Source: Colwellia sp. D2M02
GTDB lineage: Bacteria; Pseudomonadota; Gammaproteobacteria; Enterobacterales; Alteromonadaceae
Direction of reading: 5' to 3'
Assembly (NCBI RefSeq): GCF_018860755.1
Contig: NZ_JAHKPW010000011.1
Span: 2,823-66,822, forward strand
DNA length: 64,000 nucleotides
Positions within the stretch are counted from its first letter, which is position 1. Each line of letters starts with the position of its first letter. Position numbers and translations under genes: made by a program. The notes under the pieces were generated by a model. That model saw only the letters and a list, made by a program, of their open reading frames with translations, made no database searches and was not told where the DNA came from. Shown here piece by piece: positions 1 through 64,000 of the stretch.

Positions 1-28
1 GCTTATCATATGAAAAGAAGAAAAACTA

Positions 29-313
29 TCAAGCTAGCAATTCATAAAATAATTTTTGTTGATATTTCAATTTGTTAAACATTTCTTTAACTAAGTTCAG
101 ATTAGTTAAGTAGGCTCGTGCTTCTCGTACATTATTCAGGGTATTTTTAGAGGTAAGTACGCGTACAAAAGTATCTTGTGCAATATCTGCAGAGTTATGT
201 TCACACAATGTTTTTTTTACGCAGCCAAGCATGTAGCCAAGTATAATTTTGGCGATACATGTTACTCAGTTTATGTTGCAACGTGCTGTTATCTATAAGC
301 ACAACATATCTCT
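29..313 (-). pseudogene. Remnant of a FecI-type ECF sigma factor
   Basis: Translating the minus strand in two frames gives the N-terminal half of a FecI-like iron-regulated sigma factor. One frame (from about 313) reads MYRQNYTWLHAWLRKK, the usual start of sigma region 2. After the run of eight T at 211-218 the reading moves to another frame, CEHNSADIAQDTFVRVL and then VREARAYLT, which continues region 2. Homology fades near position 100 and the frame stops at 29, so the DNA-binding region 4 is missing. The frameshift at a homopolymer and the loss of the C-terminal half say it is dead. The next genes to the right are a TonB receptor operon on the other strand, so the lost partner genes are unknown. 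A Fur-like site lies just upstream of it. Confidence 0.72.
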
Positions 314-334
314 ATAAGACAAAAACTACGACAT

Positions 335-359
335 AATAATAGTTATCATTTGCATTATC
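335..359 (-). promoter_or_regulatory. Fur-box-like site upstream of the sigma remnant
   Basis: On the minus strand this reads GATAATGCAAATGATAACT, close to the Fur consensus GATAATGATAATCATTATC in its first hexamers. It lies where the promoter of the broken sigma factor gene would be. It could also serve the plus-strand operon starting at 628, but that is 270 bases away. Match judged by eye. Confidence 0.4.
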
Positions 360-627
360 AAGTATGACGATAGTTTACTATAGCAAAAATAATCTAGTAA
401 GGCAGATAATCGATAAACAACCCTAACATCCCCTATGTACTATCCAATCAGCGCCCTTTCAAAAAAGTTATATTAAAACATACCAACAACAACTTAAAAT
501 TTAAAACCCCTTAAAATACAATAAACAGTTGTAACAAATGTTATTTTATAACAAAATATAAATAGTGATAATATAACAACATCAATTTATCCCTTAAAAT
601 AAAATAACCCACCTCTTCGGAGCTCGC
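360..627. other. AT-rich intergenic region, presumed promoter of the ABC/TonB operon
   Basis: This very AT-rich stretch holds no open frame I would believe. It must carry the promoter of the plus-strand operon. A run resembling the other iron-type sites, with atagtgataatataacaa, occurs around 562-580. A ribosome site CGGAG lies about 8 bases before the ATG at 628. Confidence 0.35.
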
Positions 628-1410
628 ATGATTGAAATAAAAAACCTTACTAAGCGTTTTGGTAGCCACCAAGCGCTTGACTCACTCAGCTTTAATGTGC
701 CCGCCGGCCAAGTAATGTGTTTACTTGGCGCTAATGGCGCAGGTAAAAGTACGACACTTAATTTATTATTAAACTTTATAGAACCTGACAGTGGCGAAAT
801 GACTATTGACGGTGATAGCGTAGTTATTTCTCCAGAGAAAACTAAACAGAAGTTGGTGTACTTGCCTGAGCAAGTCAATTTATATGAAGAGTTTAACGCC
901 TTAGAAAACCTAGTGTATTTGGCAAAGCTAAGTGGTCATGTAACAAGTAACGCAGAAATAGAGCAAGCACTTACCGACACTGGCCTACAAAAATCTGCAT
1001 GGCTTCAGCCATTAAGCAGTTATTCAAAAGGTATGCGTCAAAAGGTAGGCATTGCTTTCGCTTTATTACGAGGCGCTAAAGTACTCTTGCTTGATGAGCC
1101 AACCTCAGGATTAGATCCCAGCGCAACGTTAGAGTTTATTCGTATTATTGAAAAATTAGCTCAACGTGGTGCTGCTATTTTAATGGTCACTCACGATTTA
1201 TATTGTGCACATTGTTTAGCTCATCAAATCGGTATTATGAAACAAGGGCAATTAAAAGCCTTATTAAACAATAACAATCTTTCTCTAGAAGCGCTTGAAA
1301 AAGAATATCACCAGCACATTAGTGACAATAATGAATTAACTAAAACCACTATTTCTGACACCACTTCTAACACTACTCCTTCATCTAAACCAGCTACACA
1401 AAACGCATAA
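628..1410 (+). CDS. ABC transporter ATP-binding protein
   Basis: Cytoplasmic ATPase of an ABC-2-type exporter, 260 aa. The Walker A motif GANGAGKST lies at residues 34-42. A signature-like stretch (SSYSKGMRQKVG) lies near 133-144, the Walker B LLLDEPTSGLDP follows, and there is a His switch in VTHD. Overall it resembles the NosF/CcmA-like single-domain ATPases that pair with ABC-2 permeases. The last 30 residues are a Ser/Thr/Asn-rich tail not needed for ATPase function. It is the first gene of a four-gene operon whose third and fourth genes are the matching permeases, with a TonB receptor between them. The substrate cannot be read from the sequence; a metal, haem or peptide ligand is plausible from the company of the receptor. 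Confidence 0.93.
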   Translation: MIEIKNLTKRFGSHQALDSLSFNVPAGQVMCLLGANGAGKSTTLNLLLNFIEPDSGEMTIDGDSVVISPEKTKQKLVYLPEQVNLYEEFNALENLVYLAKLSGHVTSNAEIEQALTDTGLQKSAWLQPLSSYSKGMRQKVGIAFALLRGAKVLLLDEPTSGLDPSATLEFIRIIEKLAQRGAAILMVTHDLYCAHCLAHQIGIMKQGQLKALLNNNNLSLEALEKEYHQHISDNNELTKTTISDTTSNTTPSSKPATQNA

Positions 1411-1426
1411 TTAGGACGTTATTATT

Positions 1427-3433
1427 ATGTTTAAATTTCCATTAAACCCAGTGCGATTAGCATTGGCGTGTACTTTTACTTTTTCTACGCACAGCTATGC
1501 CGAACCAGTGCAAGTGCAAGAGCAAGATTCAACCTTATATATAGGCGAAGTAATCGAAGTTGTTTCACAACACAATAAAACTAAAGAAGCTCAACTTGTA
1601 GGCTCGGTTGATATTATTACGCGTGATCAGCTGCAAAATGAGCACGTTAATGTAACGTTCGATTTATTAAAAAAAATTCCAGGGGTTTATTTCTCTCGCT
1701 TTAACCAAGGCATTATATCTACAGACATTGCCATGCGTGGTTTTAACGCCGAAGGTTCGATGCCACATACTAAACTGCTGATTGATGGCATTCCAAGTAA
1801 CCTTCATGTCGGCTTAAATGAAATGGATGCACTCTTTCCAATGGAAGTTGAGTGGATGGAAGTTGTGAAAGGTAATCATGATGCACGTTATGGTTTACAT
1901 AACTTAGCAGGTAACATTAACTTACACAGCCGTCGTGACGACGCAAAAGAAGTAGAGCTACTAGTGGGTAGCTTTAATACCCTAGAAGCTCAAGGTTATT
2001 TTGGCGATGTGCAAGACAACTTTTCTCAACACTATTTTGTTGGTGCCCGAAAAACAGACGGTTATCGTGATCATGCGGATTTAGAGAAGCACACTTTTGC
2101 TGGTAAATGGTTTTACCAACCGTCAGACAATACCGACATTGGTTTAGTCGCTCGTTATTTTGACTATGAAGCTGATGCACCCGGTTATTTAACTGAGCAA
2201 GCGGCGCAAGAAGACCCTACTCAATCAGCGGATTATGCCCGTGATGATTCAGGGGATAAGCAAACACGCCATATAAGTGCTCATATTGATCACGACGTAA
2301 ATAACAATTTATACCTCAATCTAAAAACCTACTGGCAACAGTTTGATCGTCATCGTTATGTCCGCTACTCACAGCAATCTTTACAACAAGAACGATTAGA
2401 AAAAGATCAACAAATCGGCGCCATTGCTACGTTAGGATACAACATTAGCAAGCAATGGTTATTAACCGCCGGGTTAGATTATCAAGGACAGGACAACACC
2501 AACCAACGTTTCGTTACTGAAAAAAAACAACGCATTAAGCAAAGCCGTTACTGGGATTTTACCTACAACAATTATGGTGGTTTTACCCAGTTGCAATATA
2601 AAGGCGAACAATTGCTGATTAGTGGTGGTTTACGCGCCGATGGTTTTTCTGGCGAACTAACCAACCAGTTAAATGGTGAAAAAAAGGATATTAATGATAG
2701 CGGAATTACCGTACAACCTAAGCTTAACGTACTGTATGAAGTTATTCCTAACCTTAATTTATTTGCTAACTACGGCGTAAGTTTTCAGGCACCTACAGGC
2801 AGTAAAGCCTATGTTAGTGATACAAATAACGATTATAACTTATCAAAAAACTACGGTTACGAGGCTGGGATAAAATGGCAACCTTTTGACTGGTTAGATA
2901 CTCGCGTCTCGCTATGGCAACAAGATGCCAAAGACGAGTTAACCCAAAAAACAGACGGCTCAGGCGACTTTGAAAACTTAGGTGAAACTAAACGTGATGG
3001 TTGGGACCTCGGCTTTAGTGCTTACCTTGATGACACCTGGTCAGCTTTTGGCTCGTACACTCGTCAAGAAGCAAAGCTAGTAGAGCCTGGCGAAAACCAA
3101 CAAGCAAGCCAAGGCAATTGGCTCAGAGGTGTACCTGAATATACCGCTACTTTGGGCGTAATTTACCAGCCTATTGAAGTTGCTAAAGTGTCGCTATTTG
3201 GTCACTTTCAAGGTGATTATTACGTCAGCAACGTTATACAAGATAAGCGCTACGGCCAATACACAATTATCGACTTAGCGTTTGATTATGACTTAGGCTG
3301 GGGTAATGCCGGAGTACGAATGAATAATGTTTTTGATACTTACCATGAATACGTTTATTTGGTGGGTAGTGAAACCATTCACTCTCCTAGTGATGGACGT
3401 GCCATTAACTTAAGTTTGTCCTACCGCTTTTAG
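1427..3433 (+). CDS. TonB-dependent outer membrane receptor
   Basis: Ligand-gated outer membrane porin of 668 aa, powered by TonB. A signal peptide covers about residues 1-25 (cleavage near SYA-EP). A plug domain follows at about 45-155, with the usual VDIITRDQL, IPGVYFSR, IAMRGF and KLLIDGIPS stretches and NAR-type ARYGLHNLAGNINL. The rest is a 22-strand barrel ending in LSLSYRF, with the terminal Phe needed for barrel insertion. There is no N-terminal STN signalling domain, unlike the receptors at the right end of the window. It sits between the ATPase and the two permeases with gaps of 16 and 12 bases, so receptor and exporter-type ABC system are co-expressed. The ligand is unknown. Confidence 0.93.
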   Translation: MFKFPLNPVRLALACTFTFSTHSYAEPVQVQEQDSTLYIGEVIEVVSQHNKTKEAQLVGSVDIITRDQLQNEHVNVTFDLLKKIPGVYFSRFNQGIISTDIAMRGFNAEGSMPHTKLLIDGIPSNLHVGLNEMDALFPMEVEWMEVVKGNHDARYGLHNLAGNINLHSRRDDAKEVELLVGSFNTLEAQGYFGDVQDNFSQHYFVGARKTDGYRDHADLEKHTFAGKWFYQPSDNTDIGLVARYFDYEADAPGYLTEQAAQEDPTQSADYARDDSGDKQTRHISAHIDHDVNNNLYLNLKTYWQQFDRHRYVRYSQQSLQQERLEKDQQIGAIATLGYNISKQWLLTAGLDYQGQDNTNQRFVTEKKQRIKQSRYWDFTYNNYGGFTQLQYKGEQLLISGGLRADGFSGELTNQLNGEKKDINDSGITVQPKLNVLYEVIPNLNLFANYGVSFQAPTGSKAYVSDTNNDYNLSKNYGYEAGIKWQPFDWLDTRVSLWQQDAKDELTQKTDGSGDFENLGETKRDGWDLGFSAYLDDTWSAFGSYTRQEAKLVEPGENQQASQGNWLRGVPEYTATLGVIYQPIEVAKVSLFGHFQGDYYVSNVIQDKRYGQYTIIDLAFDYDLGWGNAGVRMNNVFDTYHEYVYLVGSETIHSPSDGRAINLSLSYRF

Positions 3434-3445
3434 AAGGAATTAACC

Positions 3446-4888
3446 ATGTTTAATAACACCAGCTTCAGTGTCTGTAAGCACGAACTGAAGCTCAAATTAA
3501 AAAATCAAAGTATTTGGCTGCTGTTTGCCTTAATGCAAATACTGTTAGCTATTTCACTATGGACCAGTTGGCAGCAATACCAACATAGTCAAAATATACA
3601 GAGCACTTCACAAGCATTAGTTGAAGAACAGTGGAATGCGCAGCCCGATAGACACCCGCATCGTGTTGCCCATTTTGGTCACTTTGCTTTTAGACCACCA
3701 AGCGTTTTAAGCTATTTTGACGTGGGCGTAAATAACTGGGTTGGTCATAGTGTATTTTTAGAAGCGCATAAACAAAACAGCGCTAACTTTGCCAATGATA
3801 GCCACGGCAGTACTTTATTACGTTTTTCAGAACTGAGTATTGCCAATATTTTATTACTGATATGGCCATTACTGTTAATTGTTATGGCATTTGCCAGTAT
3901 TAGTGGAGAGCGACAGAGCGGCACCTTAAAACAATTAATGTCGATGGGAGTTAAGTTTAGAGTATTACTCGTGGGCAAGGGTTTAGCTTATTGGCTATTG
4001 TCATTATCATTTTTACTGCCTATTTTTTTAATCACTATCATTGTCGCACTAAATACCGATTTAGCTTTTACTGGCGAGGTAATGACTCGTCTTGGCTTAC
4101 TATTTATTAGTTACGCCTTGTATTGCTTTTTTTGGGTAGTCGTCATTTTATTGTGTTCAAGCCTAACGCAGTCACCTAAAGTTAGCTTAAGCGTTTTAAT
4201 TACTTTATGGTTTACGCTCACAGTATTAACGCCACGTGCATTAGCTGAAATAGCACAGCACCTATACCCGCAAAAAAACAGCAACGATATGGCGCTAGCG
4301 GTAAAACTTGATGTGCGCAAGGTAGGCGATAGCCACAAGCCTAACGATCCACATTTTAATGCCTTTAAAGCCAAAATATTAGCTGAATACGGTGTTACAA
4401 CGGTGGCTGAATTACCGGTTAATTATCGCGGCTTAGTCATGCAAGAAGGTGAACGTATTACCGCTGAAATATACCAACGCCACAATGAAAAACAATTACA
4501 ACAGTTTGCCGCACAACAACGCTTTATTAGTCACTTTTATTGGTTAAACCCTTATTTAGCGGTACGTGACTTATCCATGGCATTAAGCGCTTCAGACCAG
4601 AGACATTTTTCTGATTTTGAGCAGCAAGCCGAACAACATCGCTACAACCGAATACAAAAGCTTAATGATTTACATATTAATGAAATTGAGCTTCATAATG
4701 ATCGCGGCCAACGTGTTAGTGCTAATTTTTGGCAACAATTCCCTGAATTTCATTATCAGCAACCACCGCTAGCATGGTCATTACAGCACATGTTACTTGC
4801 TGCTATCGCGCCGTTACTGTCATTGGTTATTTTATTGTTATTACTTACACGCAAAAAGCTACAAAGGAGAGCAATTGTTCATGCTTAA
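3446..4888 (+). CDS. ABC-2-type permease, DUF3526-like, first of two
   Basis: Inner membrane permease subunit of 480 aa for the ATPase at 628. One membrane helix lies near residues 22-40. A periplasmic stretch rich in His and aromatic residues follows, then a block of about five helices from 130 to 260. The permease motif ISGERQSGTLKQLMSMGV lies at the end of the first helix of that block, as in ABC-2 proteins. A large soluble loop (about 270-445) comes next and a last helix precedes the basic C-terminus. The architecture matches permeases annotated with DUF3526, which often come as pairs. It overlaps the second permease by 8 bases. Confidence 0.82.
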   Translation: MFNNTSFSVCKHELKLKLKNQSIWLLFALMQILLAISLWTSWQQYQHSQNIQSTSQALVEEQWNAQPDRHPHRVAHFGHFAFRPPSVLSYFDVGVNNWVGHSVFLEAHKQNSANFANDSHGSTLLRFSELSIANILLLIWPLLLIVMAFASISGERQSGTLKQLMSMGVKFRVLLVGKGLAYWLLSLSFLLPIFLITIIVALNTDLAFTGEVMTRLGLLFISYALYCFFWVVVILLCSSLTQSPKVSLSVLITLWFTLTVLTPRALAEIAQHLYPQKNSNDMALAVKLDVRKVGDSHKPNDPHFNAFKAKILAEYGVTTVAELPVNYRGLVMQEGERITAEIYQRHNEKQLQQFAAQQRFISHFYWLNPYLAVRDLSMALSASDQRHFSDFEQQAEQHRYNRIQKLNDLHINEIELHNDRGQRVSANFWQQFPEFHYQQPPLAWSLQHMLLAAIAPLLSLVILLLLLTRKKLQRRAIVHA

Positions 4889-6293
4889 CATTAATAAATT
4901 GAGTGCGAGTATTCTCGCCTTTGAGCTCAAACGTTTGTTTCACGGCGCTGCGACTAAAGTTAGTCTATTGGTATTTATTATCAGTGGCTTATTGGCTATT
5001 TACCTCGGTGCTAATAGTTACAAAGCTTTACGTATCGACCAAGTAAAGTCCGCCATTGTCTTTAAAAAAGAGCGTGAGCATATTCAACAACGTGAGCAAT
5101 TGCCTGAAATGGGGTCACTTGCCTATTACGCACACTCACCAACAGCTTGGCAATTGTCACCTTGGACGGCATTATTTGTTGGACAAAGCCAAAATAACCT
5201 CGTTGCCATGAAAGTTAATGCGTTAGCACTACAAGGGCAAATTTATAATAAAGAATTAATTAACCCTAGTAAGCATCGTACTGGTGGCTTCGATTTAGGC
5301 TTTATTCTTGCGTATATGTTACCCATTTTAATTGGCGTACTTAGCGTAAATTTACTCAGCGAAGAGCGCCAATCTGGTCGTTGGCGATTACTTAGCGCCT
5401 TTGCTAACCACAGCGCTAAAAAGTTAATTTGGCGTGCATTATTACAGCGCTTTGTGCTGGTTAGCTTAATTATTTCATTGCTCTTTATTAGCAGTGCTGT
5501 ATTACTAAGCCTGCCTTTTGATGGCATGTTCTTTACCTTCTTGGCGTTAAGTTTAACTTACACCGCTTTTTGGTTTTTTGTCGCTGCTTTAATCATGAGC
5601 CTTAATAAAAGTTCGCTTTATAACAGCCTAGCGTTTATTGCCAGTTGGTTAGTCATTGCGGTCTTAATCCCGGGCTTTATTCATTTAGGGCTAAGCAGTC
5701 AGTTCACTAATGCTGAACCGCTAAAAGCAAGTACTACCCAGCGATTGGTGTTGAACGATGGTTGGGATCAAGATAAGCAAGCCGCACTCGAGGAATTTGT
5801 GCAAGACTACCCGCAATATCGTGAAAAAATAGCTTATGAAGCCGATTTTCACTGGAAGTGGTATTACGCCATGCAACAATTGAGTGATTTATCGGTCGCT
5901 GAAAACTGGAATACCTATATTGCAGAGCAACAGCAAAAGCAAAGCTGGCTAACTCGGCTAAGTGTGTTATCCCCTAGTTTATTATTTCAAATGCAATTGA
6001 ATAAATTAGCCGGTAGCGATACTCAAGCACACAGCGCTTATATTGATTCAGTACGCCAGTATCATCAGCAAATAAGGGAGTTTATTTATCCTTATTTGTT
6101 TAATGACACGCCAGTAACAAGCGAGGATATTGATACGTTTCCGTTATTTGCAGAACAAATATCAATAGAAAAACCACAAATATTACCATCAAGCACACCA
6201 CTAAGTGATTATGCATGGTTAGTATTACTGGGGTTAACTTGTGTGCTTGCGGGTGTTAGTCGTCAGCGCTTTAATAAACTACGCGTTAGCTAA
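4881..6293 (+). CDS. ABC-2-type permease, DUF3526-like, second of two
   Basis: Paralogous partner of the preceding permease, 470 aa, with the same order: one N-terminal helix, a short periplasmic part, a block of helices with LSEERQSGRWRLLSAF, a large soluble loop and a C-terminal helix. The open frame extends further upstream, but I place the start at the ATG at 4881. It has AAAGGAGAG upstream and overlaps the stop of the first permease by 8 bases, typical of translational coupling. The pair probably forms the heterodimeric channel. Transport direction and substrate are unknown. Confidence 0.82.
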   Translation: MLNINKLSASILAFELKRLFHGAATKVSLLVFIISGLLAIYLGANSYKALRIDQVKSAIVFKKEREHIQQREQLPEMGSLAYYAHSPTAWQLSPWTALFVGQSQNNLVAMKVNALALQGQIYNKELINPSKHRTGGFDLGFILAYMLPILIGVLSVNLLSEERQSGRWRLLSAFANHSAKKLIWRALLQRFVLVSLIISLLFISSAVLLSLPFDGMFFTFLALSLTYTAFWFFVAALIMSLNKSSLYNSLAFIASWLVIAVLIPGFIHLGLSSQFTNAEPLKASTTQRLVLNDGWDQDKQAALEEFVQDYPQYREKIAYEADFHWKWYYAMQQLSDLSVAENWNTYIAEQQQKQSWLTRLSVLSPSLLFQMQLNKLAGSDTQAHSAYIDSVRQYHQQIREFIYPYLFNDTPVTSEDIDTFPLFAEQISIEKPQILPSSTPLSDYAWLVLLGLTCVLAGVSRQRFNKLRVS

Positions 6294-6301
6294 CTTATTC
6301 A

Positions 6302-6333
6302 GACTAACCTTATTAAACTAAATAGGGTTAGTC
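6302..6333. terminator. Hairpin between convergent genes
   Basis: GACTAACCTTATT pairs with AATAGGGTTAGTC across a six-base loop, with one G-U pair. It lies between the end of the plus-strand operon and the end of the minus-strand ligase gene, overlapping the latter's stop codon. No clear T-run follows on either strand, so it may be a weak bidirectional terminator. Confidence 0.4.
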
Positions 6334-7041
6334 ATAAAGCTTGCTATTGATAAAAGCAGAGGTTAATTGTTGATATAAACTATCAATACTTGGCCTCTCT
6401 TTACTTTGTGAGAACAGAGTGGTGTGTACATTGGCTTTTACGCGTTCTTCTTTATTACATAAGTGATAACACAAATTCACTGGTTTAATGATTTCATTAA
6501 GTAACACATCAATCAAAATAAAGGCTTGTGCGAGCACTATTTTACCGCCGCCTTTTTTCAAAATAACCCGCTGTGCGGTACCAACAATTTTTTTACCATT
6601 AAGATTAATATTGTAGTCACCATCACAGTACGAATCCTTAGTTGCATGTACTTGGCTTGATAAACCAAATTGCTGAAAGAATTGCTGTAACACCGTACAT
6701 AAGTTTTCGTACGCTTGGGTAATTGAATACGGTGTTTGATCTGACCAAATATAAAGGTGCGAAAGATTAATAATACCAGGGCACTGTGGTACGGGAGCTC
6801 CGCCAGTTTTACGAGAATATAACTGCCAGCCTTCAGCTAATAAACCTTGGGTAAGCTGCGTTGATTCAGGCCATTTTTTACCTGCTGGCAATACTAAGGT
6901 TGGTTGTTTCGATTGCCATAAGAGTAAGCACTGATCAACCTCACCCGCTTGCATTTGTGCAATAAGCGCGGTCTCTTTCTCAAAAACAGTCGCAACGGTG
7001 GTGTTACTGTAACGCAGGAGTTTATTGCGATGTTTATTCAT
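6328..7041 (-). CDS. Lipoate-protein ligase A family protein
   Basis: Member of the BPL/LplA/LipB fold family, 237 aa, predicted to attach lipoate or a similar acyl group to a lysine of a target domain. Visible hallmarks are RKTGGAPVPQCPGIINLS, which matches the RRxSGG loop that binds the lipoyl moiety, and DYNINLNGKKIVGTAQR, which carries the lysine that contacts lipoyl-AMP. It lacks the C-terminal accessory domain of full-length LplA, as do many stand-alone family members. It stands alone between the ABC operon and the PepSY operon. A housekeeping ligase, an octanoyltransferase or an unknown acyl-transfer role are all possible. Confidence 0.8.
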   Translation of the reverse strand: MNKHRNKLLRYSNTTVATVFEKETALIAQMQAGEVDQCLLLWQSKQPTLVLPAGKKWPESTQLTQGLLAEGWQLYSRKTGGAPVPQCPGIINLSHLYIWSDQTPYSITQAYENLCTVLQQFFQQFGLSSQVHATKDSYCDGDYNINLNGKKIVGTAQRVILKKGGGKIVLAQAFILIDVLLNEIIKPVNLCYHLCNKEERVKANVHTTLFSQSKERPSIDSLYQQLTSAFINSKLYD

Positions 7042-7149
7042 AATGCTTATTTTCAGTTACCCTAAGGCCCTGTTCAATAATAAAGATATAAACGAGCCAT
7101 TATAAGTAACAAGTGGGCTGAGCTACAAGCAAGTAGCTCATTTAGTTAA

Positions 7150-8757
7150 CTAGTAAGCTGTAGCCTTTATGGCATTCGTTTGTTCGTCTTGTGTTTGAAT
7201 AGCAATTAACGGTGCTTTCGCTAAAAATAATTTAGTAGCAATTAACCAACAGCACAAAGCTAAACTTAATAGCATTACTTCAACCACAAGTACACTGTAG
7301 TAACCTAGCTCAATCATAGTCGTAATGCCTTGCGCGACAAATAACCAATCTAATATTGGGGTTGTAGCAAGCAATATCGCGGTGATTTTAAGAAAAATTG
7401 CTGCGAACCTTTTTTGTGTCGCTAACCCAGAAGATAATAAAAGCGAAAGGGCAATAGCGCTAAATAAACACAAAAAGAATATATAGCTGATGATATCGCT
7501 ACGCCCTACATAATCAATAGCAATAACACGCGCACAAATAAAGCCAACAGCGGTCGCAAAAATAGTACCGATAAAGCCACCCGTTGTCATTGCATACACT
7601 AAACGCAAGCCTAATGGGTTTTGCTTTTCTTTACGTAGACTGGTTTTCTTTTGCAGCCACATTAGGTTGCCCGTTAAAATAATATAACAAGTACCAATAC
7701 CTAATATAAAGAACAACACTCTTAAAGCATAACCGGCAAAGTTACCAAAATGTAAGCTGGTTATAACCTCTAAACCACCGCGCAAGTCATTATCGTAATT
7801 ATCTGTTGTTAAATATAATTCACGCCCAGAAGCAATATGATAAGTCACCTCTTTTTTCGTGGAGAATTGGCTTTCATCCATACCTCTAAAGGTTACTGAA
7901 GCACTTTCATCACCAAAATGATCAATAGAAACTCTTGCTAATGTTACTTCACCTAAACTTTCTTTAGCTTTAACCAGTAAATTATCTAAACCAACAACAG
8001 GAACTTGCACGTTAGTTTCATCTAAGTGCACATCAACAATACCTGCCGCCTCAAATAATTTACCTTGATCGCCACCATAAAGTACTACCGCATAAGAAAT
8101 CTGATAAATAATCAATAAGTTAAATACCAAACCTGAAAATGCATACATAAGATGAAAAGGAAGCCCCATCACACCAATTAAATTGTGCGCATCAAGTAGT
8201 TTATCTTTCTTACCCTCGTGACGATATTGAAAGAATTTATTAATAATTTTACGCCAATGAATGACCACGCCACTTAGTAAAGCCACAAAGAAAAATAAGG
8301 TCACAATACCAACAAAATACAAACCCACCGTTGGAATATGAAGGTCATAATGCAGAGTGTATAAAAAGTTAGCCCAATTGAACCCTGCGCCATCGCCCAG
8401 CACTTTGCCGTCAGAAGACAATAGCAAATGTTTATCTAGGTGTTTCTCTTCTGGCAACTCTTCTTCAAAGTAGAGATTAGCGATAGGCTGCTCTTTTGTC
8501 GGCATTGATAAAATAAAATAGCCATGAGTATGAATCTTGTAGTTTTCACTCACCTTAGCAACGGTTTTATCTAACGGAAATTCATTTTGATAAGAGCCTG
8601 TTGTGAAATGTGGATTTTTCTCCCAAGCACCAATATCTTGCAGAAATAAACTTAATGACCCAGCAAAAAACACGATAAATAACACCGTTGAGATGATCAA
8701 CCCAACCCAAGCGTGCGCATTGGTTAATGCTTTTAAAGATTCCTTATTCATTTCCAT
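7150..8757 (-). CDS. PepSY-associated TM protein, iron-uptake reductase type
   Basis: Inner membrane protein of 535 aa of the PepSY_TM family, whose members sit with siderophore receptors and are thought to reduce ferric siderophores. Helices are seen near 15-37, 140-170, 190-220 and 340-370, with four more in the C-terminal third. Two large periplasmic loops carry the PepSY-like regions. Conserved-looking histidines lie in HAWVG, HYDLHIP, HNLIGVMGLPFHL and HFGNF, suitable for haem ligation within the membrane. It is the third gene of a minus-strand operon, its start overlapping the previous stop in a TAATG. A second Met two codons in (MNKES) is an equally good start. Fur control is expected from the operon's promoter. 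Confidence 0.85.
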   Translation of the reverse strand: MEMNKESLKALTNAHAWVGLIISTVLFIVFFAGSLSLFLQDIGAWEKNPHFTTGSYQNEFPLDKTVAKVSENYKIHTHGYFILSMPTKEQPIANLYFEEELPEEKHLDKHLLLSSDGKVLGDGAGFNWANFLYTLHYDLHIPTVGLYFVGIVTLFFFVALLSGVVIHWRKIINKFFQYRHEGKKDKLLDAHNLIGVMGLPFHLMYAFSGLVFNLLIIYQISYAVVLYGGDQGKLFEAAGIVDVHLDETNVQVPVVGLDNLLVKAKESLGEVTLARVSIDHFGDESASVTFRGMDESQFSTKKEVTYHIASGRELYLTTDNYDNDLRGGLEVITSLHFGNFAGYALRVLFFILGIGTCYIILTGNLMWLQKKTSLRKEKQNPLGLRLVYAMTTGGFIGTIFATAVGFICARVIAIDYVGRSDIISYIFFLCLFSAIALSLLLSSGLATQKRFAAIFLKITAILLATTPILDWLFVAQGITTMIELGYYSVLVVEVMLLSLALCCWLIATKLFLAKAPLIAIQTQDEQTNAIKATAY

Positions 8758-9011
8758 TACCTCAAAGCCAACAGCACAGCATTAACTAGCACTGAAGGTA
8801 TTAATACCAAGCTCAACTTGAACCAAGCTCTTTTAGCGCTAGTAAAACAATAGCTCCAAACTTGAGTACCCGCCCAAAGTGGAAACGCTAATAACAATCC
8901 AATAAGCAGCATAGTGTCTTCTTTAATTGGTAACAGTAAATTGAGGTTTAAAACGAGAGAAACTGACAGTAGCAGCCCAATAATTAAGCCTGCGAAGGTG
9001 CGTGACCACAT
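8757..9011 (-). CDS. Small membrane protein of the PepSY iron-uptake operon
   Basis: A small protein of 84 aa with two or three membrane helices and the N-terminus MWSRTFAGLIIG. It resembles the small hydrophobic proteins (DUF3649-like) that accompany PepSY_TM iron-uptake genes. A longer frame is open upstream, but the ATG at 9011 forms a TAATG overlap with the stop of the preceding gene, and the same arrangement recurs at the next junction, so I take this start. Function unknown beyond the operon context. Confidence 0.72.
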   Translation of the reverse strand: MWSRTFAGLIIGLLLSVSLVLNLNLLLPIKEDTMLLIGLLLAFPLWAGTQVWSYCFTSAKRAWFKLSLVLIPSVLVNAVLLALR

Positions 9012-9328
9012 TATGTATTTCCCCCAATCCAGAAAAAAACTAATGGCAGCAAGCAAATAACGACACTACTTAATCCTAAATAAAATCGTTTATAGGCCGC
9101 AATTAAAGTCACGAGCGGTAAAAAGCAACAGATCAATGCTACACCGGTAATTATCGCAGCAATATTAGGCAAGTAGTGGTTCAAAATTAGCAACATACAA
9201 ACCACTAATACCAAGCTTATTATGCTTGCAGGCGCTTTAGGTAATGAGCTTTTAAAAAAACGTTGCTTGCTGCTGCTGCCATAAAGTAAGCAGCATGCGA
9301 ACCAAGCAGGGATAAAACTTAAAAACAT
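9011..9328 (-). CDS. DUF3325-like membrane protein, first gene of the PepSY operon
   Basis: Protein of 105 aa with three to four predicted helices. The N-terminal stretch FIPAWFACCLLYGSSSKQR is like that of DUF3325 proteins, which are usually found with PepSY_TM and DUF3649 genes and with siderophore receptors. It opens the three-gene operon and lies immediately behind a palindromic, Fur-like promoter element. Family assignment is from memory of sequence pattern and context. Confidence 0.68.
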   Translation of the reverse strand: MFLSFIPAWFACCLLYGSSSKQRFFKSSLPKAPASIISLVLVVCMLLILNHYLPNIAAIITGVALICCFLPLVTLIAAYKRFYLGLSSVVICLLPLVFFWIGGNT

Positions 9329-9346
9329 AATTCACCTAAAATTTAG

Positions 9347-9399
9347 CCATAAACACAACACCTCAATGTAACGATAATTGTTACTATTTGTGTTTATGG
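9347..9399 (-). promoter_or_regulatory. Nested palindrome with Fur-like core, PepSY operon promoter
   Basis: An outer inverted repeat of 12 bases (CCATAAACACAA at 9347 and its perfect complement ending at 9399) encloses an inner one, GTAACGATAATTGTTAC at 9368-9384. The inner part with flanking AAATAGTAAC (minus strand) resembles a Fur box and shares AAATAGTAA with the leaders of both TonB receptors at the right end of the window. It begins 19 bases before the start codon at 9328. Confidence 0.5.
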
Positions 9400-9825
9400 T
9401 AAGTTCCCGTGCTTAGATAAGCAATGAAAATTTAGAGATTGATAGCGATTTAGTAGAAATAAGCTTTTGTGGGATTGGCTTGTTTATTATAAGTTTATAT
9501 AAAGATATGAATCTTGGTGGTGGTGAACTAAATAAATATTTGGCTGCAACTCAACCGATAAAACAAAAAATAAATGATTGTTATATCAGGAATAAATTTA
9601 TGATGTAATTAAGTACACTATTAAATTAATTACCTCATTATGAGTAATAAAACCAGAGCAGAATTCGTTAGGGGCTGTAGATAAGCCGAGCAAATAAGCT
9701 TTACAACTAACGGTTAGCCATACTCATTACTCGTTGGTAGTTGGTAGTTGTCTCAGCGCTTGTATCAACTTTACTCGCGTTAATTTTCAAGATAAGACAA
9801 CCAAGCTTGAATATTCTTGACGCTA
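9400..9825. other. Intergenic stretch without a recognised gene
   Basis: About 425 AT-rich bases without a convincing open frame on either strand. Short direct repetition occurs near 9737-9750 (GTTGGTAGTTGGTAGTTG). It may contain degraded coding sequence, but I recognise none. Confidence 0.5.
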
Positions 9826-10335
9826 CTATGACAAATCATTCGACAGATTAAATTGATAATCATCACCATTTTTATCGGTAAAACTTTTATCGCTATTAGT
9901 ATCACATAAGGTATGTTGAACACCGGTTAAAAAGCTCATCCATAATCTTTTTAATTGTGGTTCTGCTTTATTCTCTAGTGTACTTAATGCCGTTTCTACT
10001 TGAATATCATCAATATGCGCCGCATCATTTTTACCGGTTTCACCACAACGGTTAAACGCTATTTCAATGTGCAAGCCATCCGCTTTCTTTAAAAGCAGTG
10101 CACTAGGATCATCTCGATGACCACACAAAGCAACAAACTGTTTTGGTGCTTGTAAGCCACAATGACGACCGTCAGTGAAAAAAGCTAACAGGTGATTAAA
10201 ATAAACAACGTAATGAGCAACTTCCGTATGTGAACCATTATCTAATGGACAATGTTCATCAAGATAGCGCTTCGCAATATCAAGCTTTTGAGTACCATTT
10301 TCTGGTGATAGGTTTGCACAATTTAGAGCTGCCAT
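9826..10335 (-). CDS. Stand-alone fragment-like protein homologous to the malate synthase G inserted domain
   Basis: A 169 aa protein that lines up by eye with an internal part of malate synthase G (GlcB). RYLDEHCPLDNGSHTEVAHY corresponds to the FLDE.PL..GSH segment, QFVALCGHRDDPSALLLK to the Q-F-V-G-Y...PSA-L-L-K segment, and GLHIEI...GKNDAAHIDDIQVETALST to GLHIEIQ...GK.D.AG..DV..E.A.ST. The DCEDSVAAVDAEDK stretch that follows in real enzymes is replaced by unrelated residues, and the catalytic barrel (Arg and Asp acid/base) is absent, so it cannot be a malate synthase. It has a normal start, no internal stop, and faces a short-chain-acyl-type regulator across a shared promoter, which argues for a functional repurposed protein rather than debris. 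Confidence 0.66.
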   Translation of the reverse strand: MAALNCANLSPENGTQKLDIAKRYLDEHCPLDNGSHTEVAHYVVYFNHLLAFFTDGRHCGLQAPKQFVALCGHRDDPSALLLKKADGLHIEIAFNRCGETGKNDAAHIDDIQVETALSTLENKAEPQLKRLWMSFLTGVQHTLCDTNSDKSFTDKNGDDYQFNLSNDLS

Positions 10336-10418
10336 TGTTATTTCCTCTGTAAGTTATTAGGTCTTTATCAGCACAAATTCAGTATATGACTTATTTTTTC
10401 ATAATTTCACAATAAGAA

Positions 10419-10439
10419 TTACACAGTGTAAATTTTACA
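10419..10439. promoter_or_regulatory. Overlapping palindromes, candidate operator in a divergent promoter
   Basis: TTACACAGTGTAA (10419-10431) is a perfect palindrome around a central base, and TGTAAATTTTACA (10427-10439) overlaps it. They sit in the 156 bases between the malate-synthase-like gene and the divergent XRE regulator, 53 bases before the latter's ATG, and are a natural candidate for autoregulation. Confidence 0.4.
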
Positions 10440-10491
10440 AAACATGCTATGGTGGTTATATAGACAACATTCATGAATAAGCAGAATTTCT

Positions 10492-11982
10492 ATGAAAAAA
10501 GACGCAAGTTTGCTACGAAAATCACACTTTCTTGGTACTAAAATACGTAATTTAAGAAAGCGTAATAACTTAACATTAGAAGATTTATCGGCCCGATGTA
10601 TTCGAATTGATGCTTATTCTGCGCCTTCAGTCTCTTATTTATCTATGATTGAGCGCGGCAAACGTACACCAAGCCAAGAAATGCTGGAAAACTTAGCGGA
10701 AGTATTTCAAAAGCCCGTAGAATGGTTTTTAGATAGTGAGCCTGAGCCATCAAATATCACGCCAACCAAAGGTAACCATGGCGGCATTGTTGGTATGGCG
10801 TTAGAGCCTAACTTTCTTTATTCAAACGACATTTTGCAAATAGCTATTCCTGAAATGTTATCGCAAACAGGCATTAGCGGTCGCCAATTTGCGCATTTGT
10901 TAATTCGTGCACATCAAGAACACCATCAAAATCATTTCCCTGATCTTGAACGGGCTGCTGAAGAAGTGGGTGGTAAAAACCTTTATCTAACTTCGAGTGA
11001 CTTAATCAGTATTGCTAACGAGCAAGGGCTTAATATTCAATGGTTTGATGAAAAGTGCCAGCAACAGTTAGATGAAACTGGGGCGGTTAATCAACAATTA
11101 GTAACCTCTTACTTTCAAGCCCCTAACCACGTCTTTTTAAATACCTTATTAAAGCAACGTGAAAGCCGTTTGAAGTATGATTTAGCTGTGCATATTGGCC
11201 ATGCGGTATTACATAACCTTGACGGGTTACAATGCACACTAACCATAGGCGGTAATACTGAGCAATCAACGGATTTTAGTACGCCTAATGCACAAGACAT
11301 TCTAAAAGCATGGCATGACTTTGAATCGAGTTTTTTTGCTGGAGCACTGCTTTGCCCAAAAGCACCATTTAGACAATTATTAGACAGCCATGGCTATGAA
11401 GCGAGTATTCACCAACAACTTAACATTTCAGCCTCGGTCGCTATGCGCCGCATGACAGTTGTTTCTCCCTACCCCCATTGGCATTATTTTGATGCTTATC
11501 AACCTGGAAAGTTAAAAGCCGTTTACCGAGGTAACGGTATTCCCTTACCTTGGGGGAATATGCGTACGGTAGAAGATCCTTGTCAACATTGGGCGGTATT
11601 TAGAAAATTTACCGATATATCCTCTGACACCAGTGTGCAGCTATCTATTATGATTGTCGAAGGGTTACCGCGCCTTTATTGTTGCGAGTCGATTCAAGTG
11701 GATGATTTAGCAGGAAACTCTCACGTATTATGTGCTGGCATTGATTTAAATCCAGCTATCAGCGCTCAAGGGGGTGATGCTCACGCTATCGTCGCGCAAT
11801 TACAAGATTTATGCATTCAGCACGGCGGGGAAAGCACTATCCCTCACCATATAAAGAAGCAATTACTAAGCGTTGCACGTATTTTAAATATTCATTGGCT
11901 TGAGCGAGGGCTAGAAAAAACAGTGCGGGTAATTTGCACACGTGGTAATTCATGCCCACGAAATCCAAGCTGCTACCCATAA
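10492..11982 (+). CDS. XRE-family regulator of the ScfR/RamB type
   Basis: DNA-binding regulator of 496 aa. The N-terminal 80 residues are an XRE helix-turn-helix (GTKIRNLRKRNNLTLEDLSA...PSVSYLSMIERGKRTPS). The middle is IrrE/DUF955-like without a clear zinc motif. The C-terminus ends in a cysteine set, CTRGNSCPRNPSC, reminiscent of the Cys/Arg tail of ScfR, RamB and PrpC-locus regulators. Those control short-chain acyl-CoA, glyoxylate and methylcitrate genes. A DUF3612 label is another possibility for this architecture in Vibrio and Shewanella relatives. The divergent neighbour derived from malate synthase G fits a glyoxylate-linked role, but that is inference. The start has only a weak ribosome site. 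Confidence 0.78.
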   Translation: MKKDASLLRKSHFLGTKIRNLRKRNNLTLEDLSARCIRIDAYSAPSVSYLSMIERGKRTPSQEMLENLAEVFQKPVEWFLDSEPEPSNITPTKGNHGGIVGMALEPNFLYSNDILQIAIPEMLSQTGISGRQFAHLLIRAHQEHHQNHFPDLERAAEEVGGKNLYLTSSDLISIANEQGLNIQWFDEKCQQQLDETGAVNQQLVTSYFQAPNHVFLNTLLKQRESRLKYDLAVHIGHAVLHNLDGLQCTLTIGGNTEQSTDFSTPNAQDILKAWHDFESSFFAGALLCPKAPFRQLLDSHGYEASIHQQLNISASVAMRRMTVVSPYPHWHYFDAYQPGKLKAVYRGNGIPLPWGNMRTVEDPCQHWAVFRKFTDISSDTSVQLSIMIVEGLPRLYCCESIQVDDLAGNSHVLCAGIDLNPAISAQGGDAHAIVAQLQDLCIQHGGESTIPHHIKKQLLSVARILNIHWLERGLEKTVRVICTRGNSCPRNPSCYP

Positions 11983-12257
11983 AAACACTGCTTTTCTGAT
12001 TACAATTTTTAACAGCTTGGCTACACCTATTGCATGTTTATTTTATATGATTAATGTAGCATACCGAACAAATTAACAACGAAAAATTAACATTTATTTA
12101 ACCATAAATAAAGCCGAACACTTTGAATATCAACAAGCATGTACTTGTGGTTCCAACTTTAACAAATTATATAAATAACGGTTAAATATAATAAAAAATA
12201 ATAAAACCAATCGATTCATTGTTAACAAACTGTTACTAAACAACTTAAGAGAAAAAT
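11983..12257. other. Intergenic region, promoter of the carbonic anhydrase gene
   Basis: 275 AT-rich bases with no open frame of note. The ribosome site AAGAGAAAAAT precedes the ATG at 12258. No recognised regulatory site. Confidence 0.4.
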
Positions 12258-13112
12258 ATGAATAAAAACATTATTGCTATAGCTATCAGCTCTATACTAC
12301 TGCCTTTAACAGCTTGTGCTGCAAGTACCCATGACCAAGCGTCAGATAATACTATTGCACAACAACGTGCAATGCTTGAGAAAAACACTCAAGGTAAAGG
12401 CTTTGGCCCTCAATCTCCACGTGATATTGATGCATTAGCTGGTACAAATAAACGTGCTTTTTCTGCGGCACCAGCACATACAGAAATGAACCTTTGTAAC
12501 ATTCATTTTCACAAAAATGCTGAGCATAAAGGTGGGGAGTTTACTAAATACGCAGGCAATGGTGACGGTAAAGGTTTTCAAACAGGTTATGTTTACTCTG
12601 GTTCACTAACCAAAGCTGAAACTACTCCAACAAAAACGGCTATTTGCCCTAGCAAGCACGGTGCATTAAATTCAGGTGATACCATTGAATTACACTATGT
12701 ACATTCAACGGCACAAGTAAAACCAGGCCCAACATTAGGTTCTTGCTTAAGTGATTCCCTTAAAAATCCACAATTACGTGTAGAAACACAAGTGTATGTT
12801 TTAGTTAATGATAAAAACGCTTTAGATTTTGCAGAACTCACTCAACACGGTGTGAAAAATGGCTATGAACAAGCGCTAAATATTCCTAACAATACTGGAT
12901 TTCCAGTACAATATGACGGTTCAACAACTGGACCTAGCTACAACGAGAATGGCTCACCATTCCAAGTAAGCTGGAGCGTTCGCCCTAAAGTTGCCAAAGT
13001 GAATATTGAAACGGTTGGTAAATGGTGTGAAGGCAACACATTCAACGAAGATCACGCTCATGGCGTTAGAAATTTAGTGGTTAACCCTGCATTGCTTTCT
13101 GAGATTAAATAA
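12258..13112 (+). CDS. Delta-type (CA-like) carbonic anhydrase, predicted lipoprotein
   Basis: A 284 aa exported protein of the CA_like family to which the delta carbonic anhydrases of diatoms belong. These are zinc enzymes that interconvert CO2 and bicarbonate. The N-terminus is a lipoprotein signal with lipobox LTAC (Cys20). The family core is visible as NLCNIHFHKNAEHKGGEF, where His83, His85 and possibly Glu89/His90 are candidate metal ligands, then ELHYVHS (His146, His149). Cys80, Cys130, Cys162 and Cys in KWCEGN could form disulfides. The C-terminal DHAHGVRNLVVNP stretch also fits the family. It is a single-gene unit followed by a strong hairpin. It probably acts at the cell surface or in the periplasm, supplying bicarbonate or buffering pH. 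Confidence 0.82.
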   Translation: MNKNIIAIAISSILLPLTACAASTHDQASDNTIAQQRAMLEKNTQGKGFGPQSPRDIDALAGTNKRAFSAAPAHTEMNLCNIHFHKNAEHKGGEFTKYAGNGDGKGFQTGYVYSGSLTKAETTPTKTAICPSKHGALNSGDTIELHYVHSTAQVKPGPTLGSCLSDSLKNPQLRVETQVYVLVNDKNALDFAELTQHGVKNGYEQALNIPNNTGFPVQYDGSTTGPSYNENGSPFQVSWSVRPKVAKVNIETVGKWCEGNTFNEDHAHGVRNLVVNPALLSEIK

Positions 13113-13120
13113 CTTCTTCT

Positions 13121-13152
13121 AAAAGGAGTATTACTTGAAATACTCCTTTTTA
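13121..13152 (+). terminator. Rho-independent terminator after the carbonic anhydrase
   Basis: AAAAGGAGTATT pairs with AATACTCCTTTT around a short loop and is followed by TTTTTATTG. The A-run on the left side lets it also work for the convergent minus-strand gene. Confidence 0.8.
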
Positions 13153-13172
13153 TTGATTTTCTAGATGCTTAA

Positions 13173-13379
13173 CTAAGCATCTTCTTCATGCATTTGACCG
13201 TCTATTAGCGTAATACTTTGTAATAGCTCTTCATCATGCTTTACCAACCGATAGCTACCATCAAACATATTTTCTAAGAAAATATTCTCGTCATTGTTGG
13301 CCTGAAGCTGACTCAATACTTCTGACGGTAATTCAACACCTAAACCCGCACCTACTTTTTGTAGCTTTAATTTAATCAT
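13173..13379 (-). CDS. AbrB/MazE-like DNA-binding protein
   Basis: A 68 aa protein. The first 45 residues follow the swapped-hairpin AbrB/MazE pattern (KLQKVGAGLGVELPSEVLSQL), and the acidic tail MHEEDA resembles the toxin-binding tail of MazE-type antitoxins. No toxin gene adjoins it: the upstream minus-strand neighbour is thiDE, 44 bases away, so it could be read through from the thiamine operon. It is an orphan antitoxin or a small transition-state regulator; the sequence does not decide. Confidence 0.7.
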   Translation of the reverse strand: MIKLKLQKVGAGLGVELPSEVLSQLQANNDENIFLENMFDGSYRLVKHDEELLQSITLIDGQMHEEDA

Positions 13380-13423
13380 AATAATCCCACCATGCTTATC
13401 ATTTTGCCTATTATTATAGGTTA

Positions 13424-15040
13424 TTAATGTTGAAGTACCTCAATTGCTTCGGCACTAATAGCATTTTGCAATTGAACAACTGCTTGCTCTGGCGTAATAC
13501 CATGTGATGATTCAGCTTCAGTAATGGCGGTTACCACCGCAATACTTTCTACGCCTGTTGCTAGTACTTTGGGCGCACGTTCAAGGCTAATACCGCCTAT
13601 AGCCACTACAGGTATTTGTTGTGACTTTTCCGTTGGGCGTAACGCTAATACTTGCTTTAAATTATCTATGCCTTGAATTTGTCCAGTCATGTCTTTGGTT
13701 TTTGTGGGAAAAATCGCACCAATGGCTAAATACGACGGTTGTAATTGTTGCGCTAATAAGAACTCATAACAACCATGAGTACTAATACCTAAACGTAAAC
13801 CGGCTTGTTGAATTGCAGCTAAATCGGCATCTTGTAAGTCTTCTTGCCCGATATGAACACCATAAGCACCATGTTTTATTGCAAGCTGCCAGTAATCATT
13901 AATAAACAAACGCGTTTTATAATCTTTAGCAAATTCAATCGCCTCAACAATAATGCGCTCTAACTGCTCATTAGTAACATTTTTAATGCGTAACTGAATA
14001 ATCTCTAACCCTAACGGTAATAAACGCTTTAACCAATATAGTGAATCGATCACCGGATAAAGCCCAAGCTGTTCGCCATTAAGCGCTAGTGGTTTAAAAG
14101 TGGGTAACTCTTGGTACTTATTAGCTAACTCGCCAATAACCTGCGGGAAGCACTTTGCTTTTTTTGGCCAACCTTGTTGCTCAAATGCTCCATAATATTG
14201 ATGACCGTTTTCTTGACTGAGTGGCCCACTGGCCATTAACCCTTGAGTAATAAAGGCTTTAGCCAAAGTGAACGCATCGCGCATTAAATAGCCTTGCGCT
14301 AAAAAAGCTGATAGCGCCGTGGCAAAGCTACAGCCACCGCCATGGCTATAGTGTGTTTCAATACGAGACGAAGCTAATTGGTAGCTAATCGCCATCTGAG
14401 TTTTATCTTGATTGTCTTGCTTTGCTGCACTTAATTGATTGAGCTGATGATAGCAATAATCGTTGCTGAAGTTTTCATCCGCGCTATGACCGCCTTTAAC
14501 AATCACCGAGGTAATAGCAAAGTTTTGATAAATTTTTTGTGCGAGTAATGCCGCAGTATTTTCGTTCAACAACCCCGCTAAGCTTTTAGCTTCATTAAGG
14601 TTTGGTGTTATAACATCAAGCTGTTTTAACAATGGCGTTAAATCGGTCGAAGACAGCGCGTTAAAACTGCCACCAACACTTGCTTGGCCAACAGGATCAT
14701 AAACACTGAGCAGATTAGGGTTTGATTGTTTCAATTGACCCAGTAACTCGGCTAACCACTGCACTTGCTCAGTATTAGCCACTAAGCCAATTTTGATGAC
14801 CGATGGCGTTTTGTCATCAATTAACACGTCAACTTGCTGCTGCAATAACTCAACCGAAACCGCATTTACTGACACCAATTGTTGCGAGTTTTGCACAGTA
14901 TTCGCGGTAATCAAGTGACAGACTTCAACACCTAAGCCATGCCCTGTTTTAATATCAGCAGCGATACCCGCACCACCCGAACAATCACTGCCCGAAATCG
15001 TCCAGATTATTGGTTTTTTCTTATTTAACTCAGCCATCAA
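13424..15040 (-). CDS. thiDE: Fused HMP-phosphate kinase / thiamine phosphate synthase
   Basis: Bifunctional thiamine enzyme of 538 aa. Residues about 10-275 are ThiD, which phosphorylates HMP-P to HMP-PP. It has TISGSDCSGGAGIAADIKT at the N-terminus and the GGGCSFATALSAFLAQG anion-hole region near 235-255. Residues about 325-525 are ThiE, which joins HMP-PP to the thiazole phosphate. It shows the LRIKN, FINDYW, GVHIGQEDL, GISTHG, AIGAIFPTKTKD and VAIGGI stretches. The linker of about 50 residues is unlike either enzyme. It is the last gene of the thiamine operon and is set apart from thiG by a palindromic element. MM at the start leaves a one-codon ambiguity. Confidence 0.95.
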   Translation of the reverse strand: MMAELNKKKPIIWTISGSDCSGGAGIAADIKTGHGLGVEVCHLITANTVQNSQQLVSVNAVSVELLQQQVDVLIDDKTPSVIKIGLVANTEQVQWLAELLGQLKQSNPNLLSVYDPVGQASVGGSFNALSSTDLTPLLKQLDVITPNLNEAKSLAGLLNENTAALLAQKIYQNFAITSVIVKGGHSADENFSNDYCYHQLNQLSAAKQDNQDKTQMAISYQLASSRIETHYSHGGGCSFATALSAFLAQGYLMRDAFTLAKAFITQGLMASGPLSQENGHQYYGAFEQQGWPKKAKCFPQVIGELANKYQELPTFKPLALNGEQLGLYPVIDSLYWLKRLLPLGLEIIQLRIKNVTNEQLERIIVEAIEFAKDYKTRLFINDYWQLAIKHGAYGVHIGQEDLQDADLAAIQQAGLRLGISTHGCYEFLLAQQLQPSYLAIGAIFPTKTKDMTGQIQGIDNLKQVLALRPTEKSQQIPVVAIGGISLERAPKVLATGVESIAVVTAITEAESSHGITPEQAVVQLQNAISAEAIEVLQH

Positions 15041-15075
15041 TGTCAGTACTTTTTTATAATTTAATAACTTAAATA

Positions 15076-15195
15076 TGAATTAAATTACTTGAAGCTGTAA
15101 TACCAAATTACCAGGAAATAGCGCGGAGTTGACGTTAGTCAATGAGCACTTTTGACGCCGAAATTTTGCATTACAGCAAGAAGTCATTTAATTCA
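15076..15195. repeat. MITE-like imperfect palindrome between thiG and thiDE
   Basis: The ends form a long inverted repeat: the arm at 15076-15109 matches the reverse complement of the arm ending at 15195 at 28 of 34 positions, including TGAATTAAAT, ACTT and GCTGTAAT. The middle of about 50 bases is richer in G+C than its surroundings. The right end coincides with the thiG stop codon. As RNA it would fold into a long hairpin inside the thiamine operon. Confidence 0.6.
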
Positions 15196-15993
15196 CTGCT
15201 GGTGCCAGAAAGGCGTATCTAACGTTGGCGTTGATGGGTGAGCGGTTTGTCTTTGCTCCATCACTCCACCAACATAACCTTGCTCACCCGCTTGCAATGC
15301 CAACGCAAACGCTTTTGCCATCATCACCGGGTTATCAGCCAGCGCCACCGCACTATTTAGTAATACGCCGTCATACCCCATTTCCATCGCCAAACAAGCA
15401 TCTGAAGGTTTACCAATGCCTGCATCGAGTATTAAGGTTGCCTCAGGTAAACGCATGCGAATGGTTTCTAAGTTATAAGGGTTCATCAAACCTTTACCTG
15501 TACCAATAGGTGATGCCCACGGCATGATCACTTGGCAACCTAAATCATAGAGGCGTTGACACAATACTAAGTCATCGGTGCAATACGGGAGCACCTTAAA
15601 GCCATCTTTAATTAATGTTTCTGTTGCCGACAACAACTCAATAGGATCTGGCTGTAAATTGTAATCATCGCCAATCACTTCCAATTTAACCCAGTTGGTA
15701 TTAAAAATTTCACGACTCATTTTTGCTAAAGTTACCGCTTCTTTAGCCGTTTTACAGCCAGCGGTATTAGGTAATAAGTGACCTTTTGTTTGCGCGACAA
15801 TTTCTTGTAAATATTGCCAGATTTGCTGCCCTGCTTGCTCTGCAGGGTTTTGTCTTTTTAACGATAAAGTTACCACCTGTGAGCCACTAGCCAGAATAGC
15901 TTGCTTCATGATTTGTGGCGACGGGTAAAGCGCACTACCAATCAATAAACGGCTATCAAGGTTTTGACCATAAATATTTAATGACATAACCAT
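15193..15993 (-). CDS. thiG: Thiazole synthase
   Basis: ThiG, 266 aa. It condenses deoxyxylulose phosphate, the glycine-derived imine and ThiS thiocarboxylate into the thiazole ring. A TIM barrel is evident from [21 protein letters not shown] (the lysine here is the Schiff-base candidate), [60 protein letters not shown] and GVLLNSAVA. It overlaps the stop of thiS in a TAATG. A second Met (MSLNIYG) two codons in is also possible. Confidence 0.96.
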
Positions 15994-16205
15994 TAACCCC
16001 CTTGAATTGGCAATAAAACATCAAGACTGTCGCCATTTTTGAGCCGAGTGGTATCGTAATCGCCTTTAGCAACAAAATCGCCATTAAGCGCGACCGCAAA
16101 AGTGCTTTGTTGTGGCTCAATAAAATGAAGCGCTAATGCTGCTGTAACCGTGATTTGTGCTTCATGGTTTAAAGGGTAAGCTTTACCGTTAATATGAATG
16201 TTCAT
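15993..16205 (-). CDS. thiS: Sulfur carrier protein ThiS
   Basis: A 70 aa ubiquitin-fold carrier ending in the Gly-Gly tail (LLPIQGG) that is adenylated and thiocarboxylated to feed sulfur to ThiG. It overlaps thiO by 17 bases at its start and thiG by one base at its stop, so the three are translationally coupled. No thiF adenylyltransferase is present in the operon. It must be encoded elsewhere, or MoeB must stand in for it. Confidence 0.95.
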
Positions 16206-17406
16206 CTAATAATTCTTTTGTATTAATGCTAACAGGTGAAATGCTAACAGGTGAAATGCTAACCGGAAGTAAATCAGCATAAGGGAGTGGGCTATTGCTG
16301 TGATTGATTCGATTAGCGATCACTGCGAGAGTTTGCTCAAGCACCACTGGCGCAATTAAAAAGCCATGACGGAACAAACCATTCACTTGAATAAGCGAGC
16401 CCTGAACAGTAATTTTCGGCTGGTTATCACTAAACGCAGGGCGACACTGGCTGATATGCTGGCGAATATTCGCTTCAGCAAAACCTGGATGAACACTGTA
16501 TGCTGCGCTGAGTAACTCCATGGCCGAACGTACTGTCATTGGTGAGTCGTCATCACTTTCTATTTCTGTTGCGCCAACCACATAATAGCCCTTTTGTTTG
16601 GGCGCAATATAAAGTTGATATCTTGGGTGCATTAAGCGAACCGGTCTAGAAATATGAACATCTGGGGTAAATAACTGAAATAACTCGCCACGTACCGAGC
16701 GTAAATCAGCTAACGGTGCACAGTTCGCATTACTATGTTTAGTACTTGCTCCGGTGCCACGACAATCTATCACTAAGTCAAAACGAGCACTGCATTGTTG
16801 TCCTTGATATTGATAACTAACGCTGCTTTCATCTTTGCCATTGTTAATAGCATTGACTTGGCACTCACTTAACCAATTCAAGGTATTACCATTTAACTCA
16901 GCGTCTTGCTCAAGTTGTTTTCGTAGTGCCACTAATAAGCGGCGATTGCCTACTTGCCCTTCTTGCGGTAAATACAGACCTTGATTAAAGCTACGACCAA
17001 TTTCAGGCTCTAGCGCGAGTAAATCTTGGCGATCTAATGCTTGTAGTTGCTGCTCAGGATAGTTATTTTTTAAGTGCCTAACAAAACGCTGATAATCACC
17101 TTTGTCTTGCTCATGGCTAACCATAATAGCGCCAGTTTGCTGAAAAATAGTGTGCTCATCTAAGCTATCAAGTAATGTTGGCCATAAACGTAAAGCCTTA
17201 AAGCCCATTTCAACAATATTAGGCTCACAGTGAAGTGACTCACCCAATGGCGTTAACAATCCTGCTGCCGCATACGCAGCACTGTTATGAGCTAGCTTAC
17301 TGTCTTTGTCAAACAGTGTAATATGGTAGCCTGAGCCTTTTTGCCGCAACAATGACAATGCGAGCAATCGCCCCATCAACCCTGCGCCAACAATAGCAAT
17401 GTTCAT
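16189..17406 (-). CDS. thiO: Glycine oxidase, FAD-dependent
   Basis: ThiO, 405 aa, oxidises glycine to the imine used by ThiG in aerobic thiazole synthesis. The N-terminal Rossmann motif GAGLMGRLLALSL binds FAD. Further DAO-fold stretches are AAYAAAGLLTPLGE, DLVIDCRGTGAST, RSVRGELFQLFTP, RLMHPRYQLYIAPKQKGYYVVGATEIESDD and the C-terminal RHGFLIAPV. The choice of ThiO rather than radical ThiH implies oxygen-dependent thiamine synthesis. The C-terminus carries the tandem repeat PVSISPVSISPVSI, a local expansion just before the thiS start. Confidence 0.95.
   Translation of the reverse strand: MNIAIVGAGLMGRLLALSLLRQKGSGYHITLFDKDSKLAHNSAAYAAAGLLTPLGESLHCEPNIVEMGFKALRLWPTLLDSLDEHTIFQQTGAIMVSHEQDKGDYQRFVRHLKNNYPEQQLQALDRQDLLALEPEIGRSFNQGLYLPQEGQVGNRRLLVALRKQLEQDAELNGNTLNWLSECQVNAINNGKDESSVSYQYQGQQCSARFDLVIDCRGTGASTKHSNANCAPLADLRSVRGELFQLFTPDVHISRPVRLMHPRYQLYIAPKQKGYYVVGATEIESDDDSPMTVRSAMELLSAAYSVHPGFAEANIRQHISQCRPAFSDNQPKITVQGSLIQVNGLFRHGFLIAPVVLEQTLAVIANRINHSNSPLPYADLLPVSISPVSISPVSINTKELLDEHSY
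16226..16265. repeat. 15-base tandem repeat in the 3' end of thiO
   Basis: Two full copies of ATGCTAACAGGTGAA (16226-16240, 16241-16255) and a partial third (ATGCTAACCGG). In frame it gives PVSIS repeats at the ThiO C-terminus. The length of 15 keeps the frame, so copy number could vary harmlessly. Confidence 0.85.
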
Positions 17407-17503
17407 GTAAAATCCGCCTTAATAGCCAATGCACCGCTGAAAAATCTATTCACTCTCACTGCTTAATAAACAAAATGAGAGCAAATATTATGATTTACTA
17501 TGC

Positions 17504-19570
<2,067 letters not shown>

Positions 19571-19642
19571 TTAACGGTTTTTTCGCTAAAGAAGAGGCAA
19601 AAAGAGTATGGCGTAAATTTACATTAGGACGTTTAACTCTCT

Positions 19643-19724
19643 CTTGTTTCCTACGCAGATATTAATCTGATCAGGTTTTACGGATCCCGCTTTCGCGATC
19701 TCAGCCTTTGGCACTCCGACAAGT
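19643..19724 (-). ncRNA. TPP riboswitch (THI element)
   Basis: On the minus strand the conserved parts occur in order: GGAGTGCC, CTGAGATCGCGAAAGCGGGATCC (given in halves: CTGAGATCGC then GAAAGCGGGATCC), ACCTGATCAGATTAATATCTG and GCGTAGGAAACAAG. CTGAGA and ACCTGATC are the pyrimidine-sensor and thi-box signatures. It lies about 150 bases before thiC, in the leader of the whole thiCOSG-DE operon, and should shut it down when thiamine pyrophosphate is plentiful. The 3' part of the leader contains a T-rich stretch, but I did not resolve the expression platform. Confidence 0.95.
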
Positions 19725-19977
19725 GTTACGTTTGAATAATATTGCTCTCTCAAACGCATGATAATTCTAACTTGAGCAACGGCAGCTTAGCAAGCGCTAA
19801 TCGCTTAACTAATAAATGAGTTCTATGACAGAAAATAGCTTAAACTAGATCTAATAATCAAACACATATCGCTAATTAATTATTCATATTCAATTCATAA
19901 TTGAACACTATAGCCATATTTAAATAACTTTTTTAATGTTCAAATAGACTCAGATTAGCTGTATATAGAGAGACCCC

Positions 19978-21222
19978 ATGCGTAAAAACAAGTTAGAAGT
20001 GACTGTTGTACTTTGTTTATTAATGATCACGGGGTTCATTTACTTCATGCAGCAACATTATTGGCACAAATCATTCACTATAGATGCGCACACAGCTTTT
20101 GAAATTAATGCAATTTCAGACATAGGTACCGCAACAGGAAAATCAAAGAGCTCTTATGTTATTGAAAATGAAAAAATTATTTTATCTTGTGAAATTATCG
20201 CTTCTGATTACCTATGGCCTTTTTGTGAGTTAGCCATTCAGTTTTACGACTTTTCTTCAAAGGGTGCTCCTTTCGGTATTGACCTATCAAGTTTTGATAC
20301 CGTGAGTATTTATGCTAAATATATCAATCTTGCACCACATGGGGTGCGTTTTCAATTACGAAATTTTAATCCTGTTTATTCTAACCTGAAAGATGATGGC
20401 ACCTTGAAATTTAACGGTACTGAATACTTTTTATACGGTAAAAACTCAAGAATAGACATCCCTTTGACTTCATTACAAGTAGCGCCTTGGTGGGTTTTTG
20501 AGCAAAAATTACCGATGAAATATGCTGCCCCTGAGCTCGATAATATTATGGTATTAGAGCTCGCAACAGGTAACGGTATTAAACCTGGAAAATATCAAAT
20601 CGAGCTCGATAAAATTGTTTTTACGGGTAAGTATTTTACTAATGAAAATGTTTATATTGCCTTAATGAGTATATGGATTAATGCATCGCTATTTTTGTTG
20701 CTTTATCATTCACATCAAAAAAGAGAAAAGCTTAATAAGTTACACACTCAGCAATTAAGAGACAAAGTAAATCAAGACCCACTTACTGGCGCACTCAATA
20801 GAACCGGCGTTAATAGCTTATTACTTGATGATATTCAAACACTTTCCGTGGCCTTTATTGATTTAGACTTTTTCAAAAAAATTAATGATACCTTAGGGCA
20901 TGCCGCAGGAGATGACATTCTGTGTGAATTTACTGATTTACTTAGTCAAAACTCACGCGATACCGATTTTGTTGCACGTTGGGGCGGTGAAGAGTTCTTA
21001 TTGCTTTGCCCTAATACGACACTCTCGCAAATGGCAGCTTGTACTGAAGTTATTCGAAGAATGATTACTGAACATCAGTGGCCCCATAATATAGAACTTA
21101 CCGCAAGCTTTGGTTTAGCTGAACGAGGCAACGAGTCTCTCTCTGACTTTATCGCCAGAGCGGATAAAGCATTATATAACGCTAAAGTTCAAGGCCGTAA
21201 CAGAGTTGTTATTTCAACTTAG
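19978..21222 (+). CDS. Membrane-bound diguanylate cyclase (GGDEF)
   Basis: A 414 aa protein that should make cyclic di-GMP. One membrane helix lies at about 8-24. A periplasmic domain of about 200 residues follows and has a beta-sandwich look like carbohydrate-binding CBM11 modules. A second helix lies near 223-242, and a cytoplasmic GGDEF domain completes the protein. The active site is RWGGEEF with GGEEF at 336-340. An inhibitory I-site RDTD lies at 327-330, five residues before it, so product feedback is expected. DPLTGALNR and DLDFFKKINDTLGHAAGDDIL are also intact. No EAL domain. It is a single gene divergent from thiC. Confidence 0.92.
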   Translation: MRKNKLEVTVVLCLLMITGFIYFMQQHYWHKSFTIDAHTAFEINAISDIGTATGKSKSSYVIENEKIILSCEIIASDYLWPFCELAIQFYDFSSKGAPFGIDLSSFDTVSIYAKYINLAPHGVRFQLRNFNPVYSNLKDDGTLKFNGTEYFLYGKNSRIDIPLTSLQVAPWWVFEQKLPMKYAAPELDNIMVLELATGNGIKPGKYQIELDKIVFTGKYFTNENVYIALMSIWINASLFLLLYHSHQKREKLNKLHTQQLRDKVNQDPLTGALNRTGVNSLLLDDIQTLSVAFIDLDFFKKINDTLGHAAGDDILCEFTDLLSQNSRDTDFVARWGGEEFLLLCPNTTLSQMAACTEVIRRMITEHQWPHNIELTASFGLAERGNESLSDFIARADKALYNAKVQGRNRVVIST

Positions 21223-21315
21223 TCACTCTATCATCGCGACTTATACTCACAAATACTAAAGTAGTCTGCTCATTCAGGTTACTTCTACGTTAAAATATTT
21301 TATTTTGAGACCAAT

Positions 21316-21897
21316 ATGATCACTCTTATTTCCCCTGATAACTTTAAAACTATTCCTTGGAAAAACGGCTTAGGTTTTACCACTGAACTTGCGATTAATG
21401 ATGGGGCTACTTTAGATGATTTTGATTGGCGCTTAAGTATTGCCAGTGTAGCTAACGACGGTGAGTTTTCTAATTTTAGTGGCTACGAGCGTAACTTAGT
21501 ATTAATTGAAGGTAATGGCATAACCTTAGAACACTACGAACACCATACTGATAAATTAACTCAATTACTTGATATTGCTAAATTTGATGGTGCATATAAA
21601 ACCACTGGCTTATTACATAACGGCGCTATTAAAGACTTTAATGTTATTACTAAACAAAACAGCACTTCAGTAGAAGTTAATAGTTACACTACAATGCAAC
21701 AAGTTGCAGTGCCATTACAAAAATCTTGTGTCATTTTTGCTTATAGCTTAACCGATACTACTACAATTGAAAGCTTAGCAAGCCAAGTAATACTTGAGCA
21801 AGGCAGTTTAGCTAAAGTCACCGCAACAGAACAAGAAGGTATGGTGACAATTTCAGGGAAAAACCTAATCATAACCACGATTACGCTCAAACAATAA
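21316..21897 (+). CDS. hutD: HutD/Ves family cupin
   Basis: A 193 aa bicupin of the HutD family, recognised by IPWKNGLGFTTELAI, DWRLSIASVANDGEFSNFSGYERNLVLIEGNGITL. HutD is usually in histidine-utilisation operons, where it may limit the pathway, but its biochemical role is unclear. No other hut gene is here. The only relative is the ammonia-lyase inside the aryl polyene cluster 6 kb downstream, which I think coincidental. It is preceded by 93 bases and appears to be its own unit. Confidence 0.85.
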   Translation: MITLISPDNFKTIPWKNGLGFTTELAINDGATLDDFDWRLSIASVANDGEFSNFSGYERNLVLIEGNGITLEHYEHHTDKLTQLLDIAKFDGAYKTTGLLHNGAIKDFNVITKQNSTSVEVNSYTTMQQVAVPLQKSCVIFAYSLTDTTTIESLASQVILEQGSLAKVTATEQEGMVTISGKNLIITTITLKQ

Positions 21898-22063
21898 CTC
21901 TACACTAGGGGCTAATAACTTAGAGGAGAGATGAGCTTAAATCCTTATAAACTACATCGAAATACTAACGATTAAGTAAAAAGTAATGCTTATCTTTGTA
22001 CAAGCTCTTACTCAATAAGGTAGAATTGCGTTAAGTGTCTTTGAATAACGACAGTACTAATAC

Positions 22064-22834
22064 ATGGACTTTTCACTAAAAATTTCTCATCTCACTAGCT
22101 TATCTGCCGCCAGCAATGGGCAGCAATTAGGTGACAAATTTATACAATACTCATTTGGTAAAGCTGATTTACCTGCTTTACCACAGTTAAAGCCTATGCA
22201 AAGACGTCGTTTAAGTCCATTTGCAAAAATAGCATTACACTGCGCTTATGAGTCAAGCCAACAAACCAACGCTGCTTTTGACATTATATTTTCAAGTCGC
22301 CATGGTGATTTAGACAAAACTTCCGCGTTATTAAATGATTTAGCCGAAAAAGAGCCATTATCACCAACCGCTTTTAGCTTATCAGTACATAATGCGGTGC
22401 CGGGGTTATTTTCTATTTTTACCCAAAATACTGCCCCAAGCTCTGCCATTTCAGCAGGAAAAGAATCTTTTTTAATGGCCTTGGTTGACGCTTACGCTCG
22501 ATTACATTCCCATAACTGTGATCAAGTATTATTAATTCATGCCGATCAAGCACTACCTGAGTTTTATGTAGAGTATGCCGATGAAAGTCAAGTTGATCAC
22601 GCATTTGCCTGTATAGTTACTCGTGTTGAAGAAGCCCCAAAGGCTATAGAGAAACAAACGCCTAATACAGAAATCATTCGGTTTTCAACAACCGCTCATA
22701 CCGCAACACAAGATAACGTTGCTAACAGCACGCCTTTGGCGCTTAATTTTGTCACCTGGTTTAATAGCTCGCAAAGCCACTGCAATTTGTCATCTTCTGA
22801 TAAGTTATGGCGTTTAAGCAGAGTTGAGCAATAA
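22064..22834 (+). CDS. APE chain-length-factor-like ketosynthase homologue
   Basis: A 256 aa protein of the beta-ketoacyl synthase N-terminal-like family that opens APE clusters and is called the chain length factor (ApeC in the E. coli/Xenorhabdus naming). Characteristic stretches are MQRRRLSPFAKIALHCAYE, IIFSSRHGDLDKTSALLNDLAEKEPLSPTAFSLSVHNAVPGLFSI and SAISAGKESFLMALVDAYARL. No active-site Cys of a working ketosynthase is seen at the expected place (SAISAG...), in keeping with a non-catalytic partner. It overlaps or abuts the acyltransferase gene. Confidence 0.85.
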   Translation: MDFSLKISHLTSLSAASNGQQLGDKFIQYSFGKADLPALPQLKPMQRRRLSPFAKIALHCAYESSQQTNAAFDIIFSSRHGDLDKTSALLNDLAEKEPLSPTAFSLSVHNAVPGLFSIFTQNTAPSSAISAGKESFLMALVDAYARLHSHNCDQVLLIHADQALPEFYVEYADESQVDHAFACIVTRVEEAPKAIEKQTPNTEIIRFSTTAHTATQDNVANSTPLALNFVTWFNSSQSHCNLSSSDKLWRLSRVEQ

Positions 22835-22835
22835 C

Positions 22836-23612
22836 ATGTTAAATAAATTATGGCGTATTCTCGCCACGGGCATTGCATTTAGCTTATTCGGTTTTGGCGG
22901 TTTATTTATTGCGCTATTTGTTTTACCTATTCAACGTTTATTTATTCGTGACACGGCTAAACAACAAAAACTAGCAAGAACTACCGTACATCATACATTT
23001 AAACATTTTATCTCTTTTATGAGCATCACAGGTATTTCGACATTTAACGTGAATGAACGGCAACATTTACAACAAATATCCGGACAATTAATACTTGCCA
23101 ATCACCCTTCATTAATAGATGTGGTATTATTGATTTCACTCGTACCTAATGCTAATTGTGTTGTAAAAGCTCACCTTTTTAGAAACCCTTTTATGCGAGG
23201 CGTGATCAACAATACTGGTTATATTAGCAATGATGATCCCGAAGAATTAATACAAGATTGTAATGCTGCGTTACAAGCAGGTCATAACTTAATTATTTTT
23301 CCTGAAGGCACACGCACTACGCCAGGTAAGCCAATAAAGTTTCAACGAGGTGCGGCTAATATTGCTTTACGTTGTCAGGCAACACTTTGTTGTATAACGC
23401 TAAAAGTAGAGCCTGCAACATTAACAAAAACAGAAAAGTGGTATCAGGTACCAGAAAAAAAATTTGAAGTGTGTTTAAAAGTGATAGCTACTACGCCAAA
23501 ATTTACACATTTAACATCAACCCCTATAAGTAAAGGTTCACGTATTTTCACCCGTGAATTAGAGCAGTTTTTTAGAGAGGAGATACACAATAATGACGGA
23601 CTTAAAAGCTAA
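22836..23612 (+). CDS. APE 1-acyl-glycerol-phosphate acyltransferase-like protein
   Basis: Membrane-anchored acyltransferase of the PlsC family, 258 aa. One N-terminal helix (about 6-30) is followed by the catalytic NHPSLID, an HX4D motif at His90-Asp95, and the substrate motif FPEGTRTTPG. In APE clusters this enzyme (ApeD position) is thought to help link the polyene to its lipid carrier. The frame is open back to 22824, but the ATG at 22836, one base after the preceding stop, gives the usual MLNKLWRI start. Confidence 0.85.
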   Translation: MLNKLWRILATGIAFSLFGFGGLFIALFVLPIQRLFIRDTAKQQKLARTTVHHTFKHFISFMSITGISTFNVNERQHLQQISGQLILANHPSLIDVVLLISLVPNANCVVKAHLFRNPFMRGVINNTGYISNDDPEELIQDCNAALQAGHNLIIFPEGTRTTPGKPIKFQRGAANIALRCQATLCCITLKVEPATLTKTEKWYQVPEKKFEVCLKVIATTPKFTHLTSTPISKGSRIFTRELEQFFREEIHNNDGLKS

Positions 23613-23847
23613 TTTAAAAGCACTCATTATAGAAACATTAGATTTAGAAGATGTCAGTGTTGACGATATACAAGATGACGAGCCACTGTTCATTGACGGT
23701 TTAGGTTTAGACAGCATTGATGCATTAGAGTTAGGTTTAGCGATCAAAAAAACCTTTAATGTAAAAATTGATGCCAATTCAGACGACACTAAGCAACACT
23801 TTAGCTCGGTTAATAGCCTGAGCCAATTTATTACCGAAAACAAGTAA
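23593..23847 (+). CDS. apeE: Acyl carrier protein, first
   Basis: An 84 aa carrier with the phosphopantetheine attachment motif GLDSIDALEL (Ser41). APE synthases use two separate ACPs, and this and the next gene fit ApeE and ApeF. It overlaps the acyltransferase by 20 bases and is preceded by GAGGAG. It is acidic, as expected. Confidence 0.92.
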   Translation: MTDLKANLKALIIETLDLEDVSVDDIQDDEPLFIDGLGLDSIDALELGLAIKKTFNVKIDANSDDTKQHFSSVNSLSQFITENK

Positions 23848-23860
23848 ACGTAGGCTAGCA

Positions 23861-24106
23861 ATGAAATCGAGACAAGAGTTATTTGACACCCTAAGCACCA
23901 TATTAGTAGAAGAGTTTGAAATTGACGCCAGTGAAATTACTGCCGAAGCTAATCTTTATGAAGATTTAGATTTAGACAGCATTGATGCCGTAGATTTAGT
24001 GGTAAGACTACGCACCATTACTGGCAAAAAAATTGAGCCTGACGCTTTTAAACAAGTAAGAACGATTAATGATGTGGTTAACGAAATGGAAAAGCTGATT
24101 GCTTAA
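23861..24106 (+). CDS. apeF: Acyl carrier protein, second
   Basis: An 81 aa carrier with DLDLDSIDAVDLVV (Ser40). It is only distantly similar to the preceding ACP, so the two probably have different jobs, for example starter loading against chain elongation. It lies 13 bases after the first ACP gene. Confidence 0.92.
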   Translation: MKSRQELFDTLSTILVEEFEIDASEITAEANLYEDLDLDSIDAVDLVVRLRTITGKKIEPDAFKQVRTINDVVNEMEKLIA

Positions 24107-24114
24107 GTATTTCT

Positions 24115-24681
24115 GTGACTAAAATCCTCGTAGCGCTTTCTTTTACGTTAATCATTTTATACCCAGTAGCTGTTTATACTGGGTTGCAATACCTTGAGAA
24201 TCGTACTTTAGCTTTTGCCCTTATTGGCTTATTTTTAGTGCGATTAGTACTCAGCAAACGTATTAAGCAATCTATTCCTTGGATGAATCACATCTTTATT
24301 GCGGTTATTGCTGTACTGGCCTTGACCGCAATTTTTGATATTAGTATTGGCGTTTTGCTATACCCTTTGGTGATCAACTTATCAATGTTAGCAATATTTG
24401 CTTATTCATTACTTAAAAAGCCGAGCATTATTGAAACCCTCGCTCGCCTTCAAGAGCCCAATTTACCGACATCAGCCATTCCTTATACTGAAAATGTTAC
24501 CCGTGTTTGGTGTGTATTTTTTATTATTAATGGCACTATTTCGTTGTACACTGCACTATTTACCAGTATCGAAACATGGACCTTATACAACGGCTTAATT
24601 GCTTATTTATTAATGGGGACTTTGATGACCGTTGAATGGCTTGTTCGACAACGTGTTAAAGCGAAACACTCTCATGACTAA
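24115..24681 (+). CDS. APE cluster membrane protein (COG4648-like)
   Basis: A 188 aa protein with six predicted membrane helices, matching the small membrane protein that follows the ACPs in APE clusters (ApeG position, COG4648). Its biochemical role is unknown. It starts at GTG (24115), eight bases after the ACP stop, and overlaps the next gene by 8 bases. The short motif PYTENVTRVWCVFF near 130 is typical of the family. Confidence 0.8.
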   Translation: MTKILVALSFTLIILYPVAVYTGLQYLENRTLAFALIGLFLVRLVLSKRIKQSIPWMNHIFIAVIAVLALTAIFDISIGVLLYPLVINLSMLAIFAYSLLKKPSIIETLARLQEPNLPTSAIPYTENVTRVWCVFFIINGTISLYTALFTSIETWTLYNGLIAYLLMGTLMTVEWLVRQRVKAKHSHD

Positions 24682-26074
24682 CTTATCGTACTTAGCCAAA
24701 AAATCGCCTTTATTTTCTTTAGCTGAAGGGGATTTTTCCGGAGAAAATTTTTTACAAGACGTTGCCTTTTTTCACAAAAAAATACAACAGTTCAATAAAA
24801 CACAACTTAACGCGGTGGTGTTAAATGAAAGCAATACATACCGCTTTGCCGTACGGTTATTTGCCTTAGCACAGCACGGTATTACCATTTATATTCCGAA
24901 TAATAGTCAACCTGAAACGCTCAAAGAGTTGCAACAGTTTAGTCAATTTTCAGCTGGCTCAGCTAATTTCCCCGCAGGTTTTTACTCGTTAGAGCGCTCA
25001 GTTATTGATGATGAAAATGATATAGCTGACAAATCACAACTAAGTAATACATTGATGTGGCCAACCACAGGTAAGTTAATATTTTCTACCTCAGGCTCTA
25101 CTGGTAAAGCAAAATTAATTGAAAAGCACTGGTGGCAGCTCAACAAAGAGCTTAGCTGTTTAATTACTACTTTTGCAGAGCACAGCCAACGTATTAATGC
25201 TGAGAGTACATTTATTACCACAGTGCCACATCATCATATTTACGGTATGTTGTTTAGGTTATTGTGGCCGTTAAAAATTTCAGCCACCCTTGAACGACAA
25301 ATAGATTACCCTGAAAGCGCGCTGAATCTGCTCAAGGCGAATAATAATATTGTCCTTATTTCCAGCCCTGCTTTTTTGAAGCGCTTATCAAAAGATAATG
25401 TTTTCTCACCTTATACGAGTAATTTTAATCGCATTTTTTCATCGGGTGGTAAGTTGGATGATAATGACGCACTCACACTGGCTCAACAATTAAGTTTAGG
25501 TATAACTCAGGTTTACGGCAGTACAGAGTCTGGCGGTATTGCACATCGACAAGTAACAACATTACCAGCAGAGCCTTGGACTGTGTTCCATGACATTACT
25601 ATTAAATGCCATGACACAACACAACAATTACTGCTCAATTCACCTTATTTAACCGACAGTTCAACAATTACAGCACATAACTGGTTTGTCATGGACGACA
25701 TTATTGAATTGATTTCACCTCAACAATTTAACTTACTAGGCCGCACTGACCGTACAGTGAAAATTGAAGATAAACGAGTTAATTTATCAGATATTGAAGC
25801 AAGCTTAACGGTGCACCCGTGGATTGATGAGGCACGTATTATTGTAAAGCAAGGGCAGCGAGATGTCCTCGCAGCCGTTATAGTTTTAACACCAACGGGG
25901 AAAATGGCGCAAAGTGAGCTCAGCAAGCTTCAAATGAATCAGCAGTTAAAACAAACCTTAAGTGAAAAGTTTAATGCTCTTTGTCTTCCAAAAAAATGGC
26001 GCTACCTAAGCGAATTACCTTATAATCTGCAGGGAAAATTAACCCAGGCAGCTTTGGAGAAGGTATTTGACTAG
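24674..26074 (+). CDS. apeH: Acyl-AMP ligase that loads the aryl starter
   Basis: A 466 aa ANL-superfamily ligase. The P-loop STSGSTGKAKLIEK lies near residues 140-155, TTVPHHHIYGMLFRLLWPL follows, then the adenylate motif VYGSTESGGIAHR near 285-297 and the hinge region GRTDRTVKIEDKRVNL with a C-terminal K (LQGKLTQ) for adenylation. In APE synthesis ApeH activates the aromatic acid and passes it to an ACP. With an ammonia-lyase in this cluster the substrate may be a cinnamic acid instead of 4-hydroxybenzoate. I start at ATG 24674, 8 bases inside the preceding gene. Confidence 0.9.
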   Translation: MTNLSYLAKKSPLFSLAEGDFSGENFLQDVAFFHKKIQQFNKTQLNAVVLNESNTYRFAVRLFALAQHGITIYIPNNSQPETLKELQQFSQFSAGSANFPAGFYSLERSVIDDENDIADKSQLSNTLMWPTTGKLIFSTSGSTGKAKLIEKHWWQLNKELSCLITTFAEHSQRINAESTFITTVPHHHIYGMLFRLLWPLKISATLERQIDYPESALNLLKANNNIVLISSPAFLKRLSKDNVFSPYTSNFNRIFSSGGKLDDNDALTLAQQLSLGITQVYGSTESGGIAHRQVTTLPAEPWTVFHDITIKCHDTTQQLLLNSPYLTDSSTITAHNWFVMDDIIELISPQQFNLLGRTDRTVKIEDKRVNLSDIEASLTVHPWIDEARIIVKQGQRDVLAAVIVLTPTGKMAQSELSKLQMNQQLKQTLSEKFNALCLPKKWRYLSELPYNLQGKLTQAALEKVFD

Positions 26075-26426
26075 TTTGCAAAATACCCAAGTAGAAATAA
26101 CTCACCATCAAAAAACAACACACGGAGCGCTACTGACTTTTATGGTTGAGCCTAGTCTCGATTATTTTAAAGGACATTTTCCTACGGCTCCAATACTTGC
26201 TGGTGTGGTACAACTCGACTGGGCTGTTAATTTTGGTCAACAATACTTGTCATTAAAACCCCATGCAGTAAAGCAAGTCGAAGTATTAAAATACCAATTA
26301 GTGATCACGCCAAATACCCAAGTCTTTTTAGAGTTAGAACAAAAAAGCGAGGTTAAATTTACCTTCAAGTTTTATTCTGAACACGGTACACATTCTTCTG
26401 GTCGCATTGTTTTAGAGGAAAACTAA
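26067..26426 (+). CDS. apeI: APE hot-dog dehydratase ApeI
   Basis: A 119 aa hot-dog fold protein with FKGHFPTAPILAGVVQLDWAV, the FabA/FabZ-like dehydratase motif holding the catalytic His in GHFP. ApeI dehydrates the beta-hydroxyacyl-ACP together with ApeP. The only in-frame start is TTG at 26067, six bases after GGAGA and overlapping the stop of the ligase, so it is probably translated by coupling. Confidence 0.88.
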   Translation: MTSLQNTQVEITHHQKTTHGALLTFMVEPSLDYFKGHFPTAPILAGVVQLDWAVNFGQQYLSLKPHAVKQVEVLKYQLVITPNTQVFLELEQKSEVKFTFKFYSEHGTHSSGRIVLEEN

Positions 26427-27169
26427 TGTCATATTGCTTTATTATTCCTAATTACAATCATATCCATAAGTTTTCATCGTTTATCAATAAGTTAATTCAG
26501 TATAAGCTGCCTATTATTGTGATTAACGATGGCAGTGATACCAATACCGAACTGGCGCTACGCACACTAGCAACCGAGCAACCGAGCATAACATTACTAC
26601 ACCACCAGCGTAATTTAGGCAAAGGTGCGGCCGTACAAACAGGGTTAAGTTACGCTTATCAGCAAGGTTTTAGCCATGCATTACAAGTCGATGCTGATGG
26701 TCAGCATGACTTGAATGATATTGATACGTTTATCAACTTATCTAAAGCATCGCCACTGACACTGATTTCAGGTACACCAATGTATGATGAGTCAATTCCA
26801 AAGCATCGGTATTTTGCGCGTTACATCACCCATGTCTGGGTTTATATTGAAACCTTATCGCTACAAGTAAAAGATAGTATGTGCGGCTTTCGCGTTTATC
26901 CGTTAGCGGCATACAATATCCTTAGTGATAAAGTTGCCTTAGGTAATCGTATGGATTTTGATACCGAAGTACTGGTGCGTCTTTATTGGCAAAACTGCCC
27001 TATTACTTTTGTGCCCACTAAAGTTATTTATCCTGAGGACGGCAGTTCTCACTTTCGCCCTTTAGAAGACAACATTAGAATTTCTTGGATGCATACACGT
27101 TTATTTTTCGGCATGTTAATCCGCAGCCCAGCTTTGCTCTACAAAAACATTAAGCGCTGGTTGTCATGA
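26426..27169 (+). CDS. Family 2 glycosyltransferase of the APE cluster
   Basis: A 247 aa GT2 enzyme: PNYNHIHKF at the start, VINDGSDT for the nucleotide, LGKGAAVQTGLSYA, QVDADGQHDLNDI (DXD-like) and MCGFRVYPL. This resembles dolichyl-phosphate mannosyltransferase-type enzymes. APE pigments are bound to the membrane through a glycolipid-like part, and this enzyme may add a sugar. In several APE clusters I recall this domain as fused to the following acyltransferase; here they are separate genes with an ATGA overlap. Confidence 0.85.
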   Translation: MSYCFIIPNYNHIHKFSSFINKLIQYKLPIIVINDGSDTNTELALRTLATEQPSITLLHHQRNLGKGAAVQTGLSYAYQQGFSHALQVDADGQHDLNDIDTFINLSKASPLTLISGTPMYDESIPKHRYFARYITHVWVYIETLSLQVKDSMCGFRVYPLAAYNILSDKVALGNRMDFDTEVLVRLYWQNCPITFVPTKVIYPEDGSSHFRPLEDNIRISWMHTRLFFGMLIRSPALLYKNIKRWLS

Positions 27170-28131
27170 CAAAAAACAAACATTGGGCCAATATTGAAGA
27201 GCGTGGCTCTTTGCTTGGTATGAAGTTACTCTTTGCCATTTATCGACTGCTAGGCCGCAGAATATTATTGATTTTTTTATTCCCTGTAGTGCTATATATT
27301 TACGCCACAGGTAAAGCAGCACGCACAGCGTCACGTGACTTTTTAACGCAAGTTAACTATTACAACGGCAATAAAAAAAGCGCCTCATGGCTAGCTGGCT
27401 TAAAGCACTTTTTAGCGTTTGCAGATTCTGCCTTTGATAAAATAGATGCTTGGCTTGGTAATATCACCACCGCCGACATTATTTATAATCAAGACGGGGT
27501 TATGCAAAGCATTATTGAGAACAAAAAGGGAGCTATTTTTATTGGCTCTCATTTAGGTAATATTGAAGTTTGCCGCGCACTAAGTCAGGGGCGGTACCAT
27601 ATACCTATTAATGTCTTGGTTTTCACTGAAAATGCGATCAAGTTCAATGAAGTATTAAAGAAGGCAGCTGATAATGTCAGCGTTAACTTAATTCAGTTAA
27701 GTAATATTGGTCCTGAACTGGCAATTAGTTTGCAAGAAAAAGTTAATCAAGGTGAAATCATTGTCATTGTCGGAGACCGGACCAGTGTTTCAGTGGCTGG
27801 TAGAGTTGTGTATAGCCCATTTATTGGTAAAGACGCTCCTTTTTCACAAGGTCCTTTTATTTTAGCGGCATTATTAAAGTGCCCTATTTATTGGTTATTT
27901 TGTCTCAAAGAAGGTAAGAAGTTTCGAGTAATCTTTGAACATGTCAGCGACGAATTAGCTTTACCTAGAAAACAACGTACTCAAGTGCTTGAATCATTCA
28001 TTAACCTATATGCTGATAGACTGAGTTTTTATGCCGCGAAATACCCGCAGCAATGGTTTAATTTTTATGATTTTTGGCAGCAAGACCAAGCCGTGAGTCG
28101 AAAAGAGAGCAACGGAGAAAGTAAACAGTGA
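27166..28131 (+). CDS. LpxL/HtrB-like acyltransferase
   Basis: A 321 aa membrane-associated acyltransferase. One helix lies near 30-50. The motif SHLGNIEV contains the HX4E of lipid A late acyltransferases, and VGDRTSV and FSQGPFILAALLKCPI are further family stretches. It probably transfers the polyene or a fatty acyl chain onto the carrier lipid. It overlaps the glycosyltransferase by 4 bases and the ammonia-lyase by 4. Confidence 0.85.
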   Translation: MTKNKHWANIEERGSLLGMKLLFAIYRLLGRRILLIFLFPVVLYIYATGKAARTASRDFLTQVNYYNGNKKSASWLAGLKHFLAFADSAFDKIDAWLGNITTADIIYNQDGVMQSIIENKKGAIFIGSHLGNIEVCRALSQGRYHIPINVLVFTENAIKFNEVLKKAADNVSVNLIQLSNIGPELAISLQEKVNQGEIIVIVGDRTSVSVAGRVVYSPFIGKDAPFSQGPFILAALLKCPIYWLFCLKEGKKFRVIFEHVSDELALPRKQRTQVLESFINLYADRLSFYAAKYPQQWFNFYDFWQQDQAVSRKESNGESKQ

Positions 28132-29669
28132 ACAAGCAGGCAATAACTTTTGGCGCAACACGATTAACCATTGAAGATATCGTTGCAATTGCCAAGCAAG
28201 AAAATAGCGTTGAAATTACTAACGATGAATTATTCAAAGAAAAAATAGACTCTGCTGTGCGCTTTTTAGATAAGTTGCTCGAAGAAGAAGGGGTTATTTA
28301 CGGTGTTACCACTGGCTATGGCGATTCAGTTACCGTGAACATTCCTCTTGATTTAGTGAAAGAACTACCACTGCATTTGACGCGTTTTCATGGTTGTGGT
28401 TTAGGCGATTCATTTAGCCCAGAACAAGGCCGAGCCATTTTAGCAACGCGTCTTGCTTCGTTAAGCCAAGGTTATTCAGGCGTTAGCTGGCCACTATTAA
28501 ACTTGCTAGTTAGCTTTATTAACAAAAATATTGTGCCTGTTATTCCACAAGAAGGCTCAGTTGGCGCAAGTGGTGACTTAACGCCATTATCTTATGTTGC
28601 AGGCGCCTTAATTGGCGAACGTGAGGTTTATTATAACAACGAAATTAGACCGAGTAGTGAAGTACTTAATGAAGTAAATTTACAACCAATAACTTTGCGC
28701 CCGAAAGAAGGCTTAGCCATTATGAATGGCACAGCGGTGATGACAGCTTTATCATGTTTAGCTTTTAATCGCTCAGAATATCTTGCCAAATTAGCCAGTA
28801 GAATTACCGCCCTTTCCAGCTTGGCATTACAAGGGAATAGCCATCATTTTGATGAAATTTTATTCTCGGTAAAACCACACCCTGGCCAACAGCAAATTGC
28901 TACTTGGATCAGACAAGACTTAAATCATTATGAGCATCCTCGTAATTCTGATCGTTTGCAAGACCGCTATTCTATTCGCTGTGCGCCACACGTGATTGGT
29001 GTTTTACAAGACAGCTTAGGCTTTTTCAGAAGCTTAATTGAGAACGAGTTAAACTCAGCCAACGACAACCCTATTATTGATGGCCAAGGTGAGCATGTCT
29101 TACACGGCGGACATTTTTACGGTGGCCATATCGCGATGGCAATGGACAGTTTAAAAACCGCGGTTGCCAACCTAGCTGACTTAGCCGATCGCCAAATTGC
29201 TTCATTAGTTGATACCCGTTACAACAATGGTTTACCTTCTAATTTATCAGCAAGTTGTGATCAACGTCGGTTTATCAATCATGGCTTTAAAGCGGTACAA
29301 ATCGGCGCATCGGCTTATACGGCAGAAGCATTAAAACACACTATGCCTGCCAGTGTTTTTTCACGCTCAACCGAATGTCATAATCAAGACAAAGTTAGCA
29401 TGGGCACCATAGCCGCACGCGATGCTTTACGTGTATTGCAACTTACCGAGCAAGTATTAGCGAGTACTTTGTTAGCGGCAGTACAAGGCGTACGTTTAAG
29501 AATTATCAATAATGAGCTTGATCACGATAGCTTATCGCCATGCATTAAAGCAATGTATGACGATATTGATAGTTTTTTTGAAACTCTCAGTGAAGATCGT
29601 CCACTAGAGCCAGTCTTACGTTTTACAGTTGATGCTATTCAAAATCAACGCTGGTCGCTATACGAGTAA
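28128..29669 (+). CDS. Aromatic amino acid ammonia-lyase
   Basis: A 513 aa lyase that removes ammonia from a histidine, tyrosine or phenylalanine-type substrate. The MIO cofactor forms from Ala147-Ser148-Gly149 in GSVGASGDLTPLSY. Tyr58 (YGVTTGYGD) is the catalytic tyrosine, and NDNPI and HGGHFYGGHIAMAMD are conserved. The specificity positions that are His-Leu in tyrosine lyase and Ser-His in histidase appear to be Phe87-His88 by my alignment, so the substrate is open. In flexirubin and some APE clusters this enzyme makes 4-hydroxycinnamate as starter, which fits here. It starts at GTG with CGGAGA upstream. Confidence 0.88.
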   Translation: MNKQAITFGATRLTIEDIVAIAKQENSVEITNDELFKEKIDSAVRFLDKLLEEEGVIYGVTTGYGDSVTVNIPLDLVKELPLHLTRFHGCGLGDSFSPEQGRAILATRLASLSQGYSGVSWPLLNLLVSFINKNIVPVIPQEGSVGASGDLTPLSYVAGALIGEREVYYNNEIRPSSEVLNEVNLQPITLRPKEGLAIMNGTAVMTALSCLAFNRSEYLAKLASRITALSSLALQGNSHHFDEILFSVKPHPGQQQIATWIRQDLNHYEHPRNSDRLQDRYSIRCAPHVIGVLQDSLGFFRSLIENELNSANDNPIIDGQGEHVLHGGHFYGGHIAMAMDSLKTAVANLADLADRQIASLVDTRYNNGLPSNLSASCDQRRFINHGFKAVQIGASAYTAEALKHTMPASVFSRSTECHNQDKVSMGTIAARDALRVLQLTEQVLASTLLAAVQGVRLRIINNELDHDSLSPCIKAMYDDIDSFFETLSEDRPLEPVLRFTVDAIQNQRWSLYE

Positions 29670-29674
29670 TAAAA

Positions 29675-30100
29675 ATGAACAGTAACAACGCCTTATTATC
29701 GGCAAGTGAGTTTTATGAAGTTCCCTTTCATGACTGTGACCCTATGCAAGTAGTGTGGCACGGTAATTATGCACGCTATCTAGAATTAGCGCGTTGTAAA
29801 TTATTACGCCTATTTAACTACGATTACAATGATATGTACGACTCAGGTTATATGTGGCCAATTATTGATATGCGTATTAAATATGTTGGAGCAACGGTCT
29901 TTACTCAACAAATAAAAATTGAAGCCTTTTTAAAAGAGTACGAGCAGCGCTTAAAAATAGATTACATTATTTCTGATGCACAAACGGGTAAAAAGCTTAC
30001 CAAAGCAACCACCACACAAGTCGCGGTATGCATGCAAAGTAAAGAAATGCAATTTGAGAGCCCTGCGGTACTGCTAACTAAAATAGCCAAGGTACTATAA
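29675..30100 (+). CDS. apeK: APE acyl-thioesterase (4HBT family)
   Basis: A 141 aa hot-dog thioesterase with the FHDCDPMQVVWHGNYARYLE stretch, in which the Asp of DPM is catalytic in 4-hydroxybenzoyl-CoA thioesterase. It fits the ApeK position and may release or edit chains on the synthase. Its stop overlaps the next start (TAATG). Confidence 0.86.
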   Translation: MNSNNALLSASEFYEVPFHDCDPMQVVWHGNYARYLELARCKLLRLFNYDYNDMYDSGYMWPIIDMRIKYVGATVFTQQIKIEAFLKEYEQRLKIDYIISDAQTGKKLTKATTTQVAVCMQSKEMQFESPAVLLTKIAKVL

Positions 30101-30744
30101 TGCCAATAACACTCCCTTTAATATCGCTGTTATTGTCGCTATTAATGACGATATTTATCAATACCGCACTGGCGCAAGATAGCAAACAAGATATCGCAGC
30201 CAAAAAAAATATTAAAACCGAACTAAGCACGCAGCAAGCTACTAACATTTTATTATTAACTAAAAATATGCAGCGCCAAGGTCAATTTACGCAGCATAAG
30301 TATTTTAAAGTGTTGAAAAAACCTTTTGTTTCTAAAGGCACGTTTAGCATTAATCAGCAGGATTTTATATGGCAAACGCTTAAACCCGCCAAAAGTGCCA
30401 TTATTTTTGAGCAAGGTATGCTCTATATTGAAGAAGCAGGAGTAAAAAAACCAATGCCACACGCGTTAGGGTTTTCCAGCATTATTCGCCTACTCATTGC
30501 TGGTGACTTTCACGAACTTACCGATGAGTTTTCATTTTTCACCGCGAATGTTGCCCAGTGTATAACGCTTTTGCCAAAAGATAGCGACGTAAGCAAAGTG
30601 ATCAATTCACTCACCTTATGCGGTGCAGGTCAGGTTGACAAAATCACCTTGCTTGATGCTCAACACAACAAAACCGACATTATGCTAAGCTACACCCGAC
30701 AAAGTTCAAAAAATAGCGCTGAAGATGTCGCACATAGCAAATAA
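30100..30744 (+). CDS. LolA-like outer membrane lipoprotein carrier homologue
   Basis: A 214 aa exported protein (signal peptide ending near ALA-QD). It has the LolA-type pattern GQFTQHKYFKVLKKPFVSKGTFSINQQDFIWQTLKPAKSAIIF. In APE clusters this periplasmic protein works with an MMPL exporter and an outer membrane lipoprotein to move the polyene lipid to the outer membrane. It is directly followed by the exporter gene. Confidence 0.85.
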   Translation: MPITLPLISLLLSLLMTIFINTALAQDSKQDIAAKKNIKTELSTQQATNILLLTKNMQRQGQFTQHKYFKVLKKPFVSKGTFSINQQDFIWQTLKPAKSAIIFEQGMLYIEEAGVKKPMPHALGFSSIIRLLIAGDFHELTDEFSFFTANVAQCITLLPKDSDVSKVINSLTLCGAGQVDKITLLDAQHNKTDIMLSYTRQSSKNSAEDVAHSK

Positions 30745-30773
30745 TATCTCCGCAGTTGCCAAAGGAATACACT

Positions 30774-33056
30774 ATGACAAGGACTAAGCATCACAACAAT
30801 AGCAGTCGAAGAGTCGCGCTATTAGGTGCATTACAGCTATCCTTTAGTCTCATTGTTGTTGTGGCAATGTTAATCACTAACAAAGTCCACTTTCAAGCTG
30901 ATATGTTAGCTTTGTTACCAACAGAAGACTCTGCAAGTGGCGTTCAGTGGCAGCAAAGCGAAGCGGCTTTTTTTAACCAACACCAAAGTAAAGTTGTACT
31001 GTCTTTTACCGGCGAACAACACTTAAAAGCGCACGATCAAGCCCACCAAGATTTTACAAAAAAAGGCTGGTTAAGTAGTGAAAAAGTCAACCCTGACATT
31101 AACGAAATTGCACGTTTTTATAGTCAATATCAAGGCAGCTTACTTTCTGTTGCCAATAAACAAAGTTTAGAGCGGGGTGACAATTTTGACGAGCAAATAT
31201 TAAGTAAACTGAGTGAGTCGGCTAACCCTTTTGTTCAAGCCTCATTTGAGCTTGATCCTAGCTTAATGATTGGTAACTTTATTGAACAAGCACTGGTGAA
31301 TACTAACGGAATCTCGCAACAAGATGGCCGTTTAGTAAAACAAACACCGCAAGGTGAAGTAGCAATACTTATTGTTGATTTACCTAAACAAGCTAAAGAT
31401 ATTGTTAATGCTCAGCTATTCGCGACCGAATTATTAAATACACTAAATACTATACAAAGTACTTATCAAAACAGCGTAATAAAATATTCAGGTATTGTTT
31501 TCCATACGAGTGAAAATGCGCAACAAGCGGCTTTTGAAATGTCACTTTTTGGCAGTTTAAGTTTAATAGCGATGATAATTTTAGTGTGGTACTTCTTCCA
31601 AGGTATACAAGCATTATCTGCGGTGTTATTAACCTTAACCAATGCGATAACCTATGGATTACTAGCATTATTTATTGTTTTTAAAGAGGTGCACCTGATC
31701 AGTTTTGTTTTTGGTATCACCTTAATTGGTATTGCCATTGACTACTGCTTTCACTATTTAACCGACAAAATAGAGCAAGGCGATACGAACCTACACAATA
31801 ACGCAGTGCGCAATGCCATATTGTTAGGTTTTGCTTCTACAGCGATTGGTTATGCTATGTTTTTATTCACACCGATTGGCTTTTTTGCGCAAATTGCCAC
31901 TTTTATAATTTTCGGCTTAACAGGCGCAATTGTCGCTGTATTTACCTTAGTACCGCAGCTCGCGAATAAAGCCATCAACGATAGCCGCCTTAAAACTACA
32001 GGGCAAAAACTTGCCAGTATCATGGCATCAAACCGCAAGAATATGCTAATGGTTGTGTTACTAAGTCTTGGCTTATTGCTGGCAAAGCAAGTTTTTACAC
32101 CGTTAACATTCGACGATAATATTGCTCTGCTAAGTGCCAGCAGTGACAAGCTATTAGCTAACGAGCAAAGCCATCAACAGTTACTCTTTGGTACGAATCA
32201 CCATAGATTACTCATTCGTGCTAATAACAACCAAGCGGCGCTTGAATTAGAAGAGCTGCTTAACCAAGCAATAATGTCTACCGAAAGCAAAGCGCAAGTG
32301 AGCGCTATCAGTAATTGGGTGCCTTCAGCAAAAAGTCAGCAAGAAAACTATCAGTTGCTTAGTAATGCAGAAAATAACCAAACCTTTACGCAAATTAATA
32401 CCTTATTAACGCAAAAAATCACCTTCCCTCAATTCACTTTGTTAACTGTTGAAGACGCATTAAAATCGCCAATAAAGTCATTAGTGTCTCCGTTTTATTA
32501 TCGCGATAGTCAGGCGGTAACCACACTCATGCAAGTGAGTAATATTGATAAGGCGAAACTAGCAAAGCTGATTTCGCCTTACGCCAATAAAGTAATGCTT
32601 GTTGATAAAGCAGCACAATTATCTGATTTAATGACTTTAGCTCGTGAAAACTTATTATTGTGGCTAGTTATTGCCATCGCTATTTTTACTGTCGTCTTGT
32701 GGAAAAAATTTACGACGCGCGCAGCGATTAATGCCGGTGCAGCGCTACTCGCTACTATTATTATTTCGTTGCTATTAAGCAATGTTATACAAGGGCCGTT
32801 AAATATATTTAACGCGTTAGCTTTGGTATTAATTTTAGCCTTAGCAATTGATTATCTTATTTTTTATCAAAGTCGTGCTTTACATCCTATGAATGTGATC
32901 GCGATAACATTATCAGCACTGTCATCAGCCTTTGTTTTTGGTTTGTTGGTAGTGAGTAAAACACCGGCCATTTTTAGTTTTGGTTTAACGGTAGTTATTG
33001 GGTTAATTTGCATCTACTTTATTGCACCATTAACCATTAGAGGAAAATATGAATAA
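30774..33056 (+). CDS. MMPL/RND-type lipid exporter
   Basis: A 760 aa inner membrane transporter with two halves, each with a large periplasmic loop and a block of membrane helices (about 260-400 and 620-755). FGITLIGIAIDYCFHYLTDK carries the proton-relay Asp-Tyr typical of MMPL proteins, with its counterpart LALAIDYLIFYQSR in the second half. It presumably carries the finished polyene lipid out of the inner membrane. The frame is open back to a TTG at 30756, but ATG 30774 with AAAGGA upstream is the better start. Confidence 0.9.
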   Translation: MTRTKHHNNSSRRVALLGALQLSFSLIVVVAMLITNKVHFQADMLALLPTEDSASGVQWQQSEAAFFNQHQSKVVLSFTGEQHLKAHDQAHQDFTKKGWLSSEKVNPDINEIARFYSQYQGSLLSVANKQSLERGDNFDEQILSKLSESANPFVQASFELDPSLMIGNFIEQALVNTNGISQQDGRLVKQTPQGEVAILIVDLPKQAKDIVNAQLFATELLNTLNTIQSTYQNSVIKYSGIVFHTSENAQQAAFEMSLFGSLSLIAMIILVWYFFQGIQALSAVLLTLTNAITYGLLALFIVFKEVHLISFVFGITLIGIAIDYCFHYLTDKIEQGDTNLHNNAVRNAILLGFASTAIGYAMFLFTPIGFFAQIATFIIFGLTGAIVAVFTLVPQLANKAINDSRLKTTGQKLASIMASNRKNMLMVVLLSLGLLLAKQVFTPLTFDDNIALLSASSDKLLANEQSHQQLLFGTNHHRLLIRANNNQAALELEELLNQAIMSTESKAQVSAISNWVPSAKSQQENYQLLSNAENNQTFTQINTLLTQKITFPQFTLLTVEDALKSPIKSLVSPFYYRDSQAVTTLMQVSNIDKAKLAKLISPYANKVMLVDKAAQLSDLMTLARENLLLWLVIAIAIFTVVLWKKFTTRAAINAGAALLATIIISLLLSNVIQGPLNIFNALALVLILALAIDYLIFYQSRALHPMNVIAITLSALSSAFVFGLLVVSKTPAIFSFGLTVVIGLICIYFIAPLTIRGKYE

Positions 33057-34284
33057 AGAATTTTTTGATGTGGTTGTTATTGGTGCTGGGCCTTCAGGTG
33101 CCGTAGCATCAACATTATTAGCACAACGTGGCTATAAAGTATTGGTGATTGAAAAACAGTATTTTCCGCGTTTCTCAATTGGTGAAAGCTTACTGCCACA
33201 ATGCATGACCTTTATAGCGCAAGCTGGCTTAGTCGACTCACTTCACCAACACGCTGATAGCTTAGCTTTTCAATATAAAGATGGCGCAGCGTTTCATAAA
33301 AATGGGCAAGATACTTTTTTTGATTTCACCGAAAAGTTTAGCGACGGACCCGGTACAACCTACCAAGTAAAGCGTGCCGCCTTTGACGAACTACTTGCTG
33401 ATGGTGCCAGTAAAGCGGGTGTTGAAGTTCGCTTTGGTCACCAAGTAGTAGAAGTTAATGTTGAGCCTGAGCAACCTGAATTAACCATTACTGATGAAGC
33501 GGGCAATAATTACCACGTTAAGGCTAAATTTTTACTCGATGCTAGTGGCTTTGCTCGTGTGCTGCCAAAATTTTTATCATTGGAAAAACCGTCGGTTTTC
33601 CCCGTGAGGCATTCTTATTTCACTCATGTTGAAGATAAGATCAGCGCTGCTGACTTTGACCGCAATAAAATACTTATTACCGTACACCCTAAACATGCTG
33701 ATATATGGTATTGGTTAATTCCTTTTTCAGATGGTACCGCCAGTATTGGTGTTGTTGGTCGACCTGAGCAATTTGATGCACAGGCGACTCCTGAGGTGAT
33801 ATTAAAAGATTTTATCTACCAAGCTCCTAATCTAGCACGATTACTCGGTGAGGCTAACTGGGCTAACCCTGTAAATACCTTGCAAGGTTACTCGGCTGAT
33901 GTAACGGGCTTAACGGGTAAAAACTATGCTTTACTCGGCAATGCGGGTGAGTTTTTAGATCCCGTATTTTCCTCAGGTATTACCATCGCCTTATGTTCAT
34001 CGGCACTTATTGCGCCACAGGTAGATAAATATTTACAAGGTGAGCATGTTGATTTTTTTGAGCATTTTGAAAAGCCACTACGTGCTGGCGTTGATTGCTT
34101 TAAAACCTTTGTGAGTGCTTGGTATGAGGGCGGTTTTCAAGATGTTATTTTTTATCAAAAACAAGAAAAAAACGTCAAAAGCATGATCAGTTCAATTTTA
34201 GCTGGATATGCATGGGACACCGCTAATCCTTATGTTGCGCAAAGCGAACGTCGCTTTAAGGTACTTGTCGATTTATGCCAGTAA
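33049..34284 (+). CDS. FAD-dependent oxidoreductase with halogenase motifs
   Basis: A 411 aa flavoprotein. GAGPSGAVASTLL (residues 12-24) is the FAD-binding GXGXXG. FPRFSIGESLLP (39-50) is the second flavin motif shared with flavin-dependent halogenases. WYWLIP (220-225) fits the WXWXIP halogenase signature, and Lys77 in QYKDG is at a place compatible with the halogenase lysine. LGNAGEFLDPVFSSGI is the C-terminal flavin motif. It could halogenate or hydroxylate the aryl end of the polyene, as proposed for brominated xanthomonadins and chlorinated flexirubins. Geranylgeranyl-reductase-like oxidoreductases share much of this pattern, so activity is not certain. It overlaps the next gene by 10 bases. 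Confidence 0.85.
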   Translation: MNKEFFDVVVIGAGPSGAVASTLLAQRGYKVLVIEKQYFPRFSIGESLLPQCMTFIAQAGLVDSLHQHADSLAFQYKDGAAFHKNGQDTFFDFTEKFSDGPGTTYQVKRAAFDELLADGASKAGVEVRFGHQVVEVNVEPEQPELTITDEAGNNYHVKAKFLLDASGFARVLPKFLSLEKPSVFPVRHSYFTHVEDKISAADFDRNKILITVHPKHADIWYWLIPFSDGTASIGVVGRPEQFDAQATPEVILKDFIYQAPNLARLLGEANWANPVNTLQGYSADVTGLTGKNYALLGNAGEFLDPVFSSGITIALCSSALIAPQVDKYLQGEHVDFFEHFEKPLRAGVDCFKTFVSAWYEGGFQDVIFYQKQEKNVKSMISSILAGYAWDTANPYVAQSERRFKVLVDLCQ

Positions 34285-34853
34285 AAATATTTAGCTTAAT
34301 ACTGCTATTGCTGCTTAGTGGTTGTGCCCGTAATCAACAGACAACTAATGCTGAGCAACAAATTGCGCCACAAATAACAATTGCTGAGCAGGTAACACTG
34401 TTGCTATCAAAAGCGCCAGCACAATTAGTGGGGCAGGATTTTCAGCATTTACTCGCTATTAATCATCAAAACAAACGTTACAGTGTATTAATGCAAGTAC
34501 AAATTAGCGAGCCAAAAGTTGATGTAGTCGCAGTAAGTTTACAAGGAATACCGTTATTTGAAATGGCTTCTTTGGCTGATGGCACCATAACATCAAAAAG
34601 TTATGTTAACTTAACAGCGATAGAGCCTGCTTTTATTATGGCTGACTTTCAATTAGTGTATTGGCCAATAACCACGCTCAATACTATGTTAAATGGCGCA
34701 ATAATCACCGAAGAAAAGCATGGCGATGCGCTATTACGTAAAGTAATCGCCAACGATAAAAGCGTTATTAAAATTACCATCACAAACACACAAGTAAGCT
34801 TTGATCACCTTACTAGAAATTATCAATTATTAATTAGCCCAATTGAGTCGTAA
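34275..34853 (+). CDS. DUF3261-like outer membrane lipoprotein
   Basis: A 192 aa lipoprotein with lipobox LSGC (Cys18). The family (DUF3261) is a constant member of APE clusters and resembles LolB-type receptors. With the LolA-like protein and the MMPL exporter it probably completes a dedicated path that sets the polyene lipid into the outer membrane. The fold after residue 40 (QDFQHLLAINHQNKRYSVLMQVQI) is LolB-like beta strand rich. Confidence 0.8.
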   Translation: MPVKIFSLILLLLLSGCARNQQTTNAEQQIAPQITIAEQVTLLLSKAPAQLVGQDFQHLLAINHQNKRYSVLMQVQISEPKVDVVAVSLQGIPLFEMASLADGTITSKSYVNLTAIEPAFIMADFQLVYWPITTLNTMLNGAIITEEKHGDALLRKVIANDKSVIKITITNTQVSFDHLTRNYQLLISPIES

Positions 34854-34855
34854 CT

Positions 34856-36046
34856 ATGGCAACTTTTCTACATGACTTAGGTATAAACTGTGCGTTAGGT
34901 AACAATAAAGCACAGGTGCTTACAGCAATACAACGCCAAGATCACTCAACTGAATTCCTCAGCCAAAGAGACGACTTACACTTAGATGGTACTCCTGTTT
35001 TTGTCGGTGAAGTTAATGCAGAGTTGCCATGTTTGTCAGCTTACCCAAGCCACTTTAACAGTCGAAATAATCAATTGGCATTGCAGGCTTTTCAGCAAAT
35101 AGCGCACACTTTCACACAGCTCACCGGTAATATAGATAAGCAACGTATTGCTGTAGTTATTGGTACTAGCACGTCAGGTATTTTATCAGGTGAACGTGCC
35201 CGATCGCAGTTATTAGCAAACGGTAACATACCTAAAGACTACCATTATGCGACGCAAGAAATGGCAGCACCCGCACAATTTATTGCCCATGTTTGTGGCG
35301 CACAAGGCCCTGTTTATAGTATTTCTACCGCATGTAGCTCCAGTGCAAAATCACTAGCAACCGCTAAAATGCTACTCGAAAGCAATATTGCTGATGTGGT
35401 ACTTTGCGGCGGCGTTGACGCGTTAAGCCAACTCACCATTAATGGCTTTAGTGCACTTGAGTCAGTATCAGCAGGGCTTTGTAATCCTTTTGGTGCTGAG
35501 CGAGATGGCATTAATATTGGCGAAGCCGCAGCGCTCTTTTTAATGAGCCGCAATAACGATAGCATCAACTTATGCTCTGCTGGCGAAAGCTCTGACGCTT
35601 ACCATATTTCAGCGCCTCACCCTGAGGGTGACGGTGCTTACCAGTCAATGGCATTGGCACTTAAAGGTGCCAATTTATCAGCCAGCGACATCGACTATAT
35701 TAATTTACATGGCACTGGCACACCAAAAAATGATGACATGGAGGCCAAGGCAGTACATCGTTTGTTTGGTAGTAGCGTGTTAGCTAGTTCAACAAAACGT
35801 TATACTGGCCACACATTAGGCGCAGCGGGCGCACTTGAGGCGGGTTTGTGTTGGTTACTTTTACAAAATCAAAGTGAAAACCATACACTACCAAGCAACG
35901 TGAATAATGGTAAAATCGATCCCTCTTTAGCAGCAATCAATTTAGTCGACGACAATACCACCAAAAAAGTCCGTTATTGTTTGTCTAATTCATATGCCTT
36001 TGGCGGTAATAACATCAGCTTAATATTAGGAAAAAACAGTGCATAG
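34856..36046 (+). CDS. apeO: APE beta-ketoacyl synthase, first
   Basis: A 396 aa elongating ketosynthase with full catalytic set: Cys160 in STACSSS, His285 in HGTGTP and His319 in YTGHTLGAAGA. It fits ApeO, which with ApeC, or alone, extends the polyene by malonyl units. A start two bases after the lipoprotein gene and a stop overlapping the dehydratase show tight coupling. Confidence 0.9.
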   Translation: MATFLHDLGINCALGNNKAQVLTAIQRQDHSTEFLSQRDDLHLDGTPVFVGEVNAELPCLSAYPSHFNSRNNQLALQAFQQIAHTFTQLTGNIDKQRIAVVIGTSTSGILSGERARSQLLANGNIPKDYHYATQEMAAPAQFIAHVCGAQGPVYSISTACSSSAKSLATAKMLLESNIADVVLCGGVDALSQLTINGFSALESVSAGLCNPFGAERDGINIGEAAALFLMSRNNDSINLCSAGESSDAYHISAPHPEGDGAYQSMALALKGANLSASDIDYINLHGTGTPKNDDMEAKAVHRLFGSSVLASSTKRYTGHTLGAAGALEAGLCWLLLQNQSENHTLPSNVNNGKIDPSLAAINLVDDNTTKKVRYCLSNSYAFGGNNISLILGKNSA

Positions 36047-36494
36047 CTACGATATTGAACAATTAATTGTTCATCGAGATCCCATGATTTTAATCTCAGG
36101 CTTAGCGGATTATGATCAAACCACGGCACATTGTTGGGTAGACATTAGTGAGACTTCCCCCTTTTACCAAAAAGATATTGCTGGAGTACCAAGCTATATT
36201 GGTATTGAATATATGGCACAAGCTATTGCCGCTTATGCTGGCGCAAAAGCATTAGATAACAATAGCACTATTCAGGTTGGTTTTTTGTTGGGTAGTCGAA
36301 AATTCTTAACACACCAAGCCAGTTTTTCGTGTGATAGCAAACTCGATATTTTCATTGAAGAGCTTTACATTGAGCCTTCAGGCTTAAGTGTGTTCAACTG
36401 CACGATTAAACACGGCGACAATCTACTTGCTGAAGCCAAAGTAAACACCTTTCAACCTGAAGACGCGAGTCAATTTATCAAGGAAAACTCATGA
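36039..36494 (+). CDS. apeP: APE dehydratase ApeP
   Basis: A 151 aa hot-dog dehydratase: VHRDPMILISGLADY, PSYIGIEYMAQAIAAYAG and VGFLLGSRKF correspond to the FabZ-like 3-hydroxyacyl-ACP dehydratase core. It works with ApeI to make each double bond of the polyene. It starts at a GTG or TTG-like codon (GTG at 36039) inside the ketosynthase gene, with an 8-base overlap, and overlaps apeQ by 4 bases. Confidence 0.88.
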   Translation: MHSYDIEQLIVHRDPMILISGLADYDQTTAHCWVDISETSPFYQKDIAGVPSYIGIEYMAQAIAAYAGAKALDNNSTIQVGFLLGSRKFLTHQASFSCDSKLDIFIEELYIEPSGLSVFNCTIKHGDNLLAEAKVNTFQPEDASQFIKENS

Positions 36495-37216
36495 GTAAAC
36501 GTGTATTAGTAACGGGCTCTAGCCGTGGTATTGGTAAAGCCATTGCAATCAAATTAGCACAACAAGGATTTGATATTACAGTACATTGTCGTACAGGTAT
36601 TGAACAAGCACAACAAACACAACAAGCTATTGAAGCACTTGGACAACAAGCTAATATTATTCAGTTTGATGTTTGTGATAGAGCCCTTGCTAAACAAATA
36701 ATTGAAGCCGATATCGCAGAACATGGCGCATATTATGGCGTGGTATGTAATGCTGGATTAACCCGAGATATGGCTTTCCCTGCAATGTCTGGCGATGATT
36801 GGGATGTGGTATTAAAAACCGGTTTAGAAGGTTTTTACAATGTTATTCATCCAATAGTAATGCCCATGATTCAAACACGAAAAGGTGGACGTATTATCGC
36901 AATGACCTCTGTCTCAGGTATTACCGGTAACCGTGGGCAAGTAAATTACAGCGCCGCTAAAGCAGGGATTATTGGTGCAGCAAAAGCATTATCATTAGAG
37001 CTAGCTAAACGAAAAATTACTGTGAATAGTGTCGCACCAGGTTTAATTGCTACAGAAATGACAGACGATTTAGCCACCGACGACATTCTTAAAATGGTAC
37101 CTATGCGCCGCATGGGACAACCTGAAGAAGTTGCCGCCACTGTCGCTTTTTTAATGTCAGACGACGCTGCATATATTACCCGCCAAACCATTTCAATTAA
37201 CGGTGGATTAGCGTAA
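36491..37216 (+). CDS. apeQ: APE 3-ketoacyl-ACP reductase
   Basis: A 241 aa short-chain dehydrogenase of the FabG type. TGSSRGIG (8-15) binds NADPH, and CNAGLTRD, catalytic Ser140, Tyr153 and Lys157 (YSAAK) are in place. It reduces the beta-keto group after each extension. Its stop overlaps the start of apeR (TAATG). Confidence 0.93.
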   Translation: MSKRVLVTGSSRGIGKAIAIKLAQQGFDITVHCRTGIEQAQQTQQAIEALGQQANIIQFDVCDRALAKQIIEADIAEHGAYYGVVCNAGLTRDMAFPAMSGDDWDVVLKTGLEGFYNVIHPIVMPMIQTRKGGRIIAMTSVSGITGNRGQVNYSAAKAGIIGAAKALSLELAKRKITVNSVAPGLIATEMTDDLATDDILKMVPMRRMGQPEEVAATVAFLMSDDAAYITRQTISINGGLA

Positions 37217-38445
37217 TGAAACGAGTTGTAGTTACTGGAATGTCAACAATTACCGCGCTAGGCCAAGACTGGCCAAGTTTTAGCGCCGCATTACAAAAAG
37301 GCGAAAATGCCGTAGAAATTATGCCGCAATGGCAAACGGTTAATGGCTTAAATACCTGCTTAGGTGCTCCAGTAAAAGATTTTATCAAACCAGCGCACTA
37401 TAAACGTAAACAAATACGCGCTATGGGAAGAGTGTCATTAATGGCGACAGCCGCAACCGAACAAGCTTTGATTGCAGCCGACTTATTGACCCACCCAAGT
37501 TTAATTAATGGCGATACTGGTATTTCATACGGATCATCTTCAGGTTCAACCCCCCCTATTATCGCTTTTGGTGAGTTATTAAATAACAACACTATGGATG
37601 GTATTACCGCTACCAGTTACATTCAAATGATGAGTCACACCGCACCTGTGAACATTGGGGTTTTCTTTGGTGTTAAAGGTCGTACTATTACTACTAGCTC
37701 TGCTTGTACATCAGGCTCCCAAGGAATTGGTTATGCCTACGAGGCGATAAAATTTGGTCGCCAAAAAATAATGATTGCAGGTGGCGCAGAAGAACTTTGT
37801 TTATCTGGTGCGGCTGTTTTTGACACCTTATTTGCAACCAGTATTGCGAATGAAAAGCCTAAAGCAACACCGCGCCCTTTTGATCAAAACCGAGACGGTT
37901 TAGTAATTGGTGAAGGTGCTGGCACGTTAATACTTGAAGAGCTTTCCTCAGCGCAAGCACGAGGTGCCACTATTTTAGCTGAAATTGTCGGTTTTGGCTC
38001 CAATGCAGACGGCAACCATGTAACACAACCTACAGCAGAAACCATGCAACGCGCAATGGAGCTTGCTCTTGAAGATGCACATATTAGCGCTGAAAAAATT
38101 GGTTATGTTAATGCTCACGGCACTTCAACTGAAAAAGGTGATATTGCTGAGTCACAAGCCACTTATAATGCTCTGGGAAAAGTGCCAATTAGTTCGCTTA
38201 AAAGTTATTTAGGTCACACCTTAGGTGCTTGTGGTGCAATTGAAGCTTGGGCATGTATTAACATGATGAATGACAACAGTTTTGCACCAACCATTAATTT
38301 AGCTAATATCGATCCACAATGTGCACCACTTGATTATATTCAAGACAGTAATAGAGCGATTAATACTGACTATGTTATGTCGAATAACTTTGCCTTTGGT
38401 GGTATTAATACCTCTTTAATATTTAAGCGTTGGACCAATGAATAA
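37216..38445 (+). CDS. apeR: APE beta-ketoacyl synthase, second
   Basis: A 409 aa FabF-like ketosynthase with Cys164 in SSACTSG, His301 in NAHGTST and His334 in YLGHTLGACGA. It fits ApeR, thought to do the first condensation onto the aryl starter, with ApeO serving later rounds. It is the last gene of the canonical APE set, and the next gene overlaps it by 8 bases. Confidence 0.92.
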   Translation: MKRVVVTGMSTITALGQDWPSFSAALQKGENAVEIMPQWQTVNGLNTCLGAPVKDFIKPAHYKRKQIRAMGRVSLMATAATEQALIAADLLTHPSLINGDTGISYGSSSGSTPPIIAFGELLNNNTMDGITATSYIQMMSHTAPVNIGVFFGVKGRTITTSSACTSGSQGIGYAYEAIKFGRQKIMIAGGAEELCLSGAAVFDTLFATSIANEKPKATPRPFDQNRDGLVIGEGAGTLILEELSSAQARGATILAEIVGFGSNADGNHVTQPTAETMQRAMELALEDAHISAEKIGYVNAHGTSTEKGDIAESQATYNALGKVPISSLKSYLGHTLGACGAIEAWACINMMNDNSFAPTINLANIDPQCAPLDYIQDSNRAINTDYVMSNNFAFGGINTSLIFKRWTNE

Positions 38446-39253
38446 TCGTTTACTAACACTCTGTTTTATTATGCTAAGCAACATTATCAGCCCTGCTGTT
38501 TACGCGAATAGTAAAGTTGAATTAGGCATTGGTGCTTTTTCACTACATACTGCCGATTATCCTGGCTCTAATGAATATCAAACCTATGTAGTGCCACTAC
38601 CTTATTTTCATTATGAAAGTGAAAAGCTCTCTATCGACCGAGAAGGTTTAACGGGCTGGTTATGGCAAGATAACGGTTGGTATTTAGATATTTCAATGTC
38701 GGCAGGCATTCCTGTGAATAGTGACGATAATAAAACCCGTCGAAATATGCCAGATATTGACTGGTCATTTGAATTAGGACCATCCATTAAGCATTACTGG
38801 CAAGGAAAACCTAACAGTGATGATTATTTATTAGCGGAGCTATACACCCGTAAAGTTATCGCAACCGACTTCAGAGGTTTTGATGATATTGGTTGGCGTA
38901 CTGGTTTACGCTTGGCACATCAAAAAACCTTTAGCTTTAATGATAACAGCACCCTTGAATGGGCTAACGCCCTTGATATTAATACCGCAAATGATGAGTT
39001 AGCGCATTACTTTTATGGCGTAGACAGTCAATATCAAACAGCTACTCGCAGTGCATATAATGCCAATGGCGGTTATGCCGGCACTAATGTATCAACCGGC
39101 TTAGTATGGAAACACAAAAAGCTATGGCTAGCTGCTTATATAAGTGCATACTCGTTGCACGGTAGTCAGCAAGAAAATAGCCCTTTAGTCAATGACGTTA
39201 TTGGCTACTCTGCAGGGGTAGGCATTGTTTGGATACTTTACCAAAAGGGATAA
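38438..39253 (+). CDS. MipA/OmpV family outer membrane protein
   Basis: A 271 aa outer membrane protein: signal peptide to about residue 23 (VYA-NS), then the family start VELGIGAFSLHTADYPGSNEYQTYVVPLPYF and beta strands such as LSIDREGLTGWLW and ending GYSAGVGIVWILY. MipA/OmpV proteins are barrels of poorly known role. Overlap with apeR by 8 bases places it in the pigment operon, perhaps as part of its outer membrane insertion. Confidence 0.85.
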   Translation: MNNRLLTLCFIMLSNIISPAVYANSKVELGIGAFSLHTADYPGSNEYQTYVVPLPYFHYESEKLSIDREGLTGWLWQDNGWYLDISMSAGIPVNSDDNKTRRNMPDIDWSFELGPSIKHYWQGKPNSDDYLLAELYTRKVIATDFRGFDDIGWRTGLRLAHQKTFSFNDNSTLEWANALDINTANDELAHYFYGVDSQYQTATRSAYNANGGYAGTNVSTGLVWKHKKLWLAAYISAYSLHGSQQENSPLVNDVIGYSAGVGIVWILYQKG

Positions 39254-39337
39254 AATACAAAAGCAATAGCGCAGCTACTCACTTGTTATTAAAAGCGTAA
39301 CTGAATAATTTAAAAGAATAATAAAGGACAAATAGAA

Positions 39338-39898
39338 ATGGACACTTCTGCACTACTCATCAATGTAATGCTTTACCTATTTTTACCCTTATGGGGTATT
39401 GCAGGCTTTGCTGACTGGTGTTGCCACAGAGCCACCAAAATTGAAGTAACCTCAGGCATTAAAGAGTCGTTAATGCATTCGTTAATGGGCATACAAATGG
39501 GTATTCCCATCATTCTCTGCTTATTGTATGACGTAAATGTATTAATTTTACTTATTTGTATTATTACTTGGATTTCACACGAAATCGTCGCTCATTGCGA
39601 TGTGCGCTACGCCGCCCCTCAACGTGAAATATCTATCTGGGAAATGCACGCCCACACCTACCTTGGTTCATTACCACTGTACATGTTAATTTCAATTATT
39701 GTTATTAATTGGGCTGAATTTCAACAGCTTATTACTTTTAATTGGGCTGGCAATATGTCACTAACCTTAGTTAGTGAGCCGCACGGTACTTCATCTTACT
39801 TACCCGCCTACTTAACATTTATGGCGTTACTTTGTGTTTTTCCCTACGTTGAAGAAAATTTGCGCTGTTTAAAAGCGCACTTTAAAGAAGGAATTTAA
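39338..39898 (+). CDS. His-rich integral membrane protein, unknown
   Basis: A 186 aa membrane protein with about four helices. I do not recognise the family. Charged and metal-ligand-like residues lie on the cytoplasmic side: Asp26 and His30 (DWCCHR), His47 (LMHSLMG), His81-Glu82-His86 (SHEIVAH) and His104/His106 (EMHAHTYLG). The pattern recalls membrane diiron hydroxylases and desaturases but lacks their exact boxes. It starts 84 bases after the previous gene and ends one base before the DarB-like gene, so it belongs to the 3' module. It may be a membrane oxidase acting on the lipid product. Confidence 0.7.
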   Translation: MDTSALLINVMLYLFLPLWGIAGFADWCCHRATKIEVTSGIKESLMHSLMGIQMGIPIILCLLYDVNVLILLICIITWISHEIVAHCDVRYAAPQREISIWEMHAHTYLGSLPLYMLISIIVINWAEFQQLITFNWAGNMSLTLVSEPHGTSSYLPAYLTFMALLCVFPYVEENLRCLKAHFKEGI

Positions 39899-41008
39899 GT
39901 GCAGGTTTATATAAATAGTACTGGCCGTTACTTACCCGGCAAAGCCGTTAATAATGAAGAGATTGAATCGGTATTAGGTTTAATTCACGGTAAGAAAAGT
40001 CGCTTAAAGCGAAAAATTTTAAACTCTAATGGCATTTTACAGCGTCATTACGCCATTAATGATCAACAGCAAACCACAATTTCAAATAGTGATATGGCCG
40101 CCAATGCGGGTATGAATTGTATTGACGAAAGCTACTTGGCTCCAGCCAAAATACAAATGTTAAGTTGTGCAACCAGTCAAGGAGATATGGTTTTACCTGG
40201 CTTTGGTAGCATGGTACAAGCCGCATTAAACCTTTCTGAAGTAGAGTTACACACAAGCCACGGCATATGTTCTAGCAGCATGATGGCACTTAAAACCGCC
40301 TTTAATAATATAAGGTGTCAAGATAGCGATAACGCCTTAGTCATTGCTAGTGAACTTACCTCACGATTATTCAAACACAGCCGTTATGAACAAGTTACCG
40401 ATCAAGCTGTAGATTTTAATGCTGAATTTCTACGGTGGATGCTATCAGACGGCGCAGGGGCATTATTACTAGAAAATCAGCCTCGACCAACTGGCCGTAG
40501 CCTTCGTATTGATTGGATTAAAAGTTTTTCACACGCCAATGTTTTTCCTGTTTGTATGTCGGTGGGACAATCTAAAGATGAAGAGCAAAAAACATGGCAA
40601 GACTACTCAAGCTATGGCGAAGCAGAACAAGCTGGCGCACTTTTATTACGCCAAGATGTTAGGTTACTCGACAATATTGTTGCTGTTGGCGTACAAGGTT
40701 TTTTAAAGTTAATTGCACAAGGTCACGTTGACCCTCATAAAATTGACCATGTGTTATGTCACTTTTCATCAAAATATTTCAAAAATAAAATTTTTGAAAT
40801 GCTAGAAGTTTCAGGGGCGAGTATTGCTGAAGAAAAATGGTATACCAACCTTTATCAACGTGGAAATACCGGCTGTGCATCAATTTTTATTATGTTAGAT
40901 GAGTTCATTAAAACTCATGAGCTAAAAGCTGGCGAAACACTTTTTTGCATGGTTCCCGAAAGTGGTCGTTTTAACTGTGCGTACATGCACTTAACTGTTG
41001 TAGGGTAA
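39899..41008 (+). CDS. StlD/DarB-like ketosynthase
   Basis: A 369 aa thiolase-fold condensing enzyme of the KAS III type. The start (VYINSTGRYLPGKAVNNEEI, then GLIHGKKSRLKRKIL and GILQRHYAI) matches the pattern of StlD/DarB ketosynthases that form dialkylresorcinol or stilbene precursors. Catalytic Cys124 (GICSSS), His288 (LCHFSS) and Asn323 (RGNTGC) are all there. DarB genes are known to sit beside APE clusters, usually with darA and darC, which are missing here. It starts at GTG right after the previous stop. A head-to-head condensation of two acyl chains is the natural inference. Confidence 0.82.
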   Translation: MQVYINSTGRYLPGKAVNNEEIESVLGLIHGKKSRLKRKILNSNGILQRHYAINDQQQTTISNSDMAANAGMNCIDESYLAPAKIQMLSCATSQGDMVLPGFGSMVQAALNLSEVELHTSHGICSSSMMALKTAFNNIRCQDSDNALVIASELTSRLFKHSRYEQVTDQAVDFNAEFLRWMLSDGAGALLLENQPRPTGRSLRIDWIKSFSHANVFPVCMSVGQSKDEEQKTWQDYSSYGEAEQAGALLLRQDVRLLDNIVAVGVQGFLKLIAQGHVDPHKIDHVLCHFSSKYFKNKIFEMLEVSGASIAEEKWYTNLYQRGNTGCASIFIMLDEFIKTHELKAGETLFCMVPESGRFNCAYMHLTVVG

Positions 41009-41014
41009 TAAATA

Positions 41015-41698
41015 ATGGATAATATAGTCTTAACCAAGCTAGGACAAAGTTGCTTACAATCACTGCTAAAAGTCTGGTTCGATTTTGATCTAGCCATCAC
41101 GCAAGTACCTATTATAAAACGCTTAGAGCAAGGGCGATTAAGTATTGAAGATTATCAAAGCTTATTACTTAATTTACGCCAACAAGTCATTGAAGGCTCA
41201 CGCTGGATCAGCCGTTGTGCCTCAAGCTTTGATCGCGAATATGCTGATGTCAGGTCAACCGTCATTAGCCACGCCACAGAAGAGCATCGTGATTACCTAA
41301 TACTTGAAAACGATTATGTAGCAACAGGTGGAACCTTAACCGACATTCAAGCAGCCAGTAAAAATATAGGCTCGGAGGCACTACATGGCTTTTTAATGTA
41401 CCGAGCAAGCCAACCCAACCCCGTTGATTTAATTGGTGCAATGTGGATTATTGAAGGTCTAGGTAACAAAATGGCCAGCAAATGGTCACAACGTATTAAT
41501 GAGCAATTTTCATTTGAAAATACTATTACTGCCTTTATGGATTACCACGGTGAAAACGATGAAAATCACTTACAAGCGCTTTACCGTCTGATTGATCGCG
41601 TAGCAACATCGCCTGAGCGGGTTAACGACATAATACGCACCGCAAAAGTCGTCGCTAAATTGTATCAACTGCAATTAGAGGAGGTTGATAATGGCTAA
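41015..41698 (+). CDS. Heme-oxygenase-fold iron-containing redox enzyme
   Basis: A 227 aa all-helical protein of the HDO/TenA-like superfamily. Candidate diiron ligands are in HATEEH (His86, Glu89/90, His91), Glu147 (IIEGLG) and the HX3DX2H set His178-Asp182-His185. The last set is the spacing seen in CADD-type diiron oxidases. Such enzymes oxidise, desaturate or cleave acyl or amino substrates using oxygen. It lies between the DarB-like gene and the unknown gene, 6 bases after the former and overlapping the latter by 8. An oxidative aromatisation of the DarB product would replace the missing DarA/DarC, but this is a guess. Confidence 0.8.
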   Translation: MDNIVLTKLGQSCLQSLLKVWFDFDLAITQVPIIKRLEQGRLSIEDYQSLLLNLRQQVIEGSRWISRCASSFDREYADVRSTVISHATEEHRDYLILENDYVATGGTLTDIQAASKNIGSEALHGFLMYRASQPNPVDLIGAMWIIEGLGNKMASKWSQRINEQFSFENTITAFMDYHGENDENHLQALYRLIDRVATSPERVNDIIRTAKVVAKLYQLQLEEVDNG

Positions 41699-42545
41699 AA
41701 AAGTCAGTCCTTATTTACAGGCCATTAGCAATGATGACTCTCTGCCGATAGAAGAGGTTGCCACGCAATTATGGATGACAGATCTCAATAACAGCTTTCG
41801 CTGGGTATTAAGACCATTATTACAGCTTTTTTTTGCAATACTGCTGCATATTGTATGGTTTATTAAACGGTTACCTTTCCCTCAATTTAGCGCCCATCAC
41901 TTTTTACAAAAAACTATTTGCTGGTTTTGTCGTTATTTTGTTTCACCTGAAGCCAACCTTTTAATTCTTAGGCACTTTGCTACTGAATCGAATATTTTAA
42001 ACTTTTTATCGGAAAATACAGGGCACGAACATCGCGTTAATCTTTACCCAAAAACCATTAACGATATGCTCAATAGTACCTTTGTTGATCACGACCAAGA
42101 GCTATTCGACTGTTTTATCAAGCTAGGAAAAAGTCAGGCACCAATTTCAAACAACGACATTTTACCGAGATGTACTTGGGACAGCTGGCAGCCAATTAAT
42201 ATGGACGACTTTCATATCAAAAGAAGATCAACGCAAATACTCGACTTTGAAACGTCGCATGCTTTATTTATGTGCTTATTTTGTTTTTTACTGAAAAAAG
42301 ATGAGTATCGCGATGCAATTAATGGCTTTAATTTAGATCAATCTATCGCGATCAGAGTCGGTCGCATCATTAATGAGCCTAACTTAACTGAGTTAGCCTA
42401 TAACAAATATCCTCAGTATTTGCTTGGCCCTTGGAACTTAGGGCAGCGCTTTTTAATGCATGGCTTTTTTACCGAACACTTATACGCAAGGTTAGAAACA
42501 ATAAGACTGATACAACTTGAAAAGAGTAGCCCCGACTCGGCTTAA
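41691..42545 (+). CDS. Unknown protein ending the pigment cluster
   Basis: A 284 aa protein I do not recognise. A hydrophobic helix near residues 40-60 could anchor it to the membrane; the rest looks helical and soluble, with ICWFCRYFVSPEANLLILRHF and CTWDSWQPINMDDFHIKRRS as distinctive stretches. The ATG at 41691 has an excellent GGAGG eight bases upstream and overlaps the preceding diiron gene, so it is part of the same module and its product probably acts with those enzymes. Confidence 0.7.
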   Translation: MAKKVSPYLQAISNDDSLPIEEVATQLWMTDLNNSFRWVLRPLLQLFFAILLHIVWFIKRLPFPQFSAHHFLQKTICWFCRYFVSPEANLLILRHFATESNILNFLSENTGHEHRVNLYPKTINDMLNSTFVDHDQELFDCFIKLGKSQAPISNNDILPRCTWDSWQPINMDDFHIKRRSTQILDFETSHALFMCLFCFLLKKDEYRDAINGFNLDQSIAIRVGRIINEPNLTELAYNKYPQYLLGPWNLGQRFLMHGFFTEHLYARLETIRLIQLEKSSPDSA

Positions 42546-42569
42546 ATAATCAATTTACAGGGATGTATA

Positions 42570-43337
42570 ATGCGTAGCCTATCAGATATTGAAAAACTAT
42601 TTTTGCGTACTCGATTAAGAAGATTTCGTATTAATTTCTTTTTTACCAAGCTCTTATATGCAGGGCTTTGTCTATCTATCGTTTTATGCTTATATGGATA
42701 TATAAGCGCTGGCGGTAATTGGATGCCAGGGATACTCCAATATGTTTTAGCGATAGTTGGCAGTGGTTTTGCGTTTTATTGGGCAATAAGGGTTGGAACA
42801 CTGCGCCTTTTCTCTCCTATATACCCTACTTTATCAACTATTACGGGGAGGCTATTCGTAGAGCGCCCTAATAAAGGCCTACTGAGCCAGTTAGAGTTAT
42901 CAAACAATTTTGTTCTACCAAATGGTAAACGATATATCGTCGTATTGCCTTATTTTTGGGAAAGAGCTGTTCATACAGGAAAAGAATATACACTAGAAGT
43001 CTCAGGAATAAATGGAGAATATGGCACCCTTAATAACTCCCCTATTATTCTCATCACATCAATGATCTTTAATGGCAAAGAGAGAGTGTTGAGTAAATAT
43101 GCTTTTGAAGACGCGAGAAAAGCCGTTCACCATCCAACATATGCAGTAGCCATCTTATGTTTGTCACCTATGTTACTACTCTTCACAATAATGTTATTTC
43201 ATTCGTTAGAAGCGTTCAGCCTAATAGGAACATTACTCATATCAACCTTAATTAGCATATGTATTTGGCTTTATATTGAGGACAGTAAGCGCTGGCAACG
43301 CATTAGAAAGAAAATGCTAGAACTATCAAAGATCTAA
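42570..43337 (+). CDS. Unknown membrane protein
   Basis: A 255 aa protein of unknown family. Two helices lie near residues 25-80 and two more near 195-240, with a soluble domain between them rich in beta strands (LSQLELSNNFVLPNGKRYIVVLPYFWERAVHTGKEYTLEV). It starts 24 bases after the pigment module, has GGGATG upstream, and its codon use looks slightly different from the cluster (more ATA and AGA). It may be unrelated to the pigment and is followed by the lexA promoter. Confidence 0.65.
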   Translation: MRSLSDIEKLFLRTRLRRFRINFFFTKLLYAGLCLSIVLCLYGYISAGGNWMPGILQYVLAIVGSGFAFYWAIRVGTLRLFSPIYPTLSTITGRLFVERPNKGLLSQLELSNNFVLPNGKRYIVVLPYFWERAVHTGKEYTLEVSGINGEYGTLNNSPIILITSMIFNGKERVLSKYAFEDARKAVHHPTYAVAILCLSPMLLLFTIMLFHSLEAFSLIGTLLISTLISICIWLYIEDSKRWQRIRKKMLELSKI

Positions 43338-43451
43338 ATAATAATATACCAACTGCTCCTTTAAGAGTGCATATTTAATGAACTTTTAAACATTAGCCTT
43401 CATATACAAACACTACAATTTTTATGCAACTCACTTGCCTTTAAACACAGC

Positions 43452-43467
43452 CTGTATATACTAACAG
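43452..43467 (+). promoter_or_regulatory. LexA (SOS) box 1 of lexA
   Basis: CTGTATATACTAACAG fits CTGT-N8-ACAG exactly. Five bases separate it from a second box, just before lexA. Confidence 0.92.
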
Positions 43468-43472
43468 TAACA

Positions 43473-43488
43473 CTGTGTAAATTTACAG
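43473..43488 (+). promoter_or_regulatory. LexA (SOS) box 2 of lexA
   Basis: CTGTGTAAATTTACAG fits CTGT-N8-ACAG exactly, and its end lies 12 bases before the lexA ATG. Two boxes allow cooperative autorepression, as in E. coli. Confidence 0.92.
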
Positions 43489-43499
43489 GCTAAATAATA

Positions 43500-44132
43500 A
43501 TGAATTCGATACTCGATTTACCTTCGTTGACTAAAAGACAGCAACAAATATTAGACTTAATTAAAGATAAAATTGCTGATACTGGTATGCCACCAACTCG
43601 GGCTGAAATAGCGACTTTTTTTGGTTTTAAATCAGCTAATGCTGCCGAAGAGCATTTAAAAGCCCTTGCAAAGAAAGGTTACATTGAAATGTTAGCAGGT
43701 ACCTCTCGTGGTATCCGTTTAACAGAAGAAATTATGGAAGAAGCGGGTTTACCACTTATTGGCCGTGTTGCCGCAGGCGAGCCTATTTTAGCGCAAGAGC
43801 ATGTTGAAGATCATTACAAAATGGATGGTAGCCTTTTTCATCCGCCCGCCAATTACTTACTACGTGTTAACGGCGAAAGCATGAAAGATATTGGTATTTT
43901 AGATGGTGATTTACTAGCGGTTCACCAAACAACTGACGTGCAAAATGGTCAAGTTGTTGTTGCTCGTGTTGAGGATGATGTTACCGTTAAGCGCTTTAAG
44001 CGCGAGGGTAATATTGTTTACTTGCATGCTGAAAATGAAGATTTCTCCCCGATTAAAGTTGATTTAACACAACAGCAATTTAGTATTGAAGGTTTAGCTG
44101 TTGGTGTAATACGCAACGGTAACTGGATGTAA
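43500..44132 (+). CDS. lexA: SOS repressor LexA
   Basis: LexA of 210 aa. Residues 1-70 form the winged helix ([48 protein letters not shown]). The self-cleavage site is Ala92-Gly93 in RVAAGEP. The Ser-Lys dyad is Ser127 (GESMKD) and Lys164 (TVKRFK). It represses DNA-damage genes until RecA triggers its cleavage. It is autoregulated through two boxes and followed by a strong terminator, so it is a single-gene unit. Confidence 0.98.
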
Positions 44133-44164
44133 CTCTAGTTTATAAAAACCGCGCCACTATTAAT

Positions 44165-44224
44165 AAAGAGCCAGTAAATAAATTTCAATAAATTCTTTTG
44201 ATCTTTATTTACTGGCTCTTTAGT
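44165..44224 (+). terminator. Terminator after lexA
   Basis: AAAGAGCCAGTAAATAAA pairs fully with TTTATTTACTGGCTCTTT (18 base pairs, 21-base loop), then TAGTTTATT. The stem is long for a simple terminator and could be a small repeat, but the position fits. Confidence 0.8.
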
Positions 44225-44563
44225 TTATTAAACCTCAGCTCAAACCTCGTACCTCCTACTAATGAAGACTATTTAGAGTTAACACTCTATTGAATTAAAT
44301 GGTTTTTTTTCAATTCCTGTTCTATAAATTATATTGACCTACAATCAAATGTAGCGTATTCATAATACAAATAACGCATAAAAAACGAACAAAAAGAATA
44401 AGACGTTAATGCGCTAATACTCTCTCATCGAAGATTGTTATTATCAGCTCTCGTCACTAGCTAGTTTATAAAATAATAATAAAACTAACAGATATTCAGT
44501 TCAGTGGGCCGTGATTTACATTGCTGCAATTCTGTTTTCTATGCATTAGAAAGGAGATGTCGA
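44225..44563. other. Leader and promoter region of the cytochrome oxidase operon
   Basis: AT-rich region of about 340 bases with no believable gene. It contains an eight-T run at 44304 and the ribosome site AAGGAG at 44551 for coxB. I cannot name a regulator. Confidence 0.4.
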
Positions 44564-46138
44564 GTGAGCAGACGTAACCTAGCTTGGCTACTATGGCTAA
44601 GTGTATTTAGTAATTCAACATGGGCAAACAGTAAGCTTAATTTAACCCAAGGTGTTACCGAAATAAGTAGAGAAGTATATGATTTACATATGCTTGTGCT
44701 CTATATTTGTACCGCTATTGGCGTTATAGTTTTTGGCATTATGTTCTGGTCTATCGCGTTTCACCGAAAATCTAAAGGTGCAAAGCCTGCAGACTTCCAT
44801 GAAAGTACTAAAGTAGAAATACTCTGGACCGCTATCCCTATTGTTATTCTTATTGCTATGGCAATTCCCGCAACTAAAACACTTATCGCTATGGAAAATA
44901 ACGATAATTCTGACGTTACTATTCAAATTACCGGTTCACAATGGAAATGGCATTATAAATACTTTGATCAAGATATTGAGTTTTATTCTGTGTTATCGAC
45001 GCCTCGTGAGCAATATGAAAACCATCAAGGTGAATCTGATAAAAGTGAAAATTATTTATTAGAAGTTGATAAACACCTTGTTATTCCCGCCAACCAAAAA
45101 GTACGTTTTTTAATTACCTCTGACGATGTTATTCATTCATGGTGGGTGCCTGCATTCGCAGTTAAACAAGATGCCAACCCTGGTTTTATTAATGAAGCAT
45201 GGACCAAAGTCGACGAGCCAGGTATTTATCGTGGTCAGTGTGCCGAATTATGCGGTAAGGATCATGGGTTTATGCCCATTGTTGTCGAGGTAAAGTCTGT
45301 TGAAGATTACCAATTATGGCTTGATGAACAGCACGAGTTAATAGCGCAAGCAGCTGATGCTGAAAAAGCCTCACTAAGCGCAGAAGCTTCAATGGATGAA
45401 TTAATGGCCTTAGGTGAGAAAACCTATGTCGCTTATTGTGCAGCATGTCATCAAGTATCGGGAGCAGGTTTACCTCCTGCTTTTCCTGCTCTTAAAAATA
45501 GCTCCATTGCGACTGGCGATGTTAATACGCACATTCAAATAGTCTTTAATGGTAAAGCTGGTACTGGCATGCAAGGCTACGGTAAACAATTAAGCTTGAA
45601 AGAAATCGCTGCTGTTGTCACCTATGAGCGCAACGCTTGGGGTAACAATACTGGCGATGCTGTACAAGCATCTCAAGTGAAATCTGCAGCGGATAGCTCA
45701 ACAGCTAACGATGAAACAACGCTCGAGGCAGTAACAACCCCCATCACTGACACTAGCGACAAAAAAGTCGACGCCCCCATGGTTACCAATACTGCGACCG
45801 AAGACCTCACTAAGATCTACAGTAAAGAGGAATTAATGACAATGGGTGAAAACGTTTATATGAAAGCGTGTGTTGCTTGTCATCAACCTACAGGAGCAGG
45901 ATTACCACCCGCATTTCCTGCACTAAAAGGTAGTCCTATGGTGTTAGGGGATATAGCGGCTCATATTGACATAGTACTTAACGGGAGCAAGAAAAATGCT
46001 GCTATGGCTGCTTTTGGTAGCCAATTAACCAAAACAGAAATAGCCGCCGTTATTACTTATGAACGCAATGCATGGGGAAATAATACCGGTGATTTAGTAC
46101 AACCTGCAGCCATTGATACTGCTGCTAGCGCGAAGTAA
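44564..46138 (+). CDS. coxB: Cytochrome c oxidase subunit II with two cytochrome c domains
   Basis: A 524 aa subunit II of a caa3-type oxidase, taking electrons into the CuA centre. Signal or first helix is at 1-22, with the helical hairpin at about 40-110. The CuA motif is in GQCAELCGKDHGFMPI, with an upstream His in HSWWVPAF. Two covalent haem domains follow, AYCAACHQ and KACVACHQ. Both continue GAGLPPAFPALK, so the second arose by duplication. The open frame extends to 44504, but GTG 44564 with AAGGAG eight bases before it gives a proper signal peptide (MSRRNLAWLLWL). Confidence 0.95.
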   Translation: MSRRNLAWLLWLSVFSNSTWANSKLNLTQGVTEISREVYDLHMLVLYICTAIGVIVFGIMFWSIAFHRKSKGAKPADFHESTKVEILWTAIPIVILIAMAIPATKTLIAMENNDNSDVTIQITGSQWKWHYKYFDQDIEFYSVLSTPREQYENHQGESDKSENYLLEVDKHLVIPANQKVRFLITSDDVIHSWWVPAFAVKQDANPGFINEAWTKVDEPGIYRGQCAELCGKDHGFMPIVVEVKSVEDYQLWLDEQHELIAQAADAEKASLSAEASMDELMALGEKTYVAYCAACHQVSGAGLPPAFPALKNSSIATGDVNTHIQIVFNGKAGTGMQGYGKQLSLKEIAAVVTYERNAWGNNTGDAVQASQVKSAADSSTANDETTLEAVTTPITDTSDKKVDAPMVTNTATEDLTKIYSKEELMTMGENVYMKACVACHQPTGAGLPPAFPALKGSPMVLGDIAAHIDIVLNGSKKNAAMAAFGSQLTKTEIAAVITYERNAWGNNTGDLVQPAAIDTAASAK

Positions 46139-46148
46139 GGGACATAAA

Positions 46149-47771
46149 ATGACTACAGACGTTATAGAACAAGAATCCCACGACGAGCACCATGATGATC
46201 ACAAAATGACAGGTATCAAGCGTTGGCTATACACCACCAACCATAAAGATATTGGTACGCTCTATTTATGGTTCGCTTTTATCATGTTTTTAACTGGTGG
46301 CGCTTTTGCCATGGTTATCAGGGCAGAGCTATTTCAGCCTGGCTTACAATTAGTTGAACCTGATTTTTTTAACCAGTTAACCACAGTGCATGGTTTAATT
46401 ATGGTATTTGGCGCAATAATGCCAGCGTTCACTGGCTTTGCAAACTGGATGCTACCTATGATGGTTGGTGCGCCAGACATGGCATTACCACGTATGAATA
46501 ACTGGAGTTTTTGGATTTTACCTTTCGCGTTTAGTATTCTACTCGCTTCTTTTTTCATGGAAAGTGGCGCACCTAATTTCGGTTGGACCTTCTACGCACC
46601 GCTCTCAACCACCTACTCTAACGGTAGTACCGCCTTTTTTGTTTTTGCCGTACATATTATGGGGATTTCATCCATTATGGGGGCTATTAATATCGTTGTT
46701 ACCATAATGAATATGCGTGCTCCCGGCATGACCTACATGAAAATGCCATTATTTGTGTGGACTTTTTTTATCACCGCTTATTTATTAATTGCCGTAATGC
46801 CTGTACTCGCTGGTGTGGTTACTATGCTATTAACCGACACTTACTTCGGTACCAATTTTTTCAATGCCGCTGGTGGTGGCGACCCAGTAATGTTTCAGCA
46901 TATTTTCTGGTTCTTTGGTCATCCCGAAGTATATATTATGATTTTACCTGCCTTTGGTATTGTCTCTACTATTATTCCAGCTTTTGCCCGTAAACGTTTA
47001 TTTGGTTATAGCTCAATGGTTTACGCCACAGCGTCTATCGCTTTACTTTCATTCATTGTTTGGGCGCATCACATGTTTACTACTGGTATGCCACTCTTTG
47101 GTGAGCTGTTCTTCATGTATTGCACTATGTTAATTGCCGTTCCAACTGGGGTAAAAGTGTTTAACTGGGTCGCAACCATGTGGCGCGGTTCATTAAGCTT
47201 TGAAACGCCAATGTTATTCTCTATCGCCTTTGTTATTTTGTTTACTATTGGTGGTTTTTCAGGCTTGATGCTAGCAATGACCCCTGTCGATTTTCAATAT
47301 CATGATACTTATTTTGTGGTTGCGCACTTTCATTATGTCTTAGTGACTGGCTCGTTATTTTCTATTTTTGCTGGTACCTATTATTGGCTGCCTAAATGGA
47401 CAGGGCATATGTACAACGTCACTTTAAGTAAATGGCATTTTTGGTGCTCATTGATTTCAGTTAATTTACTGTTCTTCCCGATGCACTTCTTAGGCTTAGC
47501 GGGTATGCCGCGCAGAATTCCTGACTATGCGTTGCAATTTGCCGACTTTAACAAATGGGTCAGCATTGGTGGTTTTGCTTTTGGTTTATCGCAATTCATC
47601 TTTTTAGCCGTAATTATTAAATGCATTAAAGGTGGAAAAAAAGCACCAGCAAAACCTTGGGATGGTGCCGATGGTCTAGAATGGACAGTAGCGAGCCCTG
47701 CGCCTTATCACACCTTTACTACACCACCTTCACAAGCCGATATTGATGGAATATATAAGGACGAACACTAA
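46149..47771 (+). CDS. coxA: Cytochrome c oxidase subunit I
   Basis: A 540 aa subunit I with 12 membrane helices holding haem a and the haem a3-CuB centre. FGHPEVYIMILPAFG provides the CuB His-Tyr pair, WAHHMFTTG the other two CuB ligands, and HFHYVLVTG the haem ligands. The N-terminus is rich in His and Asp (DEHHDDHK). I begin at the ATG at 46149, 10 bases after the coxB stop with AGGGACA before it. The start proposed by the longest frame lies inside coxB and is unlikely. Confidence 0.97.
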   Translation: MTTDVIEQESHDEHHDDHKMTGIKRWLYTTNHKDIGTLYLWFAFIMFLTGGAFAMVIRAELFQPGLQLVEPDFFNQLTTVHGLIMVFGAIMPAFTGFANWMLPMMVGAPDMALPRMNNWSFWILPFAFSILLASFFMESGAPNFGWTFYAPLSTTYSNGSTAFFVFAVHIMGISSIMGAINIVVTIMNMRAPGMTYMKMPLFVWTFFITAYLLIAVMPVLAGVVTMLLTDTYFGTNFFNAAGGGDPVMFQHIFWFFGHPEVYIMILPAFGIVSTIIPAFARKRLFGYSSMVYATASIALLSFIVWAHHMFTTGMPLFGELFFMYCTMLIAVPTGVKVFNWVATMWRGSLSFETPMLFSIAFVILFTIGGFSGLMLAMTPVDFQYHDTYFVVAHFHYVLVTGSLFSIFAGTYYWLPKWTGHMYNVTLSKWHFWCSLISVNLLFFPMHFLGLAGMPRRIPDYALQFADFNKWVSIGGFAFGLSQFIFLAVIIKCIKGGKKAPAKPWDGADGLEWTVASPAPYHTFTTPPSQADIDGIYKDEH

Positions 47772-48304
47772 TGTCTGAAACAGTAAGCCATAGCAAAACC
47801 GTTAAAAAACTCAGCTTAGTGGTGCTCGCTATGTTTGGTTTTGGTTTTGCCTTGGTGCCTCTGTACGATGTTTTTTGTGATATTACCGGCCTTAATGGCA
47901 AAACTAACGATACTGCAGCCACTTACAATGCCAACGGAGTTGATGAGTCTCGCACAATTACAGTGCAGTTTATTACTCGCAATGCGCAAGGCATACCTTG
48001 GCAATTTTCACCTGTGATCAATAGCATTGATGTTCATCCTGGTGAAATGAAGTTTGTAAAATTTTATGCCAAAAACAAAGCAGATCACGCCATGACAGGC
48101 CAAGCTGTACCCTCGGTTTCACCAGGAATGGCAGCTAATTACTTTAATAAAATTGAATGCTTCTGTTTCACTAATCAACCGCTAGCTGCAGGTGAAGAGG
48201 TTGAAATGGGATTGCAGTTTTATGTAGATCAAGACTTACCCAGCGACATAAGCACCTTAACGCTCTCTTATACTTTGTACGATATTGGTAAAAAATCATC
48301 CTAA
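47771..48304 (+). CDS. ctaG: Cytochrome c oxidase assembly protein CtaG (Cox11)
   Basis: A 177 aa copper chaperone with one N-terminal helix and a periplasmic beta domain, delivering Cu to CuB of subunit I. The copper-binding CFCF (in IECFCFTNQPL) and the YDVFCDITGLNGKT stretch are family signatures. Coupled to coxA by a TAATG overlap. Confidence 0.96.
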   Translation: MSETVSHSKTVKKLSLVVLAMFGFGFALVPLYDVFCDITGLNGKTNDTAATYNANGVDESRTITVQFITRNAQGIPWQFSPVINSIDVHPGEMKFVKFYAKNKADHAMTGQAVPSVSPGMAANYFNKIECFCFTNQPLAAGEEVEMGLQFYVDQDLPSDISTLTLSYTLYDIGKKSS

Positions 48305-48330
48305 GATAATACCTTGAAAAGGGATATGAA

Positions 48331-49215
48331 ATGACTAATAAAGAATACGAAAATTACTATGTACCTAGCCAAAGTCATTGGCCTATTGTTGGGGCAATTG
48401 CTTTATTTATGATTGCCGTGGGTGCGGGAAACTATGTCACTGACTTGTCAAAAGATCAAAGCGGTTTTGGCGTTTATCTATTACTAGCAGGTATCGCCTT
48501 AATTATTTACATGTTAGTTGGTTGGTTTACTGATGTAGTGAATGAATCATTAGCGGGTAAATATTCTCATCAAATGGACCACTCTTTTAAACAAGGTATG
48601 AGCTGGTTTATTTTTTCTGAAGTGATGTTTTTTGCCGCCTTTTTTGGCGCACTGTTGTACTTGCGTGTTTTTTCTGTGCCTTGGTTAGGTGGGGCTGGTA
48701 ATAATGCTGAAACTGGCGCGGTATTATGGCCAGACTTTGTTGCCGCTTGGCCCTTATTAAAAACCCCTGGAGGCACTGAAACAACGGCAATGGGTTGGTA
48801 TGGTTTACCGCTGATTAATACGGTGATATTACTCACCTCATCTATTACCGCTCATTTTGCTCACAGCGCCTTAATGAAAGACAATCGCCGTCAGCTAAAA
48901 GTATGGCTCGGTATTACTATTTTGCTGGGTATCGCATTCATCTTTTTCCAAATTCAAGAATACGCCCACGGTTATTCTGAAGAAATGCGCCTTTATTTAA
49001 CCAGTGGTGTTTATGGTAATAGCTTTTATTTGCTAACGGGCTTTCACGGCATGCACGTTACCTTGGGTTGTATCATGCTGATTATTATGTGGTTTAGAGT
49101 CCTTAAAGGACACTTCACGCCAAAAAATCACTTTGCCTTTCAAGCCGCTAACTGGTACTGGCATTTTGTTGATGTTGTCTGGATTATGCTGTTTATTTTT
49201 GTATATATTATTTAG
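48331..49215 (+). CDS. coxC: Cytochrome c oxidase subunit III
   Basis: A 294 aa seven-helix subunit III, which stabilises the oxidase. Typical parts are SEVMFFAAFFGALLYLR, GFHGMHVTLGC and NWYWHFVDVVWIMLFIFVYI at the end. It starts 26 bases after ctaG with AAAGGGA upstream. Confidence 0.97.
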   Translation: MTNKEYENYYVPSQSHWPIVGAIALFMIAVGAGNYVTDLSKDQSGFGVYLLLAGIALIIYMLVGWFTDVVNESLAGKYSHQMDHSFKQGMSWFIFSEVMFFAAFFGALLYLRVFSVPWLGGAGNNAETGAVLWPDFVAAWPLLKTPGGTETTAMGWYGLPLINTVILLTSSITAHFAHSALMKDNRRQLKVWLGITILLGIAFIFFQIQEYAHGYSEEMRLYLTSGVYGNSFYLLTGFHGMHVTLGCIMLIIMWFRVLKGHFTPKNHFAFQAANWYWHFVDVVWIMLFIFVYII

Positions 49216-49227
49216 TGGGGCACGTCT

Positions 49228-50052
49228 TTGGTAGTACGAGCGCATGATGCTAAAAGTTCATGGATGACAACACTACTTTGGCTAATATTTACCTTAGTAG
49301 TGTTTAGCATACTAGTACGTTTAAGTATTTGGCAATACGATCGTGGTCAACAAAAAGAGCAACGTTTAATGCGCATAACACAGCTTAGCCAAAATGATCC
49401 GCTGTCTCTAACACAGCTATTGGCTTTACCTGCCTCCGAAAACCTTAATGATTACCCCGTAAGCATTACGGGAACTTTTGATAATCATGTGCTGTTTTTG
49501 CTAGACAACCAAGTTGAAAGTGGCACCTTAGGTTATCGTGTGCTGCAATTACTACGCAGCGAAAATGTAAGTGCATTAATTAACTTAGGCTGGGTAAAAG
49601 GCTCCATCAACCGCCAAGAATTACCTGATATTCAAGCTATTACAGGTCAATATCAATTTACAGGTCATGTACGCTTGGTTGAAACCGGTATTATGCTACA
49701 AGCGCAACACTTCGCCGAGGCAAGTTGGCCGTTAAGAATACAGCAAATAGAATTAAATAAGTTTTCAACTTTACTTAATGAGCCTATTTTACCTTTTGTA
49801 ATTTATGTCGATGCACAAGAAAAGCTAGGTTATTTAAAAAATTGGCAGGCTGTTGTGATGCCGCCAGCCAAACATTTTGGCTACTCCGTACAATGGGCAG
49901 GCTTAGCGGTCACATGGTTGTTATTAATGCTATGGCTTAAATTCTCTCGTACTAATCATACAAAGCCTAAAACGGTTACAAAAGCTCTCAAGAACAATTC
50001 TCCAACAAAACACGCTTATAATAAAAATAATGAGGCCATTAAATATGACTAA
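49228..50052 (+). CDS. SURF1 family oxidase assembly protein
   Basis: A 274 aa protein with helices at both ends (about 12-30 and 215-235) and a periplasmic domain, as in SURF1/Shy1, which helps insert haem a into subunit I. LSIWQYDRGQQKEQRL and NLGWVKGS.NRQELP fit the family. The proposed start is a TTG at 49228 with TGGGGCA upstream; an ATG at 49264 would shorten the cytoplasmic lead. The C-terminal 30 residues are a Lys/Asn-rich tail. Confidence 0.88.
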   Translation: MVVRAHDAKSSWMTTLLWLIFTLVVFSILVRLSIWQYDRGQQKEQRLMRITQLSQNDPLSLTQLLALPASENLNDYPVSITGTFDNHVLFLLDNQVESGTLGYRVLQLLRSENVSALINLGWVKGSINRQELPDIQAITGQYQFTGHVRLVETGIMLQAQHFAEASWPLRIQQIELNKFSTLLNEPILPFVIYVDAQEKLGYLKNWQAVVMPPAKHFGYSVQWAGLAVTWLLLMLWLKFSRTNHTKPKTVTKALKNNSPTKHAYNKNNEAIKYD

Positions 50053-50686
50053 TATTAATATGTCACCCGAGACTGATATGGTGATAAAGCCCAACAGAAA
50101 CAGACAAAGTTTACTGTTATTGCTGGTGGTTTTTGCCTTACCCGTTATTTTGGCAAAATTAGCCTTAGAGCAGAAGTGGTTAGAGTTTGGTGTAACCAAC
50201 CAAGGAGAGTTAATTAATAAAAGTCTCACCTTAACCGATTTAGGTATTGAGCAAAGTCAATTTGAACACCAATGGCTTATTATGTATTTACTACCGGCGC
50301 AATGTCATAAAAGTTGTCAGCAAACCCTAGAAACTGTACACAATAGTTATGTCGCTTTAGGCAAAGAAATGCCCAGAATTACTCCCGTGGCATTAAAACA
50401 ACATGAGTTTTCTGTAGAGCAATCTCAACGTTTAGCGAAAAGCCAATGGCAAATTATGCCAATGCCTCAACAAGCGTTACAGCATATAAGCTCAACGCAA
50501 ATAGTTATTGCTGATCCCTTAGGTAATATTATTTTAAGTTACAACCCTCATGGTGATACGGCAAGCCAACTTGATTCTGCAAACACCTCAGCAGAAGCGC
50601 AAAGCGACTCAACGCAACAAACACGTTTAGGTAAAGCCATTATTACCGACATGAAAAAACTCCTTAAGTATTCTAAGGTAGGTTGA
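50045..50686 (+). CDS. Oxidase-cluster membrane protein with CxxxC motif
   Basis: A 213 aa protein with one N-terminal helix (about 18-36) and a periplasmic thioredoxin-like part. The only cysteine pair is CHKSC, a CX3C motif as in SCO copper chaperones but without their surrounding sequence. Such unnamed proteins are common between SURF1 and ctaA in gammaproteobacterial cox operons. A role in copper delivery or disulfide exchange is inference. I start at ATG 50045, nine bases after GAGG and overlapping SURF1 by 8; an ATG at 50030 is possible. Confidence 0.75.
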   Translation: MTNINMSPETDMVIKPNRNRQSLLLLLVVFALPVILAKLALEQKWLEFGVTNQGELINKSLTLTDLGIEQSQFEHQWLIMYLLPAQCHKSCQQTLETVHNSYVALGKEMPRITPVALKQHEFSVEQSQRLAKSQWQIMPMPQQALQHISSTQIVIADPLGNIILSYNPHGDTASQLDSANTSAEAQSDSTQQTRLGKAIITDMKKLLKYSKVG

Positions 50687-50688
50687 GT

Positions 50689-51795
50689 ATGGAAAACTCT
50701 GCAAATAACAATATTATCGCCTTACGTCGCTTAGTGTTAATAAGTATCGTATTAACCATTTTTGTGATTGGCTTAGGTGCTTATACGCGTTTAACACATG
50801 CTGGGCTTGGCTGCCCTGATTGGCCAACCTGTTATGGCTTACTTGATGTACCACAAACCAGTGAACAAATAGCCGCGGCAGAGAAAGCGTTCCCTGAACG
50901 AGCAGTAGAGCCAGAAAAGGCATGGAATGAAATGATCCATCGCTATTTTGCTGGTGCGTTAGGGTTATTTATTGTTGCCATTGCTTTTATTTCAATAAAG
51001 CTGAGAATAAAACACAAAACATCAACAAAAACACCTTTGCTATTGCCTTTACTTGCTTTAGCCGTGGTTATATTTCAAGCTGCATTGGGTATGTGGACGG
51101 TCACCTTAATGTTAATGCCCGTGATTGTTATGGGGCATTTACTCGGTGGTTTCACCACACTGTGCTTATTGTTTCTTTTATATTTAAAGCTCAACCCTGA
51201 GTTATACAATAAGAAAATTGAAGCAGCAATAAGTGATAAAGCGGTAACAATAAATTCCAATGCCGCAACTCAAATTAAAAAAACGTCTTCATACCAACGC
51301 TTTGCCATAGTCGGTATTGTTATTTTAACCATGCAAATTGCGTTAGGCGGTTGGACTTCTTCAAATTATGCAGCCTTAAGTTGTATTGAATTACCTATTT
51401 GCCAAGGAGACTGGCAAAACCAACTTAATTTCAAAGAAGCTTTTACTTTATTGCCTCCACCACAAAAAAGTTATGAATTTGGTCACTTAGACCACCACGA
51501 ACGACTCACCATTCATGTCGTGCATCGTTTAGGCGCTATTGTTACTAGCCTGTATTTGCTATGGCTAGTTATCGCCACCTTAAAAAAATACCCCATACGG
51601 CAAGTCCAAATATCTTGCGCCGTGTTGGTGTTATTTTTGGTGACCCAAGTCAGTTTAGGTATTAGTAATATTTGGTTTAAATTACCGCTCAATGTTGCGG
51701 TTGCACACAACTTAGTTGCCGCCTTGTTAATGTTAAGTTTGATTTCATTAGCATATCAGCTCACCCAACACTCACGAGGTAGTTGTCATGAGTAG
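50689..51795 (+). CDS. ctaA: Haem A synthase (COX15/CtaA)
   Basis: A 368 aa eight-helix enzyme that oxidises haem O to haem [22 protein letters not shown], the EMIHRYFAG histidine, a second half with [21 protein letters not shown], and HVVHRLGA are the family motifs. The cysteine pair in each half is present. ATG at 50689 follows the previous stop by two bases. Confidence 0.95.
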
Positions 51796-52765
51796 ATTAA
51801 TTCATTCAAACCTTAATAAAGCATTAGTTAAAAGTGTTCCTGAAACCATGCCTGTTACCCTCAGTGAGTCCAATAAAAACAGGGTACTAAGCCATATAAA
51901 AAACTGGCGCGCTTATTATGATATTACCAAGCCGAAAGTCGTCGCTTTATTAGTGTTAACAGCGCTAGTCGGTATGAGTTTATCGGTACCCGGCGCTTTG
52001 CCTTGGCAAGTTCTTATTCCCGCTATGCTAGGTATTGGGCTACTTTCTTCAGCAGCTGCCGCCATTAATCATATTGTCGATAAAAACATTGATACTGTGA
52101 TGGGACGCACACACAACCGACCTTTACCTGAAGGAAAAATAACAACACAAAGCGCCATTACTTTTGCTGTAAGTTTAGCGGTTATAGGGTTTGCGTTATT
52201 ATATGGCTTAGTCAACCCATTAACAGCTTACTTAACTTTGTCTGGTTTAGTCGGTTATAGCTTTATTTATACGTTGTACTTAAAACGAGCAACACCGCAA
52301 AATATTACGATTGGTGGTTTAGCTGGCGCTATTCCGCCATTATTGGGTTGGACCGCCATGACCAACGAAGTCTCTGGCAATGCGTTGTTATTAGTATTAA
52401 TAATCTTTACTTGGACACCACCTCATTTTTGGGCGTTGGCCATTCATCGTAAAGATGAGTATGCCAAAGTAAATATCCCTATGTTACCTGTAACGCATGG
52501 GGTGGAATTTACCAAAACTCAAATACTGTTATATACGGTACTACTCTTTGTAGTAAGCTTATTACCTTACTTAGTTGGTATGAGCGATATACTCTATTTA
52601 GTATCAGCCTGCATTCTTAATACGATTTTTTTTGCTTATGCATGGCAATTGAAATTTCATGCAAAAGCTGACACCGCTATGGCAACCTTTAAATTTTCTA
52701 TTGTGCATTTAATGTTGCTATTTATTGCCTTACTTGCCGATCATTATTTAATGGCGATTAGCTAA
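51788..52765 (+). CDS. ctaB: Protohaem IX farnesyltransferase (haem O synthase)
   Basis: A 325 aa membrane prenyltransferase (UbiA family) adding farnesyl to haem B. The Asp-rich motif is [21 protein letters not shown], with the second in [16 protein letters not shown]. There are about nine helices. The ATG overlaps the ctaA stop by 8 bases. Confidence 0.96.
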
Positions 52766-52825
52766 CAACAGTTTAGTGGTAAATCACTATACCGACACTG
52801 ATACAATTAACTTGAGAATAATTTC

Positions 52826-53467
52826 ATGAATAAAATGCTCTACGCCATTGCCATTATAGTTTCAGTAAGCATTGGCGCAGTTGCCTTTCAGTTTCTTGCT
52901 ACCACTGAGTCAACCGATTATGCATTGTACTACCAAGAACCAAGAACTATCCCAGCGTTTGAGCTTACCGATGAAGACGGCAATAGCTTTGCAAATAGTG
53001 CTCTAGAAAATCATTGGTCTTTCGCTTTTTTAGGTTATACCTCCTGCCCTGATGTTTGCCCTATTACCTTACAAAGCCTGAATGCTATTTATGATGACTT
53101 ACAACAAATCGCCAATAACAGCCAAGTTTTGCTTATTTCCGCTGATCCCAAACGAGATAGCCAAGAAAAACTTGCTCAATATATTGCTTATTTTAATCCC
53201 GAGTTTAAAGCGCTCCGTGCCGAACATAATGTTTTATTCCCGTTTACCCGTAGTTTAGGATTAATGTACGCTATCACTGACGATACCAATGATAATGCTA
53301 ACAATGTTGAAAATTACTGGGTTGATCACAGTGCCTCGCTCATTTTAATTAATCCTGACGGTAAAATTTCTGCCATTTTCAAACCAGAGCAAGCCTTAGG
53401 TGAAGTCCCCAGTATTAACACTGAGCAAGTGTTAACCGATTTTAAAAAAATCGTCGCTTTAGATTAA
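52826..53467 (+). CDS. SCO1/SenC/PrrC copper chaperone
   Basis: A 213 aa thioredoxin-fold protein with an N-terminal anchor helix and the CX3C motif in GYTSCPDVCPITL, with the partner His in VDHSASL. SCO proteins load copper into CuA of subunit II, so this completes the assembly set. It lies 60 bases after ctaB. Confidence 0.95.
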   Translation: MNKMLYAIAIIVSVSIGAVAFQFLATTESTDYALYYQEPRTIPAFELTDEDGNSFANSALENHWSFAFLGYTSCPDVCPITLQSLNAIYDDLQQIANNSQVLLISADPKRDSQEKLAQYIAYFNPEFKALRAEHNVLFPFTRSLGLMYAITDDTNDNANNVENYWVDHSASLILINPDGKISAIFKPEQALGEVPSINTEQVLTDFKKIVALD

Positions 53468-53500
53468 GCAAAGCGACTACCAATTAATAACATCATTCGT

Positions 53501-55897
53501 TTAAAATTGAATACTCATTGTTAGCTTAATTGTGCCAGGTAAACCTTGCGCTAATAAACGAGAGCCTGTTGCCGCCCAATATTTCTCATTCGTTATATTT
53601 TGACCATATAAGCTAAACTCAACTTGATGATTAAGTAACATTGTTTGATAGTTTGCACCTATATCAAACAACGTATAACTATCAGCAAAAGCACTATTGA
53701 GAGCATCGACAGCGCGATCACCCGTATAGAATGCACCTGCGGTAACACTTAAACCCTCAATACTAGGCATATTATACTTAATAAATACTGAGGCAGTGTG
53801 CTCTGGAGTATTTTCTATACGTTTTGATGTCAGTAGCTCACTACTGGTTTTTTCCTGCTGAGCGTGAATATAAGTAGCATTAACCATAAGAGATAAGTTA
53901 TCGGTTAGCTCACCTGAAGCGCTCACCTCAACTCCTTGATAAACCGCGCGACCGTCTTGCACAAAATAGTTAGTTACGGGGTCAATAAAAGCTGAAACCC
54001 TATCAATATCAAAATAAGCTGCGGTAAAAAATAGCCCTTGTTCAGACTGGTATTTAAGCCCTACTTCTTGCTGTTCGCTCACAGCAGCAGGTAATACTTC
54101 CCCTGCATTTTTAGCTATTCCTTGTGCTAAACCACCTTCCTCTAACCCTTCAATATAACTAGCATATAATGTCAAATTTTCTGTGGGCTGAATTAAAATA
54201 CTACCCGATAATGAGCCTATTTTGTCATAATAATCACTCGTAAAGCTTTCATTTTTGTAATCGGTGTAACGGTAACCTAAAGTCAATGCTAGCCATTGCG
54301 TTATTTGTGAATGTGTCGCTAAATATAAGCCTTTTTGTTCTTTATCTATTTCATTTTTTACGGTGCGTTGTGGTGTATCAACGGCTGCGATATTTTCAGG
54401 ATGGTATAAGTCTTGAGACCACGCCCCTTGCTTTACCTTTTCGGGGATCACTGCATTACTGGTATTTAAAGAACCTCCTGCAATAACTTGATGGAAAATA
54501 TCTCCAGTATTAAAGCCACCTGACAATTTAATATCAACAACCTTATTATCATACTCAGTCTCAGGAAAAGTTGATAATGCGACTTTACCGCCACTACCAG
54601 AATCGATATCAAAACCATAAAATGATGAGTAGCGTCTAGTATTTATTGAATACGAACGACCAGCCGCAAATGTTCCTTGCCAAAACTCAGAAAAATCATA
54701 AGTGAGTGACCCTAGTAAATTATATGATTCTGCCTCAGCCTTAAACCACTCAGCACCATGATTAGTGGAAGGCTCTAATAAAGGAGGTAAAGTAATCTCT
54801 CCATCACTATTCGCTAATAAGTAATATTCTGTCTGCTCAGTAATATCCCTACTAATATATTCACCATCAAATTCAAAGCGTAATGATTCACTTAACGATA
54901 AATCGTAACCAATAGAAGCAAAATGACGATCACCTGAGCTTCTATCAACACCAAGATCTTCATTGGCAGTTACTAAATTAATACGTACACCTGAATTATC
55001 AAAGGTTTTTTCAATATCTACGTTTACACCTAAACTACCGTGATTACTTGCGAAAGCCTCTGCTGTAACCTTATTTTCGTAAGCTCTTTCGGTTACCAAA
55101 TTAATAACACCCGATGGAGAGCCAAAACCATAATATAGCCCTGATGCACCTTTAAGCACCTCAACTCTATCTTTGTTCTCTAACGGCATTTGTATGTAGT
55201 TAGATAAAGGTAAAACACCATTCAAGCGGTAATTAGTATTATTTTCTAAACGAATACCACGAATTGCCAAATTGCTATAAATTGCCGTATTAATTTGTGC
55301 ATAACTTACCCCTGCAGTATTTCTAACCGCATCTGCTAAAGATGAAGCTTGCTGCGCCTCTAGTAACTCTTTAGTTAAAATACTCGTTGTTAATGCTGTA
55401 TCTAAAACTCGGCTATTGCGAAAAGTGCCTGCTTGTACATAGTTGGCAGCAAAGCTTCTTGGTCTATCCGTTGTGATAACAATAGTTTCAAGTGTATTTT
55501 TCACAACCGCATCGTCATTAGTTATTAAACCTGTTTCAGCTTCAATCGTTTGTTTAGCTAATTTTTCCTTAACGATCACCGCATTGGGTGATTTCCACAC
55601 GGCGATTAGCCCCGTGTTATCTAATAATATATCTAACGCTACAGCGGCCTGATATTGCCCTTTCAGTGATTGAGTAGACAACCCTATTACAGCCTCATCT
55701 TTAACAAATAGCTGCACACCCGCCACATGGCTAAACTGTGTTAAAGCCTCTTTAAATGACACTGTAGAAATATCAAAATTAATACGTTGTTGTTGGTAAT
55801 TCAAACTGCCGTCAGTTTGATTGGCTATTGCAGGAAACGCCGCCATGCTTGCTAACACCAAAGCAGATGTTAACGCGGATACTGTAAATAAAGACAT
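53501..55897 (-). CDS. TonB-dependent siderophore receptor with STN domain, copy 1
   Basis: A 798 aa outer membrane receptor. Signal peptide is at 1-25 (AIA-NQ). An STN signalling domain lies at about 35-105 (INFDISTVSFKEALTQFSHVAGVQLFV, LLDNTGLIAVW), followed by a plug with SILTKELLEAQQASSLADAVRNTAGVSYAQ, IRGIRLENNTNYRLNG and VEVLKGASGLYYGFGSPSGVINLVT. The barrel ends in IKLTMSIQF. STN receptors signal ligand arrival to FecR. The plug pattern is that of siderophore receptors such as FhuE and FpvA. Signal and STN region are almost identical to those of the next receptor. Confidence 0.94.
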   Translation of the reverse strand: MSLFTVSALTSALVLASMAAFPAIANQTDGSLNYQQQRINFDISTVSFKEALTQFSHVAGVQLFVKDEAVIGLSTQSLKGQYQAAVALDILLDNTGLIAVWKSPNAVIVKEKLAKQTIEAETGLITNDDAVVKNTLETIVITTDRPRSFAANYVQAGTFRNSRVLDTALTTSILTKELLEAQQASSLADAVRNTAGVSYAQINTAIYSNLAIRGIRLENNTNYRLNGVLPLSNYIQMPLENKDRVEVLKGASGLYYGFGSPSGVINLVTERAYENKVTAEAFASNHGSLGVNVDIEKTFDNSGVRINLVTANEDLGVDRSSGDRHFASIGYDLSLSESLRFEFDGEYISRDITEQTEYYLLANSDGEITLPPLLEPSTNHGAEWFKAEAESYNLLGSLTYDFSEFWQGTFAAGRSYSINTRRYSSFYGFDIDSGSGGKVALSTFPETEYDNKVVDIKLSGGFNTGDIFHQVIAGGSLNTSNAVIPEKVKQGAWSQDLYHPENIAAVDTPQRTVKNEIDKEQKGLYLATHSQITQWLALTLGYRYTDYKNESFTSDYYDKIGSLSGSILIQPTENLTLYASYIEGLEEGGLAQGIAKNAGEVLPAAVSEQQEVGLKYQSEQGLFFTAAYFDIDRVSAFIDPVTNYFVQDGRAVYQGVEVSASGELTDNLSLMVNATYIHAQQEKTSSELLTSKRIENTPEHTASVFIKYNMPSIEGLSVTAGAFYTGDRAVDALNSAFADSYTLFDIGANYQTMLLNHQVEFSLYGQNITNEKYWAATGSRLLAQGLPGTIKLTMSIQF

Positions 55898-55909
55898 ACT
55901 CCACCTATA

Positions 55910-55940
55910 AATAATAACAATTACTATTTACAATAACGAT
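55910..55940 (-). promoter_or_regulatory. Fur-like site before receptor copy 1
   Basis: Minus strand AAATAGTAATTGTTATTATT, with two near-repeats of the Fur hexamer GATAAT in relaxed form, 13 to 43 bases before the start codon. The same bases precede copy 2. Confidence 0.45.
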
Positions 55941-55985
55941 ATAAAAAACAAAACCCGTAAATTAATTGAAAATAATTTACGGGTT
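55941..55985 (-). terminator. Terminator between the two receptor genes
   Basis: AACCCGTAAATTA pairs with TAATTTACGGGTT; on the minus strand it is followed by TTGTTTTTTAT. It ends transcripts from receptor copy 2 just before the promoter of copy 1. Confidence 0.7.
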
Positions 55986-56130
55986 ACTTTAAAGTTATAA
56001 AGACATACATAGCGTTTGCTTATTTTCGTCAACAATACAATAGCGCTATATAATCTGAAGTCAGCTTAAGTTTACTTATAGTGGACTAGCTATCTCATTT
56101 ACCACTCCTATACAATCAACTCTCTCGAAC

Positions 56131-58581
56131 TTACCAATTAAGTTGATAGCTAACACGTAATTCAGCCCCTTTAGCAGGTATATGACTCGTATTATTTCCT
56201 GAACGTAATAACTGGCTATATAAAGGAAAGTATTCATTGTTAGTGGCATTTTCTAAAGCAACTTCAACCAAACTATCGCTAAAGTGAATGCGGGCACTTA
56301 AATCTAATGTGATATAAGAGTCCACATTATGACGACCAAAACTATCTTTACCATCAATACGGTAGTCTTCTGCACCAACATAGTTTATTTGTCCGTAGAA
56401 GTTGATATTGTCATATTGATAATCTAGGCTAAAACCACTCTTAAATGGCGGAATTCTAAAGCCATTCATATCTCGCCAATCTTCAGCTGCCTCTACTTTT
56501 TCTTCTCCTGATATTAATGCTGCAAACACACTCATTTGTAAGCTATCAGTTAGCCAATGCTGTAGTTCTACTTCAACACCCTCAATCACTTCTTCATCGC
56601 GACGTAACTTCCAACCAAAACCGTCGGTTTTAACGCGCCCTTGATCTGAGGTTGAGCGAAAAAGTGCAACATCAAACGTTGTATTTTCATCTAAATAACG
56701 TAAACCTATTTCCGCATTATCTGATGTCACAGGTTTTAATTTACTATCACCAATAGTGAATTTTTCATTAGCATACCTTAGTTGTAAGCCAACATCAGGA
56801 AGCTCAAAGCCTTGATTAAAGGCAACATAAGCTCCAAAACTTTCAGAAATCTGATAATCGACACTCAAATTAAATAGTGTATCTGAATAGTTTAATTCCC
56901 CCCCAGCAACAGCACTTTGTGGCCCAAGAGTCGTAAAGTCATCAAACGACACATCAACACTTTCATAACGAATGCCACCATCAAACTTTAAGCCGAAATC
57001 AAAAGTATAAGTATATTGTGCAAAAGCGCCTAAAGAGCCTGTTTTAGTCTCTGGCATAAAAGTTTTATCACCAATACTTTTAAAGACTAAGCCTTCTGAT
57101 TGGTCAAAAATATTAGGATCGTAAGCAGTAATTGGCATAGACGTTTTTTCTTCATTAATATCGATACCATAACTAATTCTATGTTCTGCTTGTTGTTTAC
57201 TTAACAATAAGCGAGCGCCGAAAACTTCAGTGTCTAAGTGTACTTGTCCTAAATTAGCCCAACCCGCATAAGGTCGGCCATCAAAGGGGTAAAAGCGCGT
57301 TTGATAATCTCGATAATACACTTGGCTATTAAGTAATTGACCGAAAAAATCATTATGTTGATAAGCAGCATTAAACACTAAGTTATTTGCTTGGTTTTGC
57401 TCTTCCAGCTCCAAACCTTTTCTGACTTTTGCAGGTACGCTTAATAAAGGTAATTGTGCAACTGAAGGATCAGAAGCGTAGTCTGTATCTTGTTGTGCAT
57501 CAAACCATAATAAGCTGGTTTCTACGCTCTGATGATTATCCAGTGCGTACGCTAATTTACCAAAAATACTATACGACTGTGTATCGAATAAGTCTCCTTG
57601 ACTTGGCTCTGGCGCTAAGCGATCACCATTCGCATCATACGATGCACCGCGACTCTGGCTGTCAAAATCAACTCGATAAGCTAAATCTTCATGCTGCCCT
57701 GTAATACTTTGACCAATATCATAACCAATACCATCGCTATTAAGCTCAGTTAAGCTACTATTTATTTTAATGCGTGTTTGTAAACCATCGTCTCGAGCAG
57801 CTTTAGTGGTAATGTACATTACGCCACCTGTAGCACCAGATCCATAAATAGCATTCCCGCCTCTAACCACTTCCATACTATCAATAACTGATGAGGTTAA
57901 ATTAAATAAATCCCGCGATACATTGCGATTAGTATTTAATGGTACACCATCAATTAATACTAACAGGTTACGACCACGTAAGGTTAAACCAAAGTTAGTC
58001 ATAGTTTGACTTGATGGCGCCATACCTGGAATAACTTTTCCTAAAATTTGTGCTAAATTCTCATTCGTACCAAAACGGCTTTCTAACTCTTCACCTGTGA
58101 TAAAGGTTGCTTGCTTTGAAATACTTGAAAGCCCCAACTGTGTTCTTGAACCCGACACTTGGATCACTTCTGTTGGTTGAACCTTCTGATTCGATAAAGC
58201 CGCTTGTGGTGCAGCATATGTTTCAATCGACTTAGCTGATGATTGCTTTTTCTTCACAATCACTGCATTGGGCGATTTCCACACGGCAATTAGCCCTGTG
58301 TTATCTAATAATATATCTAACGCTACAGCGGCCTGGTATTGCCCTTTCAGTGATTGAGCAGACAATCCTATTACAGCCTCATCTTTAACAAATAGCTGCA
58401 CACCCGCCACGTGGCTAAACTGTGTTAAAACCTCTTTAAATGACGCTGTAGAAATATCAAAATTAATACGTTGTTGTTGGTAATTCAAACTGCCGTCAGT
58501 TTGATTGGCTATTGCAGGAAACGCCGCCATACTTGCTAACACCAAAGCGGATGTTAACGCGGATACTTTAAATAAAGACAT
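56131..58581 (-). CDS. TonB-dependent receptor with STN domain, copy 2
   Basis: An 816 aa receptor. It has the same signal peptide and STN domain as copy 1. A linker with QPTEVIQVSGSRTQLG (TonB-box-like EVIQVSG) follows, then a plug (ATFITGEELESRFGTNENLAQILGKVIPGMAPSS, LTLRGRNLLVLIDGVPL, MEVVRGGNAIYGSGATGGVMYITT) and a barrel ending LRVSYQLNW. The plug is closer to catecholate or haem-type receptors than to copy 1, so the ligands should differ. The frame is open to 58605, but the ATG at 58581 gives the same MSLF start as copy 1. Confidence 0.94.
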   Translation of the reverse strand: MSLFKVSALTSALVLASMAAFPAIANQTDGSLNYQQQRINFDISTASFKEVLTQFSHVAGVQLFVKDEAVIGLSAQSLKGQYQAAVALDILLDNTGLIAVWKSPNAVIVKKKQSSAKSIETYAAPQAALSNQKVQPTEVIQVSGSRTQLGLSSISKQATFITGEELESRFGTNENLAQILGKVIPGMAPSSQTMTNFGLTLRGRNLLVLIDGVPLNTNRNVSRDLFNLTSSVIDSMEVVRGGNAIYGSGATGGVMYITTKAARDDGLQTRIKINSSLTELNSDGIGYDIGQSITGQHEDLAYRVDFDSQSRGASYDANGDRLAPEPSQGDLFDTQSYSIFGKLAYALDNHQSVETSLLWFDAQQDTDYASDPSVAQLPLLSVPAKVRKGLELEEQNQANNLVFNAAYQHNDFFGQLLNSQVYYRDYQTRFYPFDGRPYAGWANLGQVHLDTEVFGARLLLSKQQAEHRISYGIDINEEKTSMPITAYDPNIFDQSEGLVFKSIGDKTFMPETKTGSLGAFAQYTYTFDFGLKFDGGIRYESVDVSFDDFTTLGPQSAVAGGELNYSDTLFNLSVDYQISESFGAYVAFNQGFELPDVGLQLRYANEKFTIGDSKLKPVTSDNAEIGLRYLDENTTFDVALFRSTSDQGRVKTDGFGWKLRRDEEVIEGVEVELQHWLTDSLQMSVFAALISGEEKVEAAEDWRDMNGFRIPPFKSGFSLDYQYDNINFYGQINYVGAEDYRIDGKDSFGRHNVDSYITLDLSARIHFSDSLVEVALENATNNEYFPLYSQLLRSGNNTSHIPAKGAELRVSYQLNW

Positions 58582-58593
58582 ACTTCTACCTAT

Positions 58594-58624
58594 AAATAAT
58601 AACAATTACTATTTACAATAACGA
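58594..58624 (-). promoter_or_regulatory. Fur-like site before receptor copy 2
   Basis: Identical in core to the site before copy 1 (AAATAGTAATTGTTATTATT on the minus strand). Confidence 0.45.
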
Positions 58625-58625
58625 T

Positions 58626-58670
58626 ATAAAAAACAAAACCCGTAAATTAATTTGAAAATAATTTACAGGT
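58626..58670 (-). terminator. Terminator after fecR
   Basis: CCTGTAAATTA pairs with TAATTTACGGG and is followed on the minus strand by TTTTGTTTTTTAT. It separates the fecIR unit from receptor copy 2. Confidence 0.65.
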
Positions 58671-58711
58671 AATTCGAATTTCAGATAAAAACGAGCTTTA
58701 TTACTTACACT

Positions 58712-59593
58712 TTAATAAAGCAAAATATCACCGTTAGGCATTTCTTTTACTTGTAAATCTAAACCTTCTGCAACCATGTTAAGGGCCAAATCTATAGAAT
58801 CAATTTGAAAGCGACCTGATATTTCTTTTTTTATTACAGCACTATTTATCACTTTAATTGGCTTGTCTAAATAAAGTTCAAACTCTTTTAAAACCACCGA
58901 TAACGGCTCAGAAGAAAAAACTAATAATTGATCACGCCATGACAACCCTGAGTTAAATTGCTCAGCTGATAATGACTTCCATCGTTGTTTTATTCGCCTA
59001 CGTCCTTCTCCCTCGTGAACAATGAGTGGTACGCTATTATTTAACGACTCTACCTTTACACTATGCTCTGTTACTTGTATTTGTAACTGCGCATGTGTTC
59101 TTACATAAAATTCCGTCCCCAATGCGGTTATATTAAGATCATTATATTGCACAATAAATGGTCTGTTTTTATCTTTAGCTACCCGAAAATAAGCATCACC
59201 AGAAAGTAACTTAATAAAGCGCTGTTCTTGCGAATAAGCTATTTTTAAATGTGTATTATGTTTTAATTCAACCACCGAGCCATCTGGTAAAGTATAAGTT
59301 GATTGTTGTGCGTACGACTGGTATTGCTGCTCTAAAACCTTAGGTGGCAAAAATAATATAATAGCAGTAACCAGCAATACAACGCTGGCCGCCAAACTAA
59401 AAGACCACTGTTTGCTGTAACCGCGCTGTTTTTGCTTAGCAAATAGCTCTTCTCGGCAACGAAAATAAGTTGTCTTATGTAACGATGACTGCTCAATCCA
59501 GCGCATAAACTCTTGCTGTTCAGTAAAACTTACTTTTTCAGATAACATTAATGTTAGCCACTGTTGAGCTTGTTTTTCTAATATTTCATTCAT
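58712..59593 (-). CDS. fecR: FecR-family anti-sigma/sigma regulator
   Basis: A 293 aa inner membrane regulator. The cytoplasmic N-terminal domain (QAQQWLTLMLSEKVSFTEQQEFMRWIEQ) binds the sigma factor, and one helix lies near 68-84. The periplasmic FecR domain (YTLPDGSVVELKHNTHLKI, LLSGDAYFRVAKDKNRPFIV, ALGTEFYVR) and a C-terminal STN-like part (ISGRFQIDSIDLALNMVAEGLDLQV) follow. It relays ligand binding by the STN receptors downstream to the sigma factor, whose gene ends two bases before it. Confidence 0.93.
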   Translation of the reverse strand: MNEILEKQAQQWLTLMLSEKVSFTEQQEFMRWIEQSSLHKTTYFRCREELFAKQKQRGYSKQWSFSLAASVVLLVTAIILFLPPKVLEQQYQSYAQQSTYTLPDGSVVELKHNTHLKIAYSQEQRFIKLLSGDAYFRVAKDKNRPFIVQYNDLNITALGTEFYVRTHAQLQIQVTEHSVKVESLNNSVPLIVHEGEGRRRIKQRWKSLSAEQFNSGLSWRDQLLVFSSEPLSVVLKEFELYLDKPIKVINSAVIKKEISGRFQIDSIDLALNMVAEGLDLQVKEMPNGDILLY

Positions 59594-59595
59594 CG

Positions 59596-60090
59596 TTAAC
59601 GCTCCTTATGTAGCGCTTGTTTACATTGTGCGAGTATATGAGCGATAGATTTTTCAACCCAACTCACCGAACGCTTTTTTTCTCGTGCGATTTGCTCATA
59701 ATTTTGACCATGAATTTTTGAACGCCATAATAAATCTTTTTTTTCAGTATGTTGCTTATCAATACAGTGCTGAAGTTGCTCCAAAGATCGATTATGCATA
59801 AATGTTTTCTCTGTGCAATTATCACTTATTAACGAATCTTCGCAAAATACTTCATTGTTATGTAGTTGCGTTTTACGGTAATAATCGAGTACTAAATTAT
59901 TCATAATGGTTTGAACATAACCAGCAATATTATCAATAGTATGCCAATGCTCAACACGCATTAATCGAATATAAAAATCTTGCATTAAATCTTCTCGTTC
60001 CGCAGAGCAACTAACTTTAGATTTTAAACTTTTTTCGATGCCCGATTGAAAGCGCTGATAAACTTTTTCTGCTGTATAGGGAGGTGTCAC
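59596..60090 (-). CDS. fecI: FecI-type ECF sigma factor
   Basis: A 164 aa ECF sigma factor. Region 2 is in REDLMQDFYIRLMRVEHWHTIDNIAGYVQTIMNNLVLDYYRK. Region 4 is in LLWRSKIHGQNYEQIAREKKRSVSWVEKSIAHIL. With FecR and two STN receptors following on the same strand it forms a cell-surface signalling system. The upstream palindromic Fur-like site suggests iron control on top. It is intact, unlike the remnant at the left end of the window. Confidence 0.92.
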   Translation of the reverse strand: MTPPYTAEKVYQRFQSGIEKSLKSKVSCSAEREDLMQDFYIRLMRVEHWHTIDNIAGYVQTIMNNLVLDYYRKTQLHNNEVFCEDSLISDNCTEKTFMHNRSLEQLQHCIDKQHTEKKDLLWRSKIHGQNYEQIAREKKRSVSWVEKSIAHILAQCKQALHKER

Positions 60091-60130
60091 GACGAACTCT
60101 TGTATAAATCACGAGACCACCATGTTAACG

Positions 60131-60153
60131 CAATTAATTCTCATTGTTAATTA
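60131..60153 (-). promoter_or_regulatory. Fur-like site before fecI
   Basis: Minus strand AACAATGAGAATTAATTG, which matches the left half AATGAGAAT of the classical Fur box and part of the right half. It lies 41 bases before the fecI start, in the divergent region shared with the gene at 60250. Confidence 0.45.
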
Positions 60154-60249
60154 GAATCAATAAAGTACGTATTTAAGAACGCATTAAATAACAACGGGTA
60201 TATAATCACTTATTAATAACAAATGTCATTAAACGACTAAAAGGCACCC

Positions 60250-60675
60250 ATGAATACTAAAATATATAAAAGCGTACTTGCGCATACCGCTAACTTACTA
60301 GGCGCTGTTCAACAAAAAAACCAAGCTCGCTTCGATGACTACTATGCTGAATTAAAGCAACTATGTGAAACTCATGAAAATACCGATAAAGATCACCCGG
60401 TACAGTGGGAAACCCTCGCTGATTTTACCGATGATTTAACCGAAGCTGTAACATTATATGAGCACGCGTTGGTAAAAGCGGAGACGATTAACGATAAAGA
60501 TTTCCGTTCATCTATTGGTTACTCAATTGCGGCACTTAAAGTAGAGTTAGGTGATAAAACCAGTGCTATTGAGCATTTAGAAAAGGCCAAAATTAGCTGC
60601 AATAAAATTGTTGATAAAGAATTAAAAGCAGAAATACATGACTTATTAGAAGAGTTAAAAGTCGCAGAAGGTTAA
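60250..60675 (+). CDS. Small helical protein, TPR-like
   Basis: A 141 aa soluble, acidic, all-helical protein with one TPR-like stretch (TEAVTLYEHALVKAETINDKDFRSSIGYSIAALKVELGDKTSAIEHLEKAKI, given here only as position 70-120). It resembles conserved small proteins of Vibrio and Shewanella without known function. It is a single gene divergent from fecI and ends in a terminator. The ribosome site AAAGGCAC precedes the ATG. Confidence 0.75.
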   Translation: MNTKIYKSVLAHTANLLGAVQQKNQARFDDYYAELKQLCETHENTDKDHPVQWETLADFTDDLTEAVTLYEHALVKAETINDKDFRSSIGYSIAALKVELGDKTSAIEHLEKAKISCNKIVDKELKAEIHDLLEELKVAEG

Positions 60676-60731
60676 TAAACCTGAATTCTGGATAATTGCC
60701 CGCAATTTGAGTAACGTCAACACAAAGCACA

Positions 60732-60767
60732 AAAGAGTAGCGTCATAGTAACGCAGCTACTCTTTAC
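60732..60767 (+). terminator. Terminator hairpin
   Basis: AAAGAGTAGC pairs with GCTACTCTTT over a 14-base loop that itself contains CGT...ACG. It lies between convergent genes and can serve both. Confidence 0.7.
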
Positions 60768-60804
60768 TAGCTTGCCAATAGGTAAATTGAGTAAGCAATA
60801 GTTG

Positions 60805-61878
60805 TTATAGCGGATACCAACTGCCATCTTCATTTAGAATAAACCACGGTTTAGAATACCAATAATAACGACCCGGTTCACTAATACTAGCCGCGGTACA
60901 ATTACCGCGAACACGCCCTACGGGTAAGTCTTTACTGAAGGTGATGCTAAAACTACTATCATCATGCCAAGTAATATCCTGCTTACCTAACCCCGAGATG
61001 TAACAGTTTAAACCTGCTTTATAAAAGTCGTCATTTTCAACATTAAAGGTGATACTTTTCGGCTCACCGTACTTATAAATTGTGTTGGCATTTTCGCCTT
61101 TCAAGCCAAGCGCTAAAGGTAGCGAGCCTAACTTATCACGTAAACTCGATATTTTGTCATACGGCATTGAAACAGGAAAACGCGACAAGCTACTTAAGTC
61201 GCTTGCTAAGCCAACTGCGCCAGATTGCTGTGAAAAACCCACATAACCAAGTTCGCGTAACCACTTTTGAGTCGCAACATCATATTCGCCATAAGGGTAA
61301 GCAAAATAATGCCAGCTTTGACCAGTTTTCTCTTTAATAATGGCTTCTGCTTTTACCAATAAAGTGCCCTGTTGAGTTAACCACTGCTGCTGTGTGAGTT
61401 GTTCAGTTTCGCTTGTCGGAATACGTGCTAGTGAATGATGCTCATAACCATGGTTAGCAATAATAACGCCCTCATCGGCTAAAGTTTTAAGTTGCGCCCA
61501 AGATAAAGAATTAGAAGCTGGATTAGTTTCATTACGATTAATGACCGCTGGGTTAACAAAAATGGTGTAAGGAAAATTAAACTTATCAAGTAATGGTTTA
61601 GCGTTGGTCGCAATATTACTGTAAGCATCATCAAAAGTAATCGCCACCAACTTATCTTCAAGTGGCTGTTCGGCTTTAATAGCTTCAACCAAGGTCGAAA
61701 GTGCGACCACCTTAAAATGATTATCTTTTAAAAACTGCAAATGCTTTTCAAATTGCGCAGGAGTAATGCTAGTGCTTTTCGGTGTTTCATCACTAACATG
61801 ATGATATTGCAATATAACCGCAGCAAAGCTGCTCAAGTGAAAGAACAATAAAAATAGAGTTAAAATGCAGCGTGTCAT
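60805..61878 (-). CDS. Polysaccharide deacetylase
   Basis: A 357 aa exported NodB-fold deacetylase. Signal peptide is at 1-19. Metal and catalytic residues are Asp83-Asp84 (TFDDAYSN) and His143-X3-His147 (ANHGYEHHS), with FAYPYGEYD and GFSQQSGAV further on. It resembles the deacetylase domain of PgaB/IcaB and removes acetyl groups from a GlcNAc polymer. The C-terminal 110 residues are a beta-rich extension with two cysteines (LNCYISG, RGNCTAAS) likely to form a disulfide. No polysaccharide synthase is nearby. Confidence 0.9.
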   Translation of the reverse strand: MTRCILTLFLLFFHLSSFAAVILQYHHVSDETPKSTSITPAQFEKHLQFLKDNHFKVVALSTLVEAIKAEQPLEDKLVAITFDDAYSNIATNAKPLLDKFNFPYTIFVNPAVINRNETNPASNSLSWAQLKTLADEGVIIANHGYEHHSLARIPTSETEQLTQQQWLTQQGTLLVKAEAIIKEKTGQSWHYFAYPYGEYDVATQKWLRELGYVGFSQQSGAVGLASDLSSLSRFPVSMPYDKISSLRDKLGSLPLALGLKGENANTIYKYGEPKSITFNVENDDFYKAGLNCYISGLGKQDITWHDDSSFSITFSKDLPVGRVRGNCTAASISEPGRYYWYSKPWFILNEDGSWYPL

Positions 61879-61967
61879 GATAATTTTCTCTGTCCGTAGC
61901 TGGATAATTTTGAATAGGGTAAAATAACGCTTTTACACTGAAAAGCCCAGCCAATAGGAACAGTTTA

Positions 61968-63308
61968 TTGTTATTATTTAGTAATCCCGATCAACATAAG
62001 CGTTTATTTGCCCTAGCGCTACCAATGATACTATCGAACATAACCGTTCCTTTAATTGGTTTAGTTGATACTGCGGTCGTTGGTCATCTTGAGCATGCCT
62101 ATTATTTAGGTGGTAGCACCATTGGCGCAATGTTAATTAGTGTTGTGGTATGGCTATGTGGTTTTTTACGCATGTCTACTACAGGCCTTAGTGCACAAGC
62201 ATTTGGCCAAGATAATACTCGTAGTAATATTATGGTGCTACTGCGTGGTATTTGTGTCGCCTTTACCGTTGGTGTCGTGTTAGTACTATGCCAAAGTGTT
62301 TATATTGATGTCGGTTTAGCACTTGCTGGTGGCTCCGAGCAAGTGCAGTTTTATGCAAAACAATATGCCCAAATTAGAATTTGGGGAGCGCCTGCTGCTT
62401 TAGCTAATTTAGTCATACTTGGTTGGCTTATTGGTAATCAAAAAAGTAAAGCCGTTATGTGGCTATTAATCACTGCTAATTTAGTGAATGTTGGCCTAGA
62501 TCTGCTATTTGTATTTGGCCTAAACTGGCAAGTAAAAGGCGTAGCATTTGCTAGCCTTATAGCCGAATACTCAACCATGTTGCTGGGCTTGTTCTATATT
62601 TTATCGCGCTATAACACGACGGTTATTCAATTATGCCAAGATAAAAAAAATACACTAGTGACCTTAGTGGAGCGTTCGGCATTATTAAGTTATTTTCGTT
62701 TAAATCGCGACATACTCATTAGAACCTTATGTTTACAAGTCGCCTTTTTATTTATTACCTTTCAGGGTGCAAAACTAGGCGATAACGTTGTAGCCGCCAA
62801 TGCTATTTTGATGAATTTTTTACTGCTAATTTCTTTTGGTTTAGATGGTATAGCCAACGCTGCAGAAGCCATGGTAGGTAAAGCCTATGGTGAAAAAAAC
62901 ACAAAGAAATTACAGCAAACTGTACACATAGCGTTATTCTGGAACCTTGTTTTTGCCGGTATATACTCAGTGCTATTTCTAGTCGCTGGTGAGTACTTAT
63001 TAACACTAATTACCAGTATTGACAGTGTGATCGCGTTTGCTAAAGATTACTTAGTGTGGATTATTCTATTACCTATTATTTCATGTTGGTGTTATTTATA
63101 CGACGGTATTTATATTGGCTTATTACAGGCAAAAGTGATGCGTAACAGTATGATAGTGGCTACCTTTGCTTGCTTCTTCCCGCTGTGGTTTGTGTTACAG
63201 GCTTATGAGAATCATGCTCTGTGGGCGGCCTTTTTAGGTTTTATGTTAGCCCGTGGTATAACCCTCGCTTGGCACTTTCATACCATAGTATTGAAAGAGC
63301 GAGGTTAA
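61968..63308 (+). CDS. dinF: MATE efflux protein, DinF-like
   Basis: A 446 aa transporter with 12 helices of the MATE family, DinF branch. The N-terminal RLFALALPMILSNITVPLIGLVDTAVVGHL is characteristic, with LRMSTTGLSAQAFGQ and a second-half LLLISFGLDGIANAAEAMVGKAYG. It exports organic cations or oxidants with Na+ or H+. The start is a TTG at 61968 with AGGAAC upstream; the next Met is inside the first helix. In E. coli dinF lies next to lexA, here they are 18 kb apart and no SOS box was seen before this gene. Confidence 0.87.
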   Translation: MLLFSNPDQHKRLFALALPMILSNITVPLIGLVDTAVVGHLEHAYYLGGSTIGAMLISVVVWLCGFLRMSTTGLSAQAFGQDNTRSNIMVLLRGICVAFTVGVVLVLCQSVYIDVGLALAGGSEQVQFYAKQYAQIRIWGAPAALANLVILGWLIGNQKSKAVMWLLITANLVNVGLDLLFVFGLNWQVKGVAFASLIAEYSTMLLGLFYILSRYNTTVIQLCQDKKNTLVTLVERSALLSYFRLNRDILIRTLCLQVAFLFITFQGAKLGDNVVAANAILMNFLLLISFGLDGIANAAEAMVGKAYGEKNTKKLQQTVHIALFWNLVFAGIYSVLFLVAGEYLLTLITSIDSVIAFAKDYLVWIILLPIISCWCYLYDGIYIGLLQAKVMRNSMIVATFACFFPLWFVLQAYENHALWAAFLGFMLARGITLAWHFHTIVLKERG

Positions 63309-63667
63309 CGAGGTTGAGCTTGTTTGATATTCGACCAAAGCAGCAACACTTGCGCTACTAAGTAACCGCAAGCTAAACCTGCAACATTAGCTGCCATATC
63401 TAGCCACTCACCATAGCGATTGACGTACGGTTGAATTAACTCAATAGCGCCACTAAAAAGTGCAAAGCCAAAAGCAATATAAAGTAGGTATTTAGGTCTT
63501 GCTAAAGCCGCTGGTAACATTAACGCGCCATACGAAATAAAATGATGGGTTTTATCGCTACCTGGTACTTGCGGTAAATGAGCAGCTGGCCATAATGACA
63601 AGGTGGCGATCGTCGCAAGTAAGACTAACGTAATAAACAACCAATAACGTTTAATTAACTGTAGCAT
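63305..63667 (-). CDS. VanZ-like membrane protein
   Basis: A 120 aa protein with four helices and the VanZ pattern: SDKTHHFISYGALMLPAA, then AFALFSGAIELIQPYVNRYGEWLDMAANVAGLACGY. VanZ proteins are linked to glycopeptide resistance in enterococci, but relatives like this are widespread and of unknown role. Its stop overlaps that of the MATE gene by 4 bases (convergent). Confidence 0.85.
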   Translation of the reverse strand: MLQLIKRYWLFITLVLLATIATLSLWPAAHLPQVPGSDKTHHFISYGALMLPAALARPKYLLYIAFGFALFSGAIELIQPYVNRYGEWLDMAANVAGLACGYLVAQVLLLWSNIKQAQPR

Positions 63668-63676
63668 GATTATTAA

Positions 63677-63940
63677 TTACCACTTTGTTGAGTTTTTTGT
63701 TTTAGATTGGTTGCGATATATAATATTCAACCAACGATTAGCAAACATACCTGTGTATCCCCATGCAGCAATTAAGCAAGCGATTACCAAAGTAACAATA
63801 CCCGCCACTTGCCATAAATGGTGATGAAAATAGCCCAACGCAATAAATGCTAAAGCGACACAAAAAAGGCCAAGACCACGTAAGAATAGCCTTAAGCTAG
63901 CTTGGGGGTTTTGACCTAGTTTTTCGAGTAATTTATACAT
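63677..63940 (-). CDS. Small membrane protein, unknown
   Basis: An 87 aa protein with two helices (about 22-42 and 45-68) and a basic C-terminus. I do not recognise a family. It lies nine bases before the VanZ-like gene and is probably co-transcribed with it. The last 60 bases of the window after it are non-coding or promoter sequence. Confidence 0.65.
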   Translation of the reverse strand: MYKLLEKLGQNPQASLRLFLRGLGLFCVALAFIALGYFHHHLWQVAGIVTLVIACLIAAWGYTGMFANRWLNIIYRNQSKTKNSTKW

Positions 63941-64000
63941 CAGCGAAACCGTTAAATACTGATTAACGTACGCTATTAATAGTAAGAGTGCTCGCCACGC

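Follow-up and report, generated by a model that had tools for sequence, protein, structure and literature searches.

A ketosynthase–oxidase gene module, often fused, as a candidate lipid-biosynthesis system in Colwellia and unrelated bacteria

In a 64-kb stretch of DNA from Colwellia sp. D2M02 (64,000 nucleotides, hereafter the window), four adjacent genes encode a His-rich membrane protein (MEM), a StlD/DarB-type ketosynthase (KS), a haem-oxygenase-like oxidase (HDO) and a protein of the family DUF6999. On balance, our analyses favour the view that these genes represent an autonomous lipid-biosynthesis module, in which two acyl chains would be condensed head to head and a dimetal oxidase of an unusual kind would receive the product directly. 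The first-pass annotation knew of no described system with this gene set, and we likewise found none in the open literature that we searched.

Organization and conservation of the module

The coordinates of the module are given in Table 1. MEM and KS abut, a gap of 6 nt separates KS from HDO, and HDO overlaps the DUF6999 gene by 14 nt, or by 8 nt if the latter begins at the in-frame ATG at 41691, which fits its relatives better than the listed TTG and is likely the true start. The genes are thus real and adjacent, as first annotated, but with this spacing their description as nearly all overlapping was slightly overstated.

Table 1. Positions of the module genes and of the oxidase metal-site segments in the window
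Feature	Position	Strand	Basis
MEM, His-rich membrane protein	39338..39898	+	ORF, 186 aa
KS, StlD/DarB-type ketosynthase	39899..41008	+	ORF, 369 aa, GTG start
HDO, haem-oxygenase-like oxidase	41015..41698	+	ORF, 227 aa; PF14518
HDO H86-x3-E90-x2-D93 segment	41270..41293	+	Asp at the canonical alpha1 His column
HDO H178-x3-D182-x2-H185 metal motif	41546..41569	+	residue alignment
DUF6999 protein	41685..42545	+	ORF, 286 aa, TTG start as listed; PF22523

Genome samples of 369, 398 and 394 genomes were searched, and 25 loci were compiled, mostly from Pseudomonadota and one from Bacteroidota. KS and HDO adjoin each other at all 25 loci and are a single fused protein at eight of them, and DUF6999 comes next at all 24 loci where the contig permits, as L003 ends inside HDO. 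Wherever a genome had a strong module-type HDO, KS and DUF6999 adjoined it (9/9 in the phylum sample, 7/7 in the order sample). Because the same order of genes is found in two phyla, and because KS and HDO are fused at eight loci, the association goes beyond chance. The divergences of KS, HDO and DUF6999 also correlate, to a moderate degree and uncorrected for species relatedness (Spearman 0.59–0.67, 23 loci); L003, with its cut contig, and L039, in which HDO and DUF6999 are in two pieces, are part of the 25-locus counts and were left out of this correlation. The module probably moves between genomes. Plasmid searches with DUF6999 were uninformative and gave one record, from Pseudoalteromonas sp. 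THAF3. At some loci the neighbours are a fatty acid hydroxylase (PF04116) and a fatty acid desaturase (PF00487), and at five loci (L031, L034, L092, L111 and L112) KS, HDO and DUF6999 stand alone among the genes searched, so that a membrane step is not general.

The ketosynthase, the oxidase and their partners

The ketosynthase reaches 395 bits (E 4e-118) with the NCBIfam StlD/DarB model NF005293, missing the curated cut-off of 450, versus 82 and 105 bits with the FabH/KAS III models, and it therefore does not score as the ordinary FabH that the first-pass annotation had considered as an alternative. By sequence, the closest solved structure is that of StlD (5gk0, E 1e-75). Cys124, His288 and Asn323 are present in the window protein, which carries a C-terminal PESGRF motif, and the assignment as a StlD/DarB-like enzyme with an intact triad thus holds. 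The same triad is found in all 25 module ketosynthases, as is the PE of the C-terminal motif, with SG in 23 of 23 aligned sequences and R in 22 of these (Q in one). The three of the 25 that were scored with NF005293 all remained below 450 bits (window 395, L006 375, L034 414); by comparison, the DarB of L041 reaches 579 bits. All 20 module ketosynthases in our tree fall outside the Dar clade, and they do not form one clade, as L034, L005 and L092 lie nearer to the Dar clade than does the group of the window; the tree was midpoint-rooted and contains a very long OleA-like branch, and hence the Dar clade alone was used. The module ketosynthase would probably carry out a head-to-head condensation to a cyclohexanedione; the scores below the cut-off and the position outside the Dar clade imply that the product may be a different one.

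The oxidase belongs to PF14518 (Haem_oxygenas_2; 34.6 bits, with a Pfam gathering cut-off of 28.9), which agrees with the haem-oxygenase fold and the HX3DX2H motif that had been recognized initially. Its predicted metal ligands are E90, D93, E147, H178, D182 and H185. At the column of Asp93, all 25 module HDOs have Asp, whereas all 23 related non-module HDOs have His, as does the structure 3dde. The module enzymes thereby deviate from the canonical dimetal set E-H-E-H-(D/E)-H, in which His is the second alpha1 ligand. H86, one helix turn from Asp93, is invariant in the 25 module HDOs, and position 60 is acidic in 24 of them. The module HDO is a putative O2-using dimetal oxidase of an unusual kind, and the altered ligand set could signify another metal, or weak metal binding.

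The first gene does encode a His-rich membrane protein, as first annotated. MEM has five long hydrophobic helices, and D26, H30, R31, E43, H47, H81, D88, E102, H104, H106 and E173 are conserved in all 11 aligned rows, H86 in 10 of the 11; these residues may form a putative membrane metal site. The window protein had no Pfam match (E up to 1) and no NCBIfam match, the MEM proteins of L006, L033 and L058 likewise had no Pfam match, and a Foldseek search of the PDB with the AlphaFold model (pLDDT 90.2, pTM 0.83) found no matching fold. A short fatty acid hydroxylase or desaturase was considered and rejected, as hhalign gave probabilities of 0.1% and 0.5% against the PF04116 and PF00487 proteins of sister modules. 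Upstream of MEM, an alignment of nine loci, inspected by eye, revealed no shared element.

The fourth protein, initially left as unknown, can now be given a family name (PF22523, DUF6999; 295 bits). D17, H97, N111, H136, D137, D187, N213, D218, H259 and E264 are invariant across 19 rows, and the model is all-helical (pLDDT 85.7, pTM 0.86). Foldseek detected no fold match in the PDB and nothing informative among viral models; 23 of the 39 PDB matches were HDO chains, mostly PolF, and they count as no match because all had E > 1 and TM-scores of 0.10–0.15. A distant HDO was also rejected by hhalign, at a probability of 0.2%.

Relation to the neighbouring aryl polyene cluster

In the window, the module stands beside an aryl polyene (APE) cluster, and the four genes had been taken for an accessory arm of that pathway, which would provide an oxidised resorcinol or dione to be esterified to the polyene. 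The local arrangement suits this idea, since the module follows the end of a MipA-like gene (39253) on the same strand after 84 nt, a gap in which a motif scan found no terminator-like or promoter-like match, and this gap would allow the module and the APE genes to be co-transcribed. Immediately ahead of it, within the end of the MipA-like gene (39205–39221), there is a weak terminator-like match, and such matches numbered seven in 4.8 kb versus 3.6 expected by chance. There is also a precedent, as DarA-like, DarB, DarG and DarH genes sit among the APE genes of the genome G021. The context of the compiled loci argues against it, however: the window copy is the single one of the 25 with an APE cluster beside it, none of the 22 other loci with usable flanks had APE genes in the fetched flanks, three of the six module-bearing genomes of the genus had no match to the APE exporter, and the three APE clusters most similar to that of the window end without the module. 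The recurrent linkage that would mark an accessory set is thus not seen. On this ground we rejected the module as a part of the APE cluster, we consider an accessory arm to be quite improbable, and the proposed esterification to the polyene is unsupported. In our preferred reading, the neighbouring APE cluster is incidental to the module.

Proposed pathway and comparison with known systems

From the families and motifs we infer the substrates, the product, the order of steps, the metal and the roles of MEM and DUF6999 as follows. As genes for a ligase, an ACP or a thioesterase are absent from the module, primary metabolism would supply the ketosynthase with two fatty acyl thioesters. Their head-to-head joining would probably yield a 2,5-dialkylcyclohexane-1,3-dione. 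The HDO would receive this product directly, a transfer that is favoured by the KS–HDO fusions, and would oxidise it with O2 at the dimetal site, most likely by aromatising or oxygenating the ring, which corresponds to the step of DarA in dialkylresorcinol (DAR) pathways. MEM, or elsewhere a fatty acid hydroxylase with or without a desaturase, may contribute an additional oxidation, some loci having neither, and DUF6999 is a near-obligate partner with a putative role in the pathway.

Other chemistries have to be weighed. The fatty acid hydroxylase and desaturase neighbours would also suit the lipid substrates of an OleA-like ketosynthase that yields a beta-keto acid, which an UndA-like HDO would decarboxylate oxidatively to an unsaturated hydrocarbon or ketone, but the score with the StlD/DarB model and the PE in every module ketosynthase speak against this, and the window KS is just 21% identical to the OleA-like protein of its own genome, a tentative label suggested by a neighbouring alpha/beta hydrolase. 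UndA is itself an HDO and decarboxylates a fatty acid, according to PMC11363339, and we nevertheless regard this route as unlikely. The same source describes several HDOs that cleave C–C bonds and CADD, which modifies itself, so that the module HDO, with its divergent ligand set, could cleave a C–C bond or build another head group attached to the condensed lipid; the fusions favour a direct transfer of the KS product, though they are compatible with cleavage, and we give this possibility little weight.

The reading that we prefer, condensation by KS followed by oxidation by HDO, has wider consequences. Descriptions of DarB-type ketosynthases place them together with DarA, in pathways whose products are pigments and signalling lipids, and a KS–HDO module that occurs in two phyla, with both proteins in a single chain at roughly one locus in three, leads us to expect new lipid chemistry. 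For HDOs, both the partner and the substrate would be of a new kind, and DUF6999 gains a functional context. The HDO family is growing fast, and the consistent His-to-Asp difference makes a statement on its dimetal sites that can be tested directly. Tentatively, the module may represent a widespread undescribed system: a ketosynthase that condenses acyl chains head to head would be coupled, often by fusion, to an HDO with an E-D-E-H-D-H ligand set, giving a new class of oxidised ring lipids in unrelated bacteria, and DUF6999 and MEM would represent two further new enzyme families of the pathway.

The characterised HDOs UndA, SznF, BesC, CADD, FlcD and PolF resemble the module enzyme in PF14518 membership and in the positions of the E, E and HX3DX2H ligands, whereas the module differs from them in the Asp that replaces the canonical alpha1 His and in the additional invariant His. 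In the literature listings searched, we found no characterised HDO with a ketosynthase partner, and the HDO DtpC of Acinetobacter was rejected as the same system, since it forms a two-gene operon with katE. On the side of the ketosynthase, StlD belongs to the Photorhabdus stilbene pathway (5gk0–5gk2), for which we know of no HDO partner. CylC belongs to an enzyme family other than HDO. In the bartoloside-type clusters of cyanobacteria, dialkylresorcinol synthesis likewise has an oxidising enzyme of the dimetal type next to it, the halogenase CylC, and these clusters contain homologues of both DarA and DarB, as PMC8406957 states. One passage of a paper on the ketosynthase PpyS does not name DarB (PMC4578411).

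The first-pass annotation had ascribed cyclase and aromatase functions to DarA and DarC; in the Azoarcus cluster, however, the DAR-cyclase is DarB and the DAR-aromatase is DarA, and DarC serves as an ACP, according to PMC3949708. DarA-like, DarG and DarH genes were found at 8 of 8 loci with Dar-type ketosynthases versus none of the 25 module loci, the three had no match in the window, and a DarA-like match was also absent from the rest of its genome, so that, on the co-occurrence check suggested at the outset, the module families do not always occur with DarA. The query owes its DarA label to its place beside DarB, DarG and DarH, as no family model named it, and a plasmid search with it gave just 28% matches annotated as "hypothetical protein". 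Among 39 genomes of the same genus, six carry the module and five the DarA-like gene, and because two carry both, at separate places, the module is not a plain replacement of DarA. What is left of the idea that the oxidase stands in for DarA and DarC is the pairing of a DarB-like ketosynthase with a dimetal oxidase of the O2 type, and not with the DarA aromatase. Compared with the DarA/DarB pathway, as in Azoarcus arcuflavin, the flexirubins and the DARs of Photorhabdus asymbiotica, the module shares the kind of ketosynthase, its triad and its C-terminal motif; its ketosynthases lie outside the Dar clade and below the curated cut-off, and in place of DarA-like, DarG and DarH proteins they are accompanied by HDO and DUF6999.

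The module and its forms

The first-pass annotation had described four consecutive genes, nearly all overlapping. They are consecutive and on one strand, in the order MEM (a His-rich membrane protein), KS (a StlD/DarB-type ketosynthase), HDO (a haem-oxygenase-like oxidase) and the DUF6999 gene, but the only overlap is that of HDO with the DUF6999 gene, which measures 14 nt, or 8 nt if the later start codon is used, whereas MEM and KS abut and KS and HDO are 6 nt apart. A MipA-like gene ending at 39253 precedes them, and aryl polyene (APE) genes lie upstream, a block for which Pfam indicates an AMP-ligase, ApeI- and ApeP-like dehydratases, an aromatic amino acid lyase, ketosynthases, a KR and others. 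The gene that follows, between the DUF6999 gene and lexA (42570-43337), encodes a 255-aa protein with no accepted family, and because none of the other 24 module loci yielded a match to it, it was placed outside the module.

Genes of the module in the window
Gene	Position	Strand	Family
MEM	39338-39898	same as other three module genes	no Pfam or NCBIfam match
KS	39899-41008	same as MEM, HDO, DUF6999	StlD/DarB model NF005293
HDO	41015-41698	same as MEM, KS, DUF6999	PF14518
DUF6999 gene	41685-42545 (ATG at 41691 likelier start)	same as MEM, KS, HDO	PF22523

Twenty-five loci (L-numbers) were compiled by the criterion of KS adjoining HDO: the window, L003, L004 and L006 (Halomonas/Billgrantia), L005 (a Cytophagales MAG), L058 (Pseudoalteromonas sp. 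THAF3), L030, L031, L033, L034, L036-L040, L092-L097 and L109-L112. DUF6999 comes next after HDO in 24/24, the L003 contig stopping within HDO. MEM lies upstream of KS in 13 loci (the window, L003, L004, L006, L033, L036-L040, L058, L109 and L110), and KS and HDO form one ORF of ~620-660 aa in eight (L005, L030, L031 and L093-L097). Upstream of the fusion are found a fatty acid (FA) hydroxylase in L005, L030, L093, L094, L095 and L097, an FA desaturase in L030, L093, L094, L095 and L097, and two desaturase-like pieces in L096; Pfam names only PF04116 (L005, L030) and PF00487 (L030), the others being assigned by similarity to these. At L109 and L110, KS and HDO are separate ORFs that follow each other directly: HDO begins immediately behind the KS stop codon and in frame with KS, an arrangement that may represent a route to the fused form. 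KS, HDO and DUF6999 stand alone among the genes searched for at L031, L034, L092, L111 and L112. At L039 (genome G009, 10418-11931), KS and MEM are intact, and HDO and DUF6999 are each in two frames, which is decay or an assembly error.

DUF6999 was found in 7/369 genomes of the class sample, five of them with intact, adjoining KS and HDO (G000, G079, G137, G284, G361). G112 holds a module remnant (L035, 1437-2358) consisting of a KS C-terminal fragment and then a broken DUF6999 gene; in G134 (L032, 6889-7947), DUF6999 lacks an adjoining KS and neighbours an ORF resembling a transposase, and no HDO match was found in that genome. DUF6999 is present as well in one of 14 named control genomes, that of Caulobacter vibrioides. 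Strong module-type HDOs occur in 9/398 genomes of the phylum sample (E 2e-77 or better; next match 3e-28) and 7/394 of the order sample, two genomes being common to both, and KS and DUF6999 adjoin HDO in all 9 and all 7 genomes inspected. Any HDO match at 1e-10 was seen in 88/398 phylum-sample genomes, mostly from other HDO families.

Relation to aryl polyene and Dar genes

The view of these genes as an arm of the APE cluster did not survive comparison. A search of the fetched flanks (~2.6-9 kb per side; for L004, 1 kb of upstream and 6.4 kb of downstream sequence) with the APE proteins of the window found no APE gene at 22/22 other module loci with long enough contigs, those of L003 and L033 being too short to count. 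A single KR match at L040, of 30% identity and 6.5 kb away from the module, was taken as a generic dehydrogenase. The three APE clusters most similar to the window's (G028, G024, G429) all stop at the ketosynthase KSb and lack the module, and these genomes gave no module HDO. The module in its own right, rather than the APE cluster, is thus the unit.

Among 39 same-genus genomes, six carry the module HDO (G000, G004, G009, G014, G016, G021); two further weak matches (22-23% identity) were rejected as other HDOs. An APE exporter is present in 15/39 and a DarA-like protein in 5/39 (G009, G010, G021, G025, G036), the same five that hold a second ketosynthase at 41-42% identity (37 of the 39 searched); 3/6 module genomes have the exporter and 2/6 the DarA-like protein. 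Scattered over the 15/39 genomes, the exporters share ~41% identity with the window's in 3 and ~28-34% in 11, which suggests several APE cluster types within the genus. The DarA-like gene lies among APE genes in G021 (L041) and beside KR and MipA homologues in G009 (L042), both times on a different contig from the module; at L042, a broken exporter match is located ~18 kb from it.

The reported lack of DarA extends to every module locus: DarA-like, DarG and DarH occur together at 8/8 Dar-type (dialkylresorcinol, DAR) ketosynthase loci (L041-L048) and at 0/25 module loci, the window's full 64 kb among them, "DarA-like" being a label by position beside DarB, as no family model named that protein. 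At L041, DarG and DarH exceed the NCBIfam cut-offs and DarB that of NF005293. DarA-like, DarB, DarG and DarH are a fixed set in L041-L048, which at L041 is positioned between KSb and the KR/MipA homologues, among APE genes.

Ketosynthase and oxidase sites

The StlD/DarB-like assignment of KS was sustained, with 395 bits to NF005293 (under the curated cut-off of 450) against a far lower 82 and 105 bits to FabH/KAS III models, and StlD is the solved structure nearest by sequence. The Cys-His-Asn residues seen in the window (Cys124, His288, Asn323) are retained in 25/25 module ketosynthases. Residue 287 is Cys in 21/25 (Pro 3, Ala 1) and Pro in 8/8 Dar-type rows. In a tree of 29 rows, the eight Dar-type ketosynthases form one clade (support 100/100), and all 20 module ketosynthases included sit outside it. 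The module rows are not monophyletic, as L034 and L005+L092 join nearer the Dar clade (93/90 and 88/88, on long, program-flagged branches), and branching order among module rows carries no claim.

The available text of PMC11363339 gives the HDO ligand motif as E-H-E-H-(D/E)-H, with E-H-X-H-D-H or E-H-X-H-E-H in ~85% of analysed HDO groups. The HX3DX2H motif noticed earlier was recovered within PF14518, H178, D182 and H185 being present in 24/24 sequences that reach them. In an alignment of 20 module HDOs with 23 related HDOs, which are one close family and hence not independent, the module HDOs keep E90, E147, H178, D182 and H185, whereas position 93 is Asp in 20/20 versus His in 23/23, position 86 His in 20/20 versus Tyr in 23/23, and position 60 Glu in 19 and Asp in 1 versus no acidic residue (His 21, Gln 1, Phe 1). 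Over all 25 loci, D93, H86, E90 and E147 are each found in 25/25, and position 60 is Glu in 23, Asp in 1 and Gln in 1. In the solved protein 3dde, the D93 and H86 columns are both occupied by His. We infer which residues of the module HDO would bind metal, and H86 may take over.

Accessory proteins and the proposed pathway

The DUF6999 model is helical, of fair to good confidence (pLDDT 85.7, pTM 0.86), and without a fold match in the PDB; sequence comparison revealed invariant His/Asp/Glu. MEM was modelled with five long helices (pLDDT 90.2, pTM 0.83). It occurs in 3/369 class-sample genomes, one of which (G333) lacks the module and encodes a relative of 25% identity (L098, 7251-7757) adjoining an alcohol-dehydrogenase-like gene, and the role of the MEM family is therefore wider than the module. 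Aligned with 10 of the 13 module MEMs, this relative keeps D26, H30, H47, H81, D88, E102, H104 and H106. No sequence relation was found between MEM and the FA hydroxylase or desaturase, and the argument for their equivalence is therefore operon place alone.

The four-gene module noted at first is real and of interest. In the largely open literature searched, we found neither a description of this gene combination, in agreement with the earlier remark that no such system was known, nor a mention of DUF6999. A head-to-head acyl condensation would come first, followed by a putative O2-dependent oxidation at the unusual HDO site, and the most defensible claim is that the module probably represents a conserved condensation-then-oxidation pathway in varied genomic places. 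The same genome also encodes, on C64 (L002, 137-2079), a KASIII-type protein beside an alpha/beta hydrolase, a pair that we take to resemble OleA-OleB of hydrocarbon synthesis. For the DAR pathway of Azoarcus, the available text of PMC3949708 names darA as the DAR-aromatase, darB as the DAR-cyclase and darC as the acyl carrier protein.
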